This document shows, piece by piece, positions 1-64,000 of a stretch of 64,000 nt of DNA (position 1 is the first letter of the stretch; each line of letters starts with the position of its first letter). The position numbers and the translations under genes were made by a program. Below the pieces are notes generated by a model. The model saw only the letters and a list, made by a program, of their open reading frames with translations, searched no databases and was not told where the DNA came from. This stretch comes from Ruficoccus sp. ZRK36 (lineage in GTDB: Bacteria > Verrucomicrobiota > Verrucomicrobiia > Opitutales > Cerasicoccaceae), in the NCBI RefSeq assembly GCF_019603315.1, contig NZ_CP080649.1:1007501-1071500 (forward strand), given 5' to 3'.

Positions 1-130
1 ACAGGGCATGGGCCAGTGGCAGGAGGACGGGTTGCTCGACCGGAGGAGGGGAGGGTGGCTCGTCGTGCTCGTTGAGCATAAAAATGCCCGCGCCCACGCT
101 GATCACGGTGATGAGGATGGCCTGGATCAT
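1..130 (-). CDS. Small membrane protein of the cassette, copy 1 (partial)
   Basis: The first 43 codons of a small protein whose full version is at 26504-26776. The N terminus MIQAILITVISVGAGIFML is hydrophobic and could be a membrane anchor, followed by a proline-rich segment (PPSPPPVEQP). The start codon overlaps the stop of the upstream nuclease gene as ATGA (127-130), so translation is probably coupled. Function unknown; the 3' end is outside the window. Confidence 0.7.
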   Translation of the reverse strand, partial: MIQAILITVISVGAGIFMLNEHDEPPSPPPVEQPVLLPLAHAL

Positions 131-948
131 CGCGCCCCTCCTGTCCATTTTGCGCACTGCGAGCGGTAGCTGCACCAGGCACAGTGCATGCCCGGTTGCG
201 GATGAAACCGCTCATGGTAAATGCCGTCCACCGCCGCGCAGGCGATGTCCAGCACACGCTGTTTCTCTCGTTCGCTCGCCGGTTCCAACCGGTGCACGAT
301 AACCTTCGGGACCTTGGTCTTGACGAGGAAAACCAGTTCGCGTCCCTCGACCTTTTCGCTCGTGGCCGACTCGATCAACAGTTGGTAGAGCGTGAGCTGT
401 ACCTCGTGCTGGAAGGCTTCGAGCTGGACGTTTGGGGTGCTCGCGCAGGTCTTGTAATCGACCGGCACATTGCCCACCCGAACCAGGTCAATGTAGCCCA
501 AAACCGGGCTGGGAAGCACCGGCAGGTCCTCCTCCAGTTGGACTTCGACACCGAGTGGAAGCTCTGTCATCTGCCCGTGCTCGGAGTCCAGATAGGCCTC
601 GACCATCTTGATGCCTTTGTCGTGGTTGGTCTGACGCGTATCCATATCCGGATACACAGAGGTCTCCTCCGGCGCATTAAACGCCTGTGTGAAGGCCTCG
701 ATAACCGTCGACCGCTCGTGGCACTCCCCACGCCAGCGAGCGCGGTGAAAGTGCTGCAAGGCGGCGTGGACAGCCTTACCCAGGTGCAGGCTGGGGGAGA
801 CAGGCTCGGGCAACTTCAGGACCTTCTTGTACCAGAACTTCAGCGGACAGGTCAGGTAGAGTTTGACCGTGCTGGCCGAGATGTGGTCAAGCAAGCCATC
901 GGTGGAGGGCTGCTGGCCGTTGCGATCGTGTTCCAGCGGCTGAATCAT
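127..948 (-). CDS. PD-(D/E)XK nuclease, Cas4/RecB type (copy 1)
   Basis: A 273-aa putative DNA exonuclease. Motifs seen: LGKAVH (His61), GYID (Asp154), VDYK (Asp164, Lys166) and QLTLY (Gln184 to Tyr188), the order expected for the RecB/Cas4 nuclease core. Cys34 near the N terminus and Cys256, Cys259 and Cys265 at the C terminus match the four-cysteine iron-sulfur arrangement of AddB and Cas4. The gene overlaps both neighbours by ATGA, so it belongs to a coupled operon with the 158-aa protein upstream and a small membrane protein downstream. The near-identical copy at 26773-27594 keeps all these residues. No Cas1, Cas2 or CRISPR repeats are nearby, so a role in recombination or element maintenance is more likely than spacer acquisition. 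That role is inference. Confidence 0.85.
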   Translation of the reverse strand: MIQPLEHDRNGQQPSTDGLLDHISASTVKLYLTCPLKFWYKKVLKLPEPVSPSLHLGKAVHAALQHFHRARWRGECHERSTVIEAFTQAFNAPEETSVYPDMDTRQTNHDKGIKMVEAYLDSEHGQMTELPLGVEVQLEEDLPVLPSPVLGYIDLVRVGNVPVDYKTCASTPNVQLEAFQHEVQLTLYQLLIESATSEKVEGRELVFLVKTKVPKVIVHRLEPASEREKQRVLDIACAAVDGIYHERFHPQPGMHCAWCSYRSQCAKWTGGAR

Positions 949-1421
949 GACCGGTTCCTCCCCTTGGCAGAGCCGTAGGTGCCGATCAGTTCGTCGATCA
1001 GCCCGGAGGCCTGCATCTTGTTCAGGCGGGGGAGGGGCGTCTGGAAGCGGCTTTGGGCTAACTCTTCCATCGCATCAGTTGTGATGCCGTGCTCCTTCAT
1101 CATCCGCTCGATCAGGGCCTGTTGTTTGGGCGAACAAGCCCATCGGTGCGAACTCTGTCGGATGAAGGCCGGGCGGTTGGGGTCTGCCCGTAGTGGCGAG
1201 CGTGTCGGCTCGTGTATCGATGAGCCGGATACAGGCAAAAAACCCGTCTCCTGGATGTCCCGGTCCACCGCCTCCTGCAATTGCTGGTACAGGTGCGTGC
1301 TGGCCTGCTGGATGTGGGCGAGGTCGTTAACCTCCGTGCGGACCGTGATCGAGTACTGGTGCGAAGAGAACTGCGGCAGGCCCAGCTTCTTCGAGTAGTT
1401 GGCTTCGAGGGTGATAGCCAT
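945..1421 (-). CDS. 158-aa cassette protein of unknown function (copy 1)
   Basis: First gene of the cassette operon. I do not recognise a named family. The N-terminal half (about 1-65) looks like a beta-rich domain ending in a helix (HIQQASTHLYQQLQEAV). The C-terminal half (about 98-150) has SPKQQALIERMMKEHG followed by LNKMQASGLIDELIGTYG. This type of helical tail occurs in several phage and plasmid single-strand DNA-binding or annealing proteins, but the resemblance is weak. It is coupled to the nuclease by an ATGA overlap, so a single-strand-binding partner of the nuclease is a reasonable guess. A hairpin leader lies directly upstream. The copy at 27591-28067 differs mainly in the central linker. 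Confidence 0.7.
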   Translation of the reverse strand: MAITLEANYSKKLGLPQFSSHQYSITVRTEVNDLAHIQQASTHLYQQLQEAVDRDIQETGFLPVSGSSIHEPTRSPLRADPNRPAFIRQSSHRWACSPKQQALIERMMKEHGITTDAMEELAQSRFQTPLPRLNKMQASGLIDELIGTYGSAKGRNRS

Positions 1422-1530
1422 GAGGAATCCTTTCGAATGTGACCGTGTGGGTACGAAAAAGCCCGGCGACGGGTCGGTGTCTGCCGGGCTTCTGATAGCG
1501 AGATCGTCCCGCTATCACGGATATATAACG
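1422..1530 (-). promoter_or_regulatory. Leader of the cassette operon with two hairpins (copy 1)
   Basis: Read on the minus strand: a possible -10 (TATATA, about 1521-1528), then an 8-bp inverted repeat TGATAGCG/CGCTATCA (1493-1500 with 1510-1517), then a GC-rich hairpin AAGCCCGGC/GCCGGGCTT (1459-1467 with 1483-1491) followed by a short T run, then AAAGGA and the start codon at 1421. The second hairpin has the form of an intrinsic terminator placed between promoter and first gene. That suggests attenuation or a short regulatory RNA. It is conserved in copy 2 (28068-28176). Confidence 0.5.
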
Positions 1531-1611
1531 CAGGTCGAGGGCTTTTTGCGCAGGGGAGGGGGAGTGGATTCTCATTGCGGTTCTCGCCGCTGCTCTGCAT
1601 TTTTATCGTGC

Positions 1612-2031
1612 ATGGCTGCGCAGAATTTCACACCTCCATATCCGTTCGAGCATCGAGTGAGCCCGGAAGATATTCTGGCTTACAATGAGGCCGTTGACCG
1701 CGATGAGGTGCGGAAGCTCTTTCGGGCGTGGTCAGCAGAGGATGACGCCCGGGCGGTTGAGGGTGCCAAGGTCGAGGCAGAGCGAAATGAGAAGCTGGCT
1801 ATGCAGGGTGCCTTGAAGGCACTGGTGCAAAGCAGTGAGTCGCTGCAACAGGCTTCAGGGATGAACCATAAGGTCTGGCTGGATCGTCAGGAAGCTGCTC
1901 GTTACCTCGGCGTATCTACAAGAACGATTGATCGAAAGCGCGAGAGGGGCGAACTGCGCGGCTATTTGGTGGAGGGAACGAAGACGTTTCGCTTTAAGAA
2001 AACGGAGTTGGACGAGCTCATGGAGGGGTGA
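1612..2031 (+). CDS. Excisionase-like helix-turn-helix protein
   Basis: A 139-aa protein. Residues about 88-138 form a MerR/excisionase-type winged helix (DRQEAARYLGVSTRTIDRKR, then FRFKKTELDELM). This domain is typical of Xis-like directionality factors and small regulators of integrative elements. The N-terminal 85 residues are charged and helical and I do not recognise them. I chose the ATG at 1612 because upstream in-frame codons lie inside the duplicated cassette leader. The gene is divergent from the cassette and convergent with integrase 1, which fits a regulator or excisionase of that element. Confidence 0.7.
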   Translation: MAAQNFTPPYPFEHRVSPEDILAYNEAVDRDEVRKLFRAWSAEDDARAVEGAKVEAERNEKLAMQGALKALVQSSESLQQASGMNHKVWLDRQEAARYLGVSTRTIDRKRERGELRGYLVEGTKTFRFKKTELDELMEG

Positions 2032-2074
2032 GGCCGCTGGGGCAGGTAGGACGAAAGCCTGCGGGATTGAGTTG

Positions 2075-3463
2075 CTAGCTCTGCGAGGAAGTGGATGCTT
2101 GGGAAGCCCAGTAGCCTCTGGGCATCGTTTTCAGCCCCAGCTTTTTCAGATGTTTTCTCACGGCCTGATCTGAGACGCCCAGTGCGCATGCAATATGGGT
2201 AACGGGCTGCTTTTTGACCATGTCCGCGAGTTCTTTGGGCGATGGCCAGTCGGCTTTGCTGACGGGAGCGCTGGTTTTGTCCTTCAGCTCATATTTGGAC
2301 CTGGATGGGGTCAGGGCAAAGAAGGCTTTGCTTGTGGCCTTAGGAGTCAGGCCCTTGTAAAACTCCTCCAATGTCTGTTGGCTGCGGTGTCCGGTCCAGC
2401 CGCAGACTTTGCCGGGGTTGGAGGTGAAAGCGACCCCGTAGGTGGCAAAGCTGTGTCGGGCTGCGTTGCGGGGGTAGTTAATGCCAGCGCTTACGCAAAG
2501 CCGATGGCGGCGGCGATCGAGGTTATGCCTGTCCAGTTGGACTACGCTGTTGCTGTCCACAAAGGGTTTCAGCCAGAGCCAAAGGGCTTCCGGTAGGTGC
2601 TCAATGTAGCGGGGCAACGGGCGACCCTTGCGTTTCCTTTTGGCTACCTCAGGTCGTATATTGATAGCCTTGTCGTCGTAGTGAATGTCTTCCGGGGCGA
2701 GACGCTTGATTTCCTCTGCCCGGATTCCGGCAAAGAACGCCAGCGCGAGACAGGGGATGAGTCCGGGGTCTTTCTTTTCCGCTTCCCGGAAAAGGGCCTT
2801 AACATCAGACACACTCAGAAATTCCTTGGCTGGGGCGTCTTCGCGTTTGTATTCAAGGGCTTCGGCGGGCGAGTTGGCGATGAAGCGGTTCTTCCGCTTG
2901 GTGCACCACTTGAAAAACGTCTTATAGCCGCGCAGGTAGTTGTTGAAGGTTGTCTCGGAGAATGGCAGGTCATCCAGTAGATCTTCAAGCAGCTCGGGGG
3001 TGATGTCCTGGATGGCAAGGCTGCCCAAAGCCTCGTTGAGCATGCGGAGGATGGACTTTTTCCCGGCGATAGTCGTCCCCTGGAAATCGGGATAGGCCTT
3101 GTCTTCATACTCTTTGAGCGCCTCGGACAAAGTGATCTCCTGGGCTTTGGGGTGTCTCTCGATCCAGAATATGGCCACTTCGCGCAGGTCGGCGCCGTCA
3201 AGCATCGCCTTTGTCTCACGGTACTCGGCGAGCTCGATCTGGGTGAGGTTTCCGCTGGCACCCAGTTCTACGTTGATCTGCTTCTGGGCCCGTACCCAAG
3301 CCTCTGCGGCGCCTTTGGTTGCGAACGTCTTTTCCCGCTGAGCGTAGATGCGCTTACCCGTATCGGAAAGGCGGGTCGTCGGCATCTGGACCCGGGCCTT
3401 CCATTTGCCGTTGGTCAGTTGACGGGGATTGAACTGAGGTGGGGTTTCGTTCACGGGGTTCAT
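2075..3463 (-). CDS. Tyrosine recombinase (integrase 1)
   Basis: A 462-aa phage/ICE-type integrase for site-specific integration. An N-terminal arm-binding segment (about 10-70) and a core-binding SAM-like domain (about 105-195) precede the catalytic domain. Active-site candidates are Arg248 (GIRAEE), Arg336-His337 (NAARHSFATY), His359-Arg360 (TGHR) and Tyr369 (EEFYKG). The first His of the usual HxxR box is Asn here. A C-terminal extension (about 395-452) holds a small helix-turn-helix (LGVSDQAVRKHL) shared with integrase 2 and with three loose fragments in this window. It starts 168 nt from a tRNA-Gly 3' fragment, its probable attachment site, and reads away from it. Confidence 0.93.
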   Translation of the reverse strand: MNPVNETPPQFNPRQLTNGKWKARVQMPTTRLSDTGKRIYAQREKTFATKGAAEAWVRAQKQINVELGASGNLTQIELAEYRETKAMLDGADLREVAIFWIERHPKAQEITLSEALKEYEDKAYPDFQGTTIAGKKSILRMLNEALGSLAIQDITPELLEDLLDDLPFSETTFNNYLRGYKTFFKWCTKRKNRFIANSPAEALEYKREDAPAKEFLSVSDVKALFREAEKKDPGLIPCLALAFFAGIRAEEIKRLAPEDIHYDDKAINIRPEVAKRKRKGRPLPRYIEHLPEALWLWLKPFVDSNSVVQLDRHNLDRRRHRLCVSAGINYPRNAARHSFATYGVAFTSNPGKVCGWTGHRSQQTLEEFYKGLTPKATSKAFFALTPSRSKYELKDKTSAPVSKADWPSPKELADMVKKQPVTHIACALGVSDQAVRKHLKKLGLKTMPRGYWASQASTSSQS

Positions 3464-3489
3464 TGAATCGAACCTGACAGAAATGACAA

Positions 3490-3524
3490 GTCACTAGAGG
3501 ACGGGGGTCACTAGAAGTCACTAG
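3490..3524. repeat. Three GTCACTAG direct repeats beside integrase 1
   Basis: GTCACTAG occurs at 3490-3497, 3507-3514 and 3517-3524, between the integrase start and the tRNA-Gly fragment. Short direct repeats here are what integrase arm-type or excisionase binding sites look like. They could also bind a repressor of the integrase promoter. The pattern is seen; the role is inferred. Confidence 0.45.
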
Positions 3525-3630
3525 GATTTCTGTCCATTCGGGTCCATTTCAGTCAATTTTGCATCTCCCCTGAAAAGTCGAACTTTCGGCTCAACTGCCT
3601 ATTTGTCAGTGATTTAGGCTTAAAATGGGA

Positions 3631-3679
3631 TGGTGCGGGCGGAGGGAGTCGAACCCTCGTCTCAAGCTTGGGAAGCTCA
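3631..3679 (-). tRNA. Detached 3' half of tRNA-Gly(CCC), probable att site
   Basis: On the minus strand this contains the anticodon arm with loop TTCCCAA (anticodon CCC), the T arm (GAGGGTTCGACTCCCTC), the acceptor 3' strand CGCCCGC, discriminator A and CCA. The 5' half (GCGGGCG start, D arm) is absent: sequence beyond 3679 does not continue the tRNA. This is the usual footprint of an element that integrates into the 3' half of a tRNA gene. It is not a functional tRNA. The fragment together with 3464-3801 holds no protein-coding gene. Confidence 0.85.
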
Positions 3680-3801
3680 CGTCGATGCAGTATTTATAGG
3701 AGGTTGAAGGCGACGTTACTATATTTTTACTAGAATTCTCGATTTGAAACGACCCCTGTCTTCAAGCTTGGATTAACTTCTACCGACTCCCGGTTGAATC
3801 T

Positions 3802-4056
3802 TCAATCCTTTACGAGTTCCTCAATGTACTCCGAGAGGCTGATGCCCTTTTTCCTCGCCCGTTGCTGGAATTTTGCGTGAATCTGCGGTTTCAATCGAAT
3901 CGTATAGGGGTGACGGCCACTGGATTTACGTCCTGCCCCTTCGCGCTTGCCTCCATGCAGGCGACGGGCGGTTGACCAATCCAAGTGTTCGCTGATGTCT
4001 TCTCCGTCATCAAAACGGCGGTCAAACTCCTCAACTGAGATTTTCTTGGCTTTCAT
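3802..4056 (-). CDS. brnA: BrnA-like antitoxin
   Basis: An 84-aa protein with a C-terminal ribbon-helix-helix segment (PYTIRLKPQIHAKFQQRARK, then GISLSEYIEELVKD). The N terminus (EEFDRRFDDGEDISEHLDWS) resembles the BrnA region that wraps the toxin. It follows brnT with a 26-nt overlap, the classic brnTA order. In the family BrnA neutralises BrnT and represses the shared promoter. The basic linker AGRKSSGRHP precedes the DNA-binding part. Confidence 0.85.
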   Translation of the reverse strand: MKAKKISVEEFDRRFDDGEDISEHLDWSTARRLHGGKREGAGRKSSGRHPYTIRLKPQIHAKFQQRARKKGISLSEYIEELVKD

Positions 4057-4306
4057 GATAGTGTCTTTCTTCGTTTGTTCTGGCTCGGCGTACTGAGATA
4101 ATGCGGATTTTTCGGCCTCTCATCGTGAAAATCGCGATCCACACCTTACCCTTCAGGCGAGCAATCAGGGCCTTGCGAGGTTCGGACGTATGAGAGGTTG
4201 AAACGACAATTGCATCTCTGTCTTCCCACAACGCTTGAGCCTCTACAAAGTCAACGCCGTGCTTGAGCTTGTTGCCTTGGCTCTTGTTGGGGTCGTATTC
4301 AAACAT
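4031..4306 (-). CDS. brnT: BrnT-type ribonuclease toxin
   Basis: A 91-aa protein of the BrnT/DUF497 family. Signatures seen are FEYDPNKSQGNKLKHGVDF at the N terminus, the strand-rich middle and the C-terminal RGRKIRIISVRRARTNEER ending in YHE. Family members are RelE-fold RNases that block translation and are held in check by the downstream BrnA. The length is normal and the motifs are intact, so it is probably active. The pair sits just inside the right side of the tRNA-Gly fragment, consistent with stabilising an integrated element. Confidence 0.9.
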   Translation of the reverse strand: MFEYDPNKSQGNKLKHGVDFVEAQALWEDRDAIVVSTSHTSEPRKALIARLKGKVWIAIFTMRGRKIRIISVRRARTNEERHYHESQENLS

Positions 4307-4410
4307 TGCCGGGTACTCTAGTCATGTTCACTTGAAATGCAACGTTGTTTTCAAGCTGATATCGCAGTACAGATAACGCACCTGACGAGGGATCATCCAC
4401 GGCGTCGTAT

Positions 4411-4574
4411 AGCCCTCCGACTCGGACCTCAAGGTGCTGGTCTGGGAAAAGCCCTTGTCTCGTCTGGCCGATGATCTCGGGGTGTCAGACCAGGCTATCC
4501 GCAAACGCTGCCTCAAGCGCGGGATAGAACTGCCCAAGAATGGGCACTGGCAGCGGGAAAGGAGAACCGGGTGA
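4411..4574 (+). pseudogene. Integrase C-terminal remnant 1
   Basis: An open segment that translates to a close relative of the last 50 residues of integrase 2. It contains LVWEKPLSRLADDLGVSDQA then IRKRCLKRGIELPKNGHWQR and a natural stop. A TAG lies a few codons upstream of the homology, and the catalytic domain is missing. It lies on the strand opposite to the BrnTA and MNT-HEPN genes. It shows that another integrase of this family once sat here. Confidence 0.75.
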
Positions 4575-4590
4575 CGGGCGATTCAGGCCA

Positions 4591-5043
4591 CTAAGACAAA
4601 TGGGGATGCCTACTGCGAAGCCATTTGAGGACGGCCTCTTTCAACTCAAGGGTAAACGCAATCAGTTCCTTGGTTTCTTCCGGGCTTGTGCGTCCGGCGA
4701 CATCATACTCAACGGTGTTTCGCTTACTGCGGCAACTGTCCAGATAATCCGCGTCATCCTTTCGGTCTGTTCCCAGCACCAGCGGCAATGCCTGTAGGGT
4801 GCGGTAGTGTGCCAGATGCTTTTCCGGGCGGTAGCCTTCTGCGTAGAGAAGGATCGTGCAGAGCTTCAAGGCCGCATTGTAGGCGATGCCGAACTGCCAG
4901 TCGGAACTGAGCCTTGCTGTTTGCGCGTCAGCCAAGTCACGCTCAACGATGGCCAACAAGTCCGCAATTTGCTGACGGTTTGTTGCATGAGGCCGCAACC
5001 ACCCGTTTTTATGCCAACTTTGCAAGCTCATCGTCGCTGCCAA
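4591..5043 (-). CDS. HEPN-domain protein (toxin of an MNT-HEPN pair)
   Basis: A 150-aa all-helical protein. The helix DWQFGIAYNAALKLCTILLY and the later LDSCRSKRNTVEYD match HEPN proteins of the SAV_6107-like type, where the RNxxxY stretch (Arg108-Asn109, Tyr113) replaces the common RxxxxH. HEPN partners of minimal nucleotidyltransferases are usually RNases silenced by AMPylation. The start overlaps the upstream nucleotidyltransferase gene by 35 nt, so the two are co-translated. I am fairly sure of the pairing and less sure of RNase activity, since the canonical His is absent. Confidence 0.78.
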   Translation of the reverse strand: MAATMSLQSWHKNGWLRPHATNRQQIADLLAIVERDLADAQTARLSSDWQFGIAYNAALKLCTILLYAEGYRPEKHLAHYRTLQALPLVLGTDRKDDADYLDSCRSKRNTVEYDVAGRTSPEETKELIAFTLELKEAVLKWLRSRHPHLS

Positions 5044-5632
5044 TAATCCACCGTTTGGGTTTGGTTGTCACGTCCGTAATGTAGGCATCCCTCGCCCGCA
5101 ACTTCTCTGCATAGGACTGAGGAGAGATCGCGTTGGGGTTGATTTCCCTGCCGAGCGTTGCCGACAGTGGCCGGAGACGGGGAGCCAGTTGACGCAAGCC
5201 AACGGAGCCGATCACCAGAAGATCAATATCACTTTGCGCAGTGGCGGTATCGGAGGCAAAGGAACCGTAGACAAACGCAAGGTCAATGCCCTCAACGGGT
5301 CTCAGTGCTTCTGTCAGTTGCGCTAGCCAGCCGGTTGTTTTCAGTGCAATACTGTGTAATTCGGGGTACAGGGGATGCTCCGGGTTTGCCCTGAAATAGA
5401 GCCGATTGCCGTCTCTTTTCTCAAGCACAAGACCAGCCTCCCGCATGTTGGCGATTTCCCGTTGAATGGTGCCAACCGCTAAATGGCTCAATCGCGCGAG
5501 GTCACGCAAGTGCAGCGACTGGCCCGAGTCCGCAAAAAGCAGCCTCAGTAACTCAGCCCTGGCTTTCGGAAAAATTTGTTCGAGGGAATTCAAGATGGAT
5601 GCTTTTAGCATACAATCGTACGCCCAGTCCAT
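5009..5632 (-). CDS. Winged-helix / MNT nucleotidyltransferase fusion (antitoxin)
   Basis: A 207-aa protein. Residues about 10-85 form a winged helix (LRDLARLSHLAVGTIQREIA, then the wing GNRLYFRANPEHPLYPEL). Residues about 112-195 form a minimal nucleotidyltransferase with the motif GSFASDTATAQSDIDL (Gly123-Ser124, Asp135, Asp137). In characterised MNT-HEPN systems such enzymes AMPylate the HEPN toxin. The fused DNA-binding domain suggests it also represses its own operon. The start could be the ATG at 5632 or at 5611. Confidence 0.85.
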   Translation of the reverse strand: MDWAYDCMLKASILNSLEQIFPKARAELLRLLFADSGQSLHLRDLARLSHLAVGTIQREIANMREAGLVLEKRDGNRLYFRANPEHPLYPELHSIALKTTGWLAQLTEALRPVEGIDLAFVYGSFASDTATAQSDIDLLVIGSVGLRQLAPRLRPLSATLGREINPNAISPQSYAEKLRARDAYITDVTTKPKRWIIGSDDELAKLA

Positions 5633-5728
5633 ACATTTATGACAGGTAGTTTACTGCCAAACTCCATCCCTCAGATAAAAGGCTACCTGTGGATCTTTGG
5701 TCGCTTGCGGGGAGTACATTGATCGGGC

Positions 5729-5779
5729 GGGATAGAGCTGCCCAAGAATGGGCACTGGCAGCGGGAAAGGAGCAGGTAA
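5729..5779 (+). pseudogene. Integrase C-terminal remnant 2
   Basis: Sixteen codons (GIELPKNGHWQRERSR and stop) that repeat the end of remnant 1 almost base for base, starting inside GGGCGGGATAGAGCTG. Sequence upstream does not continue the homology. It marks another copy or a recombination product of the same integrase 3' end. Confidence 0.6.
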
Positions 5780-5834
5780 TGTTTCTTGTATTTCCCCCCC
5801 CTGAGCGTCAGAGCCGAATTTCGGCTTTAACCGT

Positions 5835-6100
5835 ATTGTCCTCTGTGTCCCCTGTCCCCCGATGATTTTAGCTTCGTTTATTTCTCTCCTCCTTCTCTTC
5901 CTCCTCTTGGTATCCAAATATATATCTTGTCATGCTACAGAAAGGGGGGACGAGGGGACAAAAAGCCATTAATCCCTTTATTCATCATGGCTAGCGGGTG
6001 TCCCCTGCTTGAAAAATACCAGGGGACAATCAAGGGACAGGGGGACGTGAGGCTAAAAAAAGATTAATATTCCAAAAAAAGATTGACATTTCAAGAAAAT
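5835..6100. other. Candidate origin: GGGGAC iterons and AT-rich tract
   Basis: About eight short GGGGAC or GGGAC motifs in both orientations fall within 5840-6046 (for example GTGTCCCCTGTCCCCC near 5846, GGGGGACGAGGGGACA near 5947, GGGGACAATCAAGGGACAGG near 6022). They are followed by an AT-rich stretch with the direct repeat AAAAAAAGATT (about 6056-6085). The primase-helicase gene starts about 170 nt downstream. Iterons, AT-rich DNA and an adjacent replication gene together resemble a plasmid-type origin. No protein gene is evident in 5633-6164 besides the short integrase remnant. Confidence 0.4.
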
Positions 6101-6164
6101 GCCCACATATGCCCCTCCTGCTCGTAAAGCACCTAGTTGACTTTCCCGATTCGAAAGGAGGAAC

Positions 6165-6218
6165 ATGAACACCCTCATCGAAGGACGGTCAAGGGCCGCA
6201 GCGAGTAAAACGAAATAA
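6165..6218 (+). CDS. Possible 17-codon leader ORF before the primase
   Basis: ATG at 6165 is preceded by AAAGGAGGAAC, the strongest ribosome site in this area, and encodes MNTLIEGRSRAAASKTK before TAA at 6216. The primase reading frame follows in the same phase and is open from 6219. Either this is a leader peptide, or it is the original primase start interrupted by a nonsense codon. Confidence 0.35.
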   Translation: MNTLIEGRSRAAASKTK

Positions 6219-6260
6219 AGATCCAAAGACATAAAAACAAATACAACTGATGGCAAGTCA

Positions 6261-8507
6261 TTGCCAGAAAATAAAATCGGGGCGGCGCTTACACACGCGG
6301 CCCAGCACAATATGACAAAGCTGTCGCTCGGAGATGCCCTTGAGCAAATCCGGGAAGGACGCGATTACCAGGGGCGCGATTTAAAGCCCCAGATTAAGCA
6401 GATTCGCACCCAGTGTGATAAGGAGCAGAGACGGTCCCTTAAGGGCCAGTTACCTGTCCTCGTGTTTAGCGGTTTCAGCTCGACCAACAACAAGGAGGAG
6501 ATCGAGGCCAGCCATAACGGCCTGATCTGCGTGGACATCGACAATCTGAGCGAGAGCCAGCTTTCTTCCGCAAGGGAGCGACTGGTAGCAGACCCGCATA
6601 CCTTGGCCTGTTTCCTGAGTCCCTCGGGGAACGGCCTCAAGGTGCTTCACTACATCCCATTCCCGCAGCGTTCCTGGACTGAGAACTTCCCGCAAGTCCA
6701 AGCGTACTACCGGGGCACCTACCAGCTAGAGATCGACACCTCATGCAAGAACATCAACCGTCTCTGCTATTACAGCTACGACCGTGACATCTACATCAAC
6801 GGGGAGGCAACGCCCTTGCCCTCCGTCCAGATTCCGTGTCCGCAGAAACAGGCGGCACCGCTGGCAGCCAGCACAGCGGATAGCGCACAGGCCTTAGAAC
6901 GGGGCAGGCTCCTGCTTGAGATCATCTCCGACACCGTGGGGACTCATGACGAGTGGATTCGGTTCTGCGGGGCGCTCTCCAACTACCTTCAGGCGAATGG
7001 TCACACGGCGGAGCAGGCTCTCGAAGCCCTTACCCAAAAATGGGATTCCGAGCAAGACCGCCTGCAACTTAAGGCTCTCGTTAAGGACCGGCGCGATACT
7101 CCGCTGGAAGCAGCGGAAGCCCTTGCCCGGCGGTGCTCACCTGATCGGTGGAAGGAGTATCAGGCGCGCTACCTTGAGGACTGGCCACACTGGCAGCGGT
7201 ATGTCTACGACTCCGTGGCCGATGAGATCGTCGATGTCCACAGCGGGACTGCCCGCACGCGCAGAGGTTTCGACCTCAAGTATGCGAGTGACCGCCCGGT
7301 CGTCCGTAACGGGGACAAGGTTTCGACCGAGTCCCCGAGCACCTATACAATCCGGCGTTGTCCAGAAGTGGCAGGCAGGGAGTATGCCCCGGCTGAAGCA
7401 CGCCCGGTCTTCGTGCATGAGAACGGGGAGCGTCTACTGAATCAGTATCGGCCCGTCCAGTATCCCAAGGACGCGCTTCCCGACAGGGTCGATCTCGCCC
7501 GTGAACTGATTGTCGGACACATCAACCATCTGTTTTCCGATGAGCAAGAGGCTGCCCTCCTGCTGGATTATCTCGCGTGGTGCGTCCAGAACCCCGGCCA
7601 GCTTAGGCCCTGGATGGTAATCCTGTACGGGGTCCAGGGCGACGGAAAGAGCTGGTTCCGTGAGCTGATGGAGGCGGCACTCGGGGAGCCCAATGTCGGC
7701 GTCCTCCAGTCCAGCAACCTTGAAGACAAGTTCGCCTCCCCCGCCTACGGGAAGTGCCTGACCTTTGTCGAAGAGCTAAAGCTCGACAACGTCCGCAAGT
7801 ACGACACGCTGGAACGGTTGAAGAGCCTGATCGGCAACCGTCGTATCAGCCTGCGCGAAATGCGTAAGGCCCCCCGTGAGGCCCGGGCCACCGCAAACTA
7901 TCTCGCAGCCACCAACCACTCCGACAGCCTGCCGGTCTCGGATAACGAACGTCGTTTCTGCGTCCTGACCAGCCAGTGGGTAAACCGCAAGGACGAACTG
8001 CGGGCATGGGTGCTGGAGAACCCGGATTATTATCCCAGGCTCTACCGGATGGTTCGCGAAGAGCCAGCGGCCTTCCGCGCAGCCCTTATGGGACACTTGG
8101 TGAGCGATAGCTTCCTGGCCACATACGAGGCCCCACGCACCCGTGGCACGTTGAGGATGATCGAGGAAGCAATGCCCGCCGGGGCCGTCGAGTTGCAGAA
8201 TTGGATCAGCGAGTGGGAAGGGCCGTGGATCAACGACCGCATTGTGTACCTCCAGGCTCTGAAGGAAAAGCATGGGATCGAGTCGGACCCACACACCCGA
8301 CATACCGCTGCCCAGATTGCTTCGATGCCCAGCGACAAAAGGCTCGGGACCTACCTCAAACTGCTCGGCTACACCGTATCAGTAAAGCGCTCTGTTCGGC
8401 TGAGCGGAGGCGAAAAGCGCAACATCACGATCTACCTTAAACCCGGCGTGGACGTAGAGGAAACCTTCGAGGCCATCAAAAACGGCCAATCCCCACAAAG
8501 AGTTTAA
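6261..8507 (+). CDS. Primase-helicase of a mobile element (VirE-N / PriCT / DUF5906 type)
   Basis: A protein of up to 748 aa. The N-terminal part (about 18-190) resembles the BT4734/VirE-N primase-like domain (LPVLVFSGFSSTNN, LICVDID, SPSGNGLKVL). A primase C-terminal helical domain follows (about 210-290, DEWIRFCGALSNYLQANGHT). A DUF5906-type helicase has Walker A GVQGDGKSW at about 457-465, an acidic FVEELK Walker B, and ATNHSDSLPVSDNERRF near 555-575. Such proteins start replication of plasmids, phages and integrative elements. The start is uncertain: TTG 6261 or ATG 6312, neither with a clear ribosome site. A terminator follows at 8528. Confidence 0.85.
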   Translation: MPENKIGAALTHAAQHNMTKLSLGDALEQIREGRDYQGRDLKPQIKQIRTQCDKEQRRSLKGQLPVLVFSGFSSTNNKEEIEASHNGLICVDIDNLSESQLSSARERLVADPHTLACFLSPSGNGLKVLHYIPFPQRSWTENFPQVQAYYRGTYQLEIDTSCKNINRLCYYSYDRDIYINGEATPLPSVQIPCPQKQAAPLAASTADSAQALERGRLLLEIISDTVGTHDEWIRFCGALSNYLQANGHTAEQALEALTQKWDSEQDRLQLKALVKDRRDTPLEAAEALARRCSPDRWKEYQARYLEDWPHWQRYVYDSVADEIVDVHSGTARTRRGFDLKYASDRPVVRNGDKVSTESPSTYTIRRCPEVAGREYAPAEARPVFVHENGERLLNQYRPVQYPKDALPDRVDLARELIVGHINHLFSDEQEAALLLDYLAWCVQNPGQLRPWMVILYGVQGDGKSWFRELMEAALGEPNVGVLQSSNLEDKFASPAYGKCLTFVEELKLDNVRKYDTLERLKSLIGNRRISLREMRKAPREARATANYLAATNHSDSLPVSDNERRFCVLTSQWVNRKDELRAWVLENPDYYPRLYRMVREEPAAFRAALMGHLVSDSFLATYEAPRTRGTLRMIEEAMPAGAVELQNWISEWEGPWINDRIVYLQALKEKHGIESDPHTRHTAAQIASMPSDKRLGTYLKLLGYTVSVKRSVRLSGGEKRNITIYLKPGVDVEETFEAIKNGQSPQRV

Positions 8508-8527
8508 AGCAGATCCCCGCATATTCC

Positions 8528-8561
8528 AACGAGCTCAGCTAATTTCGGGCTCGTTTTTTTT
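8528..8561 (+). terminator. Terminator after the primase-helicase gene
   Basis: AACGAGC (8528-8534) pairs with GCTCGTT (8549-8555) and is followed by a run of T to 8561. It lies 20 nt after the stop codon. Confidence 0.8.
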
Positions 8562-8606
8562 ACCTCAAAAAAACACACCCTCACCGGCGGTACGATCAAG
8601 AGGTTT

Positions 8607-8876
8607 TCACCTCGTCGGTCTGTATCGCGCTCCATCGAACATATAGACCCTCTTTGACTGCGGCACGGTGCCATCGACCCTGCCGGAATGACCTTCCTCG
8701 TTTACAAACTCCAGCCTGCCGTCCGAATCGAAGTCGCTGAAGTAATAGACCTCGCCCCCACCGCGTACGGGGGGAAGCTCACGTATATGGCCATTTTCCA
8801 GCAGGAAAATACGCATGACCCACTCAGGGGCACCCGAGACTTGTAAATGTATACGATTACTCGATCTGCCCTTCAT
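8607..8876 (-). CDS. Hypothetical 89-aa protein
   Basis: I do not recognise a family. The segment YYFSDFDSDGRLEFVNEEG resembles the short acidic turns of integrin-alpha/VCBS-type propeller blades, and the protein ends with RVYMFDGARYRPTR. No signal peptide is present on this start. It could be the 3' piece of a larger secreted protein. It overlaps the tail of a membrane-protein remnant and lies in a stretch of broken genes, so it may itself be non-functional. Confidence 0.4.
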   Translation of the reverse strand: MKGRSSNRIHLQVSGAPEWVMRIFLLENGHIRELPPVRGGGEVYYFSDFDSDGRLEFVNEEGHSGRVDGTVPQSKRVYMFDGARYRPTR

Positions 8877-8965
8877 GTAAGCGTTTAACCATTTGAGAAG
8901 TAATCATGGTGAGCACTACCGACAGAGCAAAGGCAATAAACGGGACGCTTAGCTCCGACTTGCAG
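8857..8965 (-). pseudogene. Tail of an unknown membrane protein
   Basis: In the frame ending at TAA 8857-8859 the sequence reads [20 protein letters not shown] then [13 protein letters not shown] and stop: one hydrophobic helix with a charged tail. It is joined directly to the HsdR fragment upstream, in a different frame. It looks like the 3' end of a gene whose 5' part was lost at a recombination junction. Confidence 0.35.
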
Positions 8966-9322
8966 GCGGTGCGTCTTCTGGTTGAAATTGTTCAGGATGT
9001 ACTGAGAGATTTCCTTGATGCGGTCTGGGTGCAGTAAAGCCTGTCGATTCTCTGCTGCGCTCAGCTTCTGTTCGTCTTGTTCGCTCTCAATGGCTTTGAA
9101 GCGTGGGCGGACGTCGTTGTAATCCACCTTGAATTTCAGTACTTTCTCGTCGCGGATGGCATCGGTGATGACGTACGAGTGCAGCTCGCGACCAAACACG
9201 CTGGCCGTCGTCTCTGCCCCAAGGGCATTCTGGGGGAAGATCGGCGTCCCAGTGAAGCCAAACTGATAGAATCGCTTGAACTTCTTTTTCAGGTTCTTTT
9301 GTGCTTCGCCGAACTGGCGGCG
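8966..9322 (-). pseudogene. hsdR: Internal fragment of a type I restriction HsdR subunit
   Basis: About 119 codons reading [59 protein letters not shown] and [12 protein letters not shown]. This is the motor-domain region of HsdR (the FTGTP helicase motif). The N-terminal nuclease part and the C terminus are missing, and no hsdM or hsdS is in the window. The fragment is cut at 9322 by relaxase sequence on the other strand and at 8966 by a membrane-protein tail. Confidence 0.8.
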
Positions 9323-10087
9323 GTGCGCCAGCGGCTCAAGGAAGAGGGAATGCTCGGTAAGGATGTCCCGGTCACGCTTTATCAGGGGCGCGATCTGGAT
9401 AATGCCCAAAAGCAGGATGCGCGGTATTACAGCCCCGGCGATCACGTCTATTTCATCCGTAGATACGGTCGTTTCCAGAAAGGCGAACTGGTCCCGGTTC
9501 AGTCCGTCGATGAAAAATCCCTCACACTTTTAAAGAATGGCAAGGCATCCGCCGTCAGTCTTAAACAGGCCAAGCACTTCGTGGTAGCCCGCCCGTATGA
9601 GGCGGCATTGGCCGAGGGCGACCGCTTGCAGTTGAAGTTCAACGGGCGCTCCGTGGACGGCAAGCAACTGCTCAACGGGGAGTTGGTTACGGTCTCGAAG
9701 ATTTTCAAAAACGGTCACCTGTCCGTCGTCGATGATCGGGGCATCCGCAAGACGCTCGCGCCGAATCAGCGCTTGGCGAACTTGGGCTACGCCATTACCT
9801 CCTACGGCTCCCAGGGCAAGACTGTAGATACGGTCCTGTTCAGCGATTCGCAGAATCAGGCCGCGACAAACCGCAAACAGTGGTACGTCACCATCTCGCG
9901 GGCGCGGCGCAAAATCAAGATTTACACCGCCGACAAGGAGACGCTGCGGGAAAACCTCCTGCGCTCCGGCGAGGAACCGCTCGCCCTGGATATGAAGACA
10001 CACGCCGAGCGTGCCCGACAGCAAAGCATGATGATGCCCTCCGGCCATCACCACAGCCCGAGCCGGTCGCACGGCATACGCATGTGA
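9311..10087 (+). pseudogene. C-terminal fragment of a MobF/TrwC-type relaxase-helicase
   Basis: About 259 codons homologous to the helicase end of TraI/TrwC conjugative relaxases. Seen are [56 protein letters not shown] (UvrD-like motif with Gln and Gly-Lys) and RKQWYVTISRARRKIKIYT (motif VI). The relaxase domain with its tyrosines and three-histidine site is missing, because the gene starts abruptly at the HsdR junction near 9311. The upstream part of this open frame is antisense to hsdR. The remnant shows that a conjugative element contributed to this island. Confidence 0.82.
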
Positions 10088-10127
10088 AGCCTTTCAACCA
10101 TAGATAACTATCAACACCATAAAAATC

Positions 10128-10517
10128 ATGAGTTCGCTGAAAGAAAGAATCGAAGCCCGATTGAGGCAGGCAAAAACCGATAAATCCCTCCCGCCACCGT
10201 GCGTGGCTTCCCATCCCACGTCCAAAGACCTGCTGTTGATTGATGAAAACTGCCAATGCTGGCAGTTACCGTGGTCGTGTCTTCAGTACAGCTCACGCAA
10301 TAAGGACGGAGATCACTTTCACCTGTCCTTCAAGACGCATGAGGTCTGGCTATATGGCAAGTACCTGACGGAGCCGACCCAGTCGCTGGCCAGACGCGAA
10401 ATCGTTTCCATCCGTGCCTTCGGCAGCAAACATACCAAGCGGTCCCGCCCGGACCATGCATTTGTCGAACGGATGACCGTCACGAGTAAGGACAATCCGC
10501 GTATACTTGTTCTCTGA
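10128..10517 (+). CDS. Hypothetical 129-aa protein
   Basis: Not recognised. It starts with a basic helix (SLKERIEARLRQAKTDK), then a compact Cys/Trp-containing middle (NCQCWQLPWSCLQYSS) and a strand-rich end. It has no signal peptide or membrane segment. It follows the relaxase remnant by 40 nt on the same strand and could be an accessory gene of that conjugative element. A terminator follows. Confidence 0.55.
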   Translation: MSSLKERIEARLRQAKTDKSLPPPCVASHPTSKDLLLIDENCQCWQLPWSCLQYSSRNKDGDHFHLSFKTHEVWLYGKYLTEPTQSLARREIVSIRAFGSKHTKRSRPDHAFVERMTVTSKDNPRILVL

Positions 10518-10558
10518 AGTTCAACTGTTGGTTATTCTGGAGAATCCAGCACTGATGT

Positions 10559-10580
10559 CCGCCGCATGGCGGCATTTTTT
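10559..10580 (+). terminator. Terminator
   Basis: CCGCC (10559-10563) pairs with GGCGG (10568-10572), then a T run (10575-10580). It separates the relaxase region from the metal-resistance island. Confidence 0.65.
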
Positions 10581-10740
10581 GCGCCGCTAGGCCGGACCAG
10601 ACCGGTTGATCCCGACTCAACCACACGTTTTGCGTGTCAATTTTCTGTTAATTTATATAGTTTGCATCCGTCTTGCTGATATCGCGGCAAAGGCGAATCA
10701 CTTCTTTTTTCCACTTCAGAGTTTTCTGTGGAATCTTTTT

Positions 10741-10769
10741 TGAGGGTTTTTAGGAAAAAGCACGTTTAA
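10741..10769 (+). promoter_or_regulatory. ECF-type promoter P1 (sigma operon)
   Basis: TGAGGG at 10741-10746 and CGTTTAA at 10763-10769, spaced 16 nt, preceded by a T tract. The same pair with the same spacing occurs before the PII, cusC and CxxC-protein genes. The start codon at 10776 lies only 6 nt beyond the -10 element, so the transcript would be leaderless or nearly so. The motif is seen; recognition by the ECF sigma encoded just downstream is inferred. Confidence 0.75.
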
Positions 10770-10775
10770 TAGACT

Positions 10776-11111
10776 ATGAACAATCAAGAACTTGATGGCA
10801 TCATTGCGCAGATGAAGCAATTGCCTCTCCCAGACTGTCCCGGATCTCTTGAGGCAAATGTATTGCGGAGGATTCGACTCTCCCGTGCAGATGCGGAACG
10901 CTCGCTTTGGGCCTGGTTCACGGAATTGTTGCCCAAGCCAGCTTTCGTCGCAGTCGCACTTACGATGGCTGTGGCAGTCAGTGCTGGTGTAACTGCCGCA
11001 AGAACAAGCAACTACACCGTGGCCGCTCAAATTCAGCAACGCGCTTCCAGCGCTTTGGACTTTGGTTTTTTGAATCACAGTGAAATCCTCAACCTCGATA
11101 ACGTGCGCTGA
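10776..11111 (+). CDS. Membrane anti-sigma factor (CnrY-like)
   Basis: A 111-aa protein. The cytoplasmic N-terminal part is helical (MNNQELDGIIAQMKQLPLP, LEANVLRRIRLSRADAE). One transmembrane helix follows at about 54-73 (PAFVAVALTMAVAVSAGVTA), then a short outer segment. Size, topology and position just before a periplasmic metal sensor and an ECF sigma gene match CnrY, which holds the sigma factor at the membrane until metal is sensed. Sequence similarity to CnrY itself is not obvious; the call rests on topology and order. The next gene starts 3 nt later. Confidence 0.72.
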   Translation: MNNQELDGIIAQMKQLPLPDCPGSLEANVLRRIRLSRADAERSLWAWFTELLPKPAFVAVALTMAVAVSAGVTAARTSNYTVAAQIQQRASSALDFGFLNHSEILNLDNVR

Positions 11112-11113
11112 CC

Positions 11114-11584
11114 ATGAATTGCGGATGTAACAAGCGAAATAAAGCGGGCCTGTTGCTTGCGCTCCTCACTGGTCTTATTGTGCTCTGTGTCGCTGTATCG
11201 ACCGTTACGTCCCAGTTCATGATATCTGGGGATAACTGGAGTCAGCACGATGCGATGCATGGGCATCAGTGGCTACACAAAGAACTGGATTTAACCGATG
11301 AGGAAGCGGCTTCCATTGATGCTTTCGAGCCGGAATACCGGCAGCAAAAAGCGATATTGCAGGCCGAATTCCAAGCGAAAATCGAGGCACTGCGGGAACT
11401 CCTTGTTGATTCCGATCATTTTTCCCCTGAAGTCCAGCAGGCGATTCATGAGCTTCACATGGTTCATGGTCAACTACAGGAGCTATCCATTCGTCATTAT
11501 TTCCAAATGATGAGCGTTTTATCGCCTCAGAAACAAGCTCGCCTCAAGCAACTCGCCGGTCAGGTACTGAGTATTCCTCAATAA
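11114..11584 (+). CDS. Periplasmic heavy-metal sensor (CnrX/ZraP-like)
   Basis: A 156-aa protein with an N-terminal signal anchor (about 12-32, LLLALLTGLIVLCVAVSTV). A His-rich stretch follows (WSQHDAMHGHQWLHKELDLT), then a helical hairpin with long charged helices (QQKAILQAEFQAKIEALREL) and the end MMSVLSPQKQARLKQLAG. This is the CnrX/ZraP/CpxP-type fold, in which metal binding by His and Met changes contact with the anti-sigma factor. It lies between the anti-sigma and sigma genes, as in cnrYXH. The His cluster suits Cu, Ag, Ni or Co. Confidence 0.82.
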   Translation: MNCGCNKRNKAGLLLALLTGLIVLCVAVSTVTSQFMISGDNWSQHDAMHGHQWLHKELDLTDEEAASIDAFEPEYRQQKAILQAEFQAKIEALRELLVDSDHFSPEVQQAIHELHMVHGQLQELSIRHYFQMMSVLSPQKQARLKQLAGQVLSIPQ

Positions 11585-11592
11585 ATTCCCCC

Positions 11593-12177
11593 ATGCCGAA
11601 AAGCGATGAAGACAGTCTGCTCATCCAGAAAATTGGCAGAGGGGACGAGCATGCGTTGGTTTCCCTCATGGAGCGCTTTAAGGAATCGATTTTCCATTTT
11701 GCCTATCGGTATCTGAGAAGCGAGGAGGATTGTGCCGAGGTCACAGAAGAAACATTTTTTAAGGTTTTCCAAAAAGCGCGTACGTTCTCCCCTCGTGCGA
11801 CCGTCAAAACCTGGATTTTTTCGATAGCGCTAAACCTGTGCCGCGATCGATTGCGCCGACAGAAAAAATTCCACGGGCAGGTTTCCTTGGATGCGCCTGT
11901 GTTCGAAGGACAAAGTGAAGGCGATCTACTTGAATCCGTTGCTTCCGGGAGCGCTGACCCCTATTCCGAGTTGCGTTCCACGGATACTCTCCAATTGGTG
12001 AATGCCCAGATCCTGAAGCTACCCGATAGGATTAAGTTTCCTTTCGTTTTCTGTGTGCTGGAGGGGCATTCCTACGACGAATGCGCCGCTGTACTTAAGA
12101 CCAACAGAAAGACGGTCGAAACTCGGATTTACCGGGCGCGAAAGCTCCTTCGCGAGGCCCTGGACGGTATTCTGTAA
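11593..12177 (+). CDS. ECF sigma factor (CnrH-like)
   Basis: A 194-aa sigma-70 family protein. Region 2 covers about 22-92 (LMERFKESIFHFAYRYLRSE, CAEVTEETFFKVFQKARTF, KTWIFSIALNLCRDRLRRQK). A 40-residue linker follows, then region 4 (about 136-190, ILKLPDRIKFPFVFCVLEGH, YDECAAVLKTNRKTVETRIY). It is the last gene of the three-gene set and sits 9 nt after the sensor gene. It is the best candidate to read the four TGAGGG-N16-CGTTTAA promoters, including its own. Confidence 0.92.
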   Translation: MPKSDEDSLLIQKIGRGDEHALVSLMERFKESIFHFAYRYLRSEEDCAEVTEETFFKVFQKARTFSPRATVKTWIFSIALNLCRDRLRRQKKFHGQVSLDAPVFEGQSEGDLLESVASGSADPYSELRSTDTLQLVNAQILKLPDRIKFPFVFCVLEGHSYDECAAVLKTNRKTVETRIYRARKLLREALDGIL

Positions 12178-12183
12178 ATATGC

Positions 12184-12212
12184 TGAGGGTTTCGTTGGAT
12201 TCCTGCGTTTAA
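12184..12212 (+). promoter_or_regulatory. ECF-type promoter P2 (PII-ATPase operon)
   Basis: TGAGGG at 12184-12189 and CGTTTAA at 12206-12212, spaced exactly as in P1. It starts 6 nt after the sigma gene ends. The downstream leader is about 72 nt and carries a good ribosome site (AGGAGG) before the PII gene. Confidence 0.75.
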
Positions 12213-12290
12213 GAGTATGGGTGAGTTGGTGTGGGAGAATCCCACCGCCCGGCCATATCAGTATTTTCAACGAAAAAGCAGGAGGCGAAA

Positions 12291-12611
12291 ATGAAAGAAA
12301 TAAAGGCATACATCCGCAAGAAGCAGCTGGACGCCGTCATCAATGCCCTTGCACAAGTCCAGGGTTTGAGCGGCGTAAGCGTGAATACCATCACTGGCTT
12401 CGGGCGCAGTCGCGGCATCTTGCGCATGGTAGATTTCGAAACTCACCTCAAGGTGGAGGCTGTTTGCCCTGACAATGTGAAGGACGCGGTGGTCCGAACG
12501 ATTCTGGACGCTGCGCATACTGGAAAAAGGGGCGACGGAAAAGTCTTTGTCACCGAGGTGGCGGAGGCTTGGCGAATCGAGTCCAAGGACGAAATCCGTC
12601 CTGCACTCTAA
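12291..12611 (+). CDS. PII-like protein of the metal-resistance operon
   Basis: A 106-aa PII-family protein. It has the N-terminal strand (MKEIKAYIRKKQLDAVINAL), the segment SGVSVNTITGFGRSRG and the ATP-binding B loop HTGKRGDGKVFVTEV. The T loop is shortened: after GFGR the chain goes almost directly to DFETHLKVE. It therefore lacks the uridylylated tyrosine of GlnB/GlnK and cannot be a standard nitrogen regulator. PII-like proteins of this type occur in metal-efflux operons. The ATG at 12291 is chosen for AGGAGG just upstream. It may gate the ATPase or RND pump in response to nucleotides; that is inference. Confidence 0.85.
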   Translation: MKEIKAYIRKKQLDAVINALAQVQGLSGVSVNTITGFGRSRGILRMVDFETHLKVEAVCPDNVKDAVVRTILDAAHTGKRGDGKVFVTEVAEAWRIESKDEIRPAL

Positions 12612-12716
12612 TTCTTTCCCATCCGTTCCCTCGATTCGAATCCCACTCCTATCGACAGGCGAAGCAGGCCTCATGGCTTATTTCCTCCCTCCCGGTTTAA
12701 ATTAAATATAAAAATC

Positions 12717-12962
12717 ATGAAGCACTGCTTTACTCATATACTCGGCTGTCTCCTTCCAATTGGCTTGATTTTCCTTCTCCCCGCACTGGGCATAAGCTCG
12801 GAGATTTCATTCGTAGCTTTTCTCATAATTATGCTGGGTTGCTGTCTTTATGGGAAGATCAGCCATAAATATAAAGGCGGGAATGCAAGAGATGCTGACA
12901 TGTTATCATCCCCAAACCATACTACGAATTCGACCTCTAATATTGAAAGGCAACGATCATGA
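12717..12962 (+). CDS. Small membrane protein of the copper operon (DUF2933-like)
   Basis: An 81-aa protein with two predicted membrane helices (about 7-25 and 30-47, the second [17 protein letters not shown]) and a polar tail. Cys residues lie in both helices. Short proteins of this form, starting MKH.., are common beside P1B ATPases and are often labelled DUF2933. The stop overlaps the ATPase start as ATGA, so the two are translationally coupled. Confidence 0.6.
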
Positions 12963-15316
12963 GTCACGATTGTCATACGTACACTGATGCAGACGCAAGC
13001 CATTCGCACGATCAGGCCAAACATCATCACGAAGGTCACGGCCATTCCCATTCAAACTCGGTAAAGCCCTCGGCCTCTGCCAAGTACTACTGCCCGATGT
13101 GCCCGGGCATCGAATCGGATGAGCCGGGCGATTGTCCCAAATGCGGGATGAGACTGGAGCGCAACCCGGCTTACCGGGAAAAAGGGTCTACCACTTGGAC
13201 CTGCCCGATGCATCCAGAGGTGCAGCAGGACCATCCTGGCCAGTGCCCCAAGTGCGGGATGGACCTGGAGCCGATGACTCCCACGGGCGACGACGCCGAC
13301 GAGGAATACAGGGAAATCCTCAGTCTGAAGCGGAAAACGATCGTGGCAGGTGTGTTGACGGTGCCGATTTTACTTCTGGCCTTTGACAGTATGATTCCGG
13401 GCCTTTCATTCGAAGCCATGCTCTCGTCCCGGTTGCAGGGGTGGCTGGAGTTCATCTTGGCGACCCCGGTTATCCTTTGGGCAGGCGGAATGTTCTTTGC
13501 TCGTGGATGGCGTTCCATTGTCAATCGAAGCCTGAACATGTTTACACTGATCATGCTGGGCGTTGGGGCTGCCTATGCTTATAGCGTGATCGCAATTCTG
13601 TTTCCCGGGATTTTTCCAGAGTCTTTCCGTAAGCAGGGCGAAGTCGCTCTTTACTTTGAAGCGGGTGCGGTTATCACAACGTTGATACTCTTCGGTCAAT
13701 GGCTGGAAGCTCGAGCGAGGCGGCAAACAGGCCGGGCAATCCAAAGCTTGCTGGATCTGGCAGCGAAAACAGCACACCGCCTGCGCGAAGATGACGAAGA
13801 GGAAGAAGTCGAAATCGACGCCATTCAGACGGGCGACCGTCTGCGGGTACGTCCTGGTGAAAAAATTCCCTTGGACGGCATCATCCTTGATGGAAAAAGT
13901 GCAATTGATGAGTCCATGATTACCGGAGAGCCGCTGCCGGTGGCAAAAAGAGAAGGTGACAAAGTCATTGGGGCCACGGTCAACCAGACCGGAAGCTTCG
14001 TCATGCAAGCTGAAGCCGTCGGTGAGAAAACGATGCTCTCACAAATCATTAAAATGGTTGCCGAGGCACAACGTAGCCGTGCCCCTATCCAGAAGATGGC
14101 CGACCGAGTGTCGGGCTGGTTTGTGCCGGTTGTGGTCCTTGTCTCGATTTTTTCGGCTATCCTTTGGGCCCTGCTGGGTCCCGCTCCCGCTATGGCTTAC
14201 GCAACCGTTGTCGCGGTATCTGTCCTGATCATTGCCTGTCCCTGTGCACTTGGTCTTGCCACTCCCATGTCGATCATGGTTGGAGTTGGCAAAGGCGCCC
14301 AGCACGGGGTTTTGGTAAAAAACGCTGAGGCCATCGAGCGAGCGGAAAAAGTTTCCCATCTCCTCACTGATAAAACCGGCACCCTTACCCAAGGCAAACC
14401 TTCGGTAGTGGACATCCGGGCTTCTGTGGACACGTCTGAGGATGCCTTGTTACGTATCTGCGCAGCGGTAGAATCTCAGTCGGAGCACCCGCTCGCACGA
14501 GCCGTTTACGAAAAGGCCAAAGAGCGCCGCCTTGATCTGCCAAGTGTCACTGATTTTGAGAGCTCCACAGGTGGCGGCGTTCAGGCCAAAGTGAATAATC
14601 GTTCCGTTCGTGTTGGTAAACGGGCGTTCATCGAGTCAGTCGGTATCGACATCCCCTCGAATCTTGGCGACGAGGCAGCGAGATTGCAGGAGGAAGCAAA
14701 AACGGTTGTTTGGGCGTCAGTGGACCATCAACTGCTCGGCCTGATCGCCATCGCTGATCCGATCAAGACAACCTCTCGGGCAGCTATTGAATTGCTGCAT
14801 GCGATGGGGATTGTCGTGGTTATGTGCACGGGCGACAATCCGCGGACAGCTCATGCGGTTGCGAAAGAACTCGGTATTGACGAGGTCCACGCAGAAGTAT
14901 CGCCCGCGGACAAGCAACGCATCGTCAATGAACTTAAGGCGAAGGGGCATCGTGTCGCCATGGCAGGTGATGGCATCAACGATGCACCTGCCCTCGCTGC
15001 CGCCGATGTTGGCATCGCCATGGGAACCGGCACGGATGTCGCCATTGAAAGCGCAGGGTTGACCCTGATCAAAGGGGATCTGCGTGGTATTGTTGACGGA
15101 TTGCGCTTGAGTCGCGCTGTCATGCGAAATATTCGCCAGAATCTTTTCTTTGCGTTCATTTACAATTCAATTGGCGTGCCGGTGGCCGCAGGCATCCTTT
15201 ACCCCGTCTTTGGAATTCTGCTTAGCCCGATGATCGCTGGCGCAGCCATGGCTATGAGTTCGCTGTCGGTTGTTACAAACGCGCTGAGGCTTAAGCGCTT
15301 CTCTTTCAATCGATGA
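12959..15316 (+). CDS. copA: Cu/Ag-exporting P1B-type ATPase with two HMBD domains
   Basis: A 785-aa inner-membrane ATPase that exports Cu+ or Ag+ from the cytoplasm. A His-rich N terminus (residues 2-33) precedes two heavy-metal-binding domains of the CPMxP..CPKCGM type (about 43-72 and 79-106). It has the CPC transport motif [12 protein letters not shown] near 427, phosphorylation loop DKTGTLTQ near 471, hinge [16 protein letters not shown] near 670 and the late membrane pair NxxxxP typical of CopA ([11 protein letters not shown]). It lacks the classical CxxC HMA domains. It is transcribed from P2 with the PII-like and small membrane genes. Confidence 0.95.
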
Positions 15317-15643
15317 GCCCGGGAAGGGAAATTGGAATTGGTTCCGATCCTTATTGGCGTCCTCATTTGATTGCTTGGTAAATGCTACTATCTCTCTATT
15401 TGTTACCGCTGCCACTTTTATTGGCTCTATGCGGAATATTTCCCTCGCTGCGGTCTTGAATGCGAAGGTGGTCAAGTTTGACATGGATCATGTCTATCGC
15501 CATGGTCGTAACCAAGTTGAACTTACATTACATTTTCCTTTTAAGGGGCTGACTGTTCGGACAGGAAAAATATGGCGCGTAGCTATTGGCAAAAAAACTT
15601 TTTTTGAGGGTTTTCGGCGGTGTTTGCGTTTAAGTAGGCATAG
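15317..15643. other. Intergenic region before cusC
   Basis: No convincing gene is seen between the ATPase and cusC. The only feature I can support is promoter P3 at its right end. A 97-codon open frame crosses the region but runs through the promoter and has no recognisable content. Confidence 0.5.
15605..15633 (+). promoter_or_regulatory. ECF-type promoter P3 (cusCBA operon)
   Basis: TGAGGG at 15605-15610 and CGTTTAA at 15627-15633, with the same spacing as P1, P2 and P4, preceded by a run of T. The cusC start at 15644 is 10 nt beyond the -10 element, leaving a leader of only a few bases. Confidence 0.75.
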
Positions 15644-16972
15644 ATGAATCCAAGCCGACGTAAGAAAATGCTGAAAATAGTATTGGGCCTGACCTTGAGT
15701 GTAGGGTTGATTAGCCCCCTGCTGGAGGCTGACGAAGCACCTTCAGACTCGCAGTTGTCGGGCCTGGAGAACTATCTGAGCCGGGCGATGGCCGCCAACC
15801 CTCAGTTGGATGCGTTTGAACGCCGCTATGAGGCCGCCATGCAGCGTATCCCACAGGCATCGGCCCTGCCCGATCCGATGTTTCAGGTGACGCACTTTGT
15901 GGAGTCGGTTCAGACACGGACCGGCCCCCAGGAAAATATCTTTATGCTCAGTCAGAAAATTCCCTGGTTTGGAAAATTGAGCAGCCGTGAAAACGCCGCC
16001 TCAGCCGAAGCGCAGGCTCTCTGGTTCGCCTACCAGAGCCAGCAACTAATGTTGGCACGCATGGTATCCCTGGCTTTTTACGAATACGGCTACACGGAGG
16101 AGGCCATTCGGATGACGCAGGAGAACCTGGAGCTTCTGCGCAACCTGGAGCCCATTGTGGAAGAAAAGGTAAGGGCCGGAGATGACATCAATGCGCTCCT
16201 GCGTCTGAAAGTGGAGACCGGAAAAATCGAGGACCGCCTGCAGTCTTTGCAGCAAAAGCGTGTGGGCCAGTCGGCCAAGCTGAGGGAACTCCTCGCTCTG
16301 CCCGGAACGGCCCTACTCCCCTGGCCGGAATGGGCAGCACCGGAAATTATCTCTCTGGACGGCCCTTCCCTCGTTGTGGCGATTGAAACCAACAACCCTG
16401 AACTGCAAATGCTCGAACGCAAGATTTCCAGCGCGGAGGCGCGCCGTGAAATTGCCCGCCTGGAAAGCTATCCGGATATCACCTTGGGCTTTAACTACAT
16501 CCAGACGGGGGACCCCGTCGTGAATCCGAACACGCCCGATGCCGGTCAAGACCCCTGGGGCTTTACGGTCGCGGTGAACCTCCCGATCTGGTTTGACAAG
16601 TACGACGCCGCCAAGGCTGAAGCCCTGGCCAACCAGCGCTCGTATGAAAGCGAGTACGACAACCGCTTCAATGCACTGCGTGCGGAATTATCCGCGAGCT
16701 TGGCGAGCCTCCATGATGCCAATCGTCGCCTCCAGCTTTACGGCAAAGATTTACTGGGGTTGGCCGAACAGGCCGTCGAAAACAGCCGATCCGGCTATGA
16801 AACGGGCCGTATCAGCATTCTTGACGTGATCGACAGCGAGCGCTCTCTGCTCGACCTCCAACTGCTTTACTGGCGTGCCGCCGCCGATGCCTGGCAGCAG
16901 CGCATTACCATTCAAACCCTGGCGAATCTGCCCATTTTAGGAACATTCCACGCAACTCAGAACGATGAATAA
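15644..16972 (+). CDS. cusC: Outer-membrane efflux channel (TolC family, CusC-like)
   Basis: A 442-aa TolC-family protein. A signal peptide (about 1-28, KIVLGLTLSVGLISPLLEA) precedes two tandem coiled-coil/strand repeats (about 60-250 and 255-435). Typical elements are LPDPMFQVTH, MLSQKIPWFGKLSSRENAAS and, in the second half, FTVAVNLPIWFDKYDAAKAE plus SRSGYETGRISILDVIDSER. It forms the outer-membrane exit of the CusCBA tripartite pump. The 3' end overlaps cusB by 8 nt. Confidence 0.92.
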   Translation: MNPSRRKKMLKIVLGLTLSVGLISPLLEADEAPSDSQLSGLENYLSRAMAANPQLDAFERRYEAAMQRIPQASALPDPMFQVTHFVESVQTRTGPQENIFMLSQKIPWFGKLSSRENAASAEAQALWFAYQSQQLMLARMVSLAFYEYGYTEEAIRMTQENLELLRNLEPIVEEKVRAGDDINALLRLKVETGKIEDRLQSLQQKRVGQSAKLRELLALPGTALLPWPEWAAPEIISLDGPSLVVAIETNNPELQMLERKISSAEARREIARLESYPDITLGFNYIQTGDPVVNPNTPDAGQDPWGFTVAVNLPIWFDKYDAAKAEALANQRSYESEYDNRFNALRAELSASLASLHDANRRLQLYGKDLLGLAEQAVENSRSGYETGRISILDVIDSERSLLDLQLLYWRAAADAWQQRITIQTLANLPILGTFHATQNDE

Positions 16973-18899
16973 AAAACTGATTTTAACCTTTGGGGGAGCG
17001 ACCGCAGCAGCCCTGATCGTCGGTATTGTTGTCGGACGGATTATTTCCGGTGGCACACCGGAACACGCTCCGGCCAGCGCCAGTCACGTCGTGACTGAAA
17101 CTGCTGATGTAGCTGAAAAGCCTACGATCTGGACCTGCTCGATGCACCCGCAGATTCGCCAGTCGGAGCCGGGTAAATGCCCGATTTGCGGGATGGATCT
17201 GATCCCGCTGGTCGAAGATGCCGGTGCCGAAGACGGGCCCCGCGTACTGAGCATGAGCGAATCCTCGCGCGCGCTGGCTGAGATTCAGACGGCACTGGTG
17301 CGCCAGGAATATCCCGAAGCGGACATTCGCCTGGTCGGCAAACTGGCCTACGACGAGACCCGGGAGAAGTCGCTGACCGCTCGGTTCCCCGCCCGCATCG
17401 ATGAGTTGTTCGTCAACTTCACGGGTATTCGTGTGGAGGCGGGGGATCACCTCGCCATGGTTTACAGCCCGGAGCTGCTGACGGCGCAGCGCGAGCTACT
17501 GACGGCTTACCGGGCCGACCCGGACAGCTCGATCACCCGTGCCGCCCGTGACAAATTACAGCTTTGGGACCTGCTCCCTGAGCAGATCGATGCCATCCTT
17601 GCCAGCGGCGAGGCCAAGGATCACTTTGAGCTGAAAGCTCCGATCAGCGGCGTGGTCGTCGCGAAGAACGTGAAGGAGGGCGATTATGTCAAGACGGGTG
17701 AACCGCTTTTCAAGATCGTGGATCTGAGCGAACTGTGGGCCTATCTGGACGCCTATGAGACGGACTTGCCCTGGCTGCGCTACGGGCAGGCAGTCTCCTT
17801 CACCGCCGAGGCGATTCCGGGAGAGACCTTTGAGGGGCAGATTGCGTTCATCGAACCCGAGGTTGACCATAAGACGCGCACGATTCCGGTGCGGGTCAAT
17901 GTGCCCAACCCGGACGGACGCCTAAAGCCTGGCATGTTTGTGCGTGCCGTGGTCAAATCCCGCCTCGCCGAAGACGGCAAGGTCTATGCGCCGGAGTTCG
18001 CCGGGAAGTGGATCAGCCCGATGCACCCGGAAGTGGTTAAAGACGGCCCCGGCCAGTGCGACATCTGCGGCATGGACCTTGTTCCCGCAGAACAGCTCGG
18101 CTATGTGGACAACGCCACCGAATCCGCACCCCTCGTCGTTCCGGCCTCCGCCGTACTTCGCACCGGCAAGCGTGCCGTTGTTTACGTGGAGAAACCGAAT
18201 ACGCAACGCCCCACCTACGAGGGTCGTGAGATCGTGCTCGGTCCGCGCGCCGGTGACAACTACGTCGTCGTCGCCGGGCTGGATGCCGGGGAGCGGGTGG
18301 TCACCAACGGAGCCTTCAAGATCGACAGCGCCCTGCAAATTCAGGCCAAACCGAGTATGATGAACCCGGAAGGGGGCGGCCCCATGCCCGGCCATAACCA
18401 CGGAGGCTCGGCACCGGCACCGACAACTGGCGACAGCGGAGCTTCCGCTCACGCCGGGATGGTGATGCTGGAAATCCCTGCCGATCAGCTGCCCGCTCTA
18501 ATGGAGCCCTATCTGAAGATGCAGGATGCGCTTGCTTCCGACGAGCTGGACGCCGCCAAAGCGCAGGCCAAGGCGATGATGTCCATCACCGGACACAGTG
18601 GCAGCCTGCCGGAGTTGTTGCATGACATGCTTGCCGCCGAAACGCTGGATGCCTTCCGCGTACCCTTCTTTGAAAAGCTCTCGCATGCCTTTATCGCAGC
18701 AGCCCAGAAAAGCCCCCAGACTCTGAAGCAGCCCCTGCTCGTGATGCATTGCCCGATGGCGAACAACAACGCTGGGGCCGAATGGCTGCAAGCCGCCGAA
18801 CCGCTGCGCAATCCGTACTTCGGATCAGCCATGCTGAGCTGTGGCGAAGTGAAGGCAACGATCGAGAATAACGCCCAGGACCACTCCGGCCATGAGTAA
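16965..18899 (+). CDS. cusB: RND periplasmic adaptor (CusB-like) with HMBD and DUF3347 domains
   Basis: A 644-aa membrane-fusion protein. An N-terminal anchor (about 5-28) is followed by a heavy-metal-binding domain (about 55-82, TCSMHPQIRQSEPGKCPICG), then the adaptor core: barrel-sandwich (FPARIDELFVNFTGIRVEAG), helical hairpin and beta barrel (KTGEPLFKIVDLSELWAYLD). A second HMBD near 348-375 has lost its first Cys (WISPMHPE). A C-terminal DUF3347 domain (about 502-642) ends in HCPMANNN and NPYFGSAMLSCGE, the same signature as the separate 180-aa protein at the end of the operon. It links CusA to CusC and probably loads metal. Confidence 0.92.
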   Translation: MNKKLILTFGGATAAALIVGIVVGRIISGGTPEHAPASASHVVTETADVAEKPTIWTCSMHPQIRQSEPGKCPICGMDLIPLVEDAGAEDGPRVLSMSESSRALAEIQTALVRQEYPEADIRLVGKLAYDETREKSLTARFPARIDELFVNFTGIRVEAGDHLAMVYSPELLTAQRELLTAYRADPDSSITRAARDKLQLWDLLPEQIDAILASGEAKDHFELKAPISGVVVAKNVKEGDYVKTGEPLFKIVDLSELWAYLDAYETDLPWLRYGQAVSFTAEAIPGETFEGQIAFIEPEVDHKTRTIPVRVNVPNPDGRLKPGMFVRAVVKSRLAEDGKVYAPEFAGKWISPMHPEVVKDGPGQCDICGMDLVPAEQLGYVDNATESAPLVVPASAVLRTGKRAVVYVEKPNTQRPTYEGREIVLGPRAGDNYVVVAGLDAGERVVTNGAFKIDSALQIQAKPSMMNPEGGGPMPGHNHGGSAPAPTTGDSGASAHAGMVMLEIPADQLPALMEPYLKMQDALASDELDAAKAQAKAMMSITGHSGSLPELLHDMLAAETLDAFRVPFFEKLSHAFIAAAQKSPQTLKQPLLVMHCPMANNNAGAEWLQAAEPLRNPYFGSAMLSCGEVKATIENNAQDHSGHE

Positions 18900-21800
18900 G
18901 AACACCTCTTTCAATCCCATCAACAGCCTGATCCGGTTTTGCCTGGAGAACAAGCTGGTCGTCATTCTATTCACCGTGGTCCTTATCCTGTGGGGCGTGG
19001 CCGTGGCGCCCTTTGACTGGGAGTCAGACATCCTGCCGCGCGACCCCGTCCCGGTGGATGCCATCCCCGATATCGGGGAGAACCAGCAAATCGTTTTCAC
19101 CGAGTGGATGGGCCGCTCGCCGCAGGACATTGAGGACCAGATCACCTATCCGCTAACGACCGCCTTGCTCGGGCTGCCCGAGGTCAAGACGATCCGCAGC
19201 TATTCGATGTTCGGCTTCTCCTCGATCTACATCATCTTCAAGGAGGACGCGGAGTTCTACTGGACGCGGAGCCGCATCCTGGAAAAGCTCAACAGCTTGC
19301 CCTCCGGCACCCTGCCGCAGGGGGTCTCGCCTCAGCTTGGGCCCGACGCCACCGCGCTAGGGCAGGTCTTCTGGTACACACTTGAGGGCCGCACCCCGGA
19401 CGGTAAGCCTGCGGGCGGTTGGGACCCGGAGGAGTTGCGCAGTGTTCAGGACTGGTACGTCCGCTACGCGCTTCAGGGCGTGGACGGCGTGGCCGAGGTG
19501 GCTTCTATCGGCGGGTATGTCAAAGAATATCAGGTGGACGTCGATCCCGACGCTTTGCGCACCTATAACATTTCGCTTCAGGAGGTTTTTGATGCCGTAC
19601 GTGGCAGCAACCTTGATGTGGGCGCGCGCACGATTGAAATCAACGCGGCTGAATACGTCATCCGTGGCCTCGGGTTTATCAAGAATCTGGACGACCTGCG
19701 CAAAACCGTCATCACGCAGCGGGATAATGTCCCGATCACGCTGGAGCAGGTGGCCGAGATCGAATACGGCCCGGCTCTGCGGCGGGGCGCGCTCGACAAA
19801 GCGGGCGCGGATGCCGTGGGCGGTGTTGTTGTCACGCGTTTTGGAGAAAACCCGTTGGCGGTGATCAAGCGCGTCAAGGACAAGATTAAAGACATCTCAC
19901 CGGGTCTGCCGAAAAAGACCCTCGCCGATGGTACCGTGAGTCAGGTGGAGATCGTTCCCTTCTACGACCGCTCCGGCCTGATCAGCGAAACGCTCGGGAC
20001 GCTGGAAGATGCCGTCCGCCAACAGATTCTTGTCACGATTATCGTCGTCGTGCTCATGGTGCTACACCTGCGAAGCGCCGCGCTGATTTCCGGCGTGCTT
20101 CCGCTTGCTGTGCTTTTCGCCTTCATCGGGATGAAGCTCTTTGGCGTGGACGCCAACGTTGTCGCTCTCTCCGGGATCGCTATCGCCATCGGGACAATTG
20201 TGGACATGGGGGTGGTGCTCATCGAAAACATCCTCAAACACCTCGACGACGCGCCCCCCGATGAGAACCGCCTGGAGGTCGTTTATCGAGCGTGCGCCGA
20301 GGTTGGCAGCGCGGTGGTAACCGCCGTCTTGACGACCGTGATCAGCTTCCTGCCGGTCTTTACCATGGAGGCCGCCGAGGGCAAGCTGTTCCGCCCCCTG
20401 GCCTATACCAAGACGTTCGCGCTGATCGGTTCAATCGTGGTGGCACTGACGATTATCCCGCCGCTGGCGCACTGGTTCATCGCCGGGCGCTATAAATCAG
20501 CGTGGTCAAAGTATGGCCTCTGGGGCGGTATTGGTGTGATCGGCTTGCTGGGGGGGCTGCTGGTCAGTTGGTTCCCCTGGTGGCTGGGGCTGCTGATGGT
20601 CGCCATCGCCGTCTTCCACCTGGCAGGGGCAGCCATACCGGAAAAGGTGCGAAAAGGCATTTTATTCGTCTTCAACTTCATCGTGGCTGTCCTCGTTGCA
20701 CTGGGGCTGGCTGCGGACTGGAAGCCGCTGGGGCCCGAGCAGCACCTGCACAACATTCTCTTTGTCCTGATCGTAGTGGGTGGCCTGCTGGGTTTCTTCA
20801 TGCTCTTTATCAAGTTTTACGCACGCATGCTGGCCTTCCTCTTACGGTTCAAGGCGGCTTTTATCGCCCTGAGTTGCGGGATCATCGTCTTCGGGTTCAC
20901 GGCCTGGATGGGGTGGGGCAAGGTCTTTGGATGGTTGCCGGAATCTATCCGCGAGTCCAGGCCCTACGTGGCGATGGCTCATGCCGTGCCCGGCCTGGGT
21001 AAGGAGTTCATGCCTGCGCTGGATGAGGGCTCTTACCTGCTCATGCCCACCACGATGCCGCACGCCTCTATCGGCGAAGTCATGGATGTGCTCAGCAAGC
21101 AGGACATGGCCATCAGCGCCATCCCTGAAGTCGAGAGCGCGGTGGGGAAGTTGGGGCGTGTCGAAAGTCCGCTCGACCCTGCGCCGATCTCCATGATCGA
21201 GACCATTATCTCCTACAAGTCCGAGTATATCACCGACGAGAACGGGCGCATCCTCACCTTCGCCTACGACAAGGGCGCCGGAGCCTTCAAGCGCGACGAG
21301 GCGGGGGAGTTGATCCCGGACAAAGACGGGCGGCCTTACCGCCAGTGGCGTGACAATATCAAGAGCCCTGATGATATTTGGGAAGAGATCGTCAAGGCCG
21401 CGACGATTCCGGGCACAACTTCGGCCCCCAAACTTCAGCCCATCGCCGCGCGCATCGTCATGCTCCAGAGCGGCATGCGCGCCCCCATGGGCCTGAAGGT
21501 CTTCGGCCCGGACCTGGAGACGCTGGAGAAGGTTGCCCTGGAGATTGAGGGCTATCTCAAGCAGGTGCCTTCCATCAAGGCCGAGGCTGTGCTGGCCGAC
21601 CGTATCGTGGGTAAGCCCTATCTGGAGATCGACATCAATCGAGACGCCATCGCCCGCTACGGCATCAAAATCAAAACCGTGCAGGATGTGATCGAGGTCG
21701 CCATCGGTGGTAAGCCGATCACTCAGACGGTCGAGGGGCGCGAGCGCTACCCGGTGCGCGTGCGCTATATGCGAGAACTTCGCGACACCATAGAATCCAT

Positions 21801-22674
21801 TGAGGACATCCTCGTCGCCGCTCCGGATGGGACCCAGATTCCGCTGCGTGAGCTGGCGAGTATCGACTACGTGCGCGGCCCGCAGGTTATCAAGAGTGAA
21901 GACACCTTCCTGGTCGGCTATGTCATCTTCGACAAACGCGAGGGCTACGCGGAGGTGGAAGTCGTCGAGCAGGCGCAGCAGTTTCTTCAGGATAAAATCG
22001 ACAGCGGCGAGTTGGTCATCCCTGCCGGGGTCAGTTACAAGTTCACGGGCAGTTACGAAAATCAGGTGCGCGCCGAGAAGAAGCTCCGCATCGTTTTGCC
22101 CATCGCTCTCTTCGCGATCTGGCTGATCCTCTACTTCCAGTTCAAGCGCATATCGACGACGCTGCTGGTCTTCTCGGGGATTCTTTTCGCCTGGTCCGGT
22201 GGCTTCATCCTGATCTGGCTGTACGGCCAGCCCTGGTTCCTGGACTTCAGCCTTTTCGGACATAACCTGCGGGAGCTGTTCCAGATGGGCACGATCAACC
22301 TCAGCGTGGCCGTGTGGGTGGGATTCCTCGCGCTCTTCGGTATCGCCACGGATAACGGCGTCATTGTCTGCACCTACCTTCAGCAAATTTTCCGGGAAAA
22401 GAACCCGAAAACACTGGAGGAAATTCGTGCTGCTACCGTCGAGGCAGGTGACCGCCGCGTGCGACCGGCCATGATGACCAGCGCCACCACTATTCTCGCG
22501 CTCCTACCGGTGCTCACCTCTGTCGGACGCGGTTCAGACATTATGGTGCCGATGGCGATCCCCTCCTTCGGCGGTATGCTGCTGGCGATCCTTACCATCT
22601 TCGTTGTGCCCGTCCTTTACTGCGGACTGGCCGAGATTTCCCACACCTTAAAACGCAAATCAAAACAATCATGA
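18892..22674 (+). CDS. cusA: Heavy-metal RND transporter, CusA/HME type, extra long
   Basis: A 1260-aa inner-membrane proton antiporter that expels Cu+/Ag+ through CusB and CusC. Signatures seen are DIGENQQIVFTEWMGRSPQD, GVSPQLGPDATALGQVFWY and, in TM4, AIAIGTIVDMGVVLIEN, which fits the monovalent-metal HME subgroup. SYLLMPTTMPHASIGEVM and APISMIETI carry Met residues at the places of the CusA metal-binding methionines. It is about 200 residues longer than E. coli CusA. Extra hydrophobic segments occur at about 545-640 and a charged insert around 780-830 (ENGRILTFAYDKGAGAFKRD). The start overlaps cusB by 8 nt. Confidence 0.94.
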   Translation: MSKNTSFNPINSLIRFCLENKLVVILFTVVLILWGVAVAPFDWESDILPRDPVPVDAIPDIGENQQIVFTEWMGRSPQDIEDQITYPLTTALLGLPEVKTIRSYSMFGFSSIYIIFKEDAEFYWTRSRILEKLNSLPSGTLPQGVSPQLGPDATALGQVFWYTLEGRTPDGKPAGGWDPEELRSVQDWYVRYALQGVDGVAEVASIGGYVKEYQVDVDPDALRTYNISLQEVFDAVRGSNLDVGARTIEINAAEYVIRGLGFIKNLDDLRKTVITQRDNVPITLEQVAEIEYGPALRRGALDKAGADAVGGVVVTRFGENPLAVIKRVKDKIKDISPGLPKKTLADGTVSQVEIVPFYDRSGLISETLGTLEDAVRQQILVTIIVVVLMVLHLRSAALISGVLPLAVLFAFIGMKLFGVDANVVALSGIAIAIGTIVDMGVVLIENILKHLDDAPPDENRLEVVYRACAEVGSAVVTAVLTTVISFLPVFTMEAAEGKLFRPLAYTKTFALIGSIVVALTIIPPLAHWFIAGRYKSAWSKYGLWGGIGVIGLLGGLLVSWFPWWLGLLMVAIAVFHLAGAAIPEKVRKGILFVFNFIVAVLVALGLAADWKPLGPEQHLHNILFVLIVVGGLLGFFMLFIKFYARMLAFLLRFKAAFIALSCGIIVFGFTAWMGWGKVFGWLPESIRESRPYVAMAHAVPGLGKEFMPALDEGSYLLMPTTMPHASIGEVMDVLSKQDMAISAIPEVESAVGKLGRVESPLDPAPISMIETIISYKSEYITDENGRILTFAYDKGAGAFKRDEAGELIPDKDGRPYRQWRDNIKSPDDIWEEIVKAATIPGTTSAPKLQPIAARIVMLQSGMRAPMGLKVFGPDLETLEKVALEIEGYLKQVPSIKAEAVLADRIVGKPYLEIDINRDAIARYGIKIKTVQDVIEVAIGGKPITQTVEGRERYPVRVRYMRELRDTIESIEDILVAAPDGTQIPLRELASIDYVRGPQVIKSEDTFLVGYVIFDKREGYAEVEVVEQAQQFLQDKIDSGELVIPAGVSYKFTGSYENQVRAEKKLRIVLPIALFAIWLILYFQFKRISTTLLVFSGILFAWSGGFILIWLYGQPWFLDFSLFGHNLRELFQMGTINLSVAVWVGFLALFGIATDNGVIVCTYLQQIFREKNPKTLEEIRAATVEAGDRRVRPAMMTSATTILALLPVLTSVGRGSDIMVPMAIPSFGGMLLAILTIFVVPVLYCGLAEISHTLKRKSKQS

Positions 22675-23213
22675 AAATCAGAAATATCCTGGCCCTCGGG
22701 CTTTCCCTCCTGTTAACGAATCTGCTCCACGCGCACGATGAAGCCTTCAAGCCGGACTTTGTCAGTGGACTTGTCCCCGGCTACCTGAGCATCGAAAAAG
22801 GCCTCGTGGCGGACGACCTCCCGGCGGCCCAAAAAGGAGCCCAGAGCTTTCTCGTCGCCATGGGTCAAGCTCCCGAAGGAAGCAAACGTATTGAACGGAC
22901 CAATGAGAACCTCAGCACGCCTGCTAAAGCTATTGCCGAGGCGAAGGATCTCGCCGCCGCCCGCGAAGCGTTCCAGAGCCTTTCGGACAAGATGGAAGGC
23001 CTGATCATGCACGTCGGTGTGACCGGTGATACCCGCCTCTACCTGCTTCACTGCCCGATGGCTCTCGGCGGCAAGGGCGCCAACTGGATCCAGGCCGACA
23101 AGAGCGTGGCCAACCCTTATTTCGGCATGAAGATGCTGCGTTGCGGCAGCGTCCAGAAACAACTCGCCGGTGAAACCTCTGATATGCACGGCCATTCCGA
23201 GCATAATCATTAG
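22671..23213 (+). CDS. Secreted DUF3347 metal-binding protein
   Basis: A 180-aa protein with a signal peptide (LALGLSLLLTNLLHAHD), then a helical DUF3347 domain. LLHCPMALGGKGANWIQ and NPYFGMKMLRCG provide His, Cys and Met ligands, and the C terminus is His-rich (DMHGHSEHNH). The domain is the same as the C-terminal domain of the CusB-like protein, so this may be a separate periplasmic metal carrier feeding the pump, comparable in role to CusF. The start overlaps the cusA stop as ATGA. A terminator closes the operon. Confidence 0.88.
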   Translation: MKIRNILALGLSLLLTNLLHAHDEAFKPDFVSGLVPGYLSIEKGLVADDLPAAQKGAQSFLVAMGQAPEGSKRIERTNENLSTPAKAIAEAKDLAAAREAFQSLSDKMEGLIMHVGVTGDTRLYLLHCPMALGGKGANWIQADKSVANPYFGMKMLRCGSVQKQLAGETSDMHGHSEHNH

Positions 23214-23236
23214 AAAAGCATAGTAGCATAATTATA

Positions 23237-23278
23237 AAAGCCGTCCGAGCCTACCAGACCGGGCGGCTTTTTTTTTAT
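23237..23278 (+). terminator. Terminator of the cus operon
   Basis: AAAGCCGTCCG pairs with CGGGCGGCTTT (one mismatch pair), followed by a long T run. It lies 24 nt after the DUF3347 stop codon. Confidence 0.85.
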
Positions 23279-23386
23279 CTGCTATGGATGCAAAAATATA
23301 GCTCCATCATCACGATATAACCCACCAAATCATCGATTGACTGGGTGTAAAAACAATAATCACCGATTCAATTGTGCCCTCTTTAA

Positions 23387-24151
23387 TCACGGGTAGTCGC
23401 GTTTGCTCTTGGCGGTCTTCAGACCGATGCTCTGATCACAACGCAAACCGGTCGTTTTGTCGATGGGTCGCGACTGGCTGACATAGAAAGCCAGGTTACT
23501 TTTGGCCCGAGTGACGAAGTAGGCACCGGCCTGATGCATGCGGTGCAGCCGTGCGAAATCGACGTAGCCACGGTCCATGACGTAGATGCTTCCGGGTTCG
23601 AAAGCGATGTCGTCGAGGATGTTCACGTCGTGGACGCTTCCGTCTGTAATGCTTATGAATACAGGGATGGAGCCCTTCAAGTCCATCAGCGTGTGCAGCT
23701 TGATAGCCGCCTTGGTCTGGCGGAAATGAGCCCACGGAAACAGGGTCAGACACAGATCGATGGTCGAGGCGTCCAACGCGTAAACCATCTCGTCGATGTC
23801 CAAGCCGTGGCTGTCGCCAGAGTAAAGCCGTCGCGCTCGTCGAATCAAAACTTGAGCAAGTTCGGCATACACGCGCCAGTCCCGATGCTCGTTGGCGTAA
23901 GCCAGATTGGTGCGCGTAATGTTGCCTCGGAACCCCATCGCGTAAAGATGCCGACACCCGCTCAGGCACGCTTCGATATCCCGCAAACTCTCGCGAAAAG
24001 TCATCTGTGCAAACGCCATCGAAAGAAACTGATCCCGCGCCGAAAAGCCCCGACTCTCTCGCGGCATCGAGTACCGAGCAACACAACGCGTCAGCTCGGT
24101 CGGATCCAGAACATCCATCACTTGGGAAAAAATCGTACGGCCTTCGTTCAT
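23387..24151 (-). pseudogene. Truncated IS4-family transposase
   Basis: 254 codons of an IS4-type transposase with N-terminal DUF4372 domain (MNEGRTIFSQVMDVLDPTEL). The first catalytic Asp (VYALDAST) and the second (YVMDRGYVDF) are present. The frame stops at SKRDYP, before the C-terminal Y-R-E-K box, so the third acidic residue and about a third of the protein are missing and it cannot be active. I found no clear terminal inverted repeats. It was inserted between the cus operon and the CxxC-protein gene. Confidence 0.85.
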
Positions 24152-24297
24152 CCCTTATTGAGAATGAACCCACCCAAACACCGCCAGTCGTTTCAAATGC
24201 AGGACACCCTGCATTTTGCATAACCAACAGAACAACTAGAACTTATGAATCCTCAAGCCGCTCTTAACTGGACACCAGTGCGTTTTTATAAAAAATT

Positions 24298-24326
24298 TGA
24301 GGGTTATGCTTACGTAATGCGTTTAA
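24298..24326 (+). promoter_or_regulatory. ECF-type promoter P4 (CxxC protein)
   Basis: TGAGGG at 24298-24303 and CGTTTAA at 24320-24326, again 16 nt apart and preceded by an AT-rich stretch. It ties the gene at 24377 to the metal regulon although a transposase remnant lies between it and the cus operon. Confidence 0.72.
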
Positions 24327-24376
24327 TTATATGAATGCGAAATACCGCTTTCAAAACTATAAATAATAGAACAAAC

Positions 24377-24778
24377 ATGAAAAAGATTGCATCAACCCTC
24401 ATCGTATTCATCACACTCACAAGTGTTTCCCTGCTCGCCGGCCCGACTCCCGGAGGATGGTATAAACAGAAGACGTTATCAACCACTGAGGATTTCGCGG
24501 CCCTTGAGCCCGGCGATCAGGTCGCTCAGGTATGCAAAAAGTGCGATACGGTTTCCATGATCGAAATCGAATCCAAGAGTCAGGCGATGGCACTGTGCAA
24601 AGAAGGAAACACCATTGATTGCCCGTCATGCGACAACGTGGCGAAAGTCGTTCGCACAGGCCCTCCGTCTAAATCACGGCAGAAAATCCAGTTCGTCGAT
24701 GACCACGGGGATGCATGCATGTTTATGGCGAAAATGGAACCCAAAATGCCGATGGGCTCTTCGCATAGCCATAAATAA
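24377..24778 (+). CDS. Secreted CxxC protein of the metal regulon
   Basis: A 133-aa protein starting MKKIASTLIVFITLTSVSLL with a signal peptide cleaved near LLAGP. The mature part has CKKC and CPSC motifs about 36 residues apart, then SRQKIQFVDDHGDACMFMAK, and a His-rich end (GSSHSHK). Two CxxC pairs suggest metal binding or a zinc-ribbon-like fold. I do not recognise a named family. An in-frame ATG at 24335, 9 nt after the P4 -10 element, would add 14 residues and allow leaderless translation, but the signal peptide favours 24377. A terminator follows. Confidence 0.8.
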   Translation: MKKIASTLIVFITLTSVSLLAGPTPGGWYKQKTLSTTEDFAALEPGDQVAQVCKKCDTVSMIEIESKSQAMALCKEGNTIDCPSCDNVAKVVRTGPPSKSRQKIQFVDDHGDACMFMAKMEPKMPMGSSHSHK

Positions 24779-24803
24779 TCGAACAATCAGATTGTTGCCC
24801 GCA

Positions 24804-24834
24804 AAGCGATGGTTCAAAAGGCCATCGCTTTTTT
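24804..24834 (+). terminator. Terminator after the CxxC protein gene
   Basis: AAGCGATGG (24804-24812) pairs with CCATCGCTT (24822-24830) and is followed by T residues. Confidence 0.85.
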
Positions 24835-24982
24835 GCTATAGATATTCAATGTACAATTATAGGCTTTGGGCAAATTCCTGTACTCAAAAAAAATGTCTAC
24901 CGTGAGCGGCTTGGCATGACCACGGCAAAGTCTTCGTCAATCTGGTAGGGAATCACGCTATTTAATACGTGTGCTTTCGCTG

Positions 24983-25093
24983 TCAGTAACCGTTCTTGGG
25001 GAGGTCGATGCCCCGAGTGAGGCAGTGCTTGCGGACTGCGTTGTCGCTGACGCCGAGGTCGTTTGTAATGTGCAGATATTTATGACTCAGGCG
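24983..25093 (-). pseudogene. Integrase C-terminal remnant 3
   Basis: On the minus strand the frame reads ITNDLGVSDNAVRKHCLTRG then IDLPKNGY and stop. This matches the helix-turn-helix tail of integrase 2 (KDLGVSDNAIRKRC). The rest of the integrase is missing. The surrounding 24835-25300 has no other gene I can support. Confidence 0.65.
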
Positions 25094-25300
25094 GTGGCTG
25101 GCCGTGTTTGCAGGAGCTTTGCTTTGGCTACGACAGCAGGGGTCATGCTGGGGATGTGCGCAATGATGGATATCGGGAGATTTTTGAGTAGGGAGAGAAT
25201 GTAGTCGTAGGGCTTGAGACGGTATCATTTGGAGGACTGGGGGAGGGCAAAGAGGATGGCAGCGGTTTTGCCGGACGCGCTCCGGCATTCTGGCAGCTAA

Positions 25301-25354
25301 AGAAAAGCCCCCCTTAATCCCTGCCGAATAGCGGCAAGGCCGATGGTGGGGCTT
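25301..25354 (-). terminator. Terminator of the DUF932-like gene
   Basis: On the minus strand, AAGCCCC pairs with GGGGCTT (25348-25354 with 25305-25311). An inner stem CCTTGCCG/CGGCAGGG and the tail TTCTTT complete it. Confidence 0.65.
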
Positions 25355-25358
25355 CTCC

Positions 25359-25380
25359 GGTGTAAACCATGGTTTACACC
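25359..25380. promoter_or_regulatory. Perfect 22-bp palindrome
   Basis: GGTGTAAACCA and its exact complement TGGTTTACACC meet without a spacer at 25359-25380. It lies 15 nt beyond the DUF932 stop codon, just before the terminator. It may be a protein-binding site or part of the transcript end. Confidence 0.5.
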
Positions 25381-25395
25381 AAGGACCTGCGAGGC

Positions 25396-26166
25396 CTAGT
25401 TGAGTCCGGCCTCATGGTCGAGGAGGCGATGCAGGCGTCGGGTTCTGTCCGGGAGCAGGTCCACGCGGCCCTTGAAGACTTCCGTAAAAGCGTTTTGGAG
25501 GCTCCAGAGGGTGCGGGGCGCAAACGCTTCATGACGGGGTTTTCTCCACAGGGAGAGGACCTTGGGGATGTATCCGTTGGCCATGACACCTTTATCGACA
25601 GCGCGGATAACCAGGTCATGGGCACGCCGGTCATTGATGCGGGCCTCACGATAACGGATGACCCGGTAATCGTGCTGGTCCCAGTAGCGCCTGAGCTTGC
25701 CCACGGCGGCATCCACCAGCCGGGGCAGGTCGTCGAGGATACGCGGGGTGTGCTTGCGGGCCAACTGGATCTCTCCGGAAAAAGACAGATTGTCGCAAAC
25801 AAGCACCTGGCTGCCCGCGACGAGCCCGGCAGAGAAGCGCATGTCATGAGAATTCCTTACACCGACGACGTAGTGGTAGTCGGGGTTGTGGGTAAAACCG
25901 CTGACCTCGATCAGACCGAAGTAACGGGCGTTGTCATGGGTGAGCCCATGCGCCTGCCCGGCAATGGCAAAGCCCTGGGTAAGCAGGGCAACCTCCACGA
26001 CTTGCAGGAGCTTTAAGTGCGCAATCGGCCTCCAGGTGCTGGTCGGAGGTGGTGTCGGTGCCTGCGCGAGCTCTCCACGGCTGACGGCGTGGCTACCGCA
26101 GTGCAAGAGCAGGTTGCAAGGCTTGGTGGTTGTGGCTGAGACGGGTTCGATGGTATCGGTGATCAT
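25396..26166 (-). CDS. DUF932-like plasmid/phage protein
   Basis: A 256-aa protein from ATG 26166. The middle has the family-like stretch HNPDYHYVVGVRNSHDMRFS, then AGLVAGSQVLVCDNLSFSGE and RKHTPRILDDLPRLVDAAVG. DUF932 proteins are common on plasmids, phages and integrative elements, and their function is not established. A second in-frame ATG at 26271 would add a Ser/Arg-rich stretch with no family resemblance, so the shorter form is preferred. It follows the cassette operon but is separated from it by a strong terminator. Confidence 0.75.
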   Translation of the reverse strand: MITDTIEPVSATTTKPCNLLLHCGSHAVSRGELAQAPTPPPTSTWRPIAHLKLLQVVEVALLTQGFAIAGQAHGLTHDNARYFGLIEVSGFTHNPDYHYVVGVRNSHDMRFSAGLVAGSQVLVCDNLSFSGEIQLARKHTPRILDDLPRLVDAAVGKLRRYWDQHDYRVIRYREARINDRRAHDLVIRAVDKGVMANGYIPKVLSLWRKPRHEAFAPRTLWSLQNAFTEVFKGRVDLLPDRTRRLHRLLDHEAGLN

Positions 26167-26226
26167 GGTGTTGATGAGTTGAGGGTGGTGAGTGATGCGC
26201 CGACTTGACGCATGCGGAAAAACAAA

Positions 26227-26256
26227 AGCCCCGCCTCGTGTGATCGAGGCGGGGCT
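26227..26256 (-). terminator. Terminator of the cassette operon, copy 2
   Basis: A perfect 12-bp stem AGCCCCGCCTCG/CGAGGCGGGGCT with a 6-nt loop. On the minus strand it is followed by TTTGTTTTT. Confidence 0.9.
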
Positions 26257-26283
26257 GTATTGGCCGGGCATGACATGTGAGGC

Positions 26284-26520
26284 TCAGCGGTAGCGTTCAC
26301 GGTCCCGTTCGTACTCGGGGTATTCCGGGACGAAGGGCGAACGTCTCACCGCTCCCACGGCATAACCAATGGACCCGATGAGGACGGCTACGGAGATGAC
26401 CAGGAACGGGCTGAGCGTTTCCTTGGCCTCATTGACCGCCCCGATGGCGACCGGCCCCACCAGCGTGCCGACGCTGTAGGCAGTCAGCGCGACGAGCACG
26501 AGCTTAAGGACGGCATTCAT
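26284..26520 (-). CDS. Small two-helix membrane protein of the cassette
   Basis: A 78-aa protein with two hydrophobic helices (LVLVALTAYSVGTLVGPVA and FLVISVAVLIGSIGYAVGAV) and a charged tail rich in Glu, Tyr and Arg (EYPEYERDRERYR). It overlaps the preceding gene by 17 nt. Function unknown. The matching gene of copy 1 would lie left of this window. Confidence 0.6.
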   Translation of the reverse strand: MNAVLKLVLVALTAYSVGTLVGPVAIGAVNEAKETLSPFLVISVAVLIGSIGYAVGAVRRSPFVPEYPEYERDRERYR

Positions 26521-26776
26521 GATGAGGCTGACTGTTATGTTTACGTTTTATCCGGCGCTGCGGGTTCAGGTGCTTATACCTGGCCGCCCGCACAATACTG
26601 CTTCCCCAGATGAGAGAACAGGCGACCGAGCATCCCCCGACCCAGTAGAGGGCATGGGCCAGTGGCAGGAGGACGGGTTGCTCGACCGGAGGAGGTGAGG
26701 GTGGCTCGTCGTGGTCGTTGAGCATAAAAATGCCCGCGCCCACGCTGATCACGGTGATGAGGATGGCCTGGATCAT
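26504..26776 (-). CDS. Small membrane protein of the cassette, copy 2
   Basis: A 90-aa protein from ATG 26776, which overlaps the nuclease stop as ATGA. Helix 1 is MIQAILITVISVGAGIFML, then a proline-rich loop, helix 2 LAHALYWVGGCSVACSLIWG and a basic tail (NPQRRIKRKHN). Two membrane spans with a basic cytoplasmic tail resemble small phage-type spanin or holin proteins, but the similarity is only in form. A longer in-frame start exists at 26821, but the ATGA coupling seen throughout the operon supports 26776. Confidence 0.65.
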   Translation of the reverse strand: MIQAILITVISVGAGIFMLNDHDEPPSPPPVEQPVLLPLAHALYWVGGCSVACSLIWGSSIVRAARYKHLNPQRRIKRKHNSQPHHECRP

Positions 26777-27594
26777 CGCGCCCCTCCCGTCCATTTTGCG
26801 CACTGCGAGCGGTAGCTGCACCAGGCACAGTGCATGCCTGGCTGTGGATGAAACCGCTCATGGTAAATGCCGTCCACCGCCGCACAGGCAATGTCCAGCA
26901 CGCGCTGTTTCTCTCGTTCGCTCGCCGGTGCCAGCCGGTGTACGATAATCTTCGGGACCTTGGTTTTTACGATGAAAACCAGTTCGCGGCCCTCGACCTT
27001 TTCGCCCGTTGCCGATTCGATAAGCAGTTGGTAGAGCGTGAGCTGTGCCTCGTGCTGGAAGGCTTCGAGCTGGATGTTTGGGGTGCTCGCGCAGGTCTTG
27101 TAATCGACCGGTACGTTGCCCACCCGAACCAGATCGATGTACCCGAGCACGGGGCTGGGGATGTCCGGCAGGTCCTCCTCCAGTTGGACTTCGACACCGA
27201 GTGGAAGCTCTGTCATCTGCCCGTGCTCGGAGTCCAGGTAGGCCTCGACCATTTTGATGCCTTTGTCGTGATTGGTCTGTCGCGTATCCATGTTCGGATA
27301 CACAGGGGCCTCATCAGGCGTATTAAACGCCTGTGTGAAGGCCTCGATCACCGTCGTCCGCTCATGGCACTCCCCACGCCAGCGAGCGCGGTGGAAGTGC
27401 TGCAAGGCGGCGTGGACAGCCTTACCCAGGTGCAGGCTGGGGGAGACAGGCTCGGACAACTTAAGGACCTTCTTGTACCAGAACTTCAGCGGACAGGTCA
27501 GGTAGAGTTTGACCGTGCTGGCCGAGATGTGATCAAGCAGGCCATCGGTGGAGGGATGCTGGCCGTTGTGGTCGTGTTCCAGTGGCTGGATCAT
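26773..27594 (-). CDS. PD-(D/E)XK nuclease, Cas4/RecB type (copy 2)
   Basis: A 273-aa protein, full length and collinear with copy 1. All catalytic and cysteine positions are kept: His61, Asp154, Asp164, Lys166, Gln184, Tyr188, Cys34, Cys256, Cys259, Cys265. Substitutions are conservative (for example Val to Ile near the core strands), which suggests both copies are under selection for function. Coupled by ATGA overlaps to both neighbours. Confidence 0.87.
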   Translation of the reverse strand: MIQPLEHDHNGQHPSTDGLLDHISASTVKLYLTCPLKFWYKKVLKLSEPVSPSLHLGKAVHAALQHFHRARWRGECHERTTVIEAFTQAFNTPDEAPVYPNMDTRQTNHDKGIKMVEAYLDSEHGQMTELPLGVEVQLEEDLPDIPSPVLGYIDLVRVGNVPVDYKTCASTPNIQLEAFQHEAQLTLYQLLIESATGEKVEGRELVFIVKTKVPKIIVHRLAPASEREKQRVLDIACAAVDGIYHERFHPQPGMHCAWCSYRSQCAKWTGGAR

Positions 27595-28067
27595 GACCGG
27601 TTCCTCCCCTTGGCAGAGCCGTAGGTGCCGATCAGTTCGTCGATCAGTCCGGAGGCCTGCATCTTGTTGAGGCGGGTGAGGGGCGTCTGGAAGCGGCTTT
27701 GGGCTAACTCTTCCAGCGCATCAGTCGTGAGGCCGTGCTCCTTCATCATCCGCTCGATCAGGGCCTGCTGTTTAGGAGAACAAGTCCATCCGCTCGATGC
27801 CTGTTGGTTGAAGGCCGGGCGGTTGGGGTCTGCCCGTAGCGGTGTGCGTGCGGGCTCGTGTAGCGATGAACCGGATACAGGCAAAAAGCCCGTCTCCTGA
27901 ATGTCCCGGTCCACCGCCTCCTGCAGTTGCCGGTACAGGTGCGTGCTGGCCTGCTGGATGTGGGCGAGGTCGTTAACCTCCGTGCGGACCGTGATGGAAT
28001 ACTGGTGCGAAGAGAACTGCGGCAGGCCCAGCTTCTTCGAGTAGTTGGCTTCGAGGGTGATAGCCAT
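27591..28067 (-). CDS. 158-aa cassette protein of unknown function (copy 2)
   Basis: Collinear with copy 1. The N-terminal 66 residues are almost unchanged (SKKLGLPQFSSHQYSITVR), as is the helical tail (LNKMQASGLIDELIGTYG). The middle, around residues 68-95, has changed most (FNQQASSGWTCSPKQQ against FIRQSSHRWACSPKQQ), as expected for a linker between two domains. First gene of the operon behind the hairpin leader. Confidence 0.72.
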   Translation of the reverse strand: MAITLEANYSKKLGLPQFSSHQYSITVRTEVNDLAHIQQASTHLYRQLQEAVDRDIQETGFLPVSGSSLHEPARTPLRADPNRPAFNQQASSGWTCSPKQQALIERMMKEHGLTTDALEELAQSRFQTPLTRLNKMQASGLIDELIGTYGSAKGRNRS

Positions 28068-28176
28068 GAGGAATCCTTTCGAATGTGACCGTGTGGGTAC
28101 GAAAAAGCCCGGCGACGGGTCGGTGTCTGCCGGGCTTCTGATAGCGAGATCGTCCCGCTATCACGGATATATAACG
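28068..28176 (-). promoter_or_regulatory. Leader of the cassette operon with two hairpins (copy 2)
   Basis: Same elements as in copy 1: TGATAGCG/CGCTATCA (28139-28146 with 28156-28163) and the terminator-like AAGCCCGGC/GCCGGGCTT (28105-28113 with 28129-28137). Here the leader follows integrase 2 on the same strand, so the hairpin could also end the integrase transcript. Confidence 0.5.
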
Positions 28177-28208
28177 CAGGTCGAGGGCTTTTTGCGCAGG
28201 GGAGGAGG

Positions 28209-29606
28209 CTACAGCCCGAGTGCCCGTTGTCGCTGCCAGTAGCCGTTCTTGGGCAAGTCGATCTTGTGCTTGATGCAGCGCTTGCGGATCGCGTTGTCCG
28301 AGACGCCTAAATCCTTGGCCAGCTTCGACAACGGTTTTTCCCACACCAGTTTGGCCAGATCTTTGTCATCGGGCCAGTTGTCGAGGCCTTGTCCCGTGGG
28401 AAGATCGACCGTGACGGTTTTCAGGGATTCAGGAGAAATTTCCCAGTAGGCATCGACGGACTTGGGGTCATCGATGACGTCGCGGTAATGCCGCTCGATC
28501 ATCGTTCTGGACGTGCCGTTGTTGAACGCTGTGTAAGCGTCATCCTTGTCGCGCTCCAGCTGAAAGCTGATCGAGGTGTGCCGGATGATGTCCTGCACCC
28601 AGTGCTCGGCTTGAGTGGCTGCTTTGAGGACCTTCATCTTATACGCTGCGCCCTTGGGCTGACCTGTAAATGGAAACTTTTTCAGCCAGGTGGAAAGGAT
28701 CTCTGGCTTGGGAACCCGCCTGTTCATCTGACGGCGTAATTTCCCTCCTGTGACAACGATGTACTCGTCCTTGATGTTCTTGGGCTCAAGGTCATCGATT
28801 TCACTGGGACGTAGTCCTGCAAAGAGCCCAAGTGCGATGACCGCAGCCATGGCTCCGTCGCTGTAGAGCATGGACGCTCGGAGCAGGCGCTTGGCTTCAT
28901 CGAGGGACAGGATTGAAACCTGGGAGGTGTCGGCTGGAAGCTTGTCTAGCCTGATGCACGGGTTTTCAACCGCATAGTGATGACGAACGCACCAGTTGAA
29001 GAAGGTGTTCAGACCGCGTCGATAGGTTTTCTGGGTATTCAGGTTGTTGTATGGTTTCAGTATCCTCTCCAGGTCCTTCATCCCTATTCGGTGAATAGGA
29101 GTGTTCGGGTCGAGTTTATTCAATAATTTCAGAGATGACTCATAGTGCGTTCTTGTTTTCGCACGCAGAATCGACTTGTTCTCATGAAAGTACGCTTTAG
29201 CCGTCTGCAAGGATAGCTCCTCCAATTCGGGTGTATAGTGCTTTAGAATGTAGTCTAGAGCAGAATCCAGCGACAACCCGGCCTGCTCTTTCAAGGTTGT
29301 GCCCAGTTTCTTGTAGTGGGTGACGATTTCGACAAGCGACTTTCCTTCGGCTAAGCTGACCGCACTCTCGGCGTCAGCGAGCTGCCCTTGGGATAGGGAG
29401 GTCCGGTGAAGCTGGTAGCCGATGCTTATCCCAGCGGCCTCGGTCTCAATCCGGGTGCGGTGCTCGATGGCATCTGTCTTCTTCTGGAAATTTTTGCGTT
29501 CACGCTTCCCATCCGGCCAGTAGCCGGTTACTCTCCATGACGTGCTGCCACTGTCATTCACATACTTCTGGAGCTGGAAACGCTCTGTTTTCTTTGGACG
29601 AGCCAT
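28209..29606 (-). CDS. Tyrosine recombinase (integrase 2)
   Basis: A 465-aa integrase. The N-terminal arm-binding part (about 8-60, SGSTSWRVTGYWPDGKRERK) precedes a core-binding domain (about 115-210, KTYRRGLNTFFNWCVRHHYA). The catalytic residues are Arg266 (FAGLRPSEI), Arg342-His343 (DIIRHTSIS) and Tyr374 (ERHYRDV). The C-terminal tail (about 411-460) has the helix-turn-helix LAKDLGVSDNAIRKRC followed by DLPKNGYWQRQ. Three loose copies of this tail are found elsewhere in the window. It starts 98 nt from a tRNA-Pro 3' fragment and reads away from it, the same layout as integrase 1 with tRNA-Gly, although the two proteins are only distantly alike. Confidence 0.93.
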   Translation of the reverse strand: MARPKKTERFQLQKYVNDSGSTSWRVTGYWPDGKRERKNFQKKTDAIEHRTRIETEAAGISIGYQLHRTSLSQGQLADAESAVSLAEGKSLVEIVTHYKKLGTTLKEQAGLSLDSALDYILKHYTPELEELSLQTAKAYFHENKSILRAKTRTHYESSLKLLNKLDPNTPIHRIGMKDLERILKPYNNLNTQKTYRRGLNTFFNWCVRHHYAVENPCIRLDKLPADTSQVSILSLDEAKRLLRASMLYSDGAMAAVIALGLFAGLRPSEIDDLEPKNIKDEYIVVTGGKLRRQMNRRVPKPEILSTWLKKFPFTGQPKGAAYKMKVLKAATQAEHWVQDIIRHTSISFQLERDKDDAYTAFNNGTSRTMIERHYRDVIDDPKSVDAYWEISPESLKTVTVDLPTGQGLDNWPDDKDLAKLVWEKPLSKLAKDLGVSDNAIRKRCIKHKIDLPKNGYWQRQRALGL

Positions 29607-29703
29607 GCCTGTACTTTGGACAACTATTTAGACAGTTGGCAATGATAATGCAAGTGAGATTAACGTAAGATGTTTAAATAAAACAATTAAAGTATGATAA
29701 ACA

Positions 29704-29753
29704 TCTGCTTTGGGAGCAGAGGGTCGCAGGTTCGAATCCTGTCGCCCCGACCA
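29704..29753 (+). tRNA. Detached 3' half of tRNA-Pro(TGG), probable att site
   Basis: Contains the anticodon arm TCTGC-TTTGGGA-GCAGA (anticodon TGG), the variable loop, the T arm (GCAGGTTCGAATCCTGT), the acceptor strand CGCCCCG, discriminator A and CCA. The 5' half is absent. With integrase 2 alongside, this marks the probable right end of an element inserted in a tRNA-Pro gene; genes to the right look like host chromosome. The intact tRNA-Pro should lie at the other end, and is not in this window. Confidence 0.88.
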
Positions 29754-29934
29754 CTTTGTTTTTCACTAAATCACTGAAAACAAAAGACCTTCATGCTGGT
29801 AGCACTTTGGGGGTCCACTCTGGTTAACGCGGTTCAACTCTGGGGAACTCTGGAAAAATGGTGCATTTTTGGCAACCGCTGAGGGGCTCGACGGGTGCCG
29901 TTGTCCTCCTGAATGTTCCGACGGGGGCATATCC

Positions 29935-30026
29935 ATAAGTTAAATATTCTACATATATGGATACTAGCGAAGGTCGGTGTTCAATGTATCGGGGTGTAAC
30001 AATGTTTAACTTATTGACATGACCTC
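29935..30026. repeat. 92-bp dispersed repeat, copy 1
   Basis: Matches 30578-30669 without net indels. Shared blocks include TTAAATATTCTACATATAT, GTTCAATGTAT, and ACAATGTTTAACTTATTGAC. It lies 53 nt before the Imm22-like gene. The left terminal arm is degraded compared with copy 2. The rest of 29754-30078 holds no gene I can support. Confidence 0.85.
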
Positions 30027-30078
30027 TTCATTTTGTGACCCCTTCATTTCAAACAGAAACCGCTACTAGATAGTTATT

Positions 30079-30510
30079 ATGTTTAAGAAATTTTTCGCAA
30101 AAAAAGAGCCGTTAGAACCTAGAGTGTCAGGGGAAGGTGACGTTAGTGGTCCCGACTACCATGACTATGTGGAAGGGGGGGTCGTTTCTATATGGATTGG
30201 CTCTTTTACTGATGAATCTGATTTAGACGATTATCTCCAATCGATTTTTCCGAAAGACTTTGGGATCAAGATTCCAACTTTCAAGATTGGGGAACTTTGG
30301 GCTGAATCTTCGCCAGTATCGATTTTTGAATTAGTGAAAGATTTTTCGAAAGCAGGACGATTTGAAATGAAATGTGTAGAGGCGGCTAAGAGGTTGAATA
30401 TTGTTGAGGCCTCTTGTATGTTTATTGCTTATGATTTTCGGTATGATGCTGCCTTAATGAAGAATCAATCTGCTCCACTAACGTTTGTGGGGACGATTAA
30501 ATATCGCTGA
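30079..30510 (+). CDS. Imm22-like immunity protein
   Basis: A 143-aa protein. VVSIWIGSFTDESDLDDYLQ near the N terminus, PKDFGIKIPTF and the C-terminal VEASCMFIAYDFRYDAALM match the Imm22 immunity-protein family of polymorphic toxin systems. The gene is visibly AT-rich compared with its surroundings and starts with a basic stretch (MFKKFFAKKEP). No toxin gene is adjacent. It is preceded by one copy of the dispersed repeat and followed by the second. Imported or left-over immunity genes of this kind protect against toxins of competitors. Confidence 0.72.
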   Translation: MFKKFFAKKEPLEPRVSGEGDVSGPDYHDYVEGGVVSIWIGSFTDESDLDDYLQSIFPKDFGIKIPTFKIGELWAESSPVSIFELVKDFSKAGRFEMKCVEAAKRLNIVEASCMFIAYDFRYDAALMKNQSAPLTFVGTIKYR

Positions 30511-30567
30511 TTCGCCCCCCCCCCCCCTCCCCCACCTCCTTACTTGCTTTTCGCACCATACTGAAGG

Positions 30568-30667
30568 GGTCAGGCCAATAATTTAAATATTCTACATATA
30601 TTGACACTAACGAAGGACAGGGTTCAATGTATAGGGGTTTCACAATGTTTAACTTATTGACCTGACC
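30568..30667. repeat. Dispersed repeat, copy 2, with terminal inverted repeats
   Basis: A 100-bp unit bounded by GGTCAGGCCAATAA (30568-30581) and TTATTGACCTGACC (30654-30667), which match as inverted repeats at 13 of 14 positions. The inner 92 bp match copy 1. No coding capacity. The GGGGTCAGG ends resemble REP or MITE-type elements spread by a transposase elsewhere; that is inference. Confidence 0.8.
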
Positions 30668-30754
30668 TCATCATTACCTCACAGCACAAATACGATGATT
30701 ATGGAAGAAAAAACAAAGAGAGGCCTGTAGAAAAAGAGAAAGAGGATTAGTTTT

Positions 30755-31147
30755 ATGAAACCACGCATAAATGAAAAGCAGCTTAGATCTGTTATGGGAC
30801 TGAGTGCCCCAAAGCGTTATTCCTATTTCATCAAGAAGGTTGCCGACTGGGAAATGGTTTGGGGTTTATATCAAAATGGATGGGCTTTAACACAGTCGTC
30901 CGAGGGGAATACCGTATTTCCTTTTTGGCCTGCCATGGAGTTTGCTCAACTCTGCGCAACCAACGAATGGGAGAATTACAGCCCAGAAGAAATACCTCTA
31001 TCAGATTTTATGAATGATCTTTTGCCTAAACTTGGTAGTGATGGCATCCTCCCCGGTGTATTTTTTGTTCCCGAACACGGTAGTGTAAATGCATCAGCAA
31101 ATCAAATACTGGAGGATTTAAATGAAGAGCTATCACGCCTTGAGTAG
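30755..31147 (+). CDS. DUF2750 protein (immunity-type)
   Basis: A 130-aa protein. The stretch RYSYFIKKVADWEMVWGLYQ, then GWALTQSSEGNTVFPFWPAM, ATNEWENYSPEEIPLSDF and ILEDLNEELSRL follow the DUF2750 pattern from end to end. DUF2750 proteins often occur among immunity genes of polymorphic toxins. It is AT-rich like its neighbour and also lies 3' of a copy of the dispersed repeat, so the two look like a small immunity array. Confidence 0.75.
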   Translation: MKPRINEKQLRSVMGLSAPKRYSYFIKKVADWEMVWGLYQNGWALTQSSEGNTVFPFWPAMEFAQLCATNEWENYSPEEIPLSDFMNDLLPKLGSDGILPGVFFVPEHGSVNASANQILEDLNEELSRLE

Positions 31148-31705
31148 TGAACACCGACGGCAGAACGTTAGCACGCGCGGTGCCATGTTTCTAAACGCGA
31201 CTAACTCCTCGGCCCAAGCAGGGGCGCATTGCAACGTCGGTAGTGTATCGTTTGCCTTTTGGCAGAGCGATGTCCGTGTGCGATGAGGGCGGTTGTTGCG
31301 GTTGGGGGGCTGTATAGTGTCTAGGGCTTATATCTGGGAGATTCTCCGGTGTGCCGGTATTTCGTGCGTCATTATTCGGATGCATCTGTCTGGCGTGGCT
31401 ACTTTTTTAGCTTTCTAACTGCCAGCCGGTTAGGTGATTTTACTTGGGAGTTCCTGGTGGCGGGGTTTTATGTCAAGGATAGAAAAAATAATATTTACCT
31501 TTGACATAATTAGACGGCCTTCTGATTGTGGCCCCACATAAACATCCGCTGAGGCGTGCATTTCGCCTTGTTTTATGGGTGTTGTCCACATTCGCAGTCA
31601 GGCGTAGCTACGCGCCAGAGGTTACGGCGAATATACATTGGACAGTGACGTTGCTCTGGGCGGTGTCACACACAACGGGCGTTTTTTCGGCGTCCCTACA
31701 GTAAC
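31148..31705. other. Intergenic region before the porin
   Basis: 558 bases without a gene I can support. A TTGACA at 31501-31506 has no good -10 at the right distance. The G+C content rises compared with the immunity genes. I see no RNA gene or strong hairpin here. Confidence 0.5.
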
Positions 31706-33133
31706 ATGATTCAACTACGCAAACATACTATCGCTATCGTTGTCACGTGCGTGGGCTTAGCCAGTTCGCTATTCGCGGCTGAGCCTACCGTTGAGGAGTT
31801 GCAGGAGCAGATCCGGCAGCTACAGGTCCAGCTCCAGCAGGCGCAGGCTCAACTGCAGGAGAAGCAGATTGCCGCGGATGCCGGCAATTACGCCCCCCTG
31901 GATGAAGCCCCCTTACTACAGGATGAGACCGGTAACCCGGAGCAGGTCGCCGACTCGATGGAGGATGCCCCGGAAAAAGTTTTTTATCTTTTCGATCCGG
32001 AAGATTTTAAGATCGGCCCGGTGACGGTGGGCGGTGCGATTCGCGCCAACTACATCTACGGCGACTACCCCAGTGATGGCAGCGGTGGCCCCTCGCGTGG
32101 CAGCAACGGAGGTAACTTCGAGCTCGATACCTTCCGGCTCAACTTTGACCTGGACTACGAGGACTGGCTCATCGGTAAAATGGAGTACCGCTGGTATGAT
32201 GGCTACAGCTTCATGCACACTCTGTGGCTCGGCTATCGCTTCGAGGATGGCATGGAAATCCAGGCCGGTATCAACCGCGTGCCCTTCGGCCCCGGCCCCT
32301 ACGGGATCTCCAACAGCTGGTTCTTCGACCAGCACTACTACGTAGGGCTTTCTGACGACATGGACACCGGGATCAAGGTTACGACCGATGTCGGTAACTG
32401 GACACTGGACGGCGCGATCTACTTCTGCGGCGAAGGTAGCTGGCTCGGCCCAAACGGCCCCAACAATGCCTACGCTGACTCCGCTCGCTATTCCTATGAC
32501 CCGGTCAAGGCGGCCTACGGCCGTGGCTACCAGCAGGACGGGCAGCTGAACTTCCGCGGCATTTACCACACCGAGTACTTCGGCCTGAAGGCGGACCTCG
32601 GTACCTCGCTGCAGGTTGGCCACTTGAATGGCACAGGCGGCTACGATGATGGCAGCATGTACGCCGTCTCCGGTTTTGCGGTCCATCGCCTCGGTGACTG
32701 GACGCTCCAGATGCAGCTTTCTTATTATAACTACAGCATCGATAAAAATGGCATGGGCGACAACGAGCTCATACCGATGGGTGCCTACTCCTACGAAGAA
32801 GGTGTGGCCACCGAGGGGCTCATCCCCGCGATCAGCCTGAGCTACTTCTACGAGGTTGATCAACTCGACTGGCTCGACTCCGTCACGCCGTACATCGAGT
32901 ACAGCAACATCATCAAGTATGGTCACGACGATGCTACCGGCCAGGCCTTCAAAAACAGCGCGCTCTCAACCGTCGGGGCGGCTTGGGCTGCGGGACGCTG
33001 GTACATTTATACCGAGACCGCGTTCTCCAACGGCAACTACTTCGTCGGCGGTGATCCGTACACGAACTTCGGAGCGAACCTGAACGAGACCTGGGAGTAC
33101 CGCATCAACATTAACTTCGGCTACTACTTCTGA
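31706..33133 (+). CDS. Outer-membrane porin (OprO/OprP type)
   Basis: A 475-aa protein. The signal peptide is about 1-25 (TIAIVVTCVGLASSLFAAE). A short coiled coil follows (EELQEQIRQLQVQLQQAQAQ), then a long region of amphipathic strands rich in aromatic residues, ending in YRININFGYYF with the terminal Phe expected of outer-membrane barrels. The pattern (FELDTFRLNFDLDYEDWLIG, IQAGINRVPFGPGPYG) matches phosphate-selective-porin-like proteins of the Verrucomicrobia and Proteobacteria. The substrate cannot be read from sequence. It precedes the betaine transporter by 90 nt and could supply it. Confidence 0.85.
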   Translation: MIQLRKHTIAIVVTCVGLASSLFAAEPTVEELQEQIRQLQVQLQQAQAQLQEKQIAADAGNYAPLDEAPLLQDETGNPEQVADSMEDAPEKVFYLFDPEDFKIGPVTVGGAIRANYIYGDYPSDGSGGPSRGSNGGNFELDTFRLNFDLDYEDWLIGKMEYRWYDGYSFMHTLWLGYRFEDGMEIQAGINRVPFGPGPYGISNSWFFDQHYYVGLSDDMDTGIKVTTDVGNWTLDGAIYFCGEGSWLGPNGPNNAYADSARYSYDPVKAAYGRGYQQDGQLNFRGIYHTEYFGLKADLGTSLQVGHLNGTGGYDDGSMYAVSGFAVHRLGDWTLQMQLSYYNYSIDKNGMGDNELIPMGAYSYEEGVATEGLIPAISLSYFYEVDQLDWLDSVTPYIEYSNIIKYGHDDATGQAFKNSALSTVGAAWAAGRWYIYTETAFSNGNYFVGGDPYTNFGANLNETWEYRININFGYYF

Positions 33134-33223
33134 TCGAGTAGCCGTTCCGGATTTGGGCCCGCCAGGGAGAGAGGATAACCCCTGGGCCTTGGCGGGCTTG
33201 CCACGGTACGACTTTGCAAGAGC

Positions 33224-34426
33224 ATGAGTTTAATTGAGGTTAACAACCTGTACAAAATCTTCGGCCCACACCCTGCCGAGCGAGCTCTGCCGATGCTCAA
33301 GGAAGGGAAGGGCAAGAAGGAAATCTTAAAGAAGACCGGCTGTACGGTTGGGATTAACGATGCCTCGTTCACCGTTGAGGAGGGCGAGATTTTCGTGGTC
33401 ATGGGGCTGTCGGGAAGCGGGAAATCAACGGTCATCCGTTGCCTCAACCGATTGATCGAGCCGACCTCTGGAGAGGTCATGATCGACGGCGAGAACGTCG
33501 TCGGCATGAGCAAGAAACACCTGCGCGAAGTGCGGCGTAAGAAGCTCGGCATGGTCTTCCAGCGCTTCGGGCTGCTCCCGCACCGCAGCGTGATCGACAA
33601 TGTCGCGTTCGGGCTGGAGATACAGGATGTCCCGAAAGAAGAGCGCTATGACAGCGCCATGAAGGCCATCGAAACGGTTGGTCTGAAGGGCTACGAGTAT
33701 CAGATGACCGACGAGCTCAGCGGCGGCATGCAGCAGCGTGTCGGTCTGGCGCGCGCGCTGGCCAATGACCCCAAGATTTTGCTGATGGACGAGGCGTTCT
33801 CCGCTCTCGATCCACTGATCCGCGTGCAGCTCCAGGATGAGCTTCTGGAGATGCAGGCCTCGATGCACAAGACGATCGTCTTTATCACGCACGACCTCGA
33901 CGAGGCTCTCAAACTCGGCGGCCGCATTGCGATCATGAAGGACGGTGCGGTGGTGCAGATCGGCACGCCTGAAGATATTTTGGCCAATCCGGCCGACGAC
34001 TACGTGGAAGCATTTGTGGAAAATGTGGACCGCTCGAAGGTGCTGACGGCGAGCTCCATCATGAAGCCGACCGATGTCGTCTACGATACGGCAGGCCCGC
34101 ACCAGTGCGCACGCCGCTTGCGGCAGATTGGTTCATCCACCATGGTGGTGGTCAACAAGGATCGCCACTTCCTGGGCTACGTGAAGGTCGATGACGTCAT
34201 GCAGCTGTGCAAGAAAGTTCCCAGCGCGGAAGATGATCGCGAGAAGTGGAACCTGCGTTCGATCATCCAGGAGGATATGCGCACGGCGAAGGTGGACGAC
34301 CTGATCGCTGACATGCTCAGCGACGCTTCGGCGCAGGCGCTTCCCATCGCTGTGATTGAGGAGAATAAACACTTTAAGGGGATCGTGACGCGCGCCGCCA
34401 TCCTTGGAGCCATTGGGGGGAGCTGA
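33224..34426 (+). CDS. proV: Glycine betaine ABC transporter ATPase (ProV/OpuAA)
   Basis: A 400-aa ATPase. Walker A is GLSGSGKST near 66-74, the signature LSGGMQQRVGLARAL follows and Walker B is ILLMDEAFSALDP. Residues about 280-395 form a CBS pair (TDVVYDTAGPHQCARRLRQI, LPIAVIEENKHFKGIVTRA), as in OpuA, where the pair senses ionic strength. The N-terminal extension PHPAERALPMLKEGKGKKEI is typical of ProV. First gene of a three-gene operon for import of an osmoprotectant. Confidence 0.95.
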   Translation: MSLIEVNNLYKIFGPHPAERALPMLKEGKGKKEILKKTGCTVGINDASFTVEEGEIFVVMGLSGSGKSTVIRCLNRLIEPTSGEVMIDGENVVGMSKKHLREVRRKKLGMVFQRFGLLPHRSVIDNVAFGLEIQDVPKEERYDSAMKAIETVGLKGYEYQMTDELSGGMQQRVGLARALANDPKILLMDEAFSALDPLIRVQLQDELLEMQASMHKTIVFITHDLDEALKLGGRIAIMKDGAVVQIGTPEDILANPADDYVEAFVENVDRSKVLTASSIMKPTDVVYDTAGPHQCARRLRQIGSSTMVVVNKDRHFLGYVKVDDVMQLCKKVPSAEDDREKWNLRSIIQEDMRTAKVDDLIADMLSDASAQALPIAVIEENKHFKGIVTRAAILGAIGGS

Positions 34427-34431
34427 GACGT

Positions 34432-35952
34432 ATGAAAATACCTGTAGGCGATTTTTTTGAACACATTGTAAACTTTCTGAAGGACAACCTTCAGGGGCTG
34501 TTCGATGTCATCAGCACGGCGGTGAAAGCCGTTATCGTGTTTCTTGAAAACATTTTTCTACTAGAGCCTCATGTGCTTTATCCTTCCGTCATTGTAGCCC
34601 TTCTCTTTGGGCTGCTGGTGGCTGTTGCGTTTTGCCGTCGGGTGCGTTTGCCGCTGGCGATTGCAGCCGGCGTTGTTGCGTGTCTGGTCGTGGGTGGTAT
34701 CGAGAGCTACCGGCTCTCTGAGCTGCGGGCTATGCTGACGCCTGAGAAGAGTGCGGCCATACAGGCCGACTTGCAGGCTGTCGTCACTGCGCTGGATAAG
34801 GCCGCGCCCGAAACGACAGACCCAGCGACGACAGCCCTGAATAAATTTGGTGTGCAGGTCGAGCGCGGCAGCAAGCTGGCCCGCCAGACACGTGTCGCGG
34901 GGATCAGCCTGCGCGACGTCGATGCCGATGAATACCAGGAGATTTTAGTCTCCCTGAAGACGCTCAGGGCCGAGGCAGACGAGGCTGGGCTGGATCAGTC
35001 ACAGACGGAGGATCTGGATGACGCTATCGACTACTACGAGAGCTTCAGCCTGATCAAGGATGTGGAGCCGGTTGTTGGAATGCTGAAGAGGGTCACTGCG
35101 CCGGAGGCGCGTGTTGATGTTTTGAATACACGCACGTATGCGCGTATTGCCGAAAAACTACAGATCGTACAGGCTGTCTCGACTGACGTGAATGTGCAGC
35201 AGGCCAGTGAACAGGCGCTGGCCTCGTTTACCCGGCTCGACCCGGAGCGTCTGGCCTGGATGGGTAAGGCCTTGATCCTCGCCCTGCTGGCCCTGTTTGC
35301 CTTTGTCATCGCCGGTACTGGCATGTTTGCCATGGCAGTGATCGGTTTCCTGCTTGTGATGTCGATGAGCATGTGGGACCTGACGATGTTGACGCTGGCC
35401 ATGGTGCTGGCAGCCACGGGGTTTGCCCTGGTTATCGGTGTACCGCTGGGGATTCTCGCTGCGCGCAGTAAGCTGGCGGAGAAAATCATCCGTCCCGTAC
35501 TGGACTTTATGCAGACGCTCCCGGCCTTTGTGTATCTGATCCCCGCCGTGATCTTCTTTAACCTCGGGGTCGTTCCGGGCGCATTTGCCACGCTGATTTT
35601 TGCCATGCCCCCGGCGGTGCGCTTCACTACGCTGGGTATCCGTCAGGTGCCCGAAGAAGTCGTTGAGGCTGCACACGCTTTTGGCGCCAACGACTGGCAG
35701 ATGCTCGTTAAGGCGCAGCTCCCGATCGCGATGCCGACCATCCTGGCCGGGTTGAACCAGACAATCATGCTCGCGCTTTCCATGGTTGTTATCGTCGGCA
35801 TGATTGGGGCCGGTGGGCTCGGTGAGGCTGTCTTGAGCGGCATCACCCAGATGCAGATTGGCTACGGCTTCGAGAGCGGCATTTCGATTGTTATCCTCGC
35901 CATCTACCTCGACCGGCTGACCCAGGCCCTGGGCAGTCAAAAGAAGCACTAA
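34432..35952 (+). CDS. proW: Glycine betaine ABC transporter permease (ProW/OpuAB), long N terminus
   Basis: A 506-aa permease. The C-terminal part (about 285-500) is the permease proper with EAA loop EVVEAAHAFGANDWQMLVKA and the end VGMIGAGGLGEAVLSG. The N-terminal 280 residues are unusual: two or three membrane helices (about 40-85) and a long soluble helical segment (about 95-270, LQAVVTALDKAAPETTDPAT and later EYQEILVSLKTLRAEADEAG) that standard ProW lacks. It starts 5 nt after proV. Confidence 0.92.
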   Translation: MKIPVGDFFEHIVNFLKDNLQGLFDVISTAVKAVIVFLENIFLLEPHVLYPSVIVALLFGLLVAVAFCRRVRLPLAIAAGVVACLVVGGIESYRLSELRAMLTPEKSAAIQADLQAVVTALDKAAPETTDPATTALNKFGVQVERGSKLARQTRVAGISLRDVDADEYQEILVSLKTLRAEADEAGLDQSQTEDLDDAIDYYESFSLIKDVEPVVGMLKRVTAPEARVDVLNTRTYARIAEKLQIVQAVSTDVNVQQASEQALASFTRLDPERLAWMGKALILALLALFAFVIAGTGMFAMAVIGFLLVMSMSMWDLTMLTLAMVLAATGFALVIGVPLGILAARSKLAEKIIRPVLDFMQTLPAFVYLIPAVIFFNLGVVPGAFATLIFAMPPAVRFTTLGIRQVPEEVVEAAHAFGANDWQMLVKAQLPIAMPTILAGLNQTIMLALSMVVIVGMIGAGGLGEAVLSGITQMQIGYGFESGISIVILAIYLDRLTQALGSQKKH

Positions 35953-35971
35953 CACACAAATTTATTATTTT

Positions 35972-36883
35972 ATGAAAACGAATAAACGTTACACCATCAT
36001 CGCACTGATGGCCGCCGCGGCTGCTCTGTTTGCTGTCGGCTGCAAGGAACAGGCAGCATCCAGTACGTCCGCTTCCGAAAGCGAAGCCTCAAGCGCACCG
36101 GTCAGCAACACGGTTAAGATCGCCTACCCGAACTGGGCCGAAGGCATTGCCATGACCCACCTGATCAAGGGCGTCATCGAAGATAAACTCGGCTACGATG
36201 TCGAGTTGACGCAGGCCGACCCCGGCACGATCTACACCTCGCTGGCCAATGGCGGTGAAGACATCATGATCGACGCCTGGCTGCCCAATACGCACAAATC
36301 CTACTGGGACAAGTACGGCGAGAACCTGGAAGACTTTGGCCCGGTTTACGGCTATGGTGTTACCGGTCTGGTCGTCCCCGCCTACATGGATGTGAACTCG
36401 ATCGAGGACCTCAACGGTATCGCGGATGAGCTCGACGGAAAAATCGTCGGCATCGGTACGGGTGCTGGCATCTACGCCAACACGAATAAGGCTATCGACA
36501 CCTACGACCTCAAGCTGGAGCAGATCGCCTCATCCGGACCGGCCATGACTGCTGCGCTCCAGAAGGCAATCGAGGCTAAACAGCCCATCGTCGTCACCGG
36601 CTGGAAGCCGCACTGGATGTTCTCCCGCTTCGACCTCAAGGTCCTGAAGGACCCGCAGGGTGTTTATCCGATTGATGCGGTCAAGGTTGTCGGTCGCGAG
36701 GGGTTCGCCAAGGACTATCCGGATCTGGCGCAGCTCTTCATCAACTACAGCCTGACGGAGGCTCAGCTGCTTGACCTGATGGATGCCATCAGCGAAGCCG
36801 GCTCCTCGGCCAACCCCGACGACGTGGCCCGCGACTGGATGGCCCGTAACGAGCCGCTCGTGGGTTCCTGGCTGCCGAACTAA
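35972..36883 (+). CDS. proX: Glycine betaine-binding lipoprotein (ProX/OpuAC)
   Basis: A 303-aa lipoprotein with lipobox FAVGC (Cys24) after a short signal sequence and a Ser-rich linker. The ligand-binding domain has VKIAYPNWAEGIAMTHLIKG, TQADPGTIYTSLANGGEDIM, DAWLPNTHKSYWDKYG and TGWKPHWMFSRFDLKVL, the last with Trp residues of the betaine cage. It delivers betaine or a related compound to ProVW. It follows proW by 19 nt. A terminator follows. Confidence 0.95.
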   Translation: MKTNKRYTIIALMAAAAALFAVGCKEQAASSTSASESEASSAPVSNTVKIAYPNWAEGIAMTHLIKGVIEDKLGYDVELTQADPGTIYTSLANGGEDIMIDAWLPNTHKSYWDKYGENLEDFGPVYGYGVTGLVVPAYMDVNSIEDLNGIADELDGKIVGIGTGAGIYANTNKAIDTYDLKLEQIASSGPAMTAALQKAIEAKQPIVVTGWKPHWMFSRFDLKVLKDPQGVYPIDAVKVVGREGFAKDYPDLAQLFINYSLTEAQLLDLMDAISEAGSSANPDDVARDWMARNEPLVGSWLPN

Positions 36884-36906
36884 GTTCGCACACCTTTTTG
36901 CGCAAC

Positions 36907-36967
36907 AGGACTCCTTCCTGCGTGTGTCATGGTTTTTCATGACGGCGTGGGGAGGAGTTCTTTTTTT
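36907..36967 (+). terminator. Terminator after proVWX
   Basis: A long imperfect stem: GGACTCCTTCC and GTGTCATG pair with CATGACGGCG and GGGGAGGAGTTC around a GTTTTT loop. Seven T follow. It also lies at the end of the converging hydrolase gene. Confidence 0.8.
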
Positions 36968-39290
36968 ATAAGGCCTCGGCAATCTCTGCCGGTGATTCGT
37001 CGCAGAGGATGTAGATGGGCTCGCCGGTTACGGTGATTGTGCTGCCGGGCTGTTGGGGCAGCGGGTTGCCCATGAGGTCATGAGCGGTGCCGGGGGTCTG
37101 TAGGGACGCGCTTGTTTCGTTTTCGGTCCAGGCGATGATCAGCGTTTTTCCATCTCTCCGGTTAAAGAGGTAGAGGCGCAGGTCGCCGCCGTTGAGGACG
37201 ATCTCGCGCTCGAAGGTGCCGCCGTCGAGCATCCGCACGAGAATAGCCTGAGCTATCGCGAGCGGGCGTGGAGTGTTTGTGAGCTCCATCGTGCTGACGC
37301 GGCCCGAGACACGCGGGAGGGATGCCGCGTTGAGCGGGACATGCGCGTAGTAGTACTGCCGCATTATACCCATGCTGAGGCGGACAACGCTCGCCTGTAC
37401 GTGGCCGATGGCGGCCCTGCGGCCAGGTGCGGTATCGGTGATTTCCGGAGCCTCCGGAAACTCGTACTGAACGCCGCGCAGGACGGAGCCGCCGCTGATG
37501 CCGCCCTCGGACATGACGAGCGGGATGCTGTCCACATCCTCGACGCCACCATCCTCGGCGAGCATCTGGCGCAGGTTGTCGATGGTCTCGCGTATTTCCT
37601 GCGGTTGAGTGTCGGCAGAGCGGTAGTCATGCCAGGCGACACCGTCGCAGGCTTCCATGATGCCCGCGCGCAGGGCGGTGCGCGCCCACTCGCCACGCGG
37701 GGCGAACTGCGCGAAGACCGTGATCTCCGGATCCGTCGCCTTGGCAGAAGCGTAAACGACGCGCGCCAGCGAAACATACTGCTCGGGGCTGCCGCTCCAA
37801 AAGCGCGGGACGTAGGGCTCGTTCCAGATTTCCCATTCGCGGATTTCTGGAAAGGCTCGGATGGAACGCTCGACGTAGCGGGCAAGTGCGTCCTGATTTC
37901 CGGGGACCCAGCCTTTGGGGTAGCCGGTGGTTTTTCGCGGTAGGCGGTCGCCATCCGTCTGAGCCGCCCAGTAGGGGGTGGCAAACCACTGACCGTAGTG
38001 CCGGTAGCCGAGATCGAGGTAGCGCTGGTAGCGCCGTTTATCGACGGTCCATGCGCCGGGCTCGGGCTCCATGTTTGTCCACCAGGTGAACTGTGACATG
38101 TTGTGGACACGGTTACTGGCGAAGCCGAGTTGGTGGCCGACTTCAGCCATGCCCGCGTTAGCGTTAATGTGACCGCCGAAGAAGTCGTGGCGGGGCGGCA
38201 CACCCGGTTGCAGGCAACCAAACGTAGTGATGTCGCGCGTTACGGTACGCTCGCCAACCCGGGTCGCTACCTCGACGCGGTAGAAGCCGGTACGCGCGGC
38301 GGTAAAGCTGAGCGGCGTGCTGAAGGTGTCATACGCGGGAAGGTCAATCTGCTTCGGGCCCCAGGTCGCGACTTCCTGATCGTGAAAGTCGAGCAAGCGG
38401 GCAGACATGGTAGCAGTGATGTCCTGCTGAGTGTCGTTGCGCACTTCGAGGTCAAAGGAGAATGCTTCACCGGGGGCGATGATCGAGTCGGTAAAATGCC
38501 GGTAGACGAGCTGTGCCTTGGCGGGCCAGCTCTCCCAGCGCCAATCGCGTTTCAGTGTATGCAGCGCTTGGGCGGCTTTCTCAGGTTGAGTGGCGAGCGT
38601 TCGGATTTCCTCTTCGCTGAGGACGCGGTCCCAGACGGTGAGCTCGTCGTATGCGCCCGGAATTGCCCCGGCTTCGATCTCGCGTCCGTGATCACCTTTG
38701 CGCATGAGGGAGCTTTCCGCTTGGGCGGCGAGCTCTCCGTTGAGGTAGATTGCGCGGGTGTTGCGTGAGGCATCCCAGACCAGCACGAGATGCGTCCAGC
38801 GCGCCGGAGGAATCTGCTTCCAGGGGATACGGCAGCCGTAGCTCCATTGAAAGTCCTCGTCGGGGAGGCTGTCCCCGGTCATGAAGGTGAGCTGACCGGC
38901 AGGCGGCAGCACGGTGAGGTTAAAGTTACCGGGGAGCAGGCGAAGCAGGTCGGCCGGCCCGTCTGTGGGCGGGAGAAAGTCCGCGTCTGTACGAACCCAC
39001 AGAGAGAGGGTGCCGCGGCTTTGTTTGAAGTTACCGTTGCAGTAGAAGCGGAAGGGTTGGCCGTGGGTCTGGGTGGCGTTACCTACGCGGCCCACCGTGC
39101 TTGAGCCGGGGTTGGCGATGTCGTCTTCGCCGCGGGCGAAGTTCGCCTGCTGCGTAGTGTCATCAAAGGACGCGTAGAAGATGGCTCCTTCGGCGATGGC
39201 GCTGGGGGCCGTATCCGCAAAGGCAGAACTGATCGCAGCGAGGACAGCCGTCATGAGCAGGGTAGGGAGTAACCTCATGGCTGAGCTCAT
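36966..39290 (-). CDS. Secreted clan-A glycoside hydrolase with LamG domain
   Basis: A 774-aa protein with a signal peptide (about 1-25). A LamG/concanavalin-type domain at about 38-240 (GTLSLWVRTDADFLPP, AIYLNGELAAQAESS) is followed by a beta-sandwich linker (about 270-360) and a TIM barrel (about 370-690). WEIWNEPYV near 484-492 has the NEP acid/base Glu, and LVMSEGG near 590 the probable nucleophile Glu. The pair fits GH clan A, closest in feel to GH39 or GH5, but I cannot fix the family. It probably hydrolyses a plant or algal polysaccharide outside the cell. Confidence 0.82.
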   Translation of the reverse strand: MSSAMRLLPTLLMTAVLAAISSAFADTAPSAIAEGAIFYASFDDTTQQANFARGEDDIANPGSSTVGRVGNATQTHGQPFRFYCNGNFKQSRGTLSLWVRTDADFLPPTDGPADLLRLLPGNFNLTVLPPAGQLTFMTGDSLPDEDFQWSYGCRIPWKQIPPARWTHLVLVWDASRNTRAIYLNGELAAQAESSLMRKGDHGREIEAGAIPGAYDELTVWDRVLSEEEIRTLATQPEKAAQALHTLKRDWRWESWPAKAQLVYRHFTDSIIAPGEAFSFDLEVRNDTQQDITATMSARLLDFHDQEVATWGPKQIDLPAYDTFSTPLSFTAARTGFYRVEVATRVGERTVTRDITTFGCLQPGVPPRHDFFGGHINANAGMAEVGHQLGFASNRVHNMSQFTWWTNMEPEPGAWTVDKRRYQRYLDLGYRHYGQWFATPYWAAQTDGDRLPRKTTGYPKGWVPGNQDALARYVERSIRAFPEIREWEIWNEPYVPRFWSGSPEQYVSLARVVYASAKATDPEITVFAQFAPRGEWARTALRAGIMEACDGVAWHDYRSADTQPQEIRETIDNLRQMLAEDGGVEDVDSIPLVMSEGGISGGSVLRGVQYEFPEAPEITDTAPGRRAAIGHVQASVVRLSMGIMRQYYYAHVPLNAASLPRVSGRVSTMELTNTPRPLAIAQAILVRMLDGGTFEREIVLNGGDLRLYLFNRRDGKTLIIAWTENETSASLQTPGTAHDLMGNPLPQQPGSTITVTGEPIYILCDESPAEIAEAL

Positions 39291-39402
39291 CTATATACGC
39301 CCTCGTTTCCTATGCGTCCCATGATGCCGCATTGATTTGTACGACGGATAATAGCGATTTTACTTTTGATTCTACCGATGTGAAATATAGTCATTGATAG
39401 AT

Positions 39403-39756
39403 ATGGGCTTCTTAATTCCTATCGTTATTCTAGTAGTTTTTATAGCTATAGTAATTGAACCCCATCGCTTGATCCGAAAAGTAGATTTTCATGATGGATG
39501 GATTAGAGTTCATTTCTATGTAGGAGGCAGTACCTTGAAGGCCGAAGATGTTGATTCATTTAAATTCATAGGCCTAGGTGATTTGATTTATGAACTTCCG
39601 TTCCTAACACGGTTTACTGTAAGAAATAAACTGAAGACGCTTAATACAGATTTTTTGCTTATTAAGACGAAAAATAGATTCTTTGGCCAGTTTTGGGTTT
39701 TTTCGGAAAGTACGGGTGACATATCTCAGGCCTTGAAGCTTGAGTCGGTGTCTTGA
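39403..39756 (+). CDS. Small single-pass membrane protein, AT-rich
   Basis: A 117-aa protein from ATG 39403: one N-terminal helix (LIPIVILVVFIAIVIEP), then a strand-rich cytoplasmic part (WIRVHFYVGGSTLKAEDVDS, FWVFSESTGDISQAL). The topology resembles small bacterial PH-like membrane proteins. It is clearly richer in A+T than its neighbours, a sign of recent acquisition. Family not recognised. A TTG at 39394 is an alternative start. Confidence 0.6.
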   Translation: MGFLIPIVILVVFIAIVIEPHRLIRKVDFHDGWIRVHFYVGGSTLKAEDVDSFKFIGLGDLIYELPFLTRFTVRNKLKTLNTDFLLIKTKNRFFGQFWVFSESTGDISQALKLESVS

Positions 39757-39875
39757 GGAATTGTGTTTTAGTCGGGTAAATCGCCGGTGAAACTGACGGC
39801 GAAGAATTCCTACCGGCAGGGGATTGTTGGCAGCAGTCATGGAAAGCCTGGTCGTGACGGTAAACCGGACTCCTA

Positions 39876-40565
39876 TCAGTTAACGCGCTTCTCGCCTTCG
39901 AGCAGGGCCTGGAGCTGAGGGTTTTCGCGGACCCATTCCTGGCACTCCTGGAGGTGGTTGATCATCTGCAGGGGGGAGTCTGGAGAGCGGCTGAGGACGG
40001 CGATACCATGGGGCATGAAGCGCAGGTACCAGCCGCGCCCATCGATCAGGACTGTCACCTCGGAGCAATCCTCCGGGTACTCCAGCTCGACGTTCGCGGG
40101 GTCTTCTTCCTCGACGGTGTCGATGAGGTCCTCGATGCGATAGCTGGCCTCCAGGGTGATGCGGACCTCATCAAAATGCCGAAAGAGTATCGCCTGCAGG
40201 CCGGTGTCGCGCAGGGCCTCGGGGTTGTGGATATTCGTGATCTGATACTCGATCGAGTAGGCCTGCCGGTCATCCTCGTCGTGGGCGTAGGTGATGGTCA
40301 GGTCAAAGTCCTTGGTGGAGATGAGCGCGTGGGCTCCCTCGCAGGCGTAGTTGAGCTCCTTGCGCTTGTAGTGGAAGTTCTTCTTGAGCTGGTCACGCAG
40401 GGCATCAGCCTCTGCGGTGATGTCTTCGGCAGCGATGCGCGCGACAAACTCCCGCGTACGCTCATTGACGGAGTCGGGGATGCGGTGCACGCCTTTGCGG
40501 AAGCCGCTGAGGTCGCGCACCCTTCCGCCGGCCCGGCCAAAGAGATCGATGCTCCGAAGTTTCAT
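39876..40565 (-). CDS. Conserved-looking hypothetical, 229 aa
   Basis: A soluble protein without signal peptide. A helical N-terminal part (about 30-85, SVNERTREFVARIAAEDITA) precedes a strand-rich acidic part (KDFDLTITYAHDEDDRQAYS, VTVLIDGRGWYLRFMPHGIA) and a C-terminal helix (HLQECQEWVRENPQLQALLE). I do not recognise a family. Base use matches the neighbouring host genes. It is transcribed alone, opposite to the MFS gene. Confidence 0.65.
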   Translation of the reverse strand: MKLRSIDLFGRAGGRVRDLSGFRKGVHRIPDSVNERTREFVARIAAEDITAEADALRDQLKKNFHYKRKELNYACEGAHALISTKDFDLTITYAHDEDDRQAYSIEYQITNIHNPEALRDTGLQAILFRHFDEVRITLEASYRIEDLIDTVEEEDPANVELEYPEDCSEVTVLIDGRGWYLRFMPHGIAVLSRSPDSPLQMINHLQECQEWVRENPQLQALLEGEKRVN

Positions 40566-40830
40566 GCCGTCAGGTTATGGAGCTAGGCAGGCCGGGGACA
40601 ATCCTGTTTGTGGGGCTGCGCCTTTTGTCTCTCAACAGTTTCAGTGATTTATAAGTCCTCGGGGCTTGCTCAGGGGGGCGAATTAGGGCTAGCTTGTTAT
40701 CAAACGACCCGCTTACACGGGCCAGCCAGGAGCAAGACCACTGTTTTACGTCTGGAAATCACGATAACGCCTCGGACGCCAACTCCTTCCCGAGAAGTTC
40801 CCATCCGACACGAACCGTTCTACCCCCTGC

Positions 40831-42258
40831 ATGAGCCTTGAATCAGAGCCCGAACCTGAACCTCCTCATTTGACGGCTACGTCGCCGTTCGCACCGCCTT
40901 TCCGCTACGGTCTTTCCTTTGGCGCCAGTAACGCCTTTACCTGGATGATCGCTCTGGGCACCCCGATGGTGCTGCTGTGTGAGCAGCTCGGGGCGACGAC
41001 GTTTCAGGTCGGTCTGGCCTACGCCTCTGTCTTTCTGCTGCTGCCGGTGCAGGTGCTGGCTACGGGCCTGCTGCCCTACCTCGGCTACCAGCGGCAGATG
41101 ATGTTGGCCTGGGGGCTGCGCTCCATATTTTTGTTTATACCGCTGGGCCTCGCCCTGAGCCGCCCGGATGACCCGCCGCCCTGGATGGCCATGCTCATGG
41201 TGGCCAGTATTATCCTGTTCAGCCTGTTTCGGGCGATGGGCAGCGCGCTGTTTTTCCCCTGGATGTATCAACTGCTGCCGATGGGGCTACGCGGGCGCTA
41301 CTATACGACAGAGCAGGCGCTGACGGGGATTGCCGGGTGCCTGACCATGCTGCTGTCGGCCGGGCTGATGGCTCTGCTCTCGCCCTGGACGGCCTTTGCG
41401 CTGCTCTATGTGCTGGCCTTGCTGGGCTCGGCTGGCTCGGTCTTTTTCATATCCCGCCTGCCCCACGTCGAGGTGAAGCAACGTTTTGACCTGCGACTGA
41501 TGGCACGGGAAATTCCCCGGCTGTGCCTGCGTCCGGGGAAGTTCCGCCAGTACATGTGGCTGGTTCTGTCGGTCGCTGCGGTCGGTAACGCCTTTGCCCC
41601 ATTTACGACGTACTACCTGCGCGTGCATGCAGAACTCTCCGATGGCCGCATCCTGGTCTTTATGGCCGTGCAGGTCGTGGGAAGTGTGCTGGGGGCACTG
41701 CTGCTGCGTAACTTTATCGATGGTCTGTGTGCGCGACCGGTCTTCAAGCTGTTCCTGATACTACAGGCGCTGGTCTTTACCTACTGGCTGCTTCTGGTGC
41801 ATGGTGGTTCCGGCTGGCTGGACTGGCTGCCGGTGGCGTACTTTGTGGTGGGCTTTGGTGCTGCGCTGAATATGCAGGGAAATTTGAAGTACTCGCCCCA
41901 GCTCAGTAACGACGCTCAACGCGCGCTGGTGCTGGCTATTCACAGCTCCGTCGTGGGCTTTCTCGGAGGGCTGGCGCCTATCCTGTGGGGGTGGTTCCTG
42001 AAGGAGCCCGGCCCGCCCGCCCGCATGAATATCGAGCACTTCAGCTACTACCTGATCGCCTCAATCGTCATGATGGTGGTGCTTTTCCCGTTTTTTGGGA
42101 GGCTCAAGGAGTCTGCGCCGCAGCCGCTGCCTGCGTTTGACAGCAGCAGCGTGCTTCGGCCTTTCCGCTGGGTCGCGGTCTCCATCAATCTCGTGCCGCG
42201 TGGCAACGGCCATGACGAAGATGACCCGAAGCCCGCGGCAGAAACAGCGGAAAAGTAG
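40831..42258 (+). CDS. MFS transporter
   Basis: A 475-aa membrane protein with about 12 helices, for example WMIALGTPMVLLCEQLGATT, LLPVQVLATGLLPYLGYQRQ and, late in the chain, VVGFLGGLAPILWGWFLKEP. The PMGLRGRYYTTEQALTGIAG loop between helices is the MFS motif-A region. Acidic, proline-rich N terminus and soluble C-terminal tail. The substrate is unknown. It converges with a GH94 phosphorylase, so a role in sugar uptake is possible. Confidence 0.85.
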   Translation: MSLESEPEPEPPHLTATSPFAPPFRYGLSFGASNAFTWMIALGTPMVLLCEQLGATTFQVGLAYASVFLLLPVQVLATGLLPYLGYQRQMMLAWGLRSIFLFIPLGLALSRPDDPPPWMAMLMVASIILFSLFRAMGSALFFPWMYQLLPMGLRGRYYTTEQALTGIAGCLTMLLSAGLMALLSPWTAFALLYVLALLGSAGSVFFISRLPHVEVKQRFDLRLMAREIPRLCLRPGKFRQYMWLVLSVAAVGNAFAPFTTYYLRVHAELSDGRILVFMAVQVVGSVLGALLLRNFIDGLCARPVFKLFLILQALVFTYWLLLVHGGSGWLDWLPVAYFVVGFGAALNMQGNLKYSPQLSNDAQRALVLAIHSSVVGFLGGLAPILWGWFLKEPGPPARMNIEHFSYYLIASIVMMVVLFPFFGRLKESAPQPLPAFDSSSVLRPFRWVAVSINLVPRGNGHDEDDPKPAAETAEK

Positions 42259-42341
42259 CGCTGTACCGAAGGTGCAGACCCCGACAGGCCCCATCCAGCC
42301 GGAGCCGCATGCGAACGCTCCAGCTGGCGTGTCATGTGCGG

Positions 42342-44615
42342 CTACGCACCCAGAACGACGTCCACGGTGACGGCTTTTTTATCCTGTACCGGGATGAGGC
42401 TGCCCTCGATGGGCTGCCCGTCGACGCGGATTTCGAGCAGCTTGCCGCGCGGGGCTTTCTGCTCGAAGCGGAAGAGGTAGCGCGTCCCGCGGAAGCTGCG
42501 CTGGAACTGGCAATGCTCCCAGTCCGGCGGCAGGCACGGGTCCACGCGCAGGCCTTCCCACTCGGCGCGGATGCCGAAGACGTGGCAGGTCAGGGCGTAG
42601 TAGAACCAACCGGCGGTGCCGGTGCCCCAGCTCTGGCCGGTCGTGCCGTAGCGGTAGGAGTCCTTGATGGTGAAATAGCTGTTGCAGAACACGTAGGGCT
42701 CGCAGGGCTTGCGCTCCTCGGAGTCGGTGAAGGGCAGCATGGTCTTCAGGGCGAAGGCCACCTGATCGTGGCGCTTGAGTCGGGCGTCAGCAGCCAGCTT
42801 AAAGGCGCAGGCGTGCAGGTAAACCCCTCCGTTCTCATGGGTGCCAGCGGTCTTCTCGCTCATGGCACCGATGCGCGAGTCGGGCTGCGGATAGGGATTG
42901 AGGACCGATGCTGTGCCTAGCGGGGTGGTCAGGTGGCGATCAGCCGCGTCCATGGCCTTTGCGCCGCGATCACCCTTGGCGATGCCGGTATAGACCGACC
43001 AGGCCTGCGGTAGTAAAAAGAGGGTGCCGAGCTCGTTCTCCGAGCCGCCGAGCCAGCCGCCGTCATCATGACAGGCGCGCAGATACCACTCGCCATCCCA
43101 GGTCTGCTGGTCGATGAGGTCCGCCATGTCGTCGGCCCATTTTTCGGCCTGGCGGGCGTCCTCATCCTTCCCGCAGAGGCGGGCCAGCTCTGCAAACTGT
43201 CGGCAGGCACCGGCCCAGGCCATGCTCAGCCAAACGCTTTCGCCCTGGCCCTTGGAGCCGATGCGGTTGAGGCAGTCGTTCCAGTCGCCGGAGCGAATCT
43301 TCATCAGTCCGTGCGGTCCACGGTCCGTGTCGTAGTAGGAGACGGAGCGCTTGACGTGCTCGTAGAGTGTGCCGGGGCTGCCGTCGTTGAAGGGGATGGG
43401 CGTCTCCAGCAGGGCCTTGTCACCGGCCTCCATGATGAGGCGGTTAACGGTGTAGGCGATCCAGACGTGATTATCGGAAAAGTCGTGGTCGAGGATCTTG
43501 CCGTCGAGCCAGGTGCGCGGGGCGTAGCCGCTGGCGTATTGAAATGCCAATACGCGGGCAACTTCGCGCAGGGCATCCTCGGGACACAGGAGCGCAAGCG
43601 CGCCGATGTCCTGCATCTGGTCGCGGAAACCATTATGGCGGACGCGGGCCCAGCGTGCACCGAGGGTGAGCTGGCGCTTGAGCCAGGGGTTGAAGAAATC
43701 GTTCAGGAGCGGGTCGGGCGTCTCGATGGTGTCGGAGCCGAGCTGCTTTTCGATCCGGGTGCGGGCCGCCTGGACTTCGCGCTCCGGGGCACCTGCGCTA
43801 AAGAGGCGTTCGCGTAACGCGCGGATTTCGTCAAGGCTGACGACACCGCCGGCCAGGACGTTAACGGTTTTTGTCTCGCCGGGGGCGAGGGTGATACGGG
43901 ACTGCAGGGCGCAGCAGCTCTTTTCCATTTCCGAGGCGGTGTTAGAGCAACTGCCCAGGGCAACAGCATCCGGACTCTCGACGGTTCCCCGACCCATAAA
44001 GCCATTTTCGGCCGCGTCGTAACTGAGCACGGACTGGTCGATGGTCATGAATACCTTGACCGCGTCCGCACCCTGGTAGGGTTGGTGCTTACTCAGGCAA
44101 ACCGTGTCCAGCTCCGGGTGAAAGCTCCCGTGTCCGGGATAGTAGATCTGCGGACGGTAGGTGCCGTCGAAGGCCGTACCCATGTAGGCAAACAGGTCCA
44201 GCTCGCGCGGGCTGTTACTCTGGTTTTCCAGTGCGATGCTCCAGCACTCGCAGGGGCCTTCGTTGGGGATGAACCAGCCGAAGACCGAGTGGATGCCGTG
44301 TGAGGTGCTCTCGATCTCGGTGTAGCCCAGGCCGTGGCGACATTGGGCCCCTTCGTAGGCGGAGCAGGGGAGGGCGTTGAGGTTCCAGTGCTCACCGGTG
44401 CTGCTGTCGCGCAGGTAGACCCGGCGGTCTCCGGCCACATGAAAGCGGTGGCCCTTGCCGTCCTGCACGAGGCTTTCGCCCTGCCCGTTCTGGGCGAAGA
44501 GGCCGACGATGGAGTCGTTCCACGCATAGTTATACCAGTCGCGCGGAGTGCGCAGGTTGGTGATGGCGAACTCCTGGCGGGAGGGGTCAAAGTGTCCGAA
44601 GGTGGGCTTGGTCAT
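42342..44615 (-). CDS. GH94-type glycoside phosphorylase
   Basis: A 757-aa cytoplasmic enzyme without signal peptide. The N-terminal beta-sandwich (FAITNLRTPRDWYNYAWNDS, FGWFIPNEGPCECWSIALEN) precedes an (alpha/alpha)6 barrel with FRDQMQDIGALALL, SGDWNDCLNRIG near 440-452 (the general-acid Asp) and HENGGVYLHACAFKL. This is the cellobiose/chitobiose phosphorylase family, which splits beta-linked disaccharides with phosphate. The Cys after GDWND and the sequence around the sugar site do not let me name the disaccharide. Confidence 0.88.
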   Translation of the reverse strand: MTKPTFGHFDPSRQEFAITNLRTPRDWYNYAWNDSIVGLFAQNGQGESLVQDGKGHRFHVAGDRRVYLRDSSTGEHWNLNALPCSAYEGAQCRHGLGYTEIESTSHGIHSVFGWFIPNEGPCECWSIALENQSNSPRELDLFAYMGTAFDGTYRPQIYYPGHGSFHPELDTVCLSKHQPYQGADAVKVFMTIDQSVLSYDAAENGFMGRGTVESPDAVALGSCSNTASEMEKSCCALQSRITLAPGETKTVNVLAGGVVSLDEIRALRERLFSAGAPEREVQAARTRIEKQLGSDTIETPDPLLNDFFNPWLKRQLTLGARWARVRHNGFRDQMQDIGALALLCPEDALREVARVLAFQYASGYAPRTWLDGKILDHDFSDNHVWIAYTVNRLIMEAGDKALLETPIPFNDGSPGTLYEHVKRSVSYYDTDRGPHGLMKIRSGDWNDCLNRIGSKGQGESVWLSMAWAGACRQFAELARLCGKDEDARQAEKWADDMADLIDQQTWDGEWYLRACHDDGGWLGGSENELGTLFLLPQAWSVYTGIAKGDRGAKAMDAADRHLTTPLGTASVLNPYPQPDSRIGAMSEKTAGTHENGGVYLHACAFKLAADARLKRHDQVAFALKTMLPFTDSEERKPCEPYVFCNSYFTIKDSYRYGTTGQSWGTGTAGWFYYALTCHVFGIRAEWEGLRVDPCLPPDWEHCQFQRSFRGTRYLFRFEQKAPRGKLLEIRVDGQPIEGSLIPVQDKKAVTVDVVLGA

Positions 44616-44952
44616 GGGTGTTCGTATTGGGTCAAAGGGTTGTTTGCAGGGGTAGAGTTATTGATCGCGTTCGGAAGGGATGCCAATGGGGCAGCATGAA
44701 AGGATGGCGATTGAGCGGTGGTTCGCAAAGCTAAGCTTAGTCACACAGTCAAGCCGGTCTTGCCGTCGCTGATTTTAAATGATTCCGCGGGCTGAATAAC
44801 CTCCACCTCTGCCCCTACAAATACGTCACTGCGCTGGTCGGATCGGTATTGATTTTCAGAAGGGAGAAGTTCATGCTCGCTGCATCGTACATTTAGCAAG
44901 GCCCCATGCTGTCCCAACGGCCGGGGGCCTTCTCTTTTAACCCTACCCTGAT
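44616..44952. other. Divergent intergenic region GH94 / trpB
   Basis: 337 bases between two divergent genes. Promoters for both should lie here but I cannot fix them. A possible short ORF at 44696 (MKGWRLSGGSQS) contains only one Trp codon. The clear structure is a terminator-like hairpin at 44898-44938. Confidence 0.45.
44898..44938 (+). promoter_or_regulatory. Terminator-like hairpin in the trpB leader
   Basis: AAGGCCCC (44898-44905) pairs exactly with GGGGCCTT (44924-44931), followed by TCTCTTTT. It ends 15 nt before the trpB start codon and no gene lies upstream on this strand. It could be an attenuator of trpB. Confidence 0.5.
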
Positions 44953-46155
44953 ATGAGCGATTACTTCAAGACGACCCCGACCAGTGATGGTTTCTTTGGC
45001 GAATTCGGCGGCAGCTTTATCCCGCCGGAGCTGCAGTCCGAGATGGACAAGATCACCGATGCGTACTTTCGCATCTGTAAGTCTCACGACTTCATCACGG
45101 AGCTGCGGAGCATCCGCAAGCACTTCCAGGGGCGCCCCACGCCGGTCTATTATTGCCGCCGCCTCTCCGAGCAGCTGGGGGCGGGCCTCTACCTCAAGCG
45201 TGAGGACCTCAACCACACCGGTGCCCATAAGCTGAACCACTGCATGGGCGAGGCTCTGCTGGCCAAGTACATGGGTAAAAAGCGTCTCATCGCCGAGACC
45301 GGAGCCGGGCAGCACGGGGTCGCGCTGGCCACGGCAGCCGCGTATTTCGGGCTCGAGTGTGAGATCCATATGGGCGAGGTAGACATCGCCAAGGAGCACC
45401 CGAATGTGGTGCGCATGAAGATCCTCGGGGCCGAGGTCGTGCCGGTCTCCCATGGCCTGAAAACGCTGAAAGAGGCGGTCGATTCGGCCTTCCAGTCCTA
45501 CCTGAAGGACCCGGTGAACACCATCTACTGCATCGGCTCGGTGGTGGGGCCGCACCCCTTCCCGATGCTTGTGCGCGACTTCCAGCGCGTGGTCGGTATT
45601 GAGGCACGGGAACAGTTTGAGGAGATGACCGGCGAGCTGCCTGACAATGTCGTGGCCTGCGTAGGTGGAGGTAGTAACGCCATGGGCATCTTCTCGGCCT
45701 TCCTGGGCGACAGCTGTGATATCTACGGCGTCGAGCCCTCGGGGCGTTCCTATGAGACGGGCGAGCACGCCTGCTCGATGAAGTTCGGGACCCCGGGCGT
45801 CATCCATGGTTTTAAGTGCATGATGCTCCAGGACGAAAAGGGCGAGCCGGGGCCGGTATACTCGGTGGCCAGCGGGCTGGACTACCCCGGCGTGGGGCCT
45901 GAGCACTGCATGCTCGGCCAGCAGGGGCGCGTCAACTATGTCGATGCTAACGACAAGGACGCGATCGACGCCTTTTACCGGCTCAGCCGGCAGGAGGGGA
46001 TCATCCCGGCGCTGGAGAGCGCGCACGCGGTGGCCTACGCCTTCAGGCTGGCCGAGGAAAAGCCGCGCCAGTCGATCCTGGTGAACCTCAGCGGACGCGG
46101 TGACAAGGACATCGACTTCGTGGTGGACAACTACGGCCTGCCGGAGGACGAGTAA
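44953..46155 (+). CDS. trpB: Tryptophan synthase beta chain
   Basis: A 400-aa PLP enzyme that joins indole and serine to tryptophan. [20 protein letters not shown] holds the PLP lysine Lys93. [36 protein letters not shown] and [10 protein letters not shown] (phosphate loop) are intact. The length is normal for TrpB. No trpA or other trp gene is adjacent, so its alpha partner must be encoded elsewhere. The N terminus ([20 protein letters not shown]) matches conventional TrpB1 rather than the longer TrpB2. Confidence 0.96.
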
Positions 46156-46251
46156 GCGAGTACGAGCGGGAGTTGCCACCTCGCGTTTTCTGTAGCAGCA
46201 AGGAACGACCTTGCGGGGGAGTTTCTGTGCCTGCTTGGCCGCTTGATCGAG

Positions 46252-46265
46252 TCGAACGGTTTCGA
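46252..46265. promoter_or_regulatory. LacI-type inverted repeat, PEP-CTERM gene 1
   Basis: TCGAACGGTTTCGA: arms TCGAA/TTCGA around CGGT. It lies 139 nt before the start codon at 46391. Similar boxes lie before the next PEP-CTERM gene and before the lacI gene at 48240. Confidence 0.5.
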
Positions 46266-46390
46266 TGTCAGGCTCATTGCGTGTGCAATGACGATGGATA
46301 CTGATGGGGTAAGTCGCATCATCCTGATGAGCCGATGGCTCGAGGGGAGTGGTGTCGATATCCTTAACCCAGTAACCCCTCGATATTGCC

Positions 46391-47119
46391 ATGAAAAACG
46401 TCTTTTCCTTGTCGCTGGCTGCGGCCGCTCTATTCGTCGCGGCATCTGCTGCTAATGCAGCCGTCCTTGTCCACTACACGGACAACTCGACGCAGACGCC
46501 GATCAACAGCGAGTACACGATTAATCCGGTTACTCCGCATGCGCCTTTTGCCTACTCTGGCAGCGAGACATGGTGGACGCGCGCCAATGGTGAGGGACTC
46601 TCTGTGAATCCAACGGGCACCGCCGCCGAGAAGGAAACCGCTACGATTGCTGCGAACAGCTACGTGGAGTTTGGCCTCAATGCGGTAGAGGGCTACCAGA
46701 TCGATATCGACTCGGTGAGCTTCTATGTGACAGCCCAGAGCCCAGTCAGTGGCACAGGTCCTACTGCGGCGATGACGGTTACGGTCTTTCTGCGGAGCAG
46801 TCTGGATGACTATACGGACACGCTGGTAAGCACCTCTATCGAGATTCCCGCACGCCCGGACGAGGGAGACTTCGTTTCCGATAACATTACTGCGACCGCT
46901 AATGAACTCTCCACTGCGTACAGCACGATTTCCGGTACGGTTGATTTTCGGGCCTATGTTTACATCGAAACGGCGGAGACAAGCTCACTCCAGGTCGTGC
47001 GTTTAGACAAGTTTACGATCAATGGTGAGACCTCGGTTATTCCTGAGGCTTCGAGTATGGGATTGTTCGGTGGTGTCTTTGCTCTGGCCGTGCTTTTGCT
47101 CTTTCGTCGCCGCTCTTAA
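46391..47119 (+). CDS. PEP-CTERM surface protein, paralog A1
   Basis: A 242-aa secreted protein. The signal peptide is about 1-22 (LSLAAAALFVAASAANA). The mature domain is strand-rich, with a predicted jelly-roll look (VEFGLNAVEGYQIDIDSVSF, TISGTVDFRAYVYIETAET). The C terminus is a sorting signal: VIPEAS, a hydrophobic helix LFGGVFALAVLLLF and RRRS. In the family an exosortase removes this tail and the protein goes to the cell surface. It is a close paralog of the next gene. AACCCCTCGA lies 7 nt before the start codon in place of a GGAGG site. Confidence 0.85.
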   Translation: MKNVFSLSLAAAALFVAASAANAAVLVHYTDNSTQTPINSEYTINPVTPHAPFAYSGSETWWTRANGEGLSVNPTGTAAEKETATIAANSYVEFGLNAVEGYQIDIDSVSFYVTAQSPVSGTGPTAAMTVTVFLRSSLDDYTDTLVSTSIEIPARPDEGDFVSDNITATANELSTAYSTISGTVDFRAYVYIETAETSSLQVVRLDKFTINGETSVIPEASSMGLFGGVFALAVLLLFRRRS

Positions 47120-47183
47120 GGGCGGCGTGGAAGAGGCTGTTTGAGCCGGTCGATTTTTGTTCAATTGGGAGTTTCGATAGTCT

Positions 47184-47193
47184 GAACGTGTTC
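47184..47193. promoter_or_regulatory. LacI-type inverted repeat, PEP-CTERM gene 2
   Basis: GAACGTGTTC, a perfect inverted repeat of GAAC around GT, 134 nt before the start codon at 47318. Its core and distance match the box before the paralogous gene. Confidence 0.5.
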
Positions 47194-47317
47194 GTTGAAG
47201 AAGGCTTTGCGGCACGACTGAAGATGGGAAATACCCTCAGCACACGACTGAGAGAAAGCGGGCGATCTCGATTTTATGCGAGGTTGCCCTTTAACCCATC
47301 AACCCCTCGAAATTACC

Positions 47318-48055
47318 ATGAGAAAGATCTTCTCCTTGCCGTTGGCTGCAGCCGCCCTGTTTACCCTTTCATCGACCGCCAGTGCTGACGTTCTGGTTTT
47401 CTATACCGATGACACGACGCAGACCCCGATCAACAATGAGTACACGATCAACCCGATCGCTCCGCATGCGCCTTTCCAGTACTCGGCCAGCAAGAGCTGG
47501 TGGAGCCGCGCGACGGATTCTGGCTTCCCGGTGAACCCGGCTCCGAGCGGTACCATCGCAGAGAAACAGACCGCCACCGTCACGGCAAATAGCTATGTCG
47601 AGTTTGGCCTGAATGCGGTGGAGGGGTACCAGATCTCTATCGACCAGGTTGATATACTCGTGCAGCCACAGAGTCTTACGGGTACGGATGCACCCGCCAC
47701 AGAGCCGATGACCTTGACGGTCTTTCTGCGTAGCAGCCTGGATAATTATGAAAGCACTCTGGCGGTGATTTCGTCTTCAATCCCTGGGCGCGAAGTTGGT
47801 GGGGCAGTCGTGACCAACCCGGTTACCCTGACTGCCGATGCTCTGCCGACTGAGTTTAACACGATCTCCGGTACGGTTAATTTCCGGGCGTATGCCTATA
47901 TCGAGACCGAGGAGTCGAGCTTCTATCAGGTCGCCCGTCTGGATAATATCGAGATCAACGGGACGACCTCGGCTATTCCTGAGTCCGCGACCGTGGGCCT
48001 GTTCGGTGGAGTCTTTGCGCTGGCAGTGCTTTTGCTTGCCCGTCGCCGCCGCTAG
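47318..48055 (+). CDS. PEP-CTERM surface protein, paralog A2
   Basis: A 245-aa paralog of the previous protein: signal peptide (LPLAAAALFTLSSTASA), then YTDDTTQTPINNEYTINPIA, which is nearly the same as YTDNSTQTPINSEYTINPVT in A1. The tail is AIPESATVGLFGGVFALAVL then LLARRRR. The start at 47318 is chosen because it begins the signal peptide and is preceded by AACCCCTCGA at the same 7-nt distance as in A1. Tandem duplication is evident. Confidence 0.85.
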   Translation: MRKIFSLPLAAAALFTLSSTASADVLVFYTDDTTQTPINNEYTINPIAPHAPFQYSASKSWWSRATDSGFPVNPAPSGTIAEKQTATVTANSYVEFGLNAVEGYQISIDQVDILVQPQSLTGTDAPATEPMTLTVFLRSSLDNYESTLAVISSSIPGREVGGAVVTNPVTLTADALPTEFNTISGTVNFRAYAYIETEESSFYQVARLDNIEINGTTSAIPESATVGLFGGVFALAVLLLARRRR

Positions 48056-48094
48056 GCTGTGAATCATCAGGCGGCTAGGGCCGCTATTACTTTC

Positions 48095-48128
48095 AGGCTG
48101 CTTTGACATATTGCAAAGCAGCCTTTTT
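48095..48128 (+). terminator. Terminator after the PEP-CTERM pair
   Basis: AGGCTGCTTTG (48095-48105) pairs exactly with CAAAGCAGCCT (48114-48124), followed by T residues. Confidence 0.9.
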
Positions 48129-48139
48129 CTTGTTTGAAA

Positions 48140-48155
48140 ATCGAACGTGTTCGAT
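48140..48155. promoter_or_regulatory. LacI-type operator before lacI 1
   Basis: ATCGAACGTGTTCGAT: perfect 7-bp arms ATCGAAC/GTTCGAT around GT. It is the best-conserved of three related boxes and lies 85 nt before the regulator gene, which suggests autoregulation. Confidence 0.6.
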
Positions 48156-48239
48156 CTCATGCCTCTTGTTCCCATATGGGACTGGAAGCTAGGATACGTG
48201 ATAGCCTCGCGCTCATAACGTGACGGCACTTTGTCAGCC

Positions 48240-49307
48240 ATGCCCCACCCGACACCTACCCCCACGCTCAGGGATATTTCCCAGCAAACCGGCTATGCGG
48301 TCTCTACCGTTTCGCTGGCGCTGCGTAATGATCCATGCGTGAAGCCGGAGACGGCGCAGCGCATCCAGCAGGTGGCGGGCGAGCTGGGATATCATCCGAA
48401 TCCGTTGGTCTCTGTGCTCATGCGGCAGGTCCGTGATAAGCGCACCCGCCACGAGCGTATCGCGGTCCTGAGCTGCTTTAGCGAGTCGGTCCACCGCAAC
48501 AGCCATCTCGACCCTTACTACCGGATGATCCATGAGGCGATCGAAGAGCGCGCGAGGGAGCGCGGCTACGGTCTGGATGAGTTTTACCTCGGGGATGGTA
48601 TGTACTCAGATACGCGCATCGAAAACATTTTAGAGGCCCGGGGTATTCTTGGGGTCTTGCTATGCCCCGGCCACGACGACCCGGGTGAGTTCGGGCATTA
48701 TCCGACCTTGAGCTCTCCACATCTGGCCACGGTTCTGGTCGGTCTGAATGCCTTCCAGCAGAACCTGCACCACGCCGTTACTGACTACTACTACAATATC
48801 GACTACGCCCTGCAGCGTGCTTTGGACGGAGGCTGCAAGCGGATTGGTCTAGTGCTCGACAAGTCAAAAGACATCGTCACGAACTGTGCCTGGGTGTCGC
48901 GCTATCTATACTTTCAGCAGAGCATCCCAGCGAAGCAACGGGTGCCGCTTCTGCGCCCGCTCACCTTGGCTCAGCTGCGCCAGGACGTACCCGCATGGTA
49001 TAAAAAGAACCGGCCGGATGTGATCCTGACGGCGGGCTTGCCTGCTTTTCGTGCGCTGGAGGAGGCGGGTATCCGAATGCCCGAAGAGGTGCGGGCCATT
49101 AACCTGTCGAAACGAGATAATACCCGTATGGCGGGTATCGACCCTCACTCAGAGCTGCTGGGAAAGCTCGGAGTGGACCTGCTCGTGCAGCTGCTCCAGG
49201 CCAACCAATTCGGCCCCCCTCAGTACCCGCAGACCATTTCTGTCAAGGGCACCTGGGTGCCGGGAGAAACCTTTCCTGAGCCTGAGTCTGCTCCTGCGAG
49301 GCCCTAG
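48240..49307 (+). CDS. LacI-family regulator 1
   Basis: A 355-aa regulator. The DNA-binding domain is at about 10-60 (LRDISQQTGYAVSTVSLALR, then AGELGYHPNPLVSVLMRQV); the hinge carries NPLVS rather than the common NxxAR. A periplasmic-binding-protein-like sensor domain follows (GILGVLLCPGHDDPGEF, KKNRPDVILTAGLPAFRALE). ATG 48240 is preferred over the in-frame TTG at 48231. The heparinase-like gene follows at 49341, so it probably controls that lyase and the PEP-CTERM pair. Confidence 0.9.
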   Translation: MPHPTPTPTLRDISQQTGYAVSTVSLALRNDPCVKPETAQRIQQVAGELGYHPNPLVSVLMRQVRDKRTRHERIAVLSCFSESVHRNSHLDPYYRMIHEAIEERARERGYGLDEFYLGDGMYSDTRIENILEARGILGVLLCPGHDDPGEFGHYPTLSSPHLATVLVGLNAFQQNLHHAVTDYYYNIDYALQRALDGGCKRIGLVLDKSKDIVTNCAWVSRYLYFQQSIPAKQRVPLLRPLTLAQLRQDVPAWYKKNRPDVILTAGLPAFRALEEAGIRMPEEVRAINLSKRDNTRMAGIDPHSELLGKLGVDLLVQLLQANQFGPPQYPQTISVKGTWVPGETFPEPESAPARP

Positions 49308-49340
49308 CGCTCATTGCCTATTCATCCGTATACTTTAACC

Positions 49341-51437
49341 ATGCCCAATACACTCGTTACCATCGCTAAACATTTGCCGCTGGCTGCGCTCATCCTGAGC
49401 GTGACGACCGGCATGTCTCCTGCCCCGTCGGAGAGCGACTCCGCGCCGAACAGCTCGGACTATGTCGCATCTTCGACACCCGAAAAGAAAGGGACGGAGG
49501 CTCTACCGTCTATTCCCGCAGATGCTCCTGCTGACGAGGGGATCGAATCCTTTAAGGCGGGCAACCCCGCGGACTTAAAGCCCAGCCGTGAGCTGCTGCT
49601 GATGGCTAAAAGCGATCCGTCTTTGAAGGAAAAATGTTCGGCCCTGATCGGTCGTGCACGCGAGAGCCTGGAGAAACCATTGATGGTGCGTGCCTACAGT
49701 CTGGATGAGCTCCGCGCTGTGACGCGGCTGCACTGGGATGAGCGTTACGACACCGCCGACGAGTCTTTTCGCGAGACCTTTGCGCTGGGGCGTTCGGACT
49801 GGATGATGGCCCCTCAGACCTACAACGACTGCGTTATGTTTGCCAGCGCCTACGTGCTCAGTGGCGAGCAGGTTTTTCTCGATCGCGTACTGGCACAGCT
49901 TGAGGAGAGCTCCACCTGGGAGCCACTGCAGCGCTCCGGCTGGAACTCCTATGCCCGTAAGGCACCCCCTACAGCTGAGGGTGATGGGGTCTGGCTGACA
50001 ACCGGCCGCATGCTGAGTACCTTTACGGATACGCTGAACATGCTGGCCGAGGAGGATGTGCCGCCTGAGCTGCGTGCACGTATCAAGACGCTCATGCAGA
50101 ACGAGGTGGAGCGGATCGTCGACGATTTTAAAAGCAACCGCCCCTGGTATGTGCGGGCACACGCTATCCACTCCAACCAGTGGGCACTGCCGCTGGCCGG
50201 GCTGGTTAACGCCACAGTCTACCTCGGGCGGGACAAGTACCCCGAGGAGTATGAGTATGGTGTCGAAGGCTTGATACAGACGCTGGATGCACAGGGTGAG
50301 AAGGGCGAGTTTATCGAGGGCGTTGTTTACTCGGTGGCCACCATCGGTGAAATCCTGAGTGCGGCCTACAACTCTGCGCTCGATGGTGACCGGCGCTTGA
50401 TCGATCATCCCTTCCTGAAAAATTATCCCGTCTGGCTCGCCAATCAGATCCAACCCGGCGAGTACATCGTGAACCCTTTCGATAACGGATTTGGCACACG
50501 CTATTCGCTTCGCCGATTCATTAACATGTTCTCACGGATGGCCGTGATGATCGGCAGCCCGCAGGCGATCTGGGTGCGCAACCACTTTCCGGAGTGTCCG
50601 GACAGCTCGCTGTTCGGGATGCTCTCCCTGGCACTGCCAGCGTCCGAGGGGATTGCTCCGCCGCTCTACAACGAGTTTCCTAAAAATGCCACGGTTGTCT
50701 GGCGTGACAGTTGGGATAAAGAGGCCTCTGGTTTTTGGATGCGTGGGGGCAGCCCGGCTGATTTCCATGATCACATGGATCGCGGCCATGTGAGCTTTAT
50801 CGTGGAGGGGCGCGCGATCCTGATTGAGGCGGGTGCCGGGCGCTACGGTAATCCCAACTACCTGCGCGACTACCGCTCGATCATGGGGCACAATGTGCTC
50901 CAGGTCGGCGAGGTGGATATGGAGTCTGTCACGAAGGAGCAGCTATTCGCGGCAGGCCAGCCACGGGAAGAAGCGCACCGTGTGGCGCCGCTCGACATTG
51001 CCTGGCTGGATGAGGAGGGTGGTTGTATCACCGCGGACATGAGCACCGTTTACCCGGCGGCAAAGGAGTGGGTGCGTACGGTCGAATGGGATACGCATAA
51101 TCTGGAGGCCGTGGACGAGGTTGTATTGGAAAATCCTGACACCGTGATCTTCCGCTGGCACCTGGGGGCGCCCGCCAAGGATGTGCGCTCGCGCTATGGC
51201 CCTACGCTCCCGAAGGCGGACCTCACCCTCGAGGATGGTGTCCTCAAGGGTGAGGGCTACACGCTGAGCTTCGAGGCAGACCAACCTGTGACAGCGGAGA
51301 TCGTGGCTGCGCCGGACTATACGCTCTGGTTCTCCAGTGAGCACTACTGCCTGGTCATTCGCTCAAAGGAGCCGGTTGCATCGCTCAATTTGACTACGCG
51401 TATTGAAGTCGAGCCGGGCGCATCGGGCCATCATTAG
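49341..51437 (+). CDS. Heparinase II/III-like polysaccharide lyase 1
   Basis: A 698-aa protein with an N-terminal export signal (HLPLAALILSVTTGMSPAPS) and a low-complexity linker. The alpha/alpha-toroid part spans about 70-410 (RSDWMMAPQTYNDCVMFASA, WYVRAHAIHSNQWALPLAGL). The heparinase II/III-like beta domain spans about 440-640, with ADFHDHMDRGHVSFIVEGRA and LIEAGAGRYGNPNYLRDYRS. Such lyases cut uronate-containing polysaccharides by beta-elimination. The start at 49341 begins the signal sequence. Transcribed with lacI 1. Confidence 0.87.
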   Translation: MPNTLVTIAKHLPLAALILSVTTGMSPAPSESDSAPNSSDYVASSTPEKKGTEALPSIPADAPADEGIESFKAGNPADLKPSRELLLMAKSDPSLKEKCSALIGRARESLEKPLMVRAYSLDELRAVTRLHWDERYDTADESFRETFALGRSDWMMAPQTYNDCVMFASAYVLSGEQVFLDRVLAQLEESSTWEPLQRSGWNSYARKAPPTAEGDGVWLTTGRMLSTFTDTLNMLAEEDVPPELRARIKTLMQNEVERIVDDFKSNRPWYVRAHAIHSNQWALPLAGLVNATVYLGRDKYPEEYEYGVEGLIQTLDAQGEKGEFIEGVVYSVATIGEILSAAYNSALDGDRRLIDHPFLKNYPVWLANQIQPGEYIVNPFDNGFGTRYSLRRFINMFSRMAVMIGSPQAIWVRNHFPECPDSSLFGMLSLALPASEGIAPPLYNEFPKNATVVWRDSWDKEASGFWMRGGSPADFHDHMDRGHVSFIVEGRAILIEAGAGRYGNPNYLRDYRSIMGHNVLQVGEVDMESVTKEQLFAAGQPREEAHRVAPLDIAWLDEEGGCITADMSTVYPAAKEWVRTVEWDTHNLEAVDEVVLENPDTVIFRWHLGAPAKDVRSRYGPTLPKADLTLEDGVLKGEGYTLSFEADQPVTAEIVAAPDYTLWFSSEHYCLVIRSKEPVASLNLTTRIEVEPGASGHH

Positions 51438-51462
51438 ATGCTCGTTCGCAGGTGTACATTTC

Positions 51463-51494
51463 AGCCCGGGGGGTGTCCCCTCCGGGCTTTTTTA
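51463..51494 (+). terminator. Terminator after lyase 1
   Basis: AGCCCGG pairs with CCGGGCT, with inner GGGG/CCCC pairs, and TTTTTT follows. Confidence 0.88.
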
Positions 51495-51646
51495 TGTTCA
51501 AATTTCAGGATGCTGACTCGCATGTGCGCATGGCGATGCTCTTGGCTGCTGCGGGTTCAGGAGGTAGTTTGTTCTTATTCTGTCGTGCACGTCGTACTCC
51601 TGTCGGTACTTGTACTTTCAACTCCAACCCCAACCGAAACCCTGTT

Positions 51647-52489
51647 ATGAATAATCATCTAAAATGCCTCGTCGCTTTGAGCGGCCTGCTGGCTGCTACC
51701 GGTACCCTGTCAGCCGCTAACTTGTTTTTCGACAACTTTGATTCCTATCCTGCTGGTGACGCTATCCCCGCCGGGACAGGCCAAAACTGGTCAGAGGTCA
51801 AAACCTCGGTATCCTTTACGGCCGAAACGGATTCCTCCCATATTTTCTCCGAGAGCAGCAACCAGTACGCACTCATGCAAGCGACAGCGGCGACGACGAA
51901 TGTCTACGTCGCCAGCAAGTACTTCTCGGGTACGCTGACCGGGGAGGTGAGCATGAAGTTTTACGATAACTCGGAGGATGCGTTTGCCGGTAATGGGTGG
52001 TCACTGCGAATCGGTAACAGCGGTGGCAACAGTGGCACGGCCTTTGGGGTGTTTATTGAAAACGGACAAATCATCCGGAGTGCTAACACATCCGTCAGCT
52101 CCGGAGGCGGTACCATCACGAGTTACAGCTTTGATACCGTCAACGATCTCAATATTGTCTTTAACAATTCTGAGGACGTACTGACTTACTCCGGGGGTAG
52201 TGTCGCCTCTGGGAAGATGGACGTGTACCTCAACGGTGTCCTGGTCGGTAACGATCTGGATGGCTGCGGTGAAAGCAATATCGCTGATACCGAGGTGGAA
52301 GCTACGATCCGTGTTATTAACTTTACTGCGAAGGTCGGTACTGAAAACCCGTTTACGAGCACGCTATATCTGGACGAAATTTCGGTCGATAGCGAGGCAT
52401 CGATCCCCGAGCCTGCCGAGAGCGGGATCTGCATCGGCCTCGGCATCCTCGCGCTGGCCTGGCTGCGCCGCCGCTTCCTGCGGAAGTAA
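51647..52489 (+). CDS. PEP-CTERM surface protein B
   Basis: A 280-aa secreted protein. Signal peptide LVALSGLLAATGTLSAAN, then a domain beginning LFFDNFDSYPAGDAIPAGTG that looks like a concanavalin/LamG-type jelly roll (MKFYDNSEDAFAGNGWSLRI, SGKMDVYLNGVLVGNDLDG). The C-terminal signal is IPEPAESGICIGLGILALAW followed by LRRRFLRK. The NFDSYPAG start recurs in the triplet at 58-61 kb and in the gene at the window end. The start codon at 51647 is chosen for the signal peptide. Upstream bases are C-rich. Confidence 0.85.
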   Translation: MNNHLKCLVALSGLLAATGTLSAANLFFDNFDSYPAGDAIPAGTGQNWSEVKTSVSFTAETDSSHIFSESSNQYALMQATAATTNVYVASKYFSGTLTGEVSMKFYDNSEDAFAGNGWSLRIGNSGGNSGTAFGVFIENGQIIRSANTSVSSGGGTITSYSFDTVNDLNIVFNNSEDVLTYSGGSVASGKMDVYLNGVLVGNDLDGCGESNIADTEVEATIRVINFTAKVGTENPFTSTLYLDEISVDSEASIPEPAESGICIGLGILALAWLRRRFLRK

Positions 52490-52580
52490 ACGCGCCAGAG
52501 TAGAAGGCTATTCTCCTCCCTTTGGGTATCAATTAACTTAACGGGCTGCCGCGCCTGCGGCATCGGTTAAGGTTTGGAGT

Positions 52581-52611
52581 CCGTCCGGCGTTTATGACGC
52601 CGGGCGGTTTT
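52581..52611 (+). terminator. Terminator after PEP-CTERM gene B
   Basis: CCGTCCGGCG pairs with CGCCGGGCGG around TTTATGA, with TTTT after. It also faces the converging pilin-like gene. Confidence 0.75.
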
Positions 52612-52617
52612 CCGCGA

Positions 52618-53310
52618 TTAGTCCTCTGTGATCGGTACGAAGTCGACGTGCCAGTCAAAGTACAGATGGAGGCGCTCGGTGCCGAAGAGAGGCTCCGGGA
52701 TGAGGTTCGCAGCCCAACCAGCATTGGGGTTGGTGACGTTGGCGGCATCGGCGGCGTACATGGCAGTGGTATCGGCGGCCTCATTTGACAGGAGAACGGT
52801 GCCAAACTTTTGCGGCGGGGTGCCTTCACCGACTTCCTGTGTGGTGCTGCGGTATCCCCAGGGGTTTCGATTGGCCGAGCCGATCTTTACCCGCTGGGTG
52901 ATGAAATAGCAGGGTGTGCCGTTGGCGATACGCATTTCCTCGAAGAGGGGACAGGTCAGCTGGGGAATCTGGTAGGATGTACCGGTTTCCGGCTCGGGCA
53001 GCCCCAGGTAGGAATACAAATGATAACCGAGCGAGCGGTTGTCGTTACCGTAGTAGCCGTTAGTGGTGGACCAGAGAGGACCGGGCAGGTAGCCATCGTT
53101 GTCTTGTGAATACAACTGGATGGCGGTTGCCACCTCCCGCAGGCCACTCATGGCGATCGTCTTCTGCGATGAGATATAGGCCTTTTGGGTGACCGTGAAG
53201 ATGAGCGTACCCAAGATCGCCAGCACGGAAATGACGACAAGCATCTCGATGAGTGAAAAGCCCGCTCGGGTAGTGCCAGTGCTGGCAGACTGATGTTGAA
53301 CTGTTCTCAT
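52618..53310 (-). CDS. Pilin-like protein with prepilin cleavage site
   Basis: A 230-aa protein. RAGFSLIEMLVVISVLAILG (about 15-34) is a type IV prepilin/pseudopilin leader, cut before Phe. A long soluble part with paired Cys follows (PQLTCPLFEEMRIANGTPCY) and the C-terminal HLYFDWHVDFV resembles the F.DGHV end of the pilin-like proteins of Verrucomicrobia and Planctomycetes. It is the last gene of the lacI 2 - sulfatase - lyase - pilin run on this strand. The exact role of such pilins in sugar loci is unknown. Confidence 0.82.
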   Translation of the reverse strand: MRTVQHQSASTGTTRAGFSLIEMLVVISVLAILGTLIFTVTQKAYISSQKTIAMSGLREVATAIQLYSQDNDGYLPGPLWSTTNGYYGNDNRSLGYHLYSYLGLPEPETGTSYQIPQLTCPLFEEMRIANGTPCYFITQRVKIGSANRNPWGYRSTTQEVGEGTPPQKFGTVLLSNEAADTTAMYAADAANVTNPNAGWAANLIPEPLFGTERLHLYFDWHVDFVPITED

Positions 53311-53344
53311 GGGGTAAATGATGGTTTGGTTAGTCTGTAAAGGG

Positions 53345-55453
53345 TTAGGAGTCAGAAGGTGTCGGACTGATGCTAATGCTGATGCAGGCGCTTTTGACCG
53401 GATTGACGAGGTAAATGCCGAGGCGCTTGGCTACGGCTTTCTCGGGACGGTAGAAGCCGTAGACACCGTCTTGCGCAAAGGCGAAGGGCTGCCCCTGCGT
53501 GTCGATGGTGACGTACAGCGATACCCCTTTATCGGTCACTTTTACGGTAGCGTTATCGAGAATCTCGAATGTGCCACGTGTGATCAGGGCGGTGGAAAAG
53601 TTCTGCGGTTGTGAGTAGGTCACGCAGTCGGTCAGGGTGATTGCGCCGGAGCCGCTTTTACCGGGCCGCTCATAGCGCATCGTGCGGATGAGCTGATCCA
53701 GGTCGGGGGCTCGGTAGGCCTCGGTCAGGTCCACCGTGATCGTGTCGGTCTGGTCGCCGCGTACAGCACTAATGACTTCCCCGCTGGCCTCGGGGCCGGA
53801 CTTCTGCATGCGATTGGCGACGAGCGGCACAGGGTGACCGTAGGAGTTGTTCAGCGCGACATCGTAGCGCTGGGGGCTGAAGGACTTGGCCGTGTAGCGC
53901 TCCATGCCGGGGTCGAGCAGCACGGGTACGCCTTTGTAGACGATGACGTAGCTGCCGATGTCATTGTGGTTATGGGATTCGCCGTTGTTGCTGATGCGCA
54001 TCGCCATGCTCATGGCGGGGGCATCGGTCTGGCCGGGACGGAAGATGTACAGCTCGCTCTCCGGGAACCAGGTACGCAGGGCCGGGTCGTCGGTGATGCT
54101 GGCCTGGGCGTTAAACCCTTCCACCGGCTCGGTGTCTTCTCCGAAGCTGCGGACAATTAGCGAATAAGCCTGAGCGCCGAGCGGGTGGGTAGAGCCGGTT
54201 TCGATTTGTCCAAATTGAGCGGGATCGTTACCGGGGAGGCCGTAGCGCAGGGCCGAGAAATTGAGGAGGCTCTGGCTGGGTTTTCCGTTCGCAGACTGGT
54301 CGCCAAAGGCTCCGTAGACGCGGTCGGAGATTTCCAGACTGATGGGTGCCTGGCTGATGCGGAAGACCTTTTCATCGTCGAGCAGGTCGATGGCTCCGCC
54401 GGTGGAGCGGCGGATGATCTCGCTGGCGTACAGGAAGTGGGAAAAACCGTAACTCCAGTAGCCGACGCCTTCCTCGCTGACACCCTCCTCGGTGAAGCTG
54501 CCGATATAGCGGCCCAGGATCACCTCGGCGTCTGCGATAAACTCGGCCCGTACCATCGGGTCCAGATCCAGCGTCAGCGCTGCACCGGTGACCGCGCCGC
54601 CGCAGACGGCGGTCCAGTTGTTGGGCTTGGTCATCCAGCCGGGTACTTTTCCGGTGCGGATAGCGTTCAGGTAGGGATTGAGGACACGGCGCTCGATCTC
54701 GGTCTTGGTGCGGGCGCGCAGATCGCTCGGGAGCTCATCGGCGAGCCAGTAGTCAATGGTGGCCAGCGTCCATGCCAGCTGGCAGGAAGCGAGCTCGACC
54801 ACGAATTTTTTCCCCTCAAAGACGTCCATGGTCTTACCGTGCGCGGGAACGCTCCAGCTGCCCTGGTCGAGGATGGCGGTCAGGTTTTCCTCAATGGCAG
54901 GGAGGAAGCGGCCCTTGTACTCCAGCGCTTCACCCAGCGCGAGGTCGCGCAGGCGGTTGTAGCGGGAGCTGGAGGCATTCTGATAGGCGACACGGTCACC
55001 TGTCTTATCGTACTGCTGCCACAGCTCTGCCGTGAGCGGTACGATGGGAGATTTAAGAGCTTTTTCCGCCTTGGCGATCAGGTCTTTGGCTTGCGGCTGA
55101 GCAGCGAACTTATCCCAGACCTGGCGGTCACTGGCCGGAGCACCCACGCCGACTGGTTCCTTTGTCAGCAGCTTGGCGATCTTCTCGATTTCAGCACGCT
55201 TGGGGGCTGGCGGGGGAGGTAGCCGCTTGTGCTGGCGGTTGGGCTTGGAGCCGTTCTCGTCACCGAGGGCGGGCAGGTAGGCAGGCGCTTCAAACTCGGC
55301 CACTTCGAGTGCCGTTTGCTGCGTTTCCGTGCTCTGGGCAACCGGGGTGACGGGAGCTGAATCGGGAGACTCAAGGGTATCCTTGGTGCAACCGGAGAGG
55401 ACTCCGAGGGTGGCCAGGGCCGTGGCGAAAAGCTTGGGGGAAAGGCGTGTCAT
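53345..55453 (-). CDS. Heparinase II/III-like lyase 2 (lipoprotein)
   Basis: A 702-aa protein with lipobox LSGC (Cys22). A Pro/Lys-rich linker (RQHKRLPPPPAPKRAEIE) leads to an alpha-toroid domain (about 110-390, WTLATIDYWLADELPSDLRA, VCGGAVTGAALTLDLDPM). The heparinase II/III beta domain (about 470-700) contains NNGESHNHNDIGSYVIVYKG and VPVLLDPGMERYTAKSF, with the HNHND metal/catalytic block. It differs clearly from lyase 1. Encoded 22 nt after the sulfatase, so the two enzymes act together. Confidence 0.87.
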   Translation of the reverse strand: MTRLSPKLFATALATLGVLSGCTKDTLESPDSAPVTPVAQSTETQQTALEVAEFEAPAYLPALGDENGSKPNRQHKRLPPPPAPKRAEIEKIAKLLTKEPVGVGAPASDRQVWDKFAAQPQAKDLIAKAEKALKSPIVPLTAELWQQYDKTGDRVAYQNASSSRYNRLRDLALGEALEYKGRFLPAIEENLTAILDQGSWSVPAHGKTMDVFEGKKFVVELASCQLAWTLATIDYWLADELPSDLRARTKTEIERRVLNPYLNAIRTGKVPGWMTKPNNWTAVCGGAVTGAALTLDLDPMVRAEFIADAEVILGRYIGSFTEEGVSEEGVGYWSYGFSHFLYASEIIRRSTGGAIDLLDDEKVFRISQAPISLEISDRVYGAFGDQSANGKPSQSLLNFSALRYGLPGNDPAQFGQIETGSTHPLGAQAYSLIVRSFGEDTEPVEGFNAQASITDDPALRTWFPESELYIFRPGQTDAPAMSMAMRISNNGESHNHNDIGSYVIVYKGVPVLLDPGMERYTAKSFSPQRYDVALNNSYGHPVPLVANRMQKSGPEASGEVISAVRGDQTDTITVDLTEAYRAPDLDQLIRTMRYERPGKSGSGAITLTDCVTYSQPQNFSTALITRGTFEILDNATVKVTDKGVSLYVTIDTQGQPFAFAQDGVYGFYRPEKAVAKRLGIYLVNPVKSACISISISPTPSDS

Positions 55454-55474
55454 GAATGTAGAAAGGTAAGTCGT

Positions 55475-56929
55475 TTATTTGCTCTGAGTCGGCAGGGGCC
55501 ACTGCTCATTGAGCTGGGCAAGGAGCTGAGCCTGGACGTCGGCGTAAGCCGGGTCGCCAGCGAGGTTTTTGATCTCGGGCTCGGGCAGGGAGTAGTCGTA
55601 CAGCTCGATGGCGAGAACCTCGCCCGTGTGGGCATCCCACCAGCGGTTCAGCCGGTAGTCACCACTGCGGAGGCTGCGGCCCTCGATGGAGCCGTCCCAG
55701 TTCATGGCGGCGTTTTTACCGCCCTTGCTGCGCAGGACTTCCGTGTAGGCGTAGTCCTTACCGGAGGCACCCTTGTTGGTCATGAGCGGGAGCAGGCTCT
55801 TGCCTTCCAGCTGCGGGGGGTGGGGCAGCTCGAGGAAGTCGAGTACTGTCGGGTAGATGTCGAGCAGCTCGACCGGCTGGTCGATGCGCAGGGGCAGGGC
55901 CTTGTCGCCGGGCATGTAAATAATGAGCGGGACGGCGCAGGTGGTTTCAAAGAGGGCCGACTTGTCCCACTGTCCGTTTTCACCCACATGGAAGCCATGG
56001 TCGGCGCTGAAGATGACCAGCGTATCGTCGTCCAGGTTGAGCTCTTTGAGCGTGTCCATCACCTTACCGACAAGCGCATCCACATAGGTGGCCGAGGCGT
56101 AGTGCCCGAGCAGTTGGTCGTAGTCACGCTCATAGTTTTTATCGCCGGGCTTGGGGGAGGCGGTGCGATGGCTCTTAAGGGCCAACTCGGGCGCGTCCTC
56201 GGGGTATCCGCCGGGGCCGGGGAAGGACAACTCTTTATCCGCGTACATGTCGAAGTACTTCTTCGGGGCGGTAAAGGGGCGGTGTGGGCGCTGATACCCG
56301 ATATAGAGGAAGAAGGGCTCGTCCTTGAGCTCGTGAATGACCTCGATGGCGCGATCGGTTACACGGCCATCGGGGTAGGCATTGTCGGGGACATCGGCAG
56401 CCTCGGTCAGCGGCCCTCTGTTAAACCAGCCGCGTTTGCCTGCTTTGGAGTTTTTAATGAAGATCTCGCTGTTTTCGGGCAGGGCGTATTGCTCGGGGCC
56501 TTTGGCCTCGCCAAGGTCATCGCGGGACCATGAGGCGGGATCGTGCGGGCCGTAGGTCTTTCCCAGTCCGATCGAGGTGTACCCAAACTGCTGCACGTAC
56601 TGCGGAAGGGTCTGTACGTCCGGGTGGTAGTTCCGGAAATAGGAGCGACGGTAGTTGTTGTCGCGGGGGCCGGCTTCGTCGGGGCGCATGCCGGTCATGA
56701 TGCTGGCCCGCGAAGGGGTGCAGATCGTGGCCTGCGCGTAGGCGTGCTCAAAGAGAGCGCCTTCGGAGGCAAGGTTGTCGAGGTTGGGGGAGATAACATC
56801 CCCGCCATAGCACTCCAGGCGTGGGCTAAGGTCGTCGGCGAGGACGAAGATGACGTTCTTGGCTGATGCACTCTGGGAACCCAGAGCACAGGCCAGGGCG
56901 AGCGTGGCGAAACGCGGAAAATTTTTCAT
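55475..56929 (-). CDS. Sulfatase, iduronate-2-sulfatase type
   Basis: A 484-aa exported sulfatase. Signal peptide FATLALACALGSQSASA; Asp32-Asp33 (VLADDLSP) bind calcium; the formylglycine site is CTPSRAS (Cys70); then TGMRPDEAGPRDNNYRRSYF, the lysine/histidine region and SADHGFHVGENGQWDKSAL. This arrangement is that of iduronate-2-sulfatase-like enzymes. The start is set at 56929 because the signal peptide begins there. Upstream in-frame codons to 57157 overlap the lacI 2 end and are non-coding in character. It removes sulfate from the polysaccharide that lyase 2 cuts. Confidence 0.9.
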   Translation of the reverse strand: MKNFPRFATLALACALGSQSASAKNVIFVLADDLSPRLECYGGDVISPNLDNLASEGALFEHAYAQATICTPSRASIMTGMRPDEAGPRDNNYRRSYFRNYHPDVQTLPQYVQQFGYTSIGLGKTYGPHDPASWSRDDLGEAKGPEQYALPENSEIFIKNSKAGKRGWFNRGPLTEAADVPDNAYPDGRVTDRAIEVIHELKDEPFFLYIGYQRPHRPFTAPKKYFDMYADKELSFPGPGGYPEDAPELALKSHRTASPKPGDKNYERDYDQLLGHYASATYVDALVGKVMDTLKELNLDDDTLVIFSADHGFHVGENGQWDKSALFETTCAVPLIIYMPGDKALPLRIDQPVELLDIYPTVLDFLELPHPPQLEGKSLLPLMTNKGASGKDYAYTEVLRSKGGKNAAMNWDGSIEGRSLRSGDYRLNRWWDAHTGEVLAIELYDYSLPEPEIKNLAGDPAYADVQAQLLAQLNEQWPLPTQSK

Positions 56930-56992
56930 GGGGTTGGTTAGCGGGATAAGCCGTGTGTGTGTCAATGCCCGTAAAATATATCGCATAAAGCC

Positions 56993-57049
56993 AACCCGCA
57001 TCAATTGAAGGGAGGCTACATACTTATGAAACCGCTTTTGATGCGGGTT
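56993..57049. promoter_or_regulatory. 12-bp inverted repeat between lacI 2 and the sulfatase
   Basis: AACCCGCATCAA (56993-57004) and TTGATGCGGGTT (57038-57049) are exact complements, separated by 33 nt. The site lies within the 142-nt gap between the lacI 2 stop and the sulfatase start. It could be an RNA hairpin limiting read-through or a binding site. Confidence 0.5.
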
Positions 57050-57071
57050 CGGGAGGGAGTTTTCCCTGTTC

Positions 57072-58127
57072 CTAAGCCTTGGGCTTGATGGTTGGACCCT
57101 CTCGCCAGGTACCCTCGATTTGGAGCATACGCCGGATCGGTGGGGCCCCAAACTCACGGCGCCTGATGGTGCCCACTAGGACATCGACGGCGGCTTCTCC
57201 GATATAGCGGGAGTTTTCCCTGACGCCGGCAAAGTGCGATTCGCTGCCGCGTGAGGCAAAAGTGGCGATGCCGATATCTTTCGGGCAGTCCACGCCTATT
57301 TCCCTGAGGGTGGCTTCGATGAAGGTGCTGCTTTCCATCATGACCGCCAGCGCATCCGGGCGGTGCTTTTGGAACCACTCGTGGAGGCGGGCTTTCTGGT
57401 CGGGCTCAGTGGAGAGCAGGCGCAGGGTGGGGATCGGCTCCTGCCAGCCTCTGACGTTGATGGTCATCTCTACCCCGTGGGCCCAGAGGTGAAAGTTCAG
57501 CTTGTCCAGCTCGTCCGGGGTCATGACGAGGACGGCTGCGATGCGCCGATAACCTCGTGCGTACAGATGGCGTGTGACGAGGGTGCCGTTGTGGTAGTGG
57601 TTGGGGCTGACCGAGTGGAAGCTCGGCTCCGTCACCGACCAGCCGAAGGTAACGGCCGCGAAATGACTCCAGTCGAGCTTGAGGGCTGGCCCGGGGATAA
57701 GAAGAGGGGGGAGGATTACGCCCTCGATCCCGCGATTGTAGAGAATGTCTGACAGGCGATGCTGGTCGCGTGCTGTCATGTCCACCTCGAAGCTTTCCAG
57801 CTTGTAGCCATGGAGCAGGGCCTGTCGCTGGGCTCCCACCAGATAGAGGTTCCAGACGGAGTCTTGAAAATAGCTCAGCTCGTACACCTTGGGGTCGTTG
57901 AGCCAGGCGAGGGTGCCGTGGTAAGACTTTTCCCGGAGGTTATCGCGATAGGAGGCCAGAGCGGTCAGCATCGGGTCCTTGCGGTAGCCCAGCTTGCGCG
58001 CGGTTTTCAGGACCAGCAGGCGTGTTTTCTTGTTTACGCGGGGGTCGTCACGGAGGGCCAGGCTCACGGTGGACTGGTTTAGCCCGGTGGCTACGGCAAT
58101 GTCTTTTTGGGTAACGAGTGAGGCCAT
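57072..58127 (-). CDS. LacI-family regulator 2
   Basis: A 351-aa regulator. The HTH is at the extreme N terminus (TQKDIAVATGLNQSTVSLAL), the hinge region is KLGYRKDPMLTALASYRD and the sensor domain contains GIEGVILPPLLIPGPALKLD and KHRPDALAVMMESSTFIEAT. It is divergent from the PEP-CTERM triplet and first in the run lacI - sulfatase - lyase - pilin. The inverted-repeat boxes before each triplet gene are its likely operators, by position and by their LacI-like GCGC centre in copy 3. Confidence 0.92.
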   Translation of the reverse strand: MASLVTQKDIAVATGLNQSTVSLALRDDPRVNKKTRLLVLKTARKLGYRKDPMLTALASYRDNLREKSYHGTLAWLNDPKVYELSYFQDSVWNLYLVGAQRQALLHGYKLESFEVDMTARDQHRLSDILYNRGIEGVILPPLLIPGPALKLDWSHFAAVTFGWSVTEPSFHSVSPNHYHNGTLVTRHLYARGYRRIAAVLVMTPDELDKLNFHLWAHGVEMTINVRGWQEPIPTLRLLSTEPDQKARLHEWFQKHRPDALAVMMESSTFIEATLREIGVDCPKDIGIATFASRGSESHFAGVRENSRYIGEAAVDVLVGTIRRREFGAPPIRRMLQIEGTWREGPTIKPKA

Positions 58128-58205
58128 GCGTGTGAATACGGGTGAGTGCCAGCGCGTCGGAACGATTAATGATTCTATGCCTCATGGCAATCCATGCAAC
58201 CCTAA

Positions 58206-58283
58206 TCCATATGTATGGAGCTGCGGGGGCATAGACACCGTATTGAGCCTGATATAGATTCGGAGGCGTATCATTAATGGTAC
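58206..58283. promoter_or_regulatory. Dual inverted-repeat boxes, PEP-CTERM C1
   Basis: Box 1 TCCATATGTATGGA at 58206-58219 (6-bp arms TCCATA/TATGGA) and box 2 GTATCATTAATGGTAC at 58268-58283. The starts are 62 nt apart. The gene starts 39 nt after box 2. The pair sits in the divergent lacI 2 / C1 region, so it could control both. Confidence 0.7.
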
Positions 58284-58321
58284 GAAACCCACGCTTAAAC
58301 CCCTCAAAAAAAGATACTATT

Positions 58322-59188
58322 ATGACCCCAAGAACCCTTGTACTCGCGCTGGCATCCCTCACAGCCGCCAGTTTTGTCCAGGCACAGTGGACAGATCTCG
58401 TCTCTGATGATTTCGAAAGCTACACCTTCGGTGAGCAGCCCACTGGTAACTGGTATCGGCTTGGAAACAATGCCTCCTCTGGCTCGAATGAGTTGATCAC
58501 GGATACCGATGGCGGTATCGCCAGCGCCTCCGGGCTGGACCTTCCCGGCTCTGGCGCAGGCCATGGCAATGCCCTTTACTTTTATGATAACAACACCAAG
58601 GGCTCTGCGCGTGCCGGTCTGAATCTGGACCCGACCGGCAGCTCGAACTACGACATCGTGCGCATGAGCGTTGATTTCAAATTTGATGCGATTGGGTCTA
58701 CCTCGACTGGTTTTGGTTTCATCGGATTGGTCCCGGCTGACTTTACTGCCTTTGGAGGGGCAAAGTCCACGGCTCTGGCGATTAACCTTAGGTACGATGC
58801 CTCCCTGAGCTGGAGTGGCGGTAGCATCGATCTCAATGATACCAACTGGCACTCGCTGGAAGTCGTGGCTAACCGTACGGACGGCTCCTTTTCTTACACG
58901 GCCTTAGACGGTAGCGGGTCAACCAGTATCGACGCCAATAGCTACGACCTGTATGTCGACGGGGCGCGTGTTGGTTCCTCTGTCGCTATGGTGGTGCAGG
59001 ATGACGACAGCATCCTGGAGATGGGGCGCTTCGGAATAAATACTTATAGCGGGTCAGAAGGGGTCGAGTTTACCATCGACAATCTGAAGACTTACACCGC
59101 CCCCGTTCCCGAGCCTGCCGAATCGGCTGTTCTGCTGGGAGCCGTGGTACTGCTGGCAAGCTGCCTCCTGCGCCGCAAGCGCGCGTAA
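58322..59188 (+). CDS. PEP-CTERM surface protein, paralog C1
   Basis: A 288-aa secreted protein. Signal peptide LVLALASLTAASFVQA, then WTDLVSDDFESYTFGEQPTG opening a LamG-like jelly roll (SNYDIVRMSVDFKFDAIGST, NSYDLYVDGARVGSSVAM). The sorting tail is VPEPAESAVLLGAVVLLAS then CLLRRKRA. C1, C2 and C3 are tandem paralogs with the same promoter boxes. AACCCCTCAA lies 14 nt before the start, without a GGAGG site. Confidence 0.88.
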   Translation: MTPRTLVLALASLTAASFVQAQWTDLVSDDFESYTFGEQPTGNWYRLGNNASSGSNELITDTDGGIASASGLDLPGSGAGHGNALYFYDNNTKGSARAGLNLDPTGSSNYDIVRMSVDFKFDAIGSTSTGFGFIGLVPADFTAFGGAKSTALAINLRYDASLSWSGGSIDLNDTNWHSLEVVANRTDGSFSYTALDGSGSTSIDANSYDLYVDGARVGSSVAMVVQDDDSILEMGRFGINTYSGSEGVEFTIDNLKTYTAPVPEPAESAVLLGAVVLLASCLLRRKRA

Positions 59189-59268
59189 TCCTGCATGTTT
59201 TTTGGCATCATCCGACGAGGTAGATCCCGTCGGATGATGATAAATTACGTGTCCATGGGATAATTGGA

Positions 59269-59346
59269 TCCATATGTATGGAGAGGACTCGTCGTGGACA
59301 GGTAAGGGCAGCGTAGCTAAGTTCGTCCATGTATCATCACTGGTAC
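59269..59346. promoter_or_regulatory. Dual inverted-repeat boxes, PEP-CTERM C2
   Basis: Box 1 TCCATATGTATGGA at 59269-59282, identical to C1. Box 2 GTATCATCACTGGTAC at 59331-59346, again 62 nt between box starts and 38 nt to the start codon at 59385. Confidence 0.7.
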
Positions 59347-59384
59347 AAAACCATGCTTAAAACCCCTCAAAAGAAGATACTATC

Positions 59385-60251
59385 ATGACCCCCAAGACCC
59401 TTGTATTCGCACTGGCATCGCTCACGACCGCCAGTTTTGCCCAAGCCCAGTGGACAGACCTCGTCTCCGATGATTTCGAAAGCTACACCTTCGGCGAGCA
59501 GCCCACTGGTAACTGGTATCGGCTGGGAAACAATTTCTCCACTAGCTCCAACGAGTTGATCACGGATACCGATGGCGGTATTGCCCCAGACTCCGGCCTG
59601 GATCTTCCCGGCACCGGGGCAGGCCATGGCAAGGCCCTATACTTTTATGATTACGGTGGTGGCTCTGCACGTGCCGGGCTGAACCTGGACCCGACGGGCA
59701 GCTCAAACTACGACATCGTTCGTATGAGCGTTGATTTCAAGTTTGATACGATTGGGACCAGCTCGGCTGGTTTTGGTTTTATCGGACTTGTCCCTGCCGA
59801 CTATGTTACCTTCGGAGGGGCAGACTCTACGGCGCTGTCGATTAACCTTAAGTATAATGCCTCTCTGAGCTGGTCTGGTGGTAGCCTCTCGCTCAATGAT
59901 ACCAACTGGCATTCGATGGAAATTGTGGCCAACCGCACGGACGGTTCCTTTTCCTATGACGCTCTGGACGGTAGCGGAACAGTGAGCATCGACGCCAATA
60001 GCTACGACCTGTATGTCGACGGGGCGCGTGTTGGTTCCTCTGTCGCTATGATTGTGCAGGATGACGAAAGCATCCTGGAGATGGGGCGCTTTGGGTTGAA
60101 TACTTACAGTGGGTCAACAGGGGTCGAGTTCACCATCGATAACCTGAAAAGCTATACCGCCCCCGTTCCCGAGCCCGCCGAATCAGCTGCGCTGCTGGGA
60201 GCCGTGGTCCTGTTGGCAAGCTGCCTCCTGCGCCGCCGCAAGCGCGCGTAA
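59385..60251 (+). CDS. PEP-CTERM surface protein, paralog C2
   Basis: A 288-aa close paralog of C1, collinear over its full length. Signal peptide LVFALASLTTASFAQA; shared segments DFESYTFGEQPTGNWYRLG and NSYDLYVDGARVGSSVAM; tail VPEPAESAALLGAVVLLAS then CLLRRRKRA. Most changes fall in surface-type Ser/Thr/Gly stretches. An inverted repeat with arms TCATCCGACG/CGTCGGATGA (about 59210-59238), without a T run, lies between C1 and C2. Confidence 0.88.
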   Translation: MTPKTLVFALASLTTASFAQAQWTDLVSDDFESYTFGEQPTGNWYRLGNNFSTSSNELITDTDGGIAPDSGLDLPGTGAGHGKALYFYDYGGGSARAGLNLDPTGSSNYDIVRMSVDFKFDTIGTSSAGFGFIGLVPADYVTFGGADSTALSINLKYNASLSWSGGSLSLNDTNWHSMEIVANRTDGSFSYDALDGSGTVSIDANSYDLYVDGARVGSSVAMIVQDDESILEMGRFGLNTYSGSTGVEFTIDNLKSYTAPVPEPAESAALLGAVVLLASCLLRRRKRA

Positions 60252-60398
60252 ATCGGCTCTGCTTTTGACATGCTCCGGCGGGGGCGACTCCCCGTCGGAT
60301 GCGTGCCCAAGCATCAGGCTCATATCCCACACCGTTTAGATCGGTATGACAAAACTCCGTCTGATGAAGATAAACTACGAGCTCCTGCGATGGGATGA

Positions 60399-60476
60399 TC
60401 CATATGTATGGAAGGTCCATGCCGTGGACAGGTAAAGGCAGCTCAGCTAAGTTCCCTCATGTACCAGCGCTGGTAC
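60399..60476. promoter_or_regulatory. Dual inverted-repeat boxes, PEP-CTERM C3
   Basis: Box 1 TCCATATGTATGGA at 60399-60412, identical to the other two. Box 2 GTACCAGCGCTGGTAC at 60461-60476 is a perfect 16-bp palindrome and probably closest to the ideal operator. Spacing between starts is again 62 nt; the gene starts at 60517. Confidence 0.72.
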
Positions 60477-60516
60477 AGAAACTCATGTTTAAAACCCCTC
60501 AAAAGAAGATACTATC

Positions 60517-61380
60517 ATGACCCCCAAGACCCTTGTATTCGCACTGGCATCCCTCACAGCCGCCAGTTTTGCCCAGGCGCAGTGGACATCCCTGGCCTCA
60601 GATAATTTTGAAAGCTACACCTTCGGTGAGCAGCCCGGTGGCAACTGGTATAAGCTCGGTAGCAATGCCTCTTCTGGCGCAAATGAGTTGATTACTGATG
60701 CATCTGGCGGCACTGCTTCTGCTTCAGGGATCGTCCTCCCTGCTACGGGTACAGATAAGGCGTTGTACTTCTATGACAATGCCACCCCGAGCACGTCCCG
60801 AGCCGGTCTGAATCTGGATACCAGTGGCAGCTCGAACTACGATGTTGTCCGAGTGAGTCTCGACTTCAATTTTGCCACTGTCGATTTGGAGAATACAGGA
60901 TCTTTTGGCATTATCTGTCTGACGTCGGCCGGAAATACGTCTTTCGGTGGCCCGTTAAATCAGGCGATGTCGATTACCCTTCGGTACGACGGTACTCTTG
61001 CTTGGTCGGGAGGTTCACTGGCCATCGCTGATACCAACTGGCACTCGATGGAGATCGTGGCCAATGAAACTGATTCGTCGTTTTCCTATGATGCCCTTGA
61101 TAGCAGTGGTCAGACGAGCATAGATGCTAATAGCTTTGACCTCTATGTCGATGGTGCCCGAGTTGGCTCATCCATCGCTTTGATTCAGCAAGATGACGAC
61201 AGTTATATCGAGTTGGGGCGCTTCGGTGTGAACACTTACAGCACCGCCGTTGGAGCCGACTTCATGATCGATAACCTGGAGACCTTCACCGCGCCCATTC
61301 CCGAGCCCGCCGAGTCGGCTGCGATGCTCGGTGCCGTGGCTCTGCTGGTTGGTTTCCTCCTGCGTCGTCGCAAGCTTTAG
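60517..61380 (+). CDS. PEP-CTERM surface protein, paralog C3
   Basis: A 287-aa paralog, more diverged than C1 and C2 are from each other. Signal peptide LVFALASLTAASFAQA; DNFESYTFGEQPGGNWYKLG; NSFDLYVDGARVGSSIAL; tail IPEPAESAAMLGAVALLVG then FLLRRRKL. Several Gly/Asp positions of C1 and C2 are replaced, and one loop is shorter (SGIVLPATGTDKALYFYDN). Followed by a strong GC stem with a TTCG loop at 61412-61439 that has no T run. Confidence 0.88.
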   Translation: MTPKTLVFALASLTAASFAQAQWTSLASDNFESYTFGEQPGGNWYKLGSNASSGANELITDASGGTASASGIVLPATGTDKALYFYDNATPSTSRAGLNLDTSGSSNYDVVRVSLDFNFATVDLENTGSFGIICLTSAGNTSFGGPLNQAMSITLRYDGTLAWSGGSLAIADTNWHSMEIVANETDSSFSYDALDSSGQTSIDANSFDLYVDGARVGSSIALIQQDDDSYIELGRFGVNTYSTAVGADFMIDNLETFTAPIPEPAESAAMLGAVALLVGFLLRRRKL

Positions 61381-61548
61381 TCCCGGGCGAGGGGTCCGGG
61401 ATTTGAAAGGTACTGCTACGGGGCTTCGGCCCCGTGGCAGCGCCGATTAAAGCCCGCCTTAACCGGATACCGTCACATCTCGCTTTAACATTTTCTCTGT
61501 CGTGCTCCGTTGGGCATGGCCGGGGTATTTCTATCGATTGAATTGACC

Positions 61549-63051
61549 ATGAACAGTGCATCTACAAAGCAGCCGAATATTATTTTCATGATGGCCGACC
61601 AGCTCCGCTGGGATTTTCTGGGCTACGCGGGAGCGGATTTTATCCATACCCCGAATATCGACCGTCTGGCTGCCCAGAGCACTCGCTACTCGCGCGCCTA
61701 TTCGCAGCACCCGCTGTGTGTGCCTGCACGCGCGGCGCTCATTACCGGCATGCACGGCCTCACTACGGGGATTTTGACCAACGGGCAGTGGGTTCGCCCG
61801 GACTACGCGAAGCAAGGCATCCAGACCTGGCCCCAGCGCTTGGAAGCCGCGGGCTACCACAGCGCGGCCGTTGGGAAAATGCACTTTTACCCCTGGACCG
61901 AGCGCATGGGCTTTGGCTTCCGCTCCGTGACCGAGGATAAGCGCTGGCCGTACATCCGCGATGATTACTACCGCTATCTGCGCGGACACGGCAGCCGTAA
62001 GTACACGGGGCTGGAGCACGAGGGGTATCAGGATAACAAGGGGGCGATCATCAGTCGTAACCCCTGGGAGTTGTCCTGGGATCACTTCGTGGGCATGGAA
62101 GCGGTCGACTACCTGAATACCTATGGTGGGGATACGCCTTTTGCCATGATGGTCGGCTTTACGGGGCCGCATTGCCCCTATGACCCGAACGAAGAATTTG
62201 TCTCGAACATCGACATCGACAAGATTCCTGACCCGGCTCCGAGTGTTCCGGGAGATTGCGATGAGGCTAAAAAGGCCAACCACGCGGGCTGTAAGGGAGG
62301 CTGGAACGGTGTTGACCTGGATGGGTGGACGCTGGAGCAGAAGCGCCGCGTGCGCCAGCACTACGCCGGCCTCGTCCAGCAGATCGACTACGAGGTCGGA
62401 GAGATCCTGAAGGCCCTCGAAGCCGCCGGACAGCTCGACAACACACTCATTATCTTTACCAGTGACCACGGCGACTATGTCGGTGACCACGACATGGCGG
62501 GTAAGGGGACCTACTATGAAGGCAGCTGCCATATCCCGATGATCGTGCGCGATCCGGTCAGCCCCGAAGGGGTCGACTGCGACGATCTGGTGACCCTCAC
62601 CGACGTGACGGCGACCATGCTCGCCTACGCAGGTGTAGAGCCGCCGGCCGAGTGGGAGAGTACTCCTCTGCCGAAGCTGCCCTACATGGGGCGTGGGCGT
62701 CCGGATGTGCCGACCCGCAGCAGCGTGATCGGCGCTCTCTCCAATGCCCGCATGTATTTGTCCGGTGACTGGAAGTACTCCAAGTACGCGACCGGGGAGA
62801 TGACGCTCTTCAACCTCGCTGAGGATCCTCAGGAGCAGCGTAACCGTGTCAACGACCCTGAATGCTTCAAGCTCGTGCTCGAGTGCGAGCAAGCCCTGTG
62901 CCGTGCGGAGATCCCGATGACGCAGGATGGGCACCGCGATAAGGTGGTTGAGATGGGGGATCACCTCTGGCGGAGTGAGTCCTTTGGGCGCGAAGGCTAC
63001 GTCCGCACGTACCCCTATCCGTGGGATAAGTCGCATACCCCCTCCAATTAG
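61549..63051 (+). CDS. Sulfatase with CVPAR active-site motif, no signal peptide
   Basis: A 500-aa sulfatase. NIIFMMADQLRWDFLGYAG gives metal-binding Asp17-Gln18. The formylglycine site is LCVPARAALITG (Cys57), a CxPAR variant. FTSDHGDYVGDHDMAGKGTY provides the second metal cluster. The ATG at 61549 leads directly into the core without an export signal. An in-frame ATG at 61510 adds only MGMAGVFLSIELT, which is not a convincing signal. It would therefore act on imported fragments in the cytoplasm unless exported unusually. Typical of oligosaccharide desulfation after lyase action. Confidence 0.9.
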   Translation: MNSASTKQPNIIFMMADQLRWDFLGYAGADFIHTPNIDRLAAQSTRYSRAYSQHPLCVPARAALITGMHGLTTGILTNGQWVRPDYAKQGIQTWPQRLEAAGYHSAAVGKMHFYPWTERMGFGFRSVTEDKRWPYIRDDYYRYLRGHGSRKYTGLEHEGYQDNKGAIISRNPWELSWDHFVGMEAVDYLNTYGGDTPFAMMVGFTGPHCPYDPNEEFVSNIDIDKIPDPAPSVPGDCDEAKKANHAGCKGGWNGVDLDGWTLEQKRRVRQHYAGLVQQIDYEVGEILKALEAAGQLDNTLIIFTSDHGDYVGDHDMAGKGTYYEGSCHIPMIVRDPVSPEGVDCDDLVTLTDVTATMLAYAGVEPPAEWESTPLPKLPYMGRGRPDVPTRSSVIGALSNARMYLSGDWKYSKYATGEMTLFNLAEDPQEQRNRVNDPECFKLVLECEQALCRAEIPMTQDGHRDKVVEMGDHLWRSESFGREGYVRTYPYPWDKSHTPSN

Positions 63052-63183
63052 TAAGTATAAGGCGGAGGCTTTGCCATTTATAGCCGGATAGTATTAATGT
63101 CTATCCGACTGCTCCTATGTGGCGCAGATGGCCGTGGCCGAGCGGAAATACATGCAGGTGGTTTGCGATAGTGGGATGGTGGG

Positions 63184-63229
63184 TTTTTACTAAACGAGTT
63201 TAGTAAAAAAGCCCTTGTTGTGGTATAGT
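63184..63229 (+). promoter_or_regulatory. 26-bp palindrome and promoter before the last gene
   Basis: Exact 12-bp arms TTTTTACTAAAC/GTTTAGTAAAAA around GA (63184-63209), followed by a TATAGT at 63224-63229. The core AAACGAGTTT looks like a LacI-type operator, and its position would overlap the -35 region of the promoter. I see no gene in 63052-63304. Confidence 0.6.
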
Positions 63230-63304
63230 GTTAGGGTCTATTTTACATAGACTCCAACAACAGCTTTAGCTCCCCAAACTAAAGCCCATCAACAGGCACT
63301 ACTC

Positions 63305-64000
63305 ATGTTTCTACCCCTCTTCACTCGATATCTCCGCTCTCAGATCGGGCGGGTTGCACTTCTTTCACTTGGTAGTTTCGCTCTTGCAGCTACCAGTCAG
63401 GCTACCGTGCTAGCCTACGATACGTTTGATAGCTACACCTCCGGCAGTTCACTTTCTGGGCTCGATGGCGGCTACGGCTGGGAAAGCAGTTGGTCAACGA
63501 ATGTGACGACCGATGTCAGTAGCTCATCGAGCATCTCGTTTAACAATGGCAGTATTGTTCGTGGTGGTGGTAACTCTTTGGTTATTAGCTCACAGTCAAG
63601 CTCTTCCGCCATCACGCGTAGTATGGCGAGCGACAGTAGCACCTACACAGGCTCGACCTACTATACCAGCTTCATCTTCCAGGTTAATTACGGTACGGGT
63701 ACGAGTACAACCGTCACGAACGTCGGTTATCAGGAGGGAAGCTCTTTCTTTGGTGTAGGTGTAGATAATGGTACGACTTCATCGGTGACCAGCCTGCCCC
63801 AAGGCGGCATGAACGGGGCCAGAGCTTTTGCACGCGTTAATGCAAGCGGTGTAACCGATAATGTTGATCAAAATCAGATTAAATACAATAACACCTACTT
63901 TATGGTAGTTGAGCATGTCTGGAGTGGTACGACGAACTCCTACAGCTCAGTGAACGTTTATCTTTACGATGAGGCGAATACCATCAGTGGTCAGGTTGTG
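63305..64000 (+). CDS. Secreted surface protein, probably PEP-CTERM (partial)
   Basis: 232 codons open to the window end from ATG 63305. Signal peptide region IGRVALLSLGSFALAATSQA, then VLAYDTFDSYTSGSSLSGLD, which opens like the domains of proteins B and C1-C3, and long Ser/Thr/Gly/Asn-rich strands (SSSSSISFNNGSIVRGGGNS, TYYTSFIFQVNYGTG). A concanavalin/LamG-like jelly roll is likely. The C-terminal sorting signal would lie beyond the window, so PEP-CTERM status is inferred. Confidence 0.75.
   Translation, partial: MFLPLFTRYLRSQIGRVALLSLGSFALAATSQATVLAYDTFDSYTSGSSLSGLDGGYGWESSWSTNVTTDVSSSSSISFNNGSIVRGGGNSLVISSQSSSSAITRSMASDSSTYTGSTYYTSFIFQVNYGTGTSTTVTNVGYQEGSSFFGVGVDNGTTSSVTSLPQGGMNGARAFARVNASGVTDNVDQNQIKYNNTYFMVVEHVWSGTTNSYSSVNVYLYDEANTISGQVV

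Follow-up and report, generated by a model that had tools for sequence, protein, structure and literature searches.

Three tandemly duplicated genes for PEP-CTERM-type secreted proteins (C1, C2 and C3) lie divergent from the gene of a LacI-family regulator, LacI-2, in Ruficoccus sp. ZRK36, and raise the question of whether the short elements repeated in their promoters serve that regulator. A sequence-only reading of a 64,000-nt stretch of contig NZ_CP080649.1 (hereafter the window; the genome measures 3.76 Mb) had described one box common to the three promoters and a second box downstream of it, next to lacI, and had envisaged looping or the binding of two regulators. Its description of the elements was accurate: box 1, TCCATATGTATGGA, is the same in all three promoters, box 2 has the form GTAYCANNNNTGGTAC each time, its dyad being perfect in C3, the box starts are always 62 nt apart (centres 63 bp apart), and the genes adjoin the divergent lacI (Table 1). 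LacI-2 contains both a LacI HTH and a periplasmic-binding-protein-like sensor domain.

Table 1 Features of the lacI-2 locus, in window coordinates
Feature	Position	Strand	Remarks
Lyase-like protein behind the sulfatase	53345–55453	-	Weak Hepar_II_III_C match (E 5.8e-5), just under cut-off
Sulfatase, predicted regulon member	55475–56929	-	PF00884, E 9e-48
Predicted sulfatase core promoter, TTGATG-N18-TATATT	56975–57004	-	12 bp after its box; consensus scan
Fourth box-1 copy, TTCATAAGTATGTA	57017–57030	-	Before the sulfatase gene behind lacI
LacI-2, LacI-family regulator, 351 aa	57072–58127	-	PF00356 and PF13377 over cut-off
Possible lacI promoter, TTGCAT-N16-TAGAAT	58172–58199	-	Read from sequence
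Box 1 of C1, TCCATATGTATGGA	58206–58219	+	Predicted LacI-2 operator; lies between the promoters of C1 and lacI, which diverge
Predicted C1 core promoter, TAGACA-N17-TAGATT	58232–58260	+	12 bp after box 1; consensus scan
Box 2 of C1, form GTAYCANNNNTGGTAC	58268–58283	+	RNA hairpin CGUAUCA-UUAA-UGGUACG at predicted +1
C1, PEP-CTERM-type secreted protein	58322–59188	+	VPEPAES, a hydrophobic stretch and an RRKR tail at the C terminus, read from the sequence
Strong hairpin between C1 and C2	59205–59241	+	z -5.8; no T run after it; likely C1 3' end
Box 1 of C2, TCCATATGTATGGA	59269–59282	+	
Predicted C2 core promoter, TGGACA-N17-TAAGTT	59295–59323	+	
Box 2 of C2, form GTAYCANNNNTGGTAC	59331–59346	+	RNA hairpin UGUAUCA-UCAC-UGGUACA
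C2, PEP-CTERM-type paralog	59385–60251	+	Protein 86% identical to C1
Strong hairpin between C2 and C3	60268–60305	+	z -3.4; likely C2 3' end
Box 1 of C3, TCCATATGTATGGA	60399–60412	+	
Predicted C3 core promoter, TGGACA-N17-TAAGTT	60425–60453	+	
Box 2 of C3, form GTAYCANNNNTGGTAC	60461–60476	+	RNA hairpin UGUACCA-GCGC-UGGUACA
C3, PEP-CTERM-type paralog	60517–61380	+	Protein 67% identical to C1

Box 1 in the window and in related genomes

The general form of box 1 is TYCATAWGTATGRA, 14 bp long. Allowing up to three mismatches to TCCATATGTATGGA, nine matches were present in the window against 2.3 expected, a number reached by none of 100 shuffles. The copy before the sulfatase gene had been overlooked by the earlier reading; with it, box copies flank lacI at a distance of about 1.2 kb. 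The exact 14-mer TCCATATGTATGGA had no copy beyond its three window sites in the whole 3.76-Mb genome, and the exact pattern TNCATAWGTATGNA had four matches in this genome, all at the lacI-2 locus. Box 2 showed no genome-wide enrichment: with one mismatch allowed, it matched at 13 places, the reversed control at 44. The centre of box 1 is TG or AG in the LacI-2 clade and not the usual CG, which is present in two of the three sites at a paralogous locus. A perfect 12-bp inverted repeat, AACCCGCATCAA / TTGATGCGGGTT (56993–57004 and 57038–57049, 33 nt apart), encloses the sulfatase box and includes the sulfatase -35 hexamer TTGATG.

As duplication could explain much of the likeness of the boxes within the window, independent sequences were needed. 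The ZRK36 genome encodes two close paralogs of LacI-2 (62% and 58% identical); relatives are also found elsewhere, a search across 373 genomes of the order having returned them from 6. Four relatives, namely Cerasicoccus maritimus (L042), C. frondis (L043), the metagenome-assembled genome MAG 5_bin.45 (L044) and G030 (L107), the last from another family, have a cassette in common that comprises lacI, one or more divergent PEP-CTERM genes, and sulfatase and/or lyase-like genes behind lacI, along with further sulfatases, a pseudopilin-like gene and a sodium:solute symporter; no other regulator genes were seen within its shared part. The motif CATAWGTATG occurs exactly twice per 13-kb locus in both Cerasicoccus species and the MAG and three times in G030, and each copy precedes either the divergent PEP-CTERM gene(s) or the gene behind lacI. 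All four relatives hold a box copy at the position behind lacI that corresponds to 57017–57030 of the window. The two tandem PEP-CTERM genes of G030 have a box-1 copy each, one being the identical 14-mer, and four matches at up to two mismatches were found at this locus against 0.08 expected. The DNA around box 1 has diverged between loci while the box stays.

Exact matches to TNCATAWGTATGNA numbered 11 in five relatives, nine of them at the lacI locus; the extra ones, on G007 contig 7 and G001 contig 35, had no clear link to the regulon. No recognisable box copy was found near the LacI-2 relative of G001 (52% identical) or near the paralog at 2952091 of the ZRK36 genome, and the wider search of the 373 genomes returned no further LacI-2 relatives in the family of G030. 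Given the near-exclusive recurrence of box 1 beside LacI-2 orthologs, before PEP-CTERM and sulfatase/lyase genes and with no other regulator gene seen in the shared part of the cassette, it is very probably the LacI-2 operator. The link to LacI-2 drawn by the sequence-only reading is thus, for box 1, strongly supported by comparative evidence, the box travelling with LacI-2 orthologs in five genomes and two families and on both flanks of lacI.

Position of box 1 relative to predicted promoters

A promoter-like element, TRGACA-N17-TARRTT, also missed in the earlier reading, is conserved between boxes 1 and 2. In 16/16 sites of the clade, a -35-like hexamer begins at a gap of 11 or 12 bp from the box, a regularity that none of 2000 shuffles matched, although this is no strict probability since the sites are related by descent. 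With four sites at two other LacI loci included, the gap to the predicted -35 hexamer is 11–12 bp in all 20. The hexamer is of the type TRGACA at most PEP-CTERM genes and TTGNNN at most sulfatase/lyase genes; the match is poor in MAG_PEP, and predicted -10 hexamers are mostly weak. An independent consensus scan picked 58232–58260 and 57004–56975 as promoter-like, with seven matches against 3.2 expected, in itself weak evidence. The predicted promoters are sigma-70-like and would place the centre of box 1 near -54; none of the 20 sites lies over a predicted -10 or +1. Towards lacI, only 6 bp separate the C1 copy of box 1 from the -35-like hexamer of that gene, as is also the case in C. maritimus, C. 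frondis and at the paralogous locus, and not in the MAG or G030.

The constant short distance to the -35 and the lack of sites over the predicted -10 and +1 make activation the better guess, and if box 1 is indeed the LacI-2 operator, activation appears likely. CcpA of B. subtilis, a member of the LacI/GalR family, activates from sites upstream of the -35 (ackA, pta, ilvB) in a manner dependent on helix face, and represses from sites over the promoter (PMC3463425). Bound LacI-2 would most likely touch RNA polymerase and so activate promoters that are weak by themselves, in the way CcpA acts at ackA and pta. Most local LacI-family regulators have been described as repressors of sugar genes, and GalR-like regulators can repress from upstream sites too, so we can only infer the sign of regulation here. 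LacI-2 might accordingly sit on box 1 as a repressor relieved by sugar, acting from upstream either by inhibitory contact with RNA polymerase or through a loop joining the box copies on either side of lacI. That usual description of the family and the spacing of the two flanking operators fit such a repressor, but the strict 11–12 bp geometry, the absence of any overlap with a predicted -10 or +1 and promoters that seem weak unaided do not, and we consider it rather unlikely.

Box 2 and the 62-nt spacing

At the predicted +1, a small tetraloop hairpin is possible in C1–C3, in both Cerasicoccus species and at the paralog. Across C1–C3 it varies at two pairs, C-G giving way to U-A at the outer end and U-G to C-G further in. 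The hairpin reads UGUAUC-GAAC-GAUACG in C. frondis and GUAUC-AGUU-GAUAC in C. maritimus, and that of the paralog consists of CUG-GAAA-CAG plus further pairs, in a sequence unrelated to box 2. The MAG and G030 keep box 1, with box 2 missing or unrecognisable and no such hairpin, and the sulfatase site likewise has box 1 without box 2. The z-scores of the box-2 hairpins are modest (-1.0 to -2.7), for which reason any role of the hairpin is tentative, and no Rfam family matched. Of 29 other PEP-CTERM leaders checked for 5' hairpins, a few had one, with no clear general rule. Many PEP-CTERM leaders (C1–C3, L046–L057, L074–L103) are C-rich and G-poor (AACCCCTC, AACCCTCATATACCC) and have no clear Shine-Dalgarno sequence.

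Positions 58270–58281 of the C1 box 2 recur inverted, with 11 of 12 bases alike, in the lacI leader (58162–58173), a near-copy not found in Cerasicoccus, which we counted against the hairpin reading. A hairpin in the lacI leader itself (58160–58175) was considered and rejected: the dyad is present but is not formed in the RNA fold. On the whole, we find it reasonably probable that box 2 acts mainly as an RNA hairpin.

The earlier reading had held that the DNA between the boxes differs, leaving the two sites and their geometry as what is conserved. This fails within the window, where C2 and C3 share 35 of the 48 inter-box bases (73%) and only C1 differs (19/48 and 18/48 identical to C2 and C3, barely above shuffles). 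The shared 62-nt spacing is therefore largely a matter of common descent, and the three promoters, being duplicates (protein identities to C1 of 86% and 67%), do not amount to three independent observations of it. One might go further and suppose that nothing here is under selection and that the boxes are alike merely through recent duplication of the three genes, as the 73% identity of the C2 and C3 DNA between the boxes and protein identities of 67–86% would allow. For box 1 this is refuted by its retention in four other species and across two families, as well as at promoters within these loci that are not homologous to one another; it still applies in part to the 62-nt spacing, and as an account of the whole we regard it as highly improbable.

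A loop between paired operators would place boxes 1 and 2, which are 63 bp or six turns apart, on the same face of the helix, with LacI-2 or two regulators attached to them. It would account for the constant spacing in all three promoters, for the inverted 12-bp stretch of the C1 box 2 in the lacI leader (one mismatch), and for the similar dyads that C. maritimus and C. frondis have at much the same position. The spacing in C2 and C3, however, reflects shared descent; the half-sites in Cerasicoccus lie 2 bp closer (a gap of 2 bp versus 4 bp in the window, unlike one single operator), and the paralog sequence is unrelated. Box 1 also stands without box 2 in the MAG, in G030 and before the sulfatase, and the genome shows no enrichment of box 2. 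No second box at constant spacing was thus found in the relatives, its sequence and dyad spacing being different in Cerasicoccus and the box absent from the MAG and G030, and box 2 as a second LacI-2 operator was rejected for this loss and change. The partner that does keep a constant distance to box 1 is the -35-like hexamer and not box 2, which leaves looping or two regulators at the 62-nt geometry unsupported; we judge the paired arrangement improbable.

The model that we prefer, with a probability of roughly 0.7 resting chiefly on its operator part, combines box 1 as the LacI-2 operator, likely activation of the cassette and box 2 as an mRNA hairpin. Judged from the genomes compared, the locus is probably a conserved and activating local LacI regulon. 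LacI-2 would be the local regulator of a sulfated-polysaccharide cassette (sulfatases, the lyase-like protein and PEP-CTERM surface proteins) and would occupy box 1 upstream of every PEP-CTERM gene and of the sulfatase gene behind lacI, a sugar ligand presumably controlling its binding to DNA. Box 1 of C1, so close to the -35-like hexamer of lacI, would allow autoregulation, and box 2 may form a short 5'-terminal mRNA hairpin, perhaps protective, rather than a second operator.

Other LacI loci, known systems and significance

The paralog at 2008988 (62% identical) has the same layout and a related box with a shifted centre, ATACGTAT (sites TTAATAAGTATAAA, TTAATACGTATGCA and TGCATACGTATGTA), as expected if the site changes along with its regulator. 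Between this paralog and its sulfatase lie TGTTCAGGTAAACG / CGTTTACCTGAACA ends in inverted orientation, separated by about 140 bp (L104 6673–6826, near 2008700 of the genome), resembling a small mobile element. A paralog-type site, TTAATACGTATTGA, with TTGATC 12 bp further on, was seen at 3186288 (L132 1789–1802); it precedes a gene with an FLLAGQSNMAGRG motif, which may belong to the paralog regulon as a distant member.

Two LacI loci with PEP-CTERM genes (1807434 and 3049562), picked for having a box pair with the gap disregarded, have different 14-bp boxes flanking lacI (CTCTATAGWTAGAA; CTCTAATTGTAGAG and CTCTACTTGTATAG), and TTGNNN follows at a gap of 11 in 4/4 sites (3/5000 shuffles). 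Seven more LacI loci that have PEP-CTERM genes (L123–L129) yielded no convincing shared 14-mer. When LacI-2 relatives of the ZRK36 genome were counted at E up to 1e-40, 11 of 31 lay within 3 kb of a PEP-CTERM gene (for example at 3111983, 2733982 and 3012964), as against a mean of 2.95 and a maximum of 9 in 5000 random placements. This excess, together with the same geometry around different boxes at other LacI loci, tentatively suggests that LacI-type regulators of these Opitutales may have been duplicated with PEP-CTERM and sulfatase cassettes as dedicated activators, each with a private 14-bp operator 11–12 bp before the -35, such that each polysaccharide would switch on its own set of surface proteins.

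Local LacI-family regulons and autoregulation have been described in a survey in which Verrucomicrobia go unmentioned, and in which operators have a central CG for 1173 of 1303 regulators and another pair for 49 (PMC4052901). The predicted regulon resembles the local carbohydrate regulons of that survey in the placement of lacI beside its targets, the palindromic operator of even length, the sites on both lacI flanks and the carbohydrate-degradation genes; it differs in its 14-bp box, its TG/AG centre (CG being usual, not obligatory) and an operator always upstream of the -35. LacI-2 shares with CcpA at ackA, pta and ilvB the LacI/GalR-type protein and a predicted site upstream of the -35, but CcpA regulates globally, together with its partner HPr-Ser-P, whereas LacI-2 would be a local regulator, with activation presumed (PMC3463425). 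A common cis site before PEP-CTERM genes is also known from the PrsR/PrsK system, found in Proteobacteria only, which employs sigma-54 and an NtrC-like regulator at a -24(GG)/-12(GC) site with a PrsR motif, in contrast to the LacI-type site and sigma-70-like promoter seen here (PMC1569441). The box-2 hairpin, its role being tentative, would be a short 5'-leader hairpin like the mRNA-stabilising 5' stem-loops of recA in Acinetobacter and vacA in Helicobacter (PMC7509114); unlike these, it was not found in two related lineages and has no Rfam match.

Our literature search found no paper on the box-1 site or on LacI control of PEP-CTERM genes in Verrucomicrobiota, and the paper that defined PEP-CTERM left control outside Proteobacteria open (PMC1569441). 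The present analysis predicts a precise regulator–site pair for PEP-CTERM genes in Verrucomicrobiota, and would thereby tie PEP-CTERM surface proteins to the breakdown of sulfated polysaccharides. LacI-2 and its paralog, with the shifted centre of its box, would form a natural specificity pair for LacI recognition, and the promoter ruler of operator, 11–12 bp and -35 may be usable to predict more regulons in marine Opitutales.
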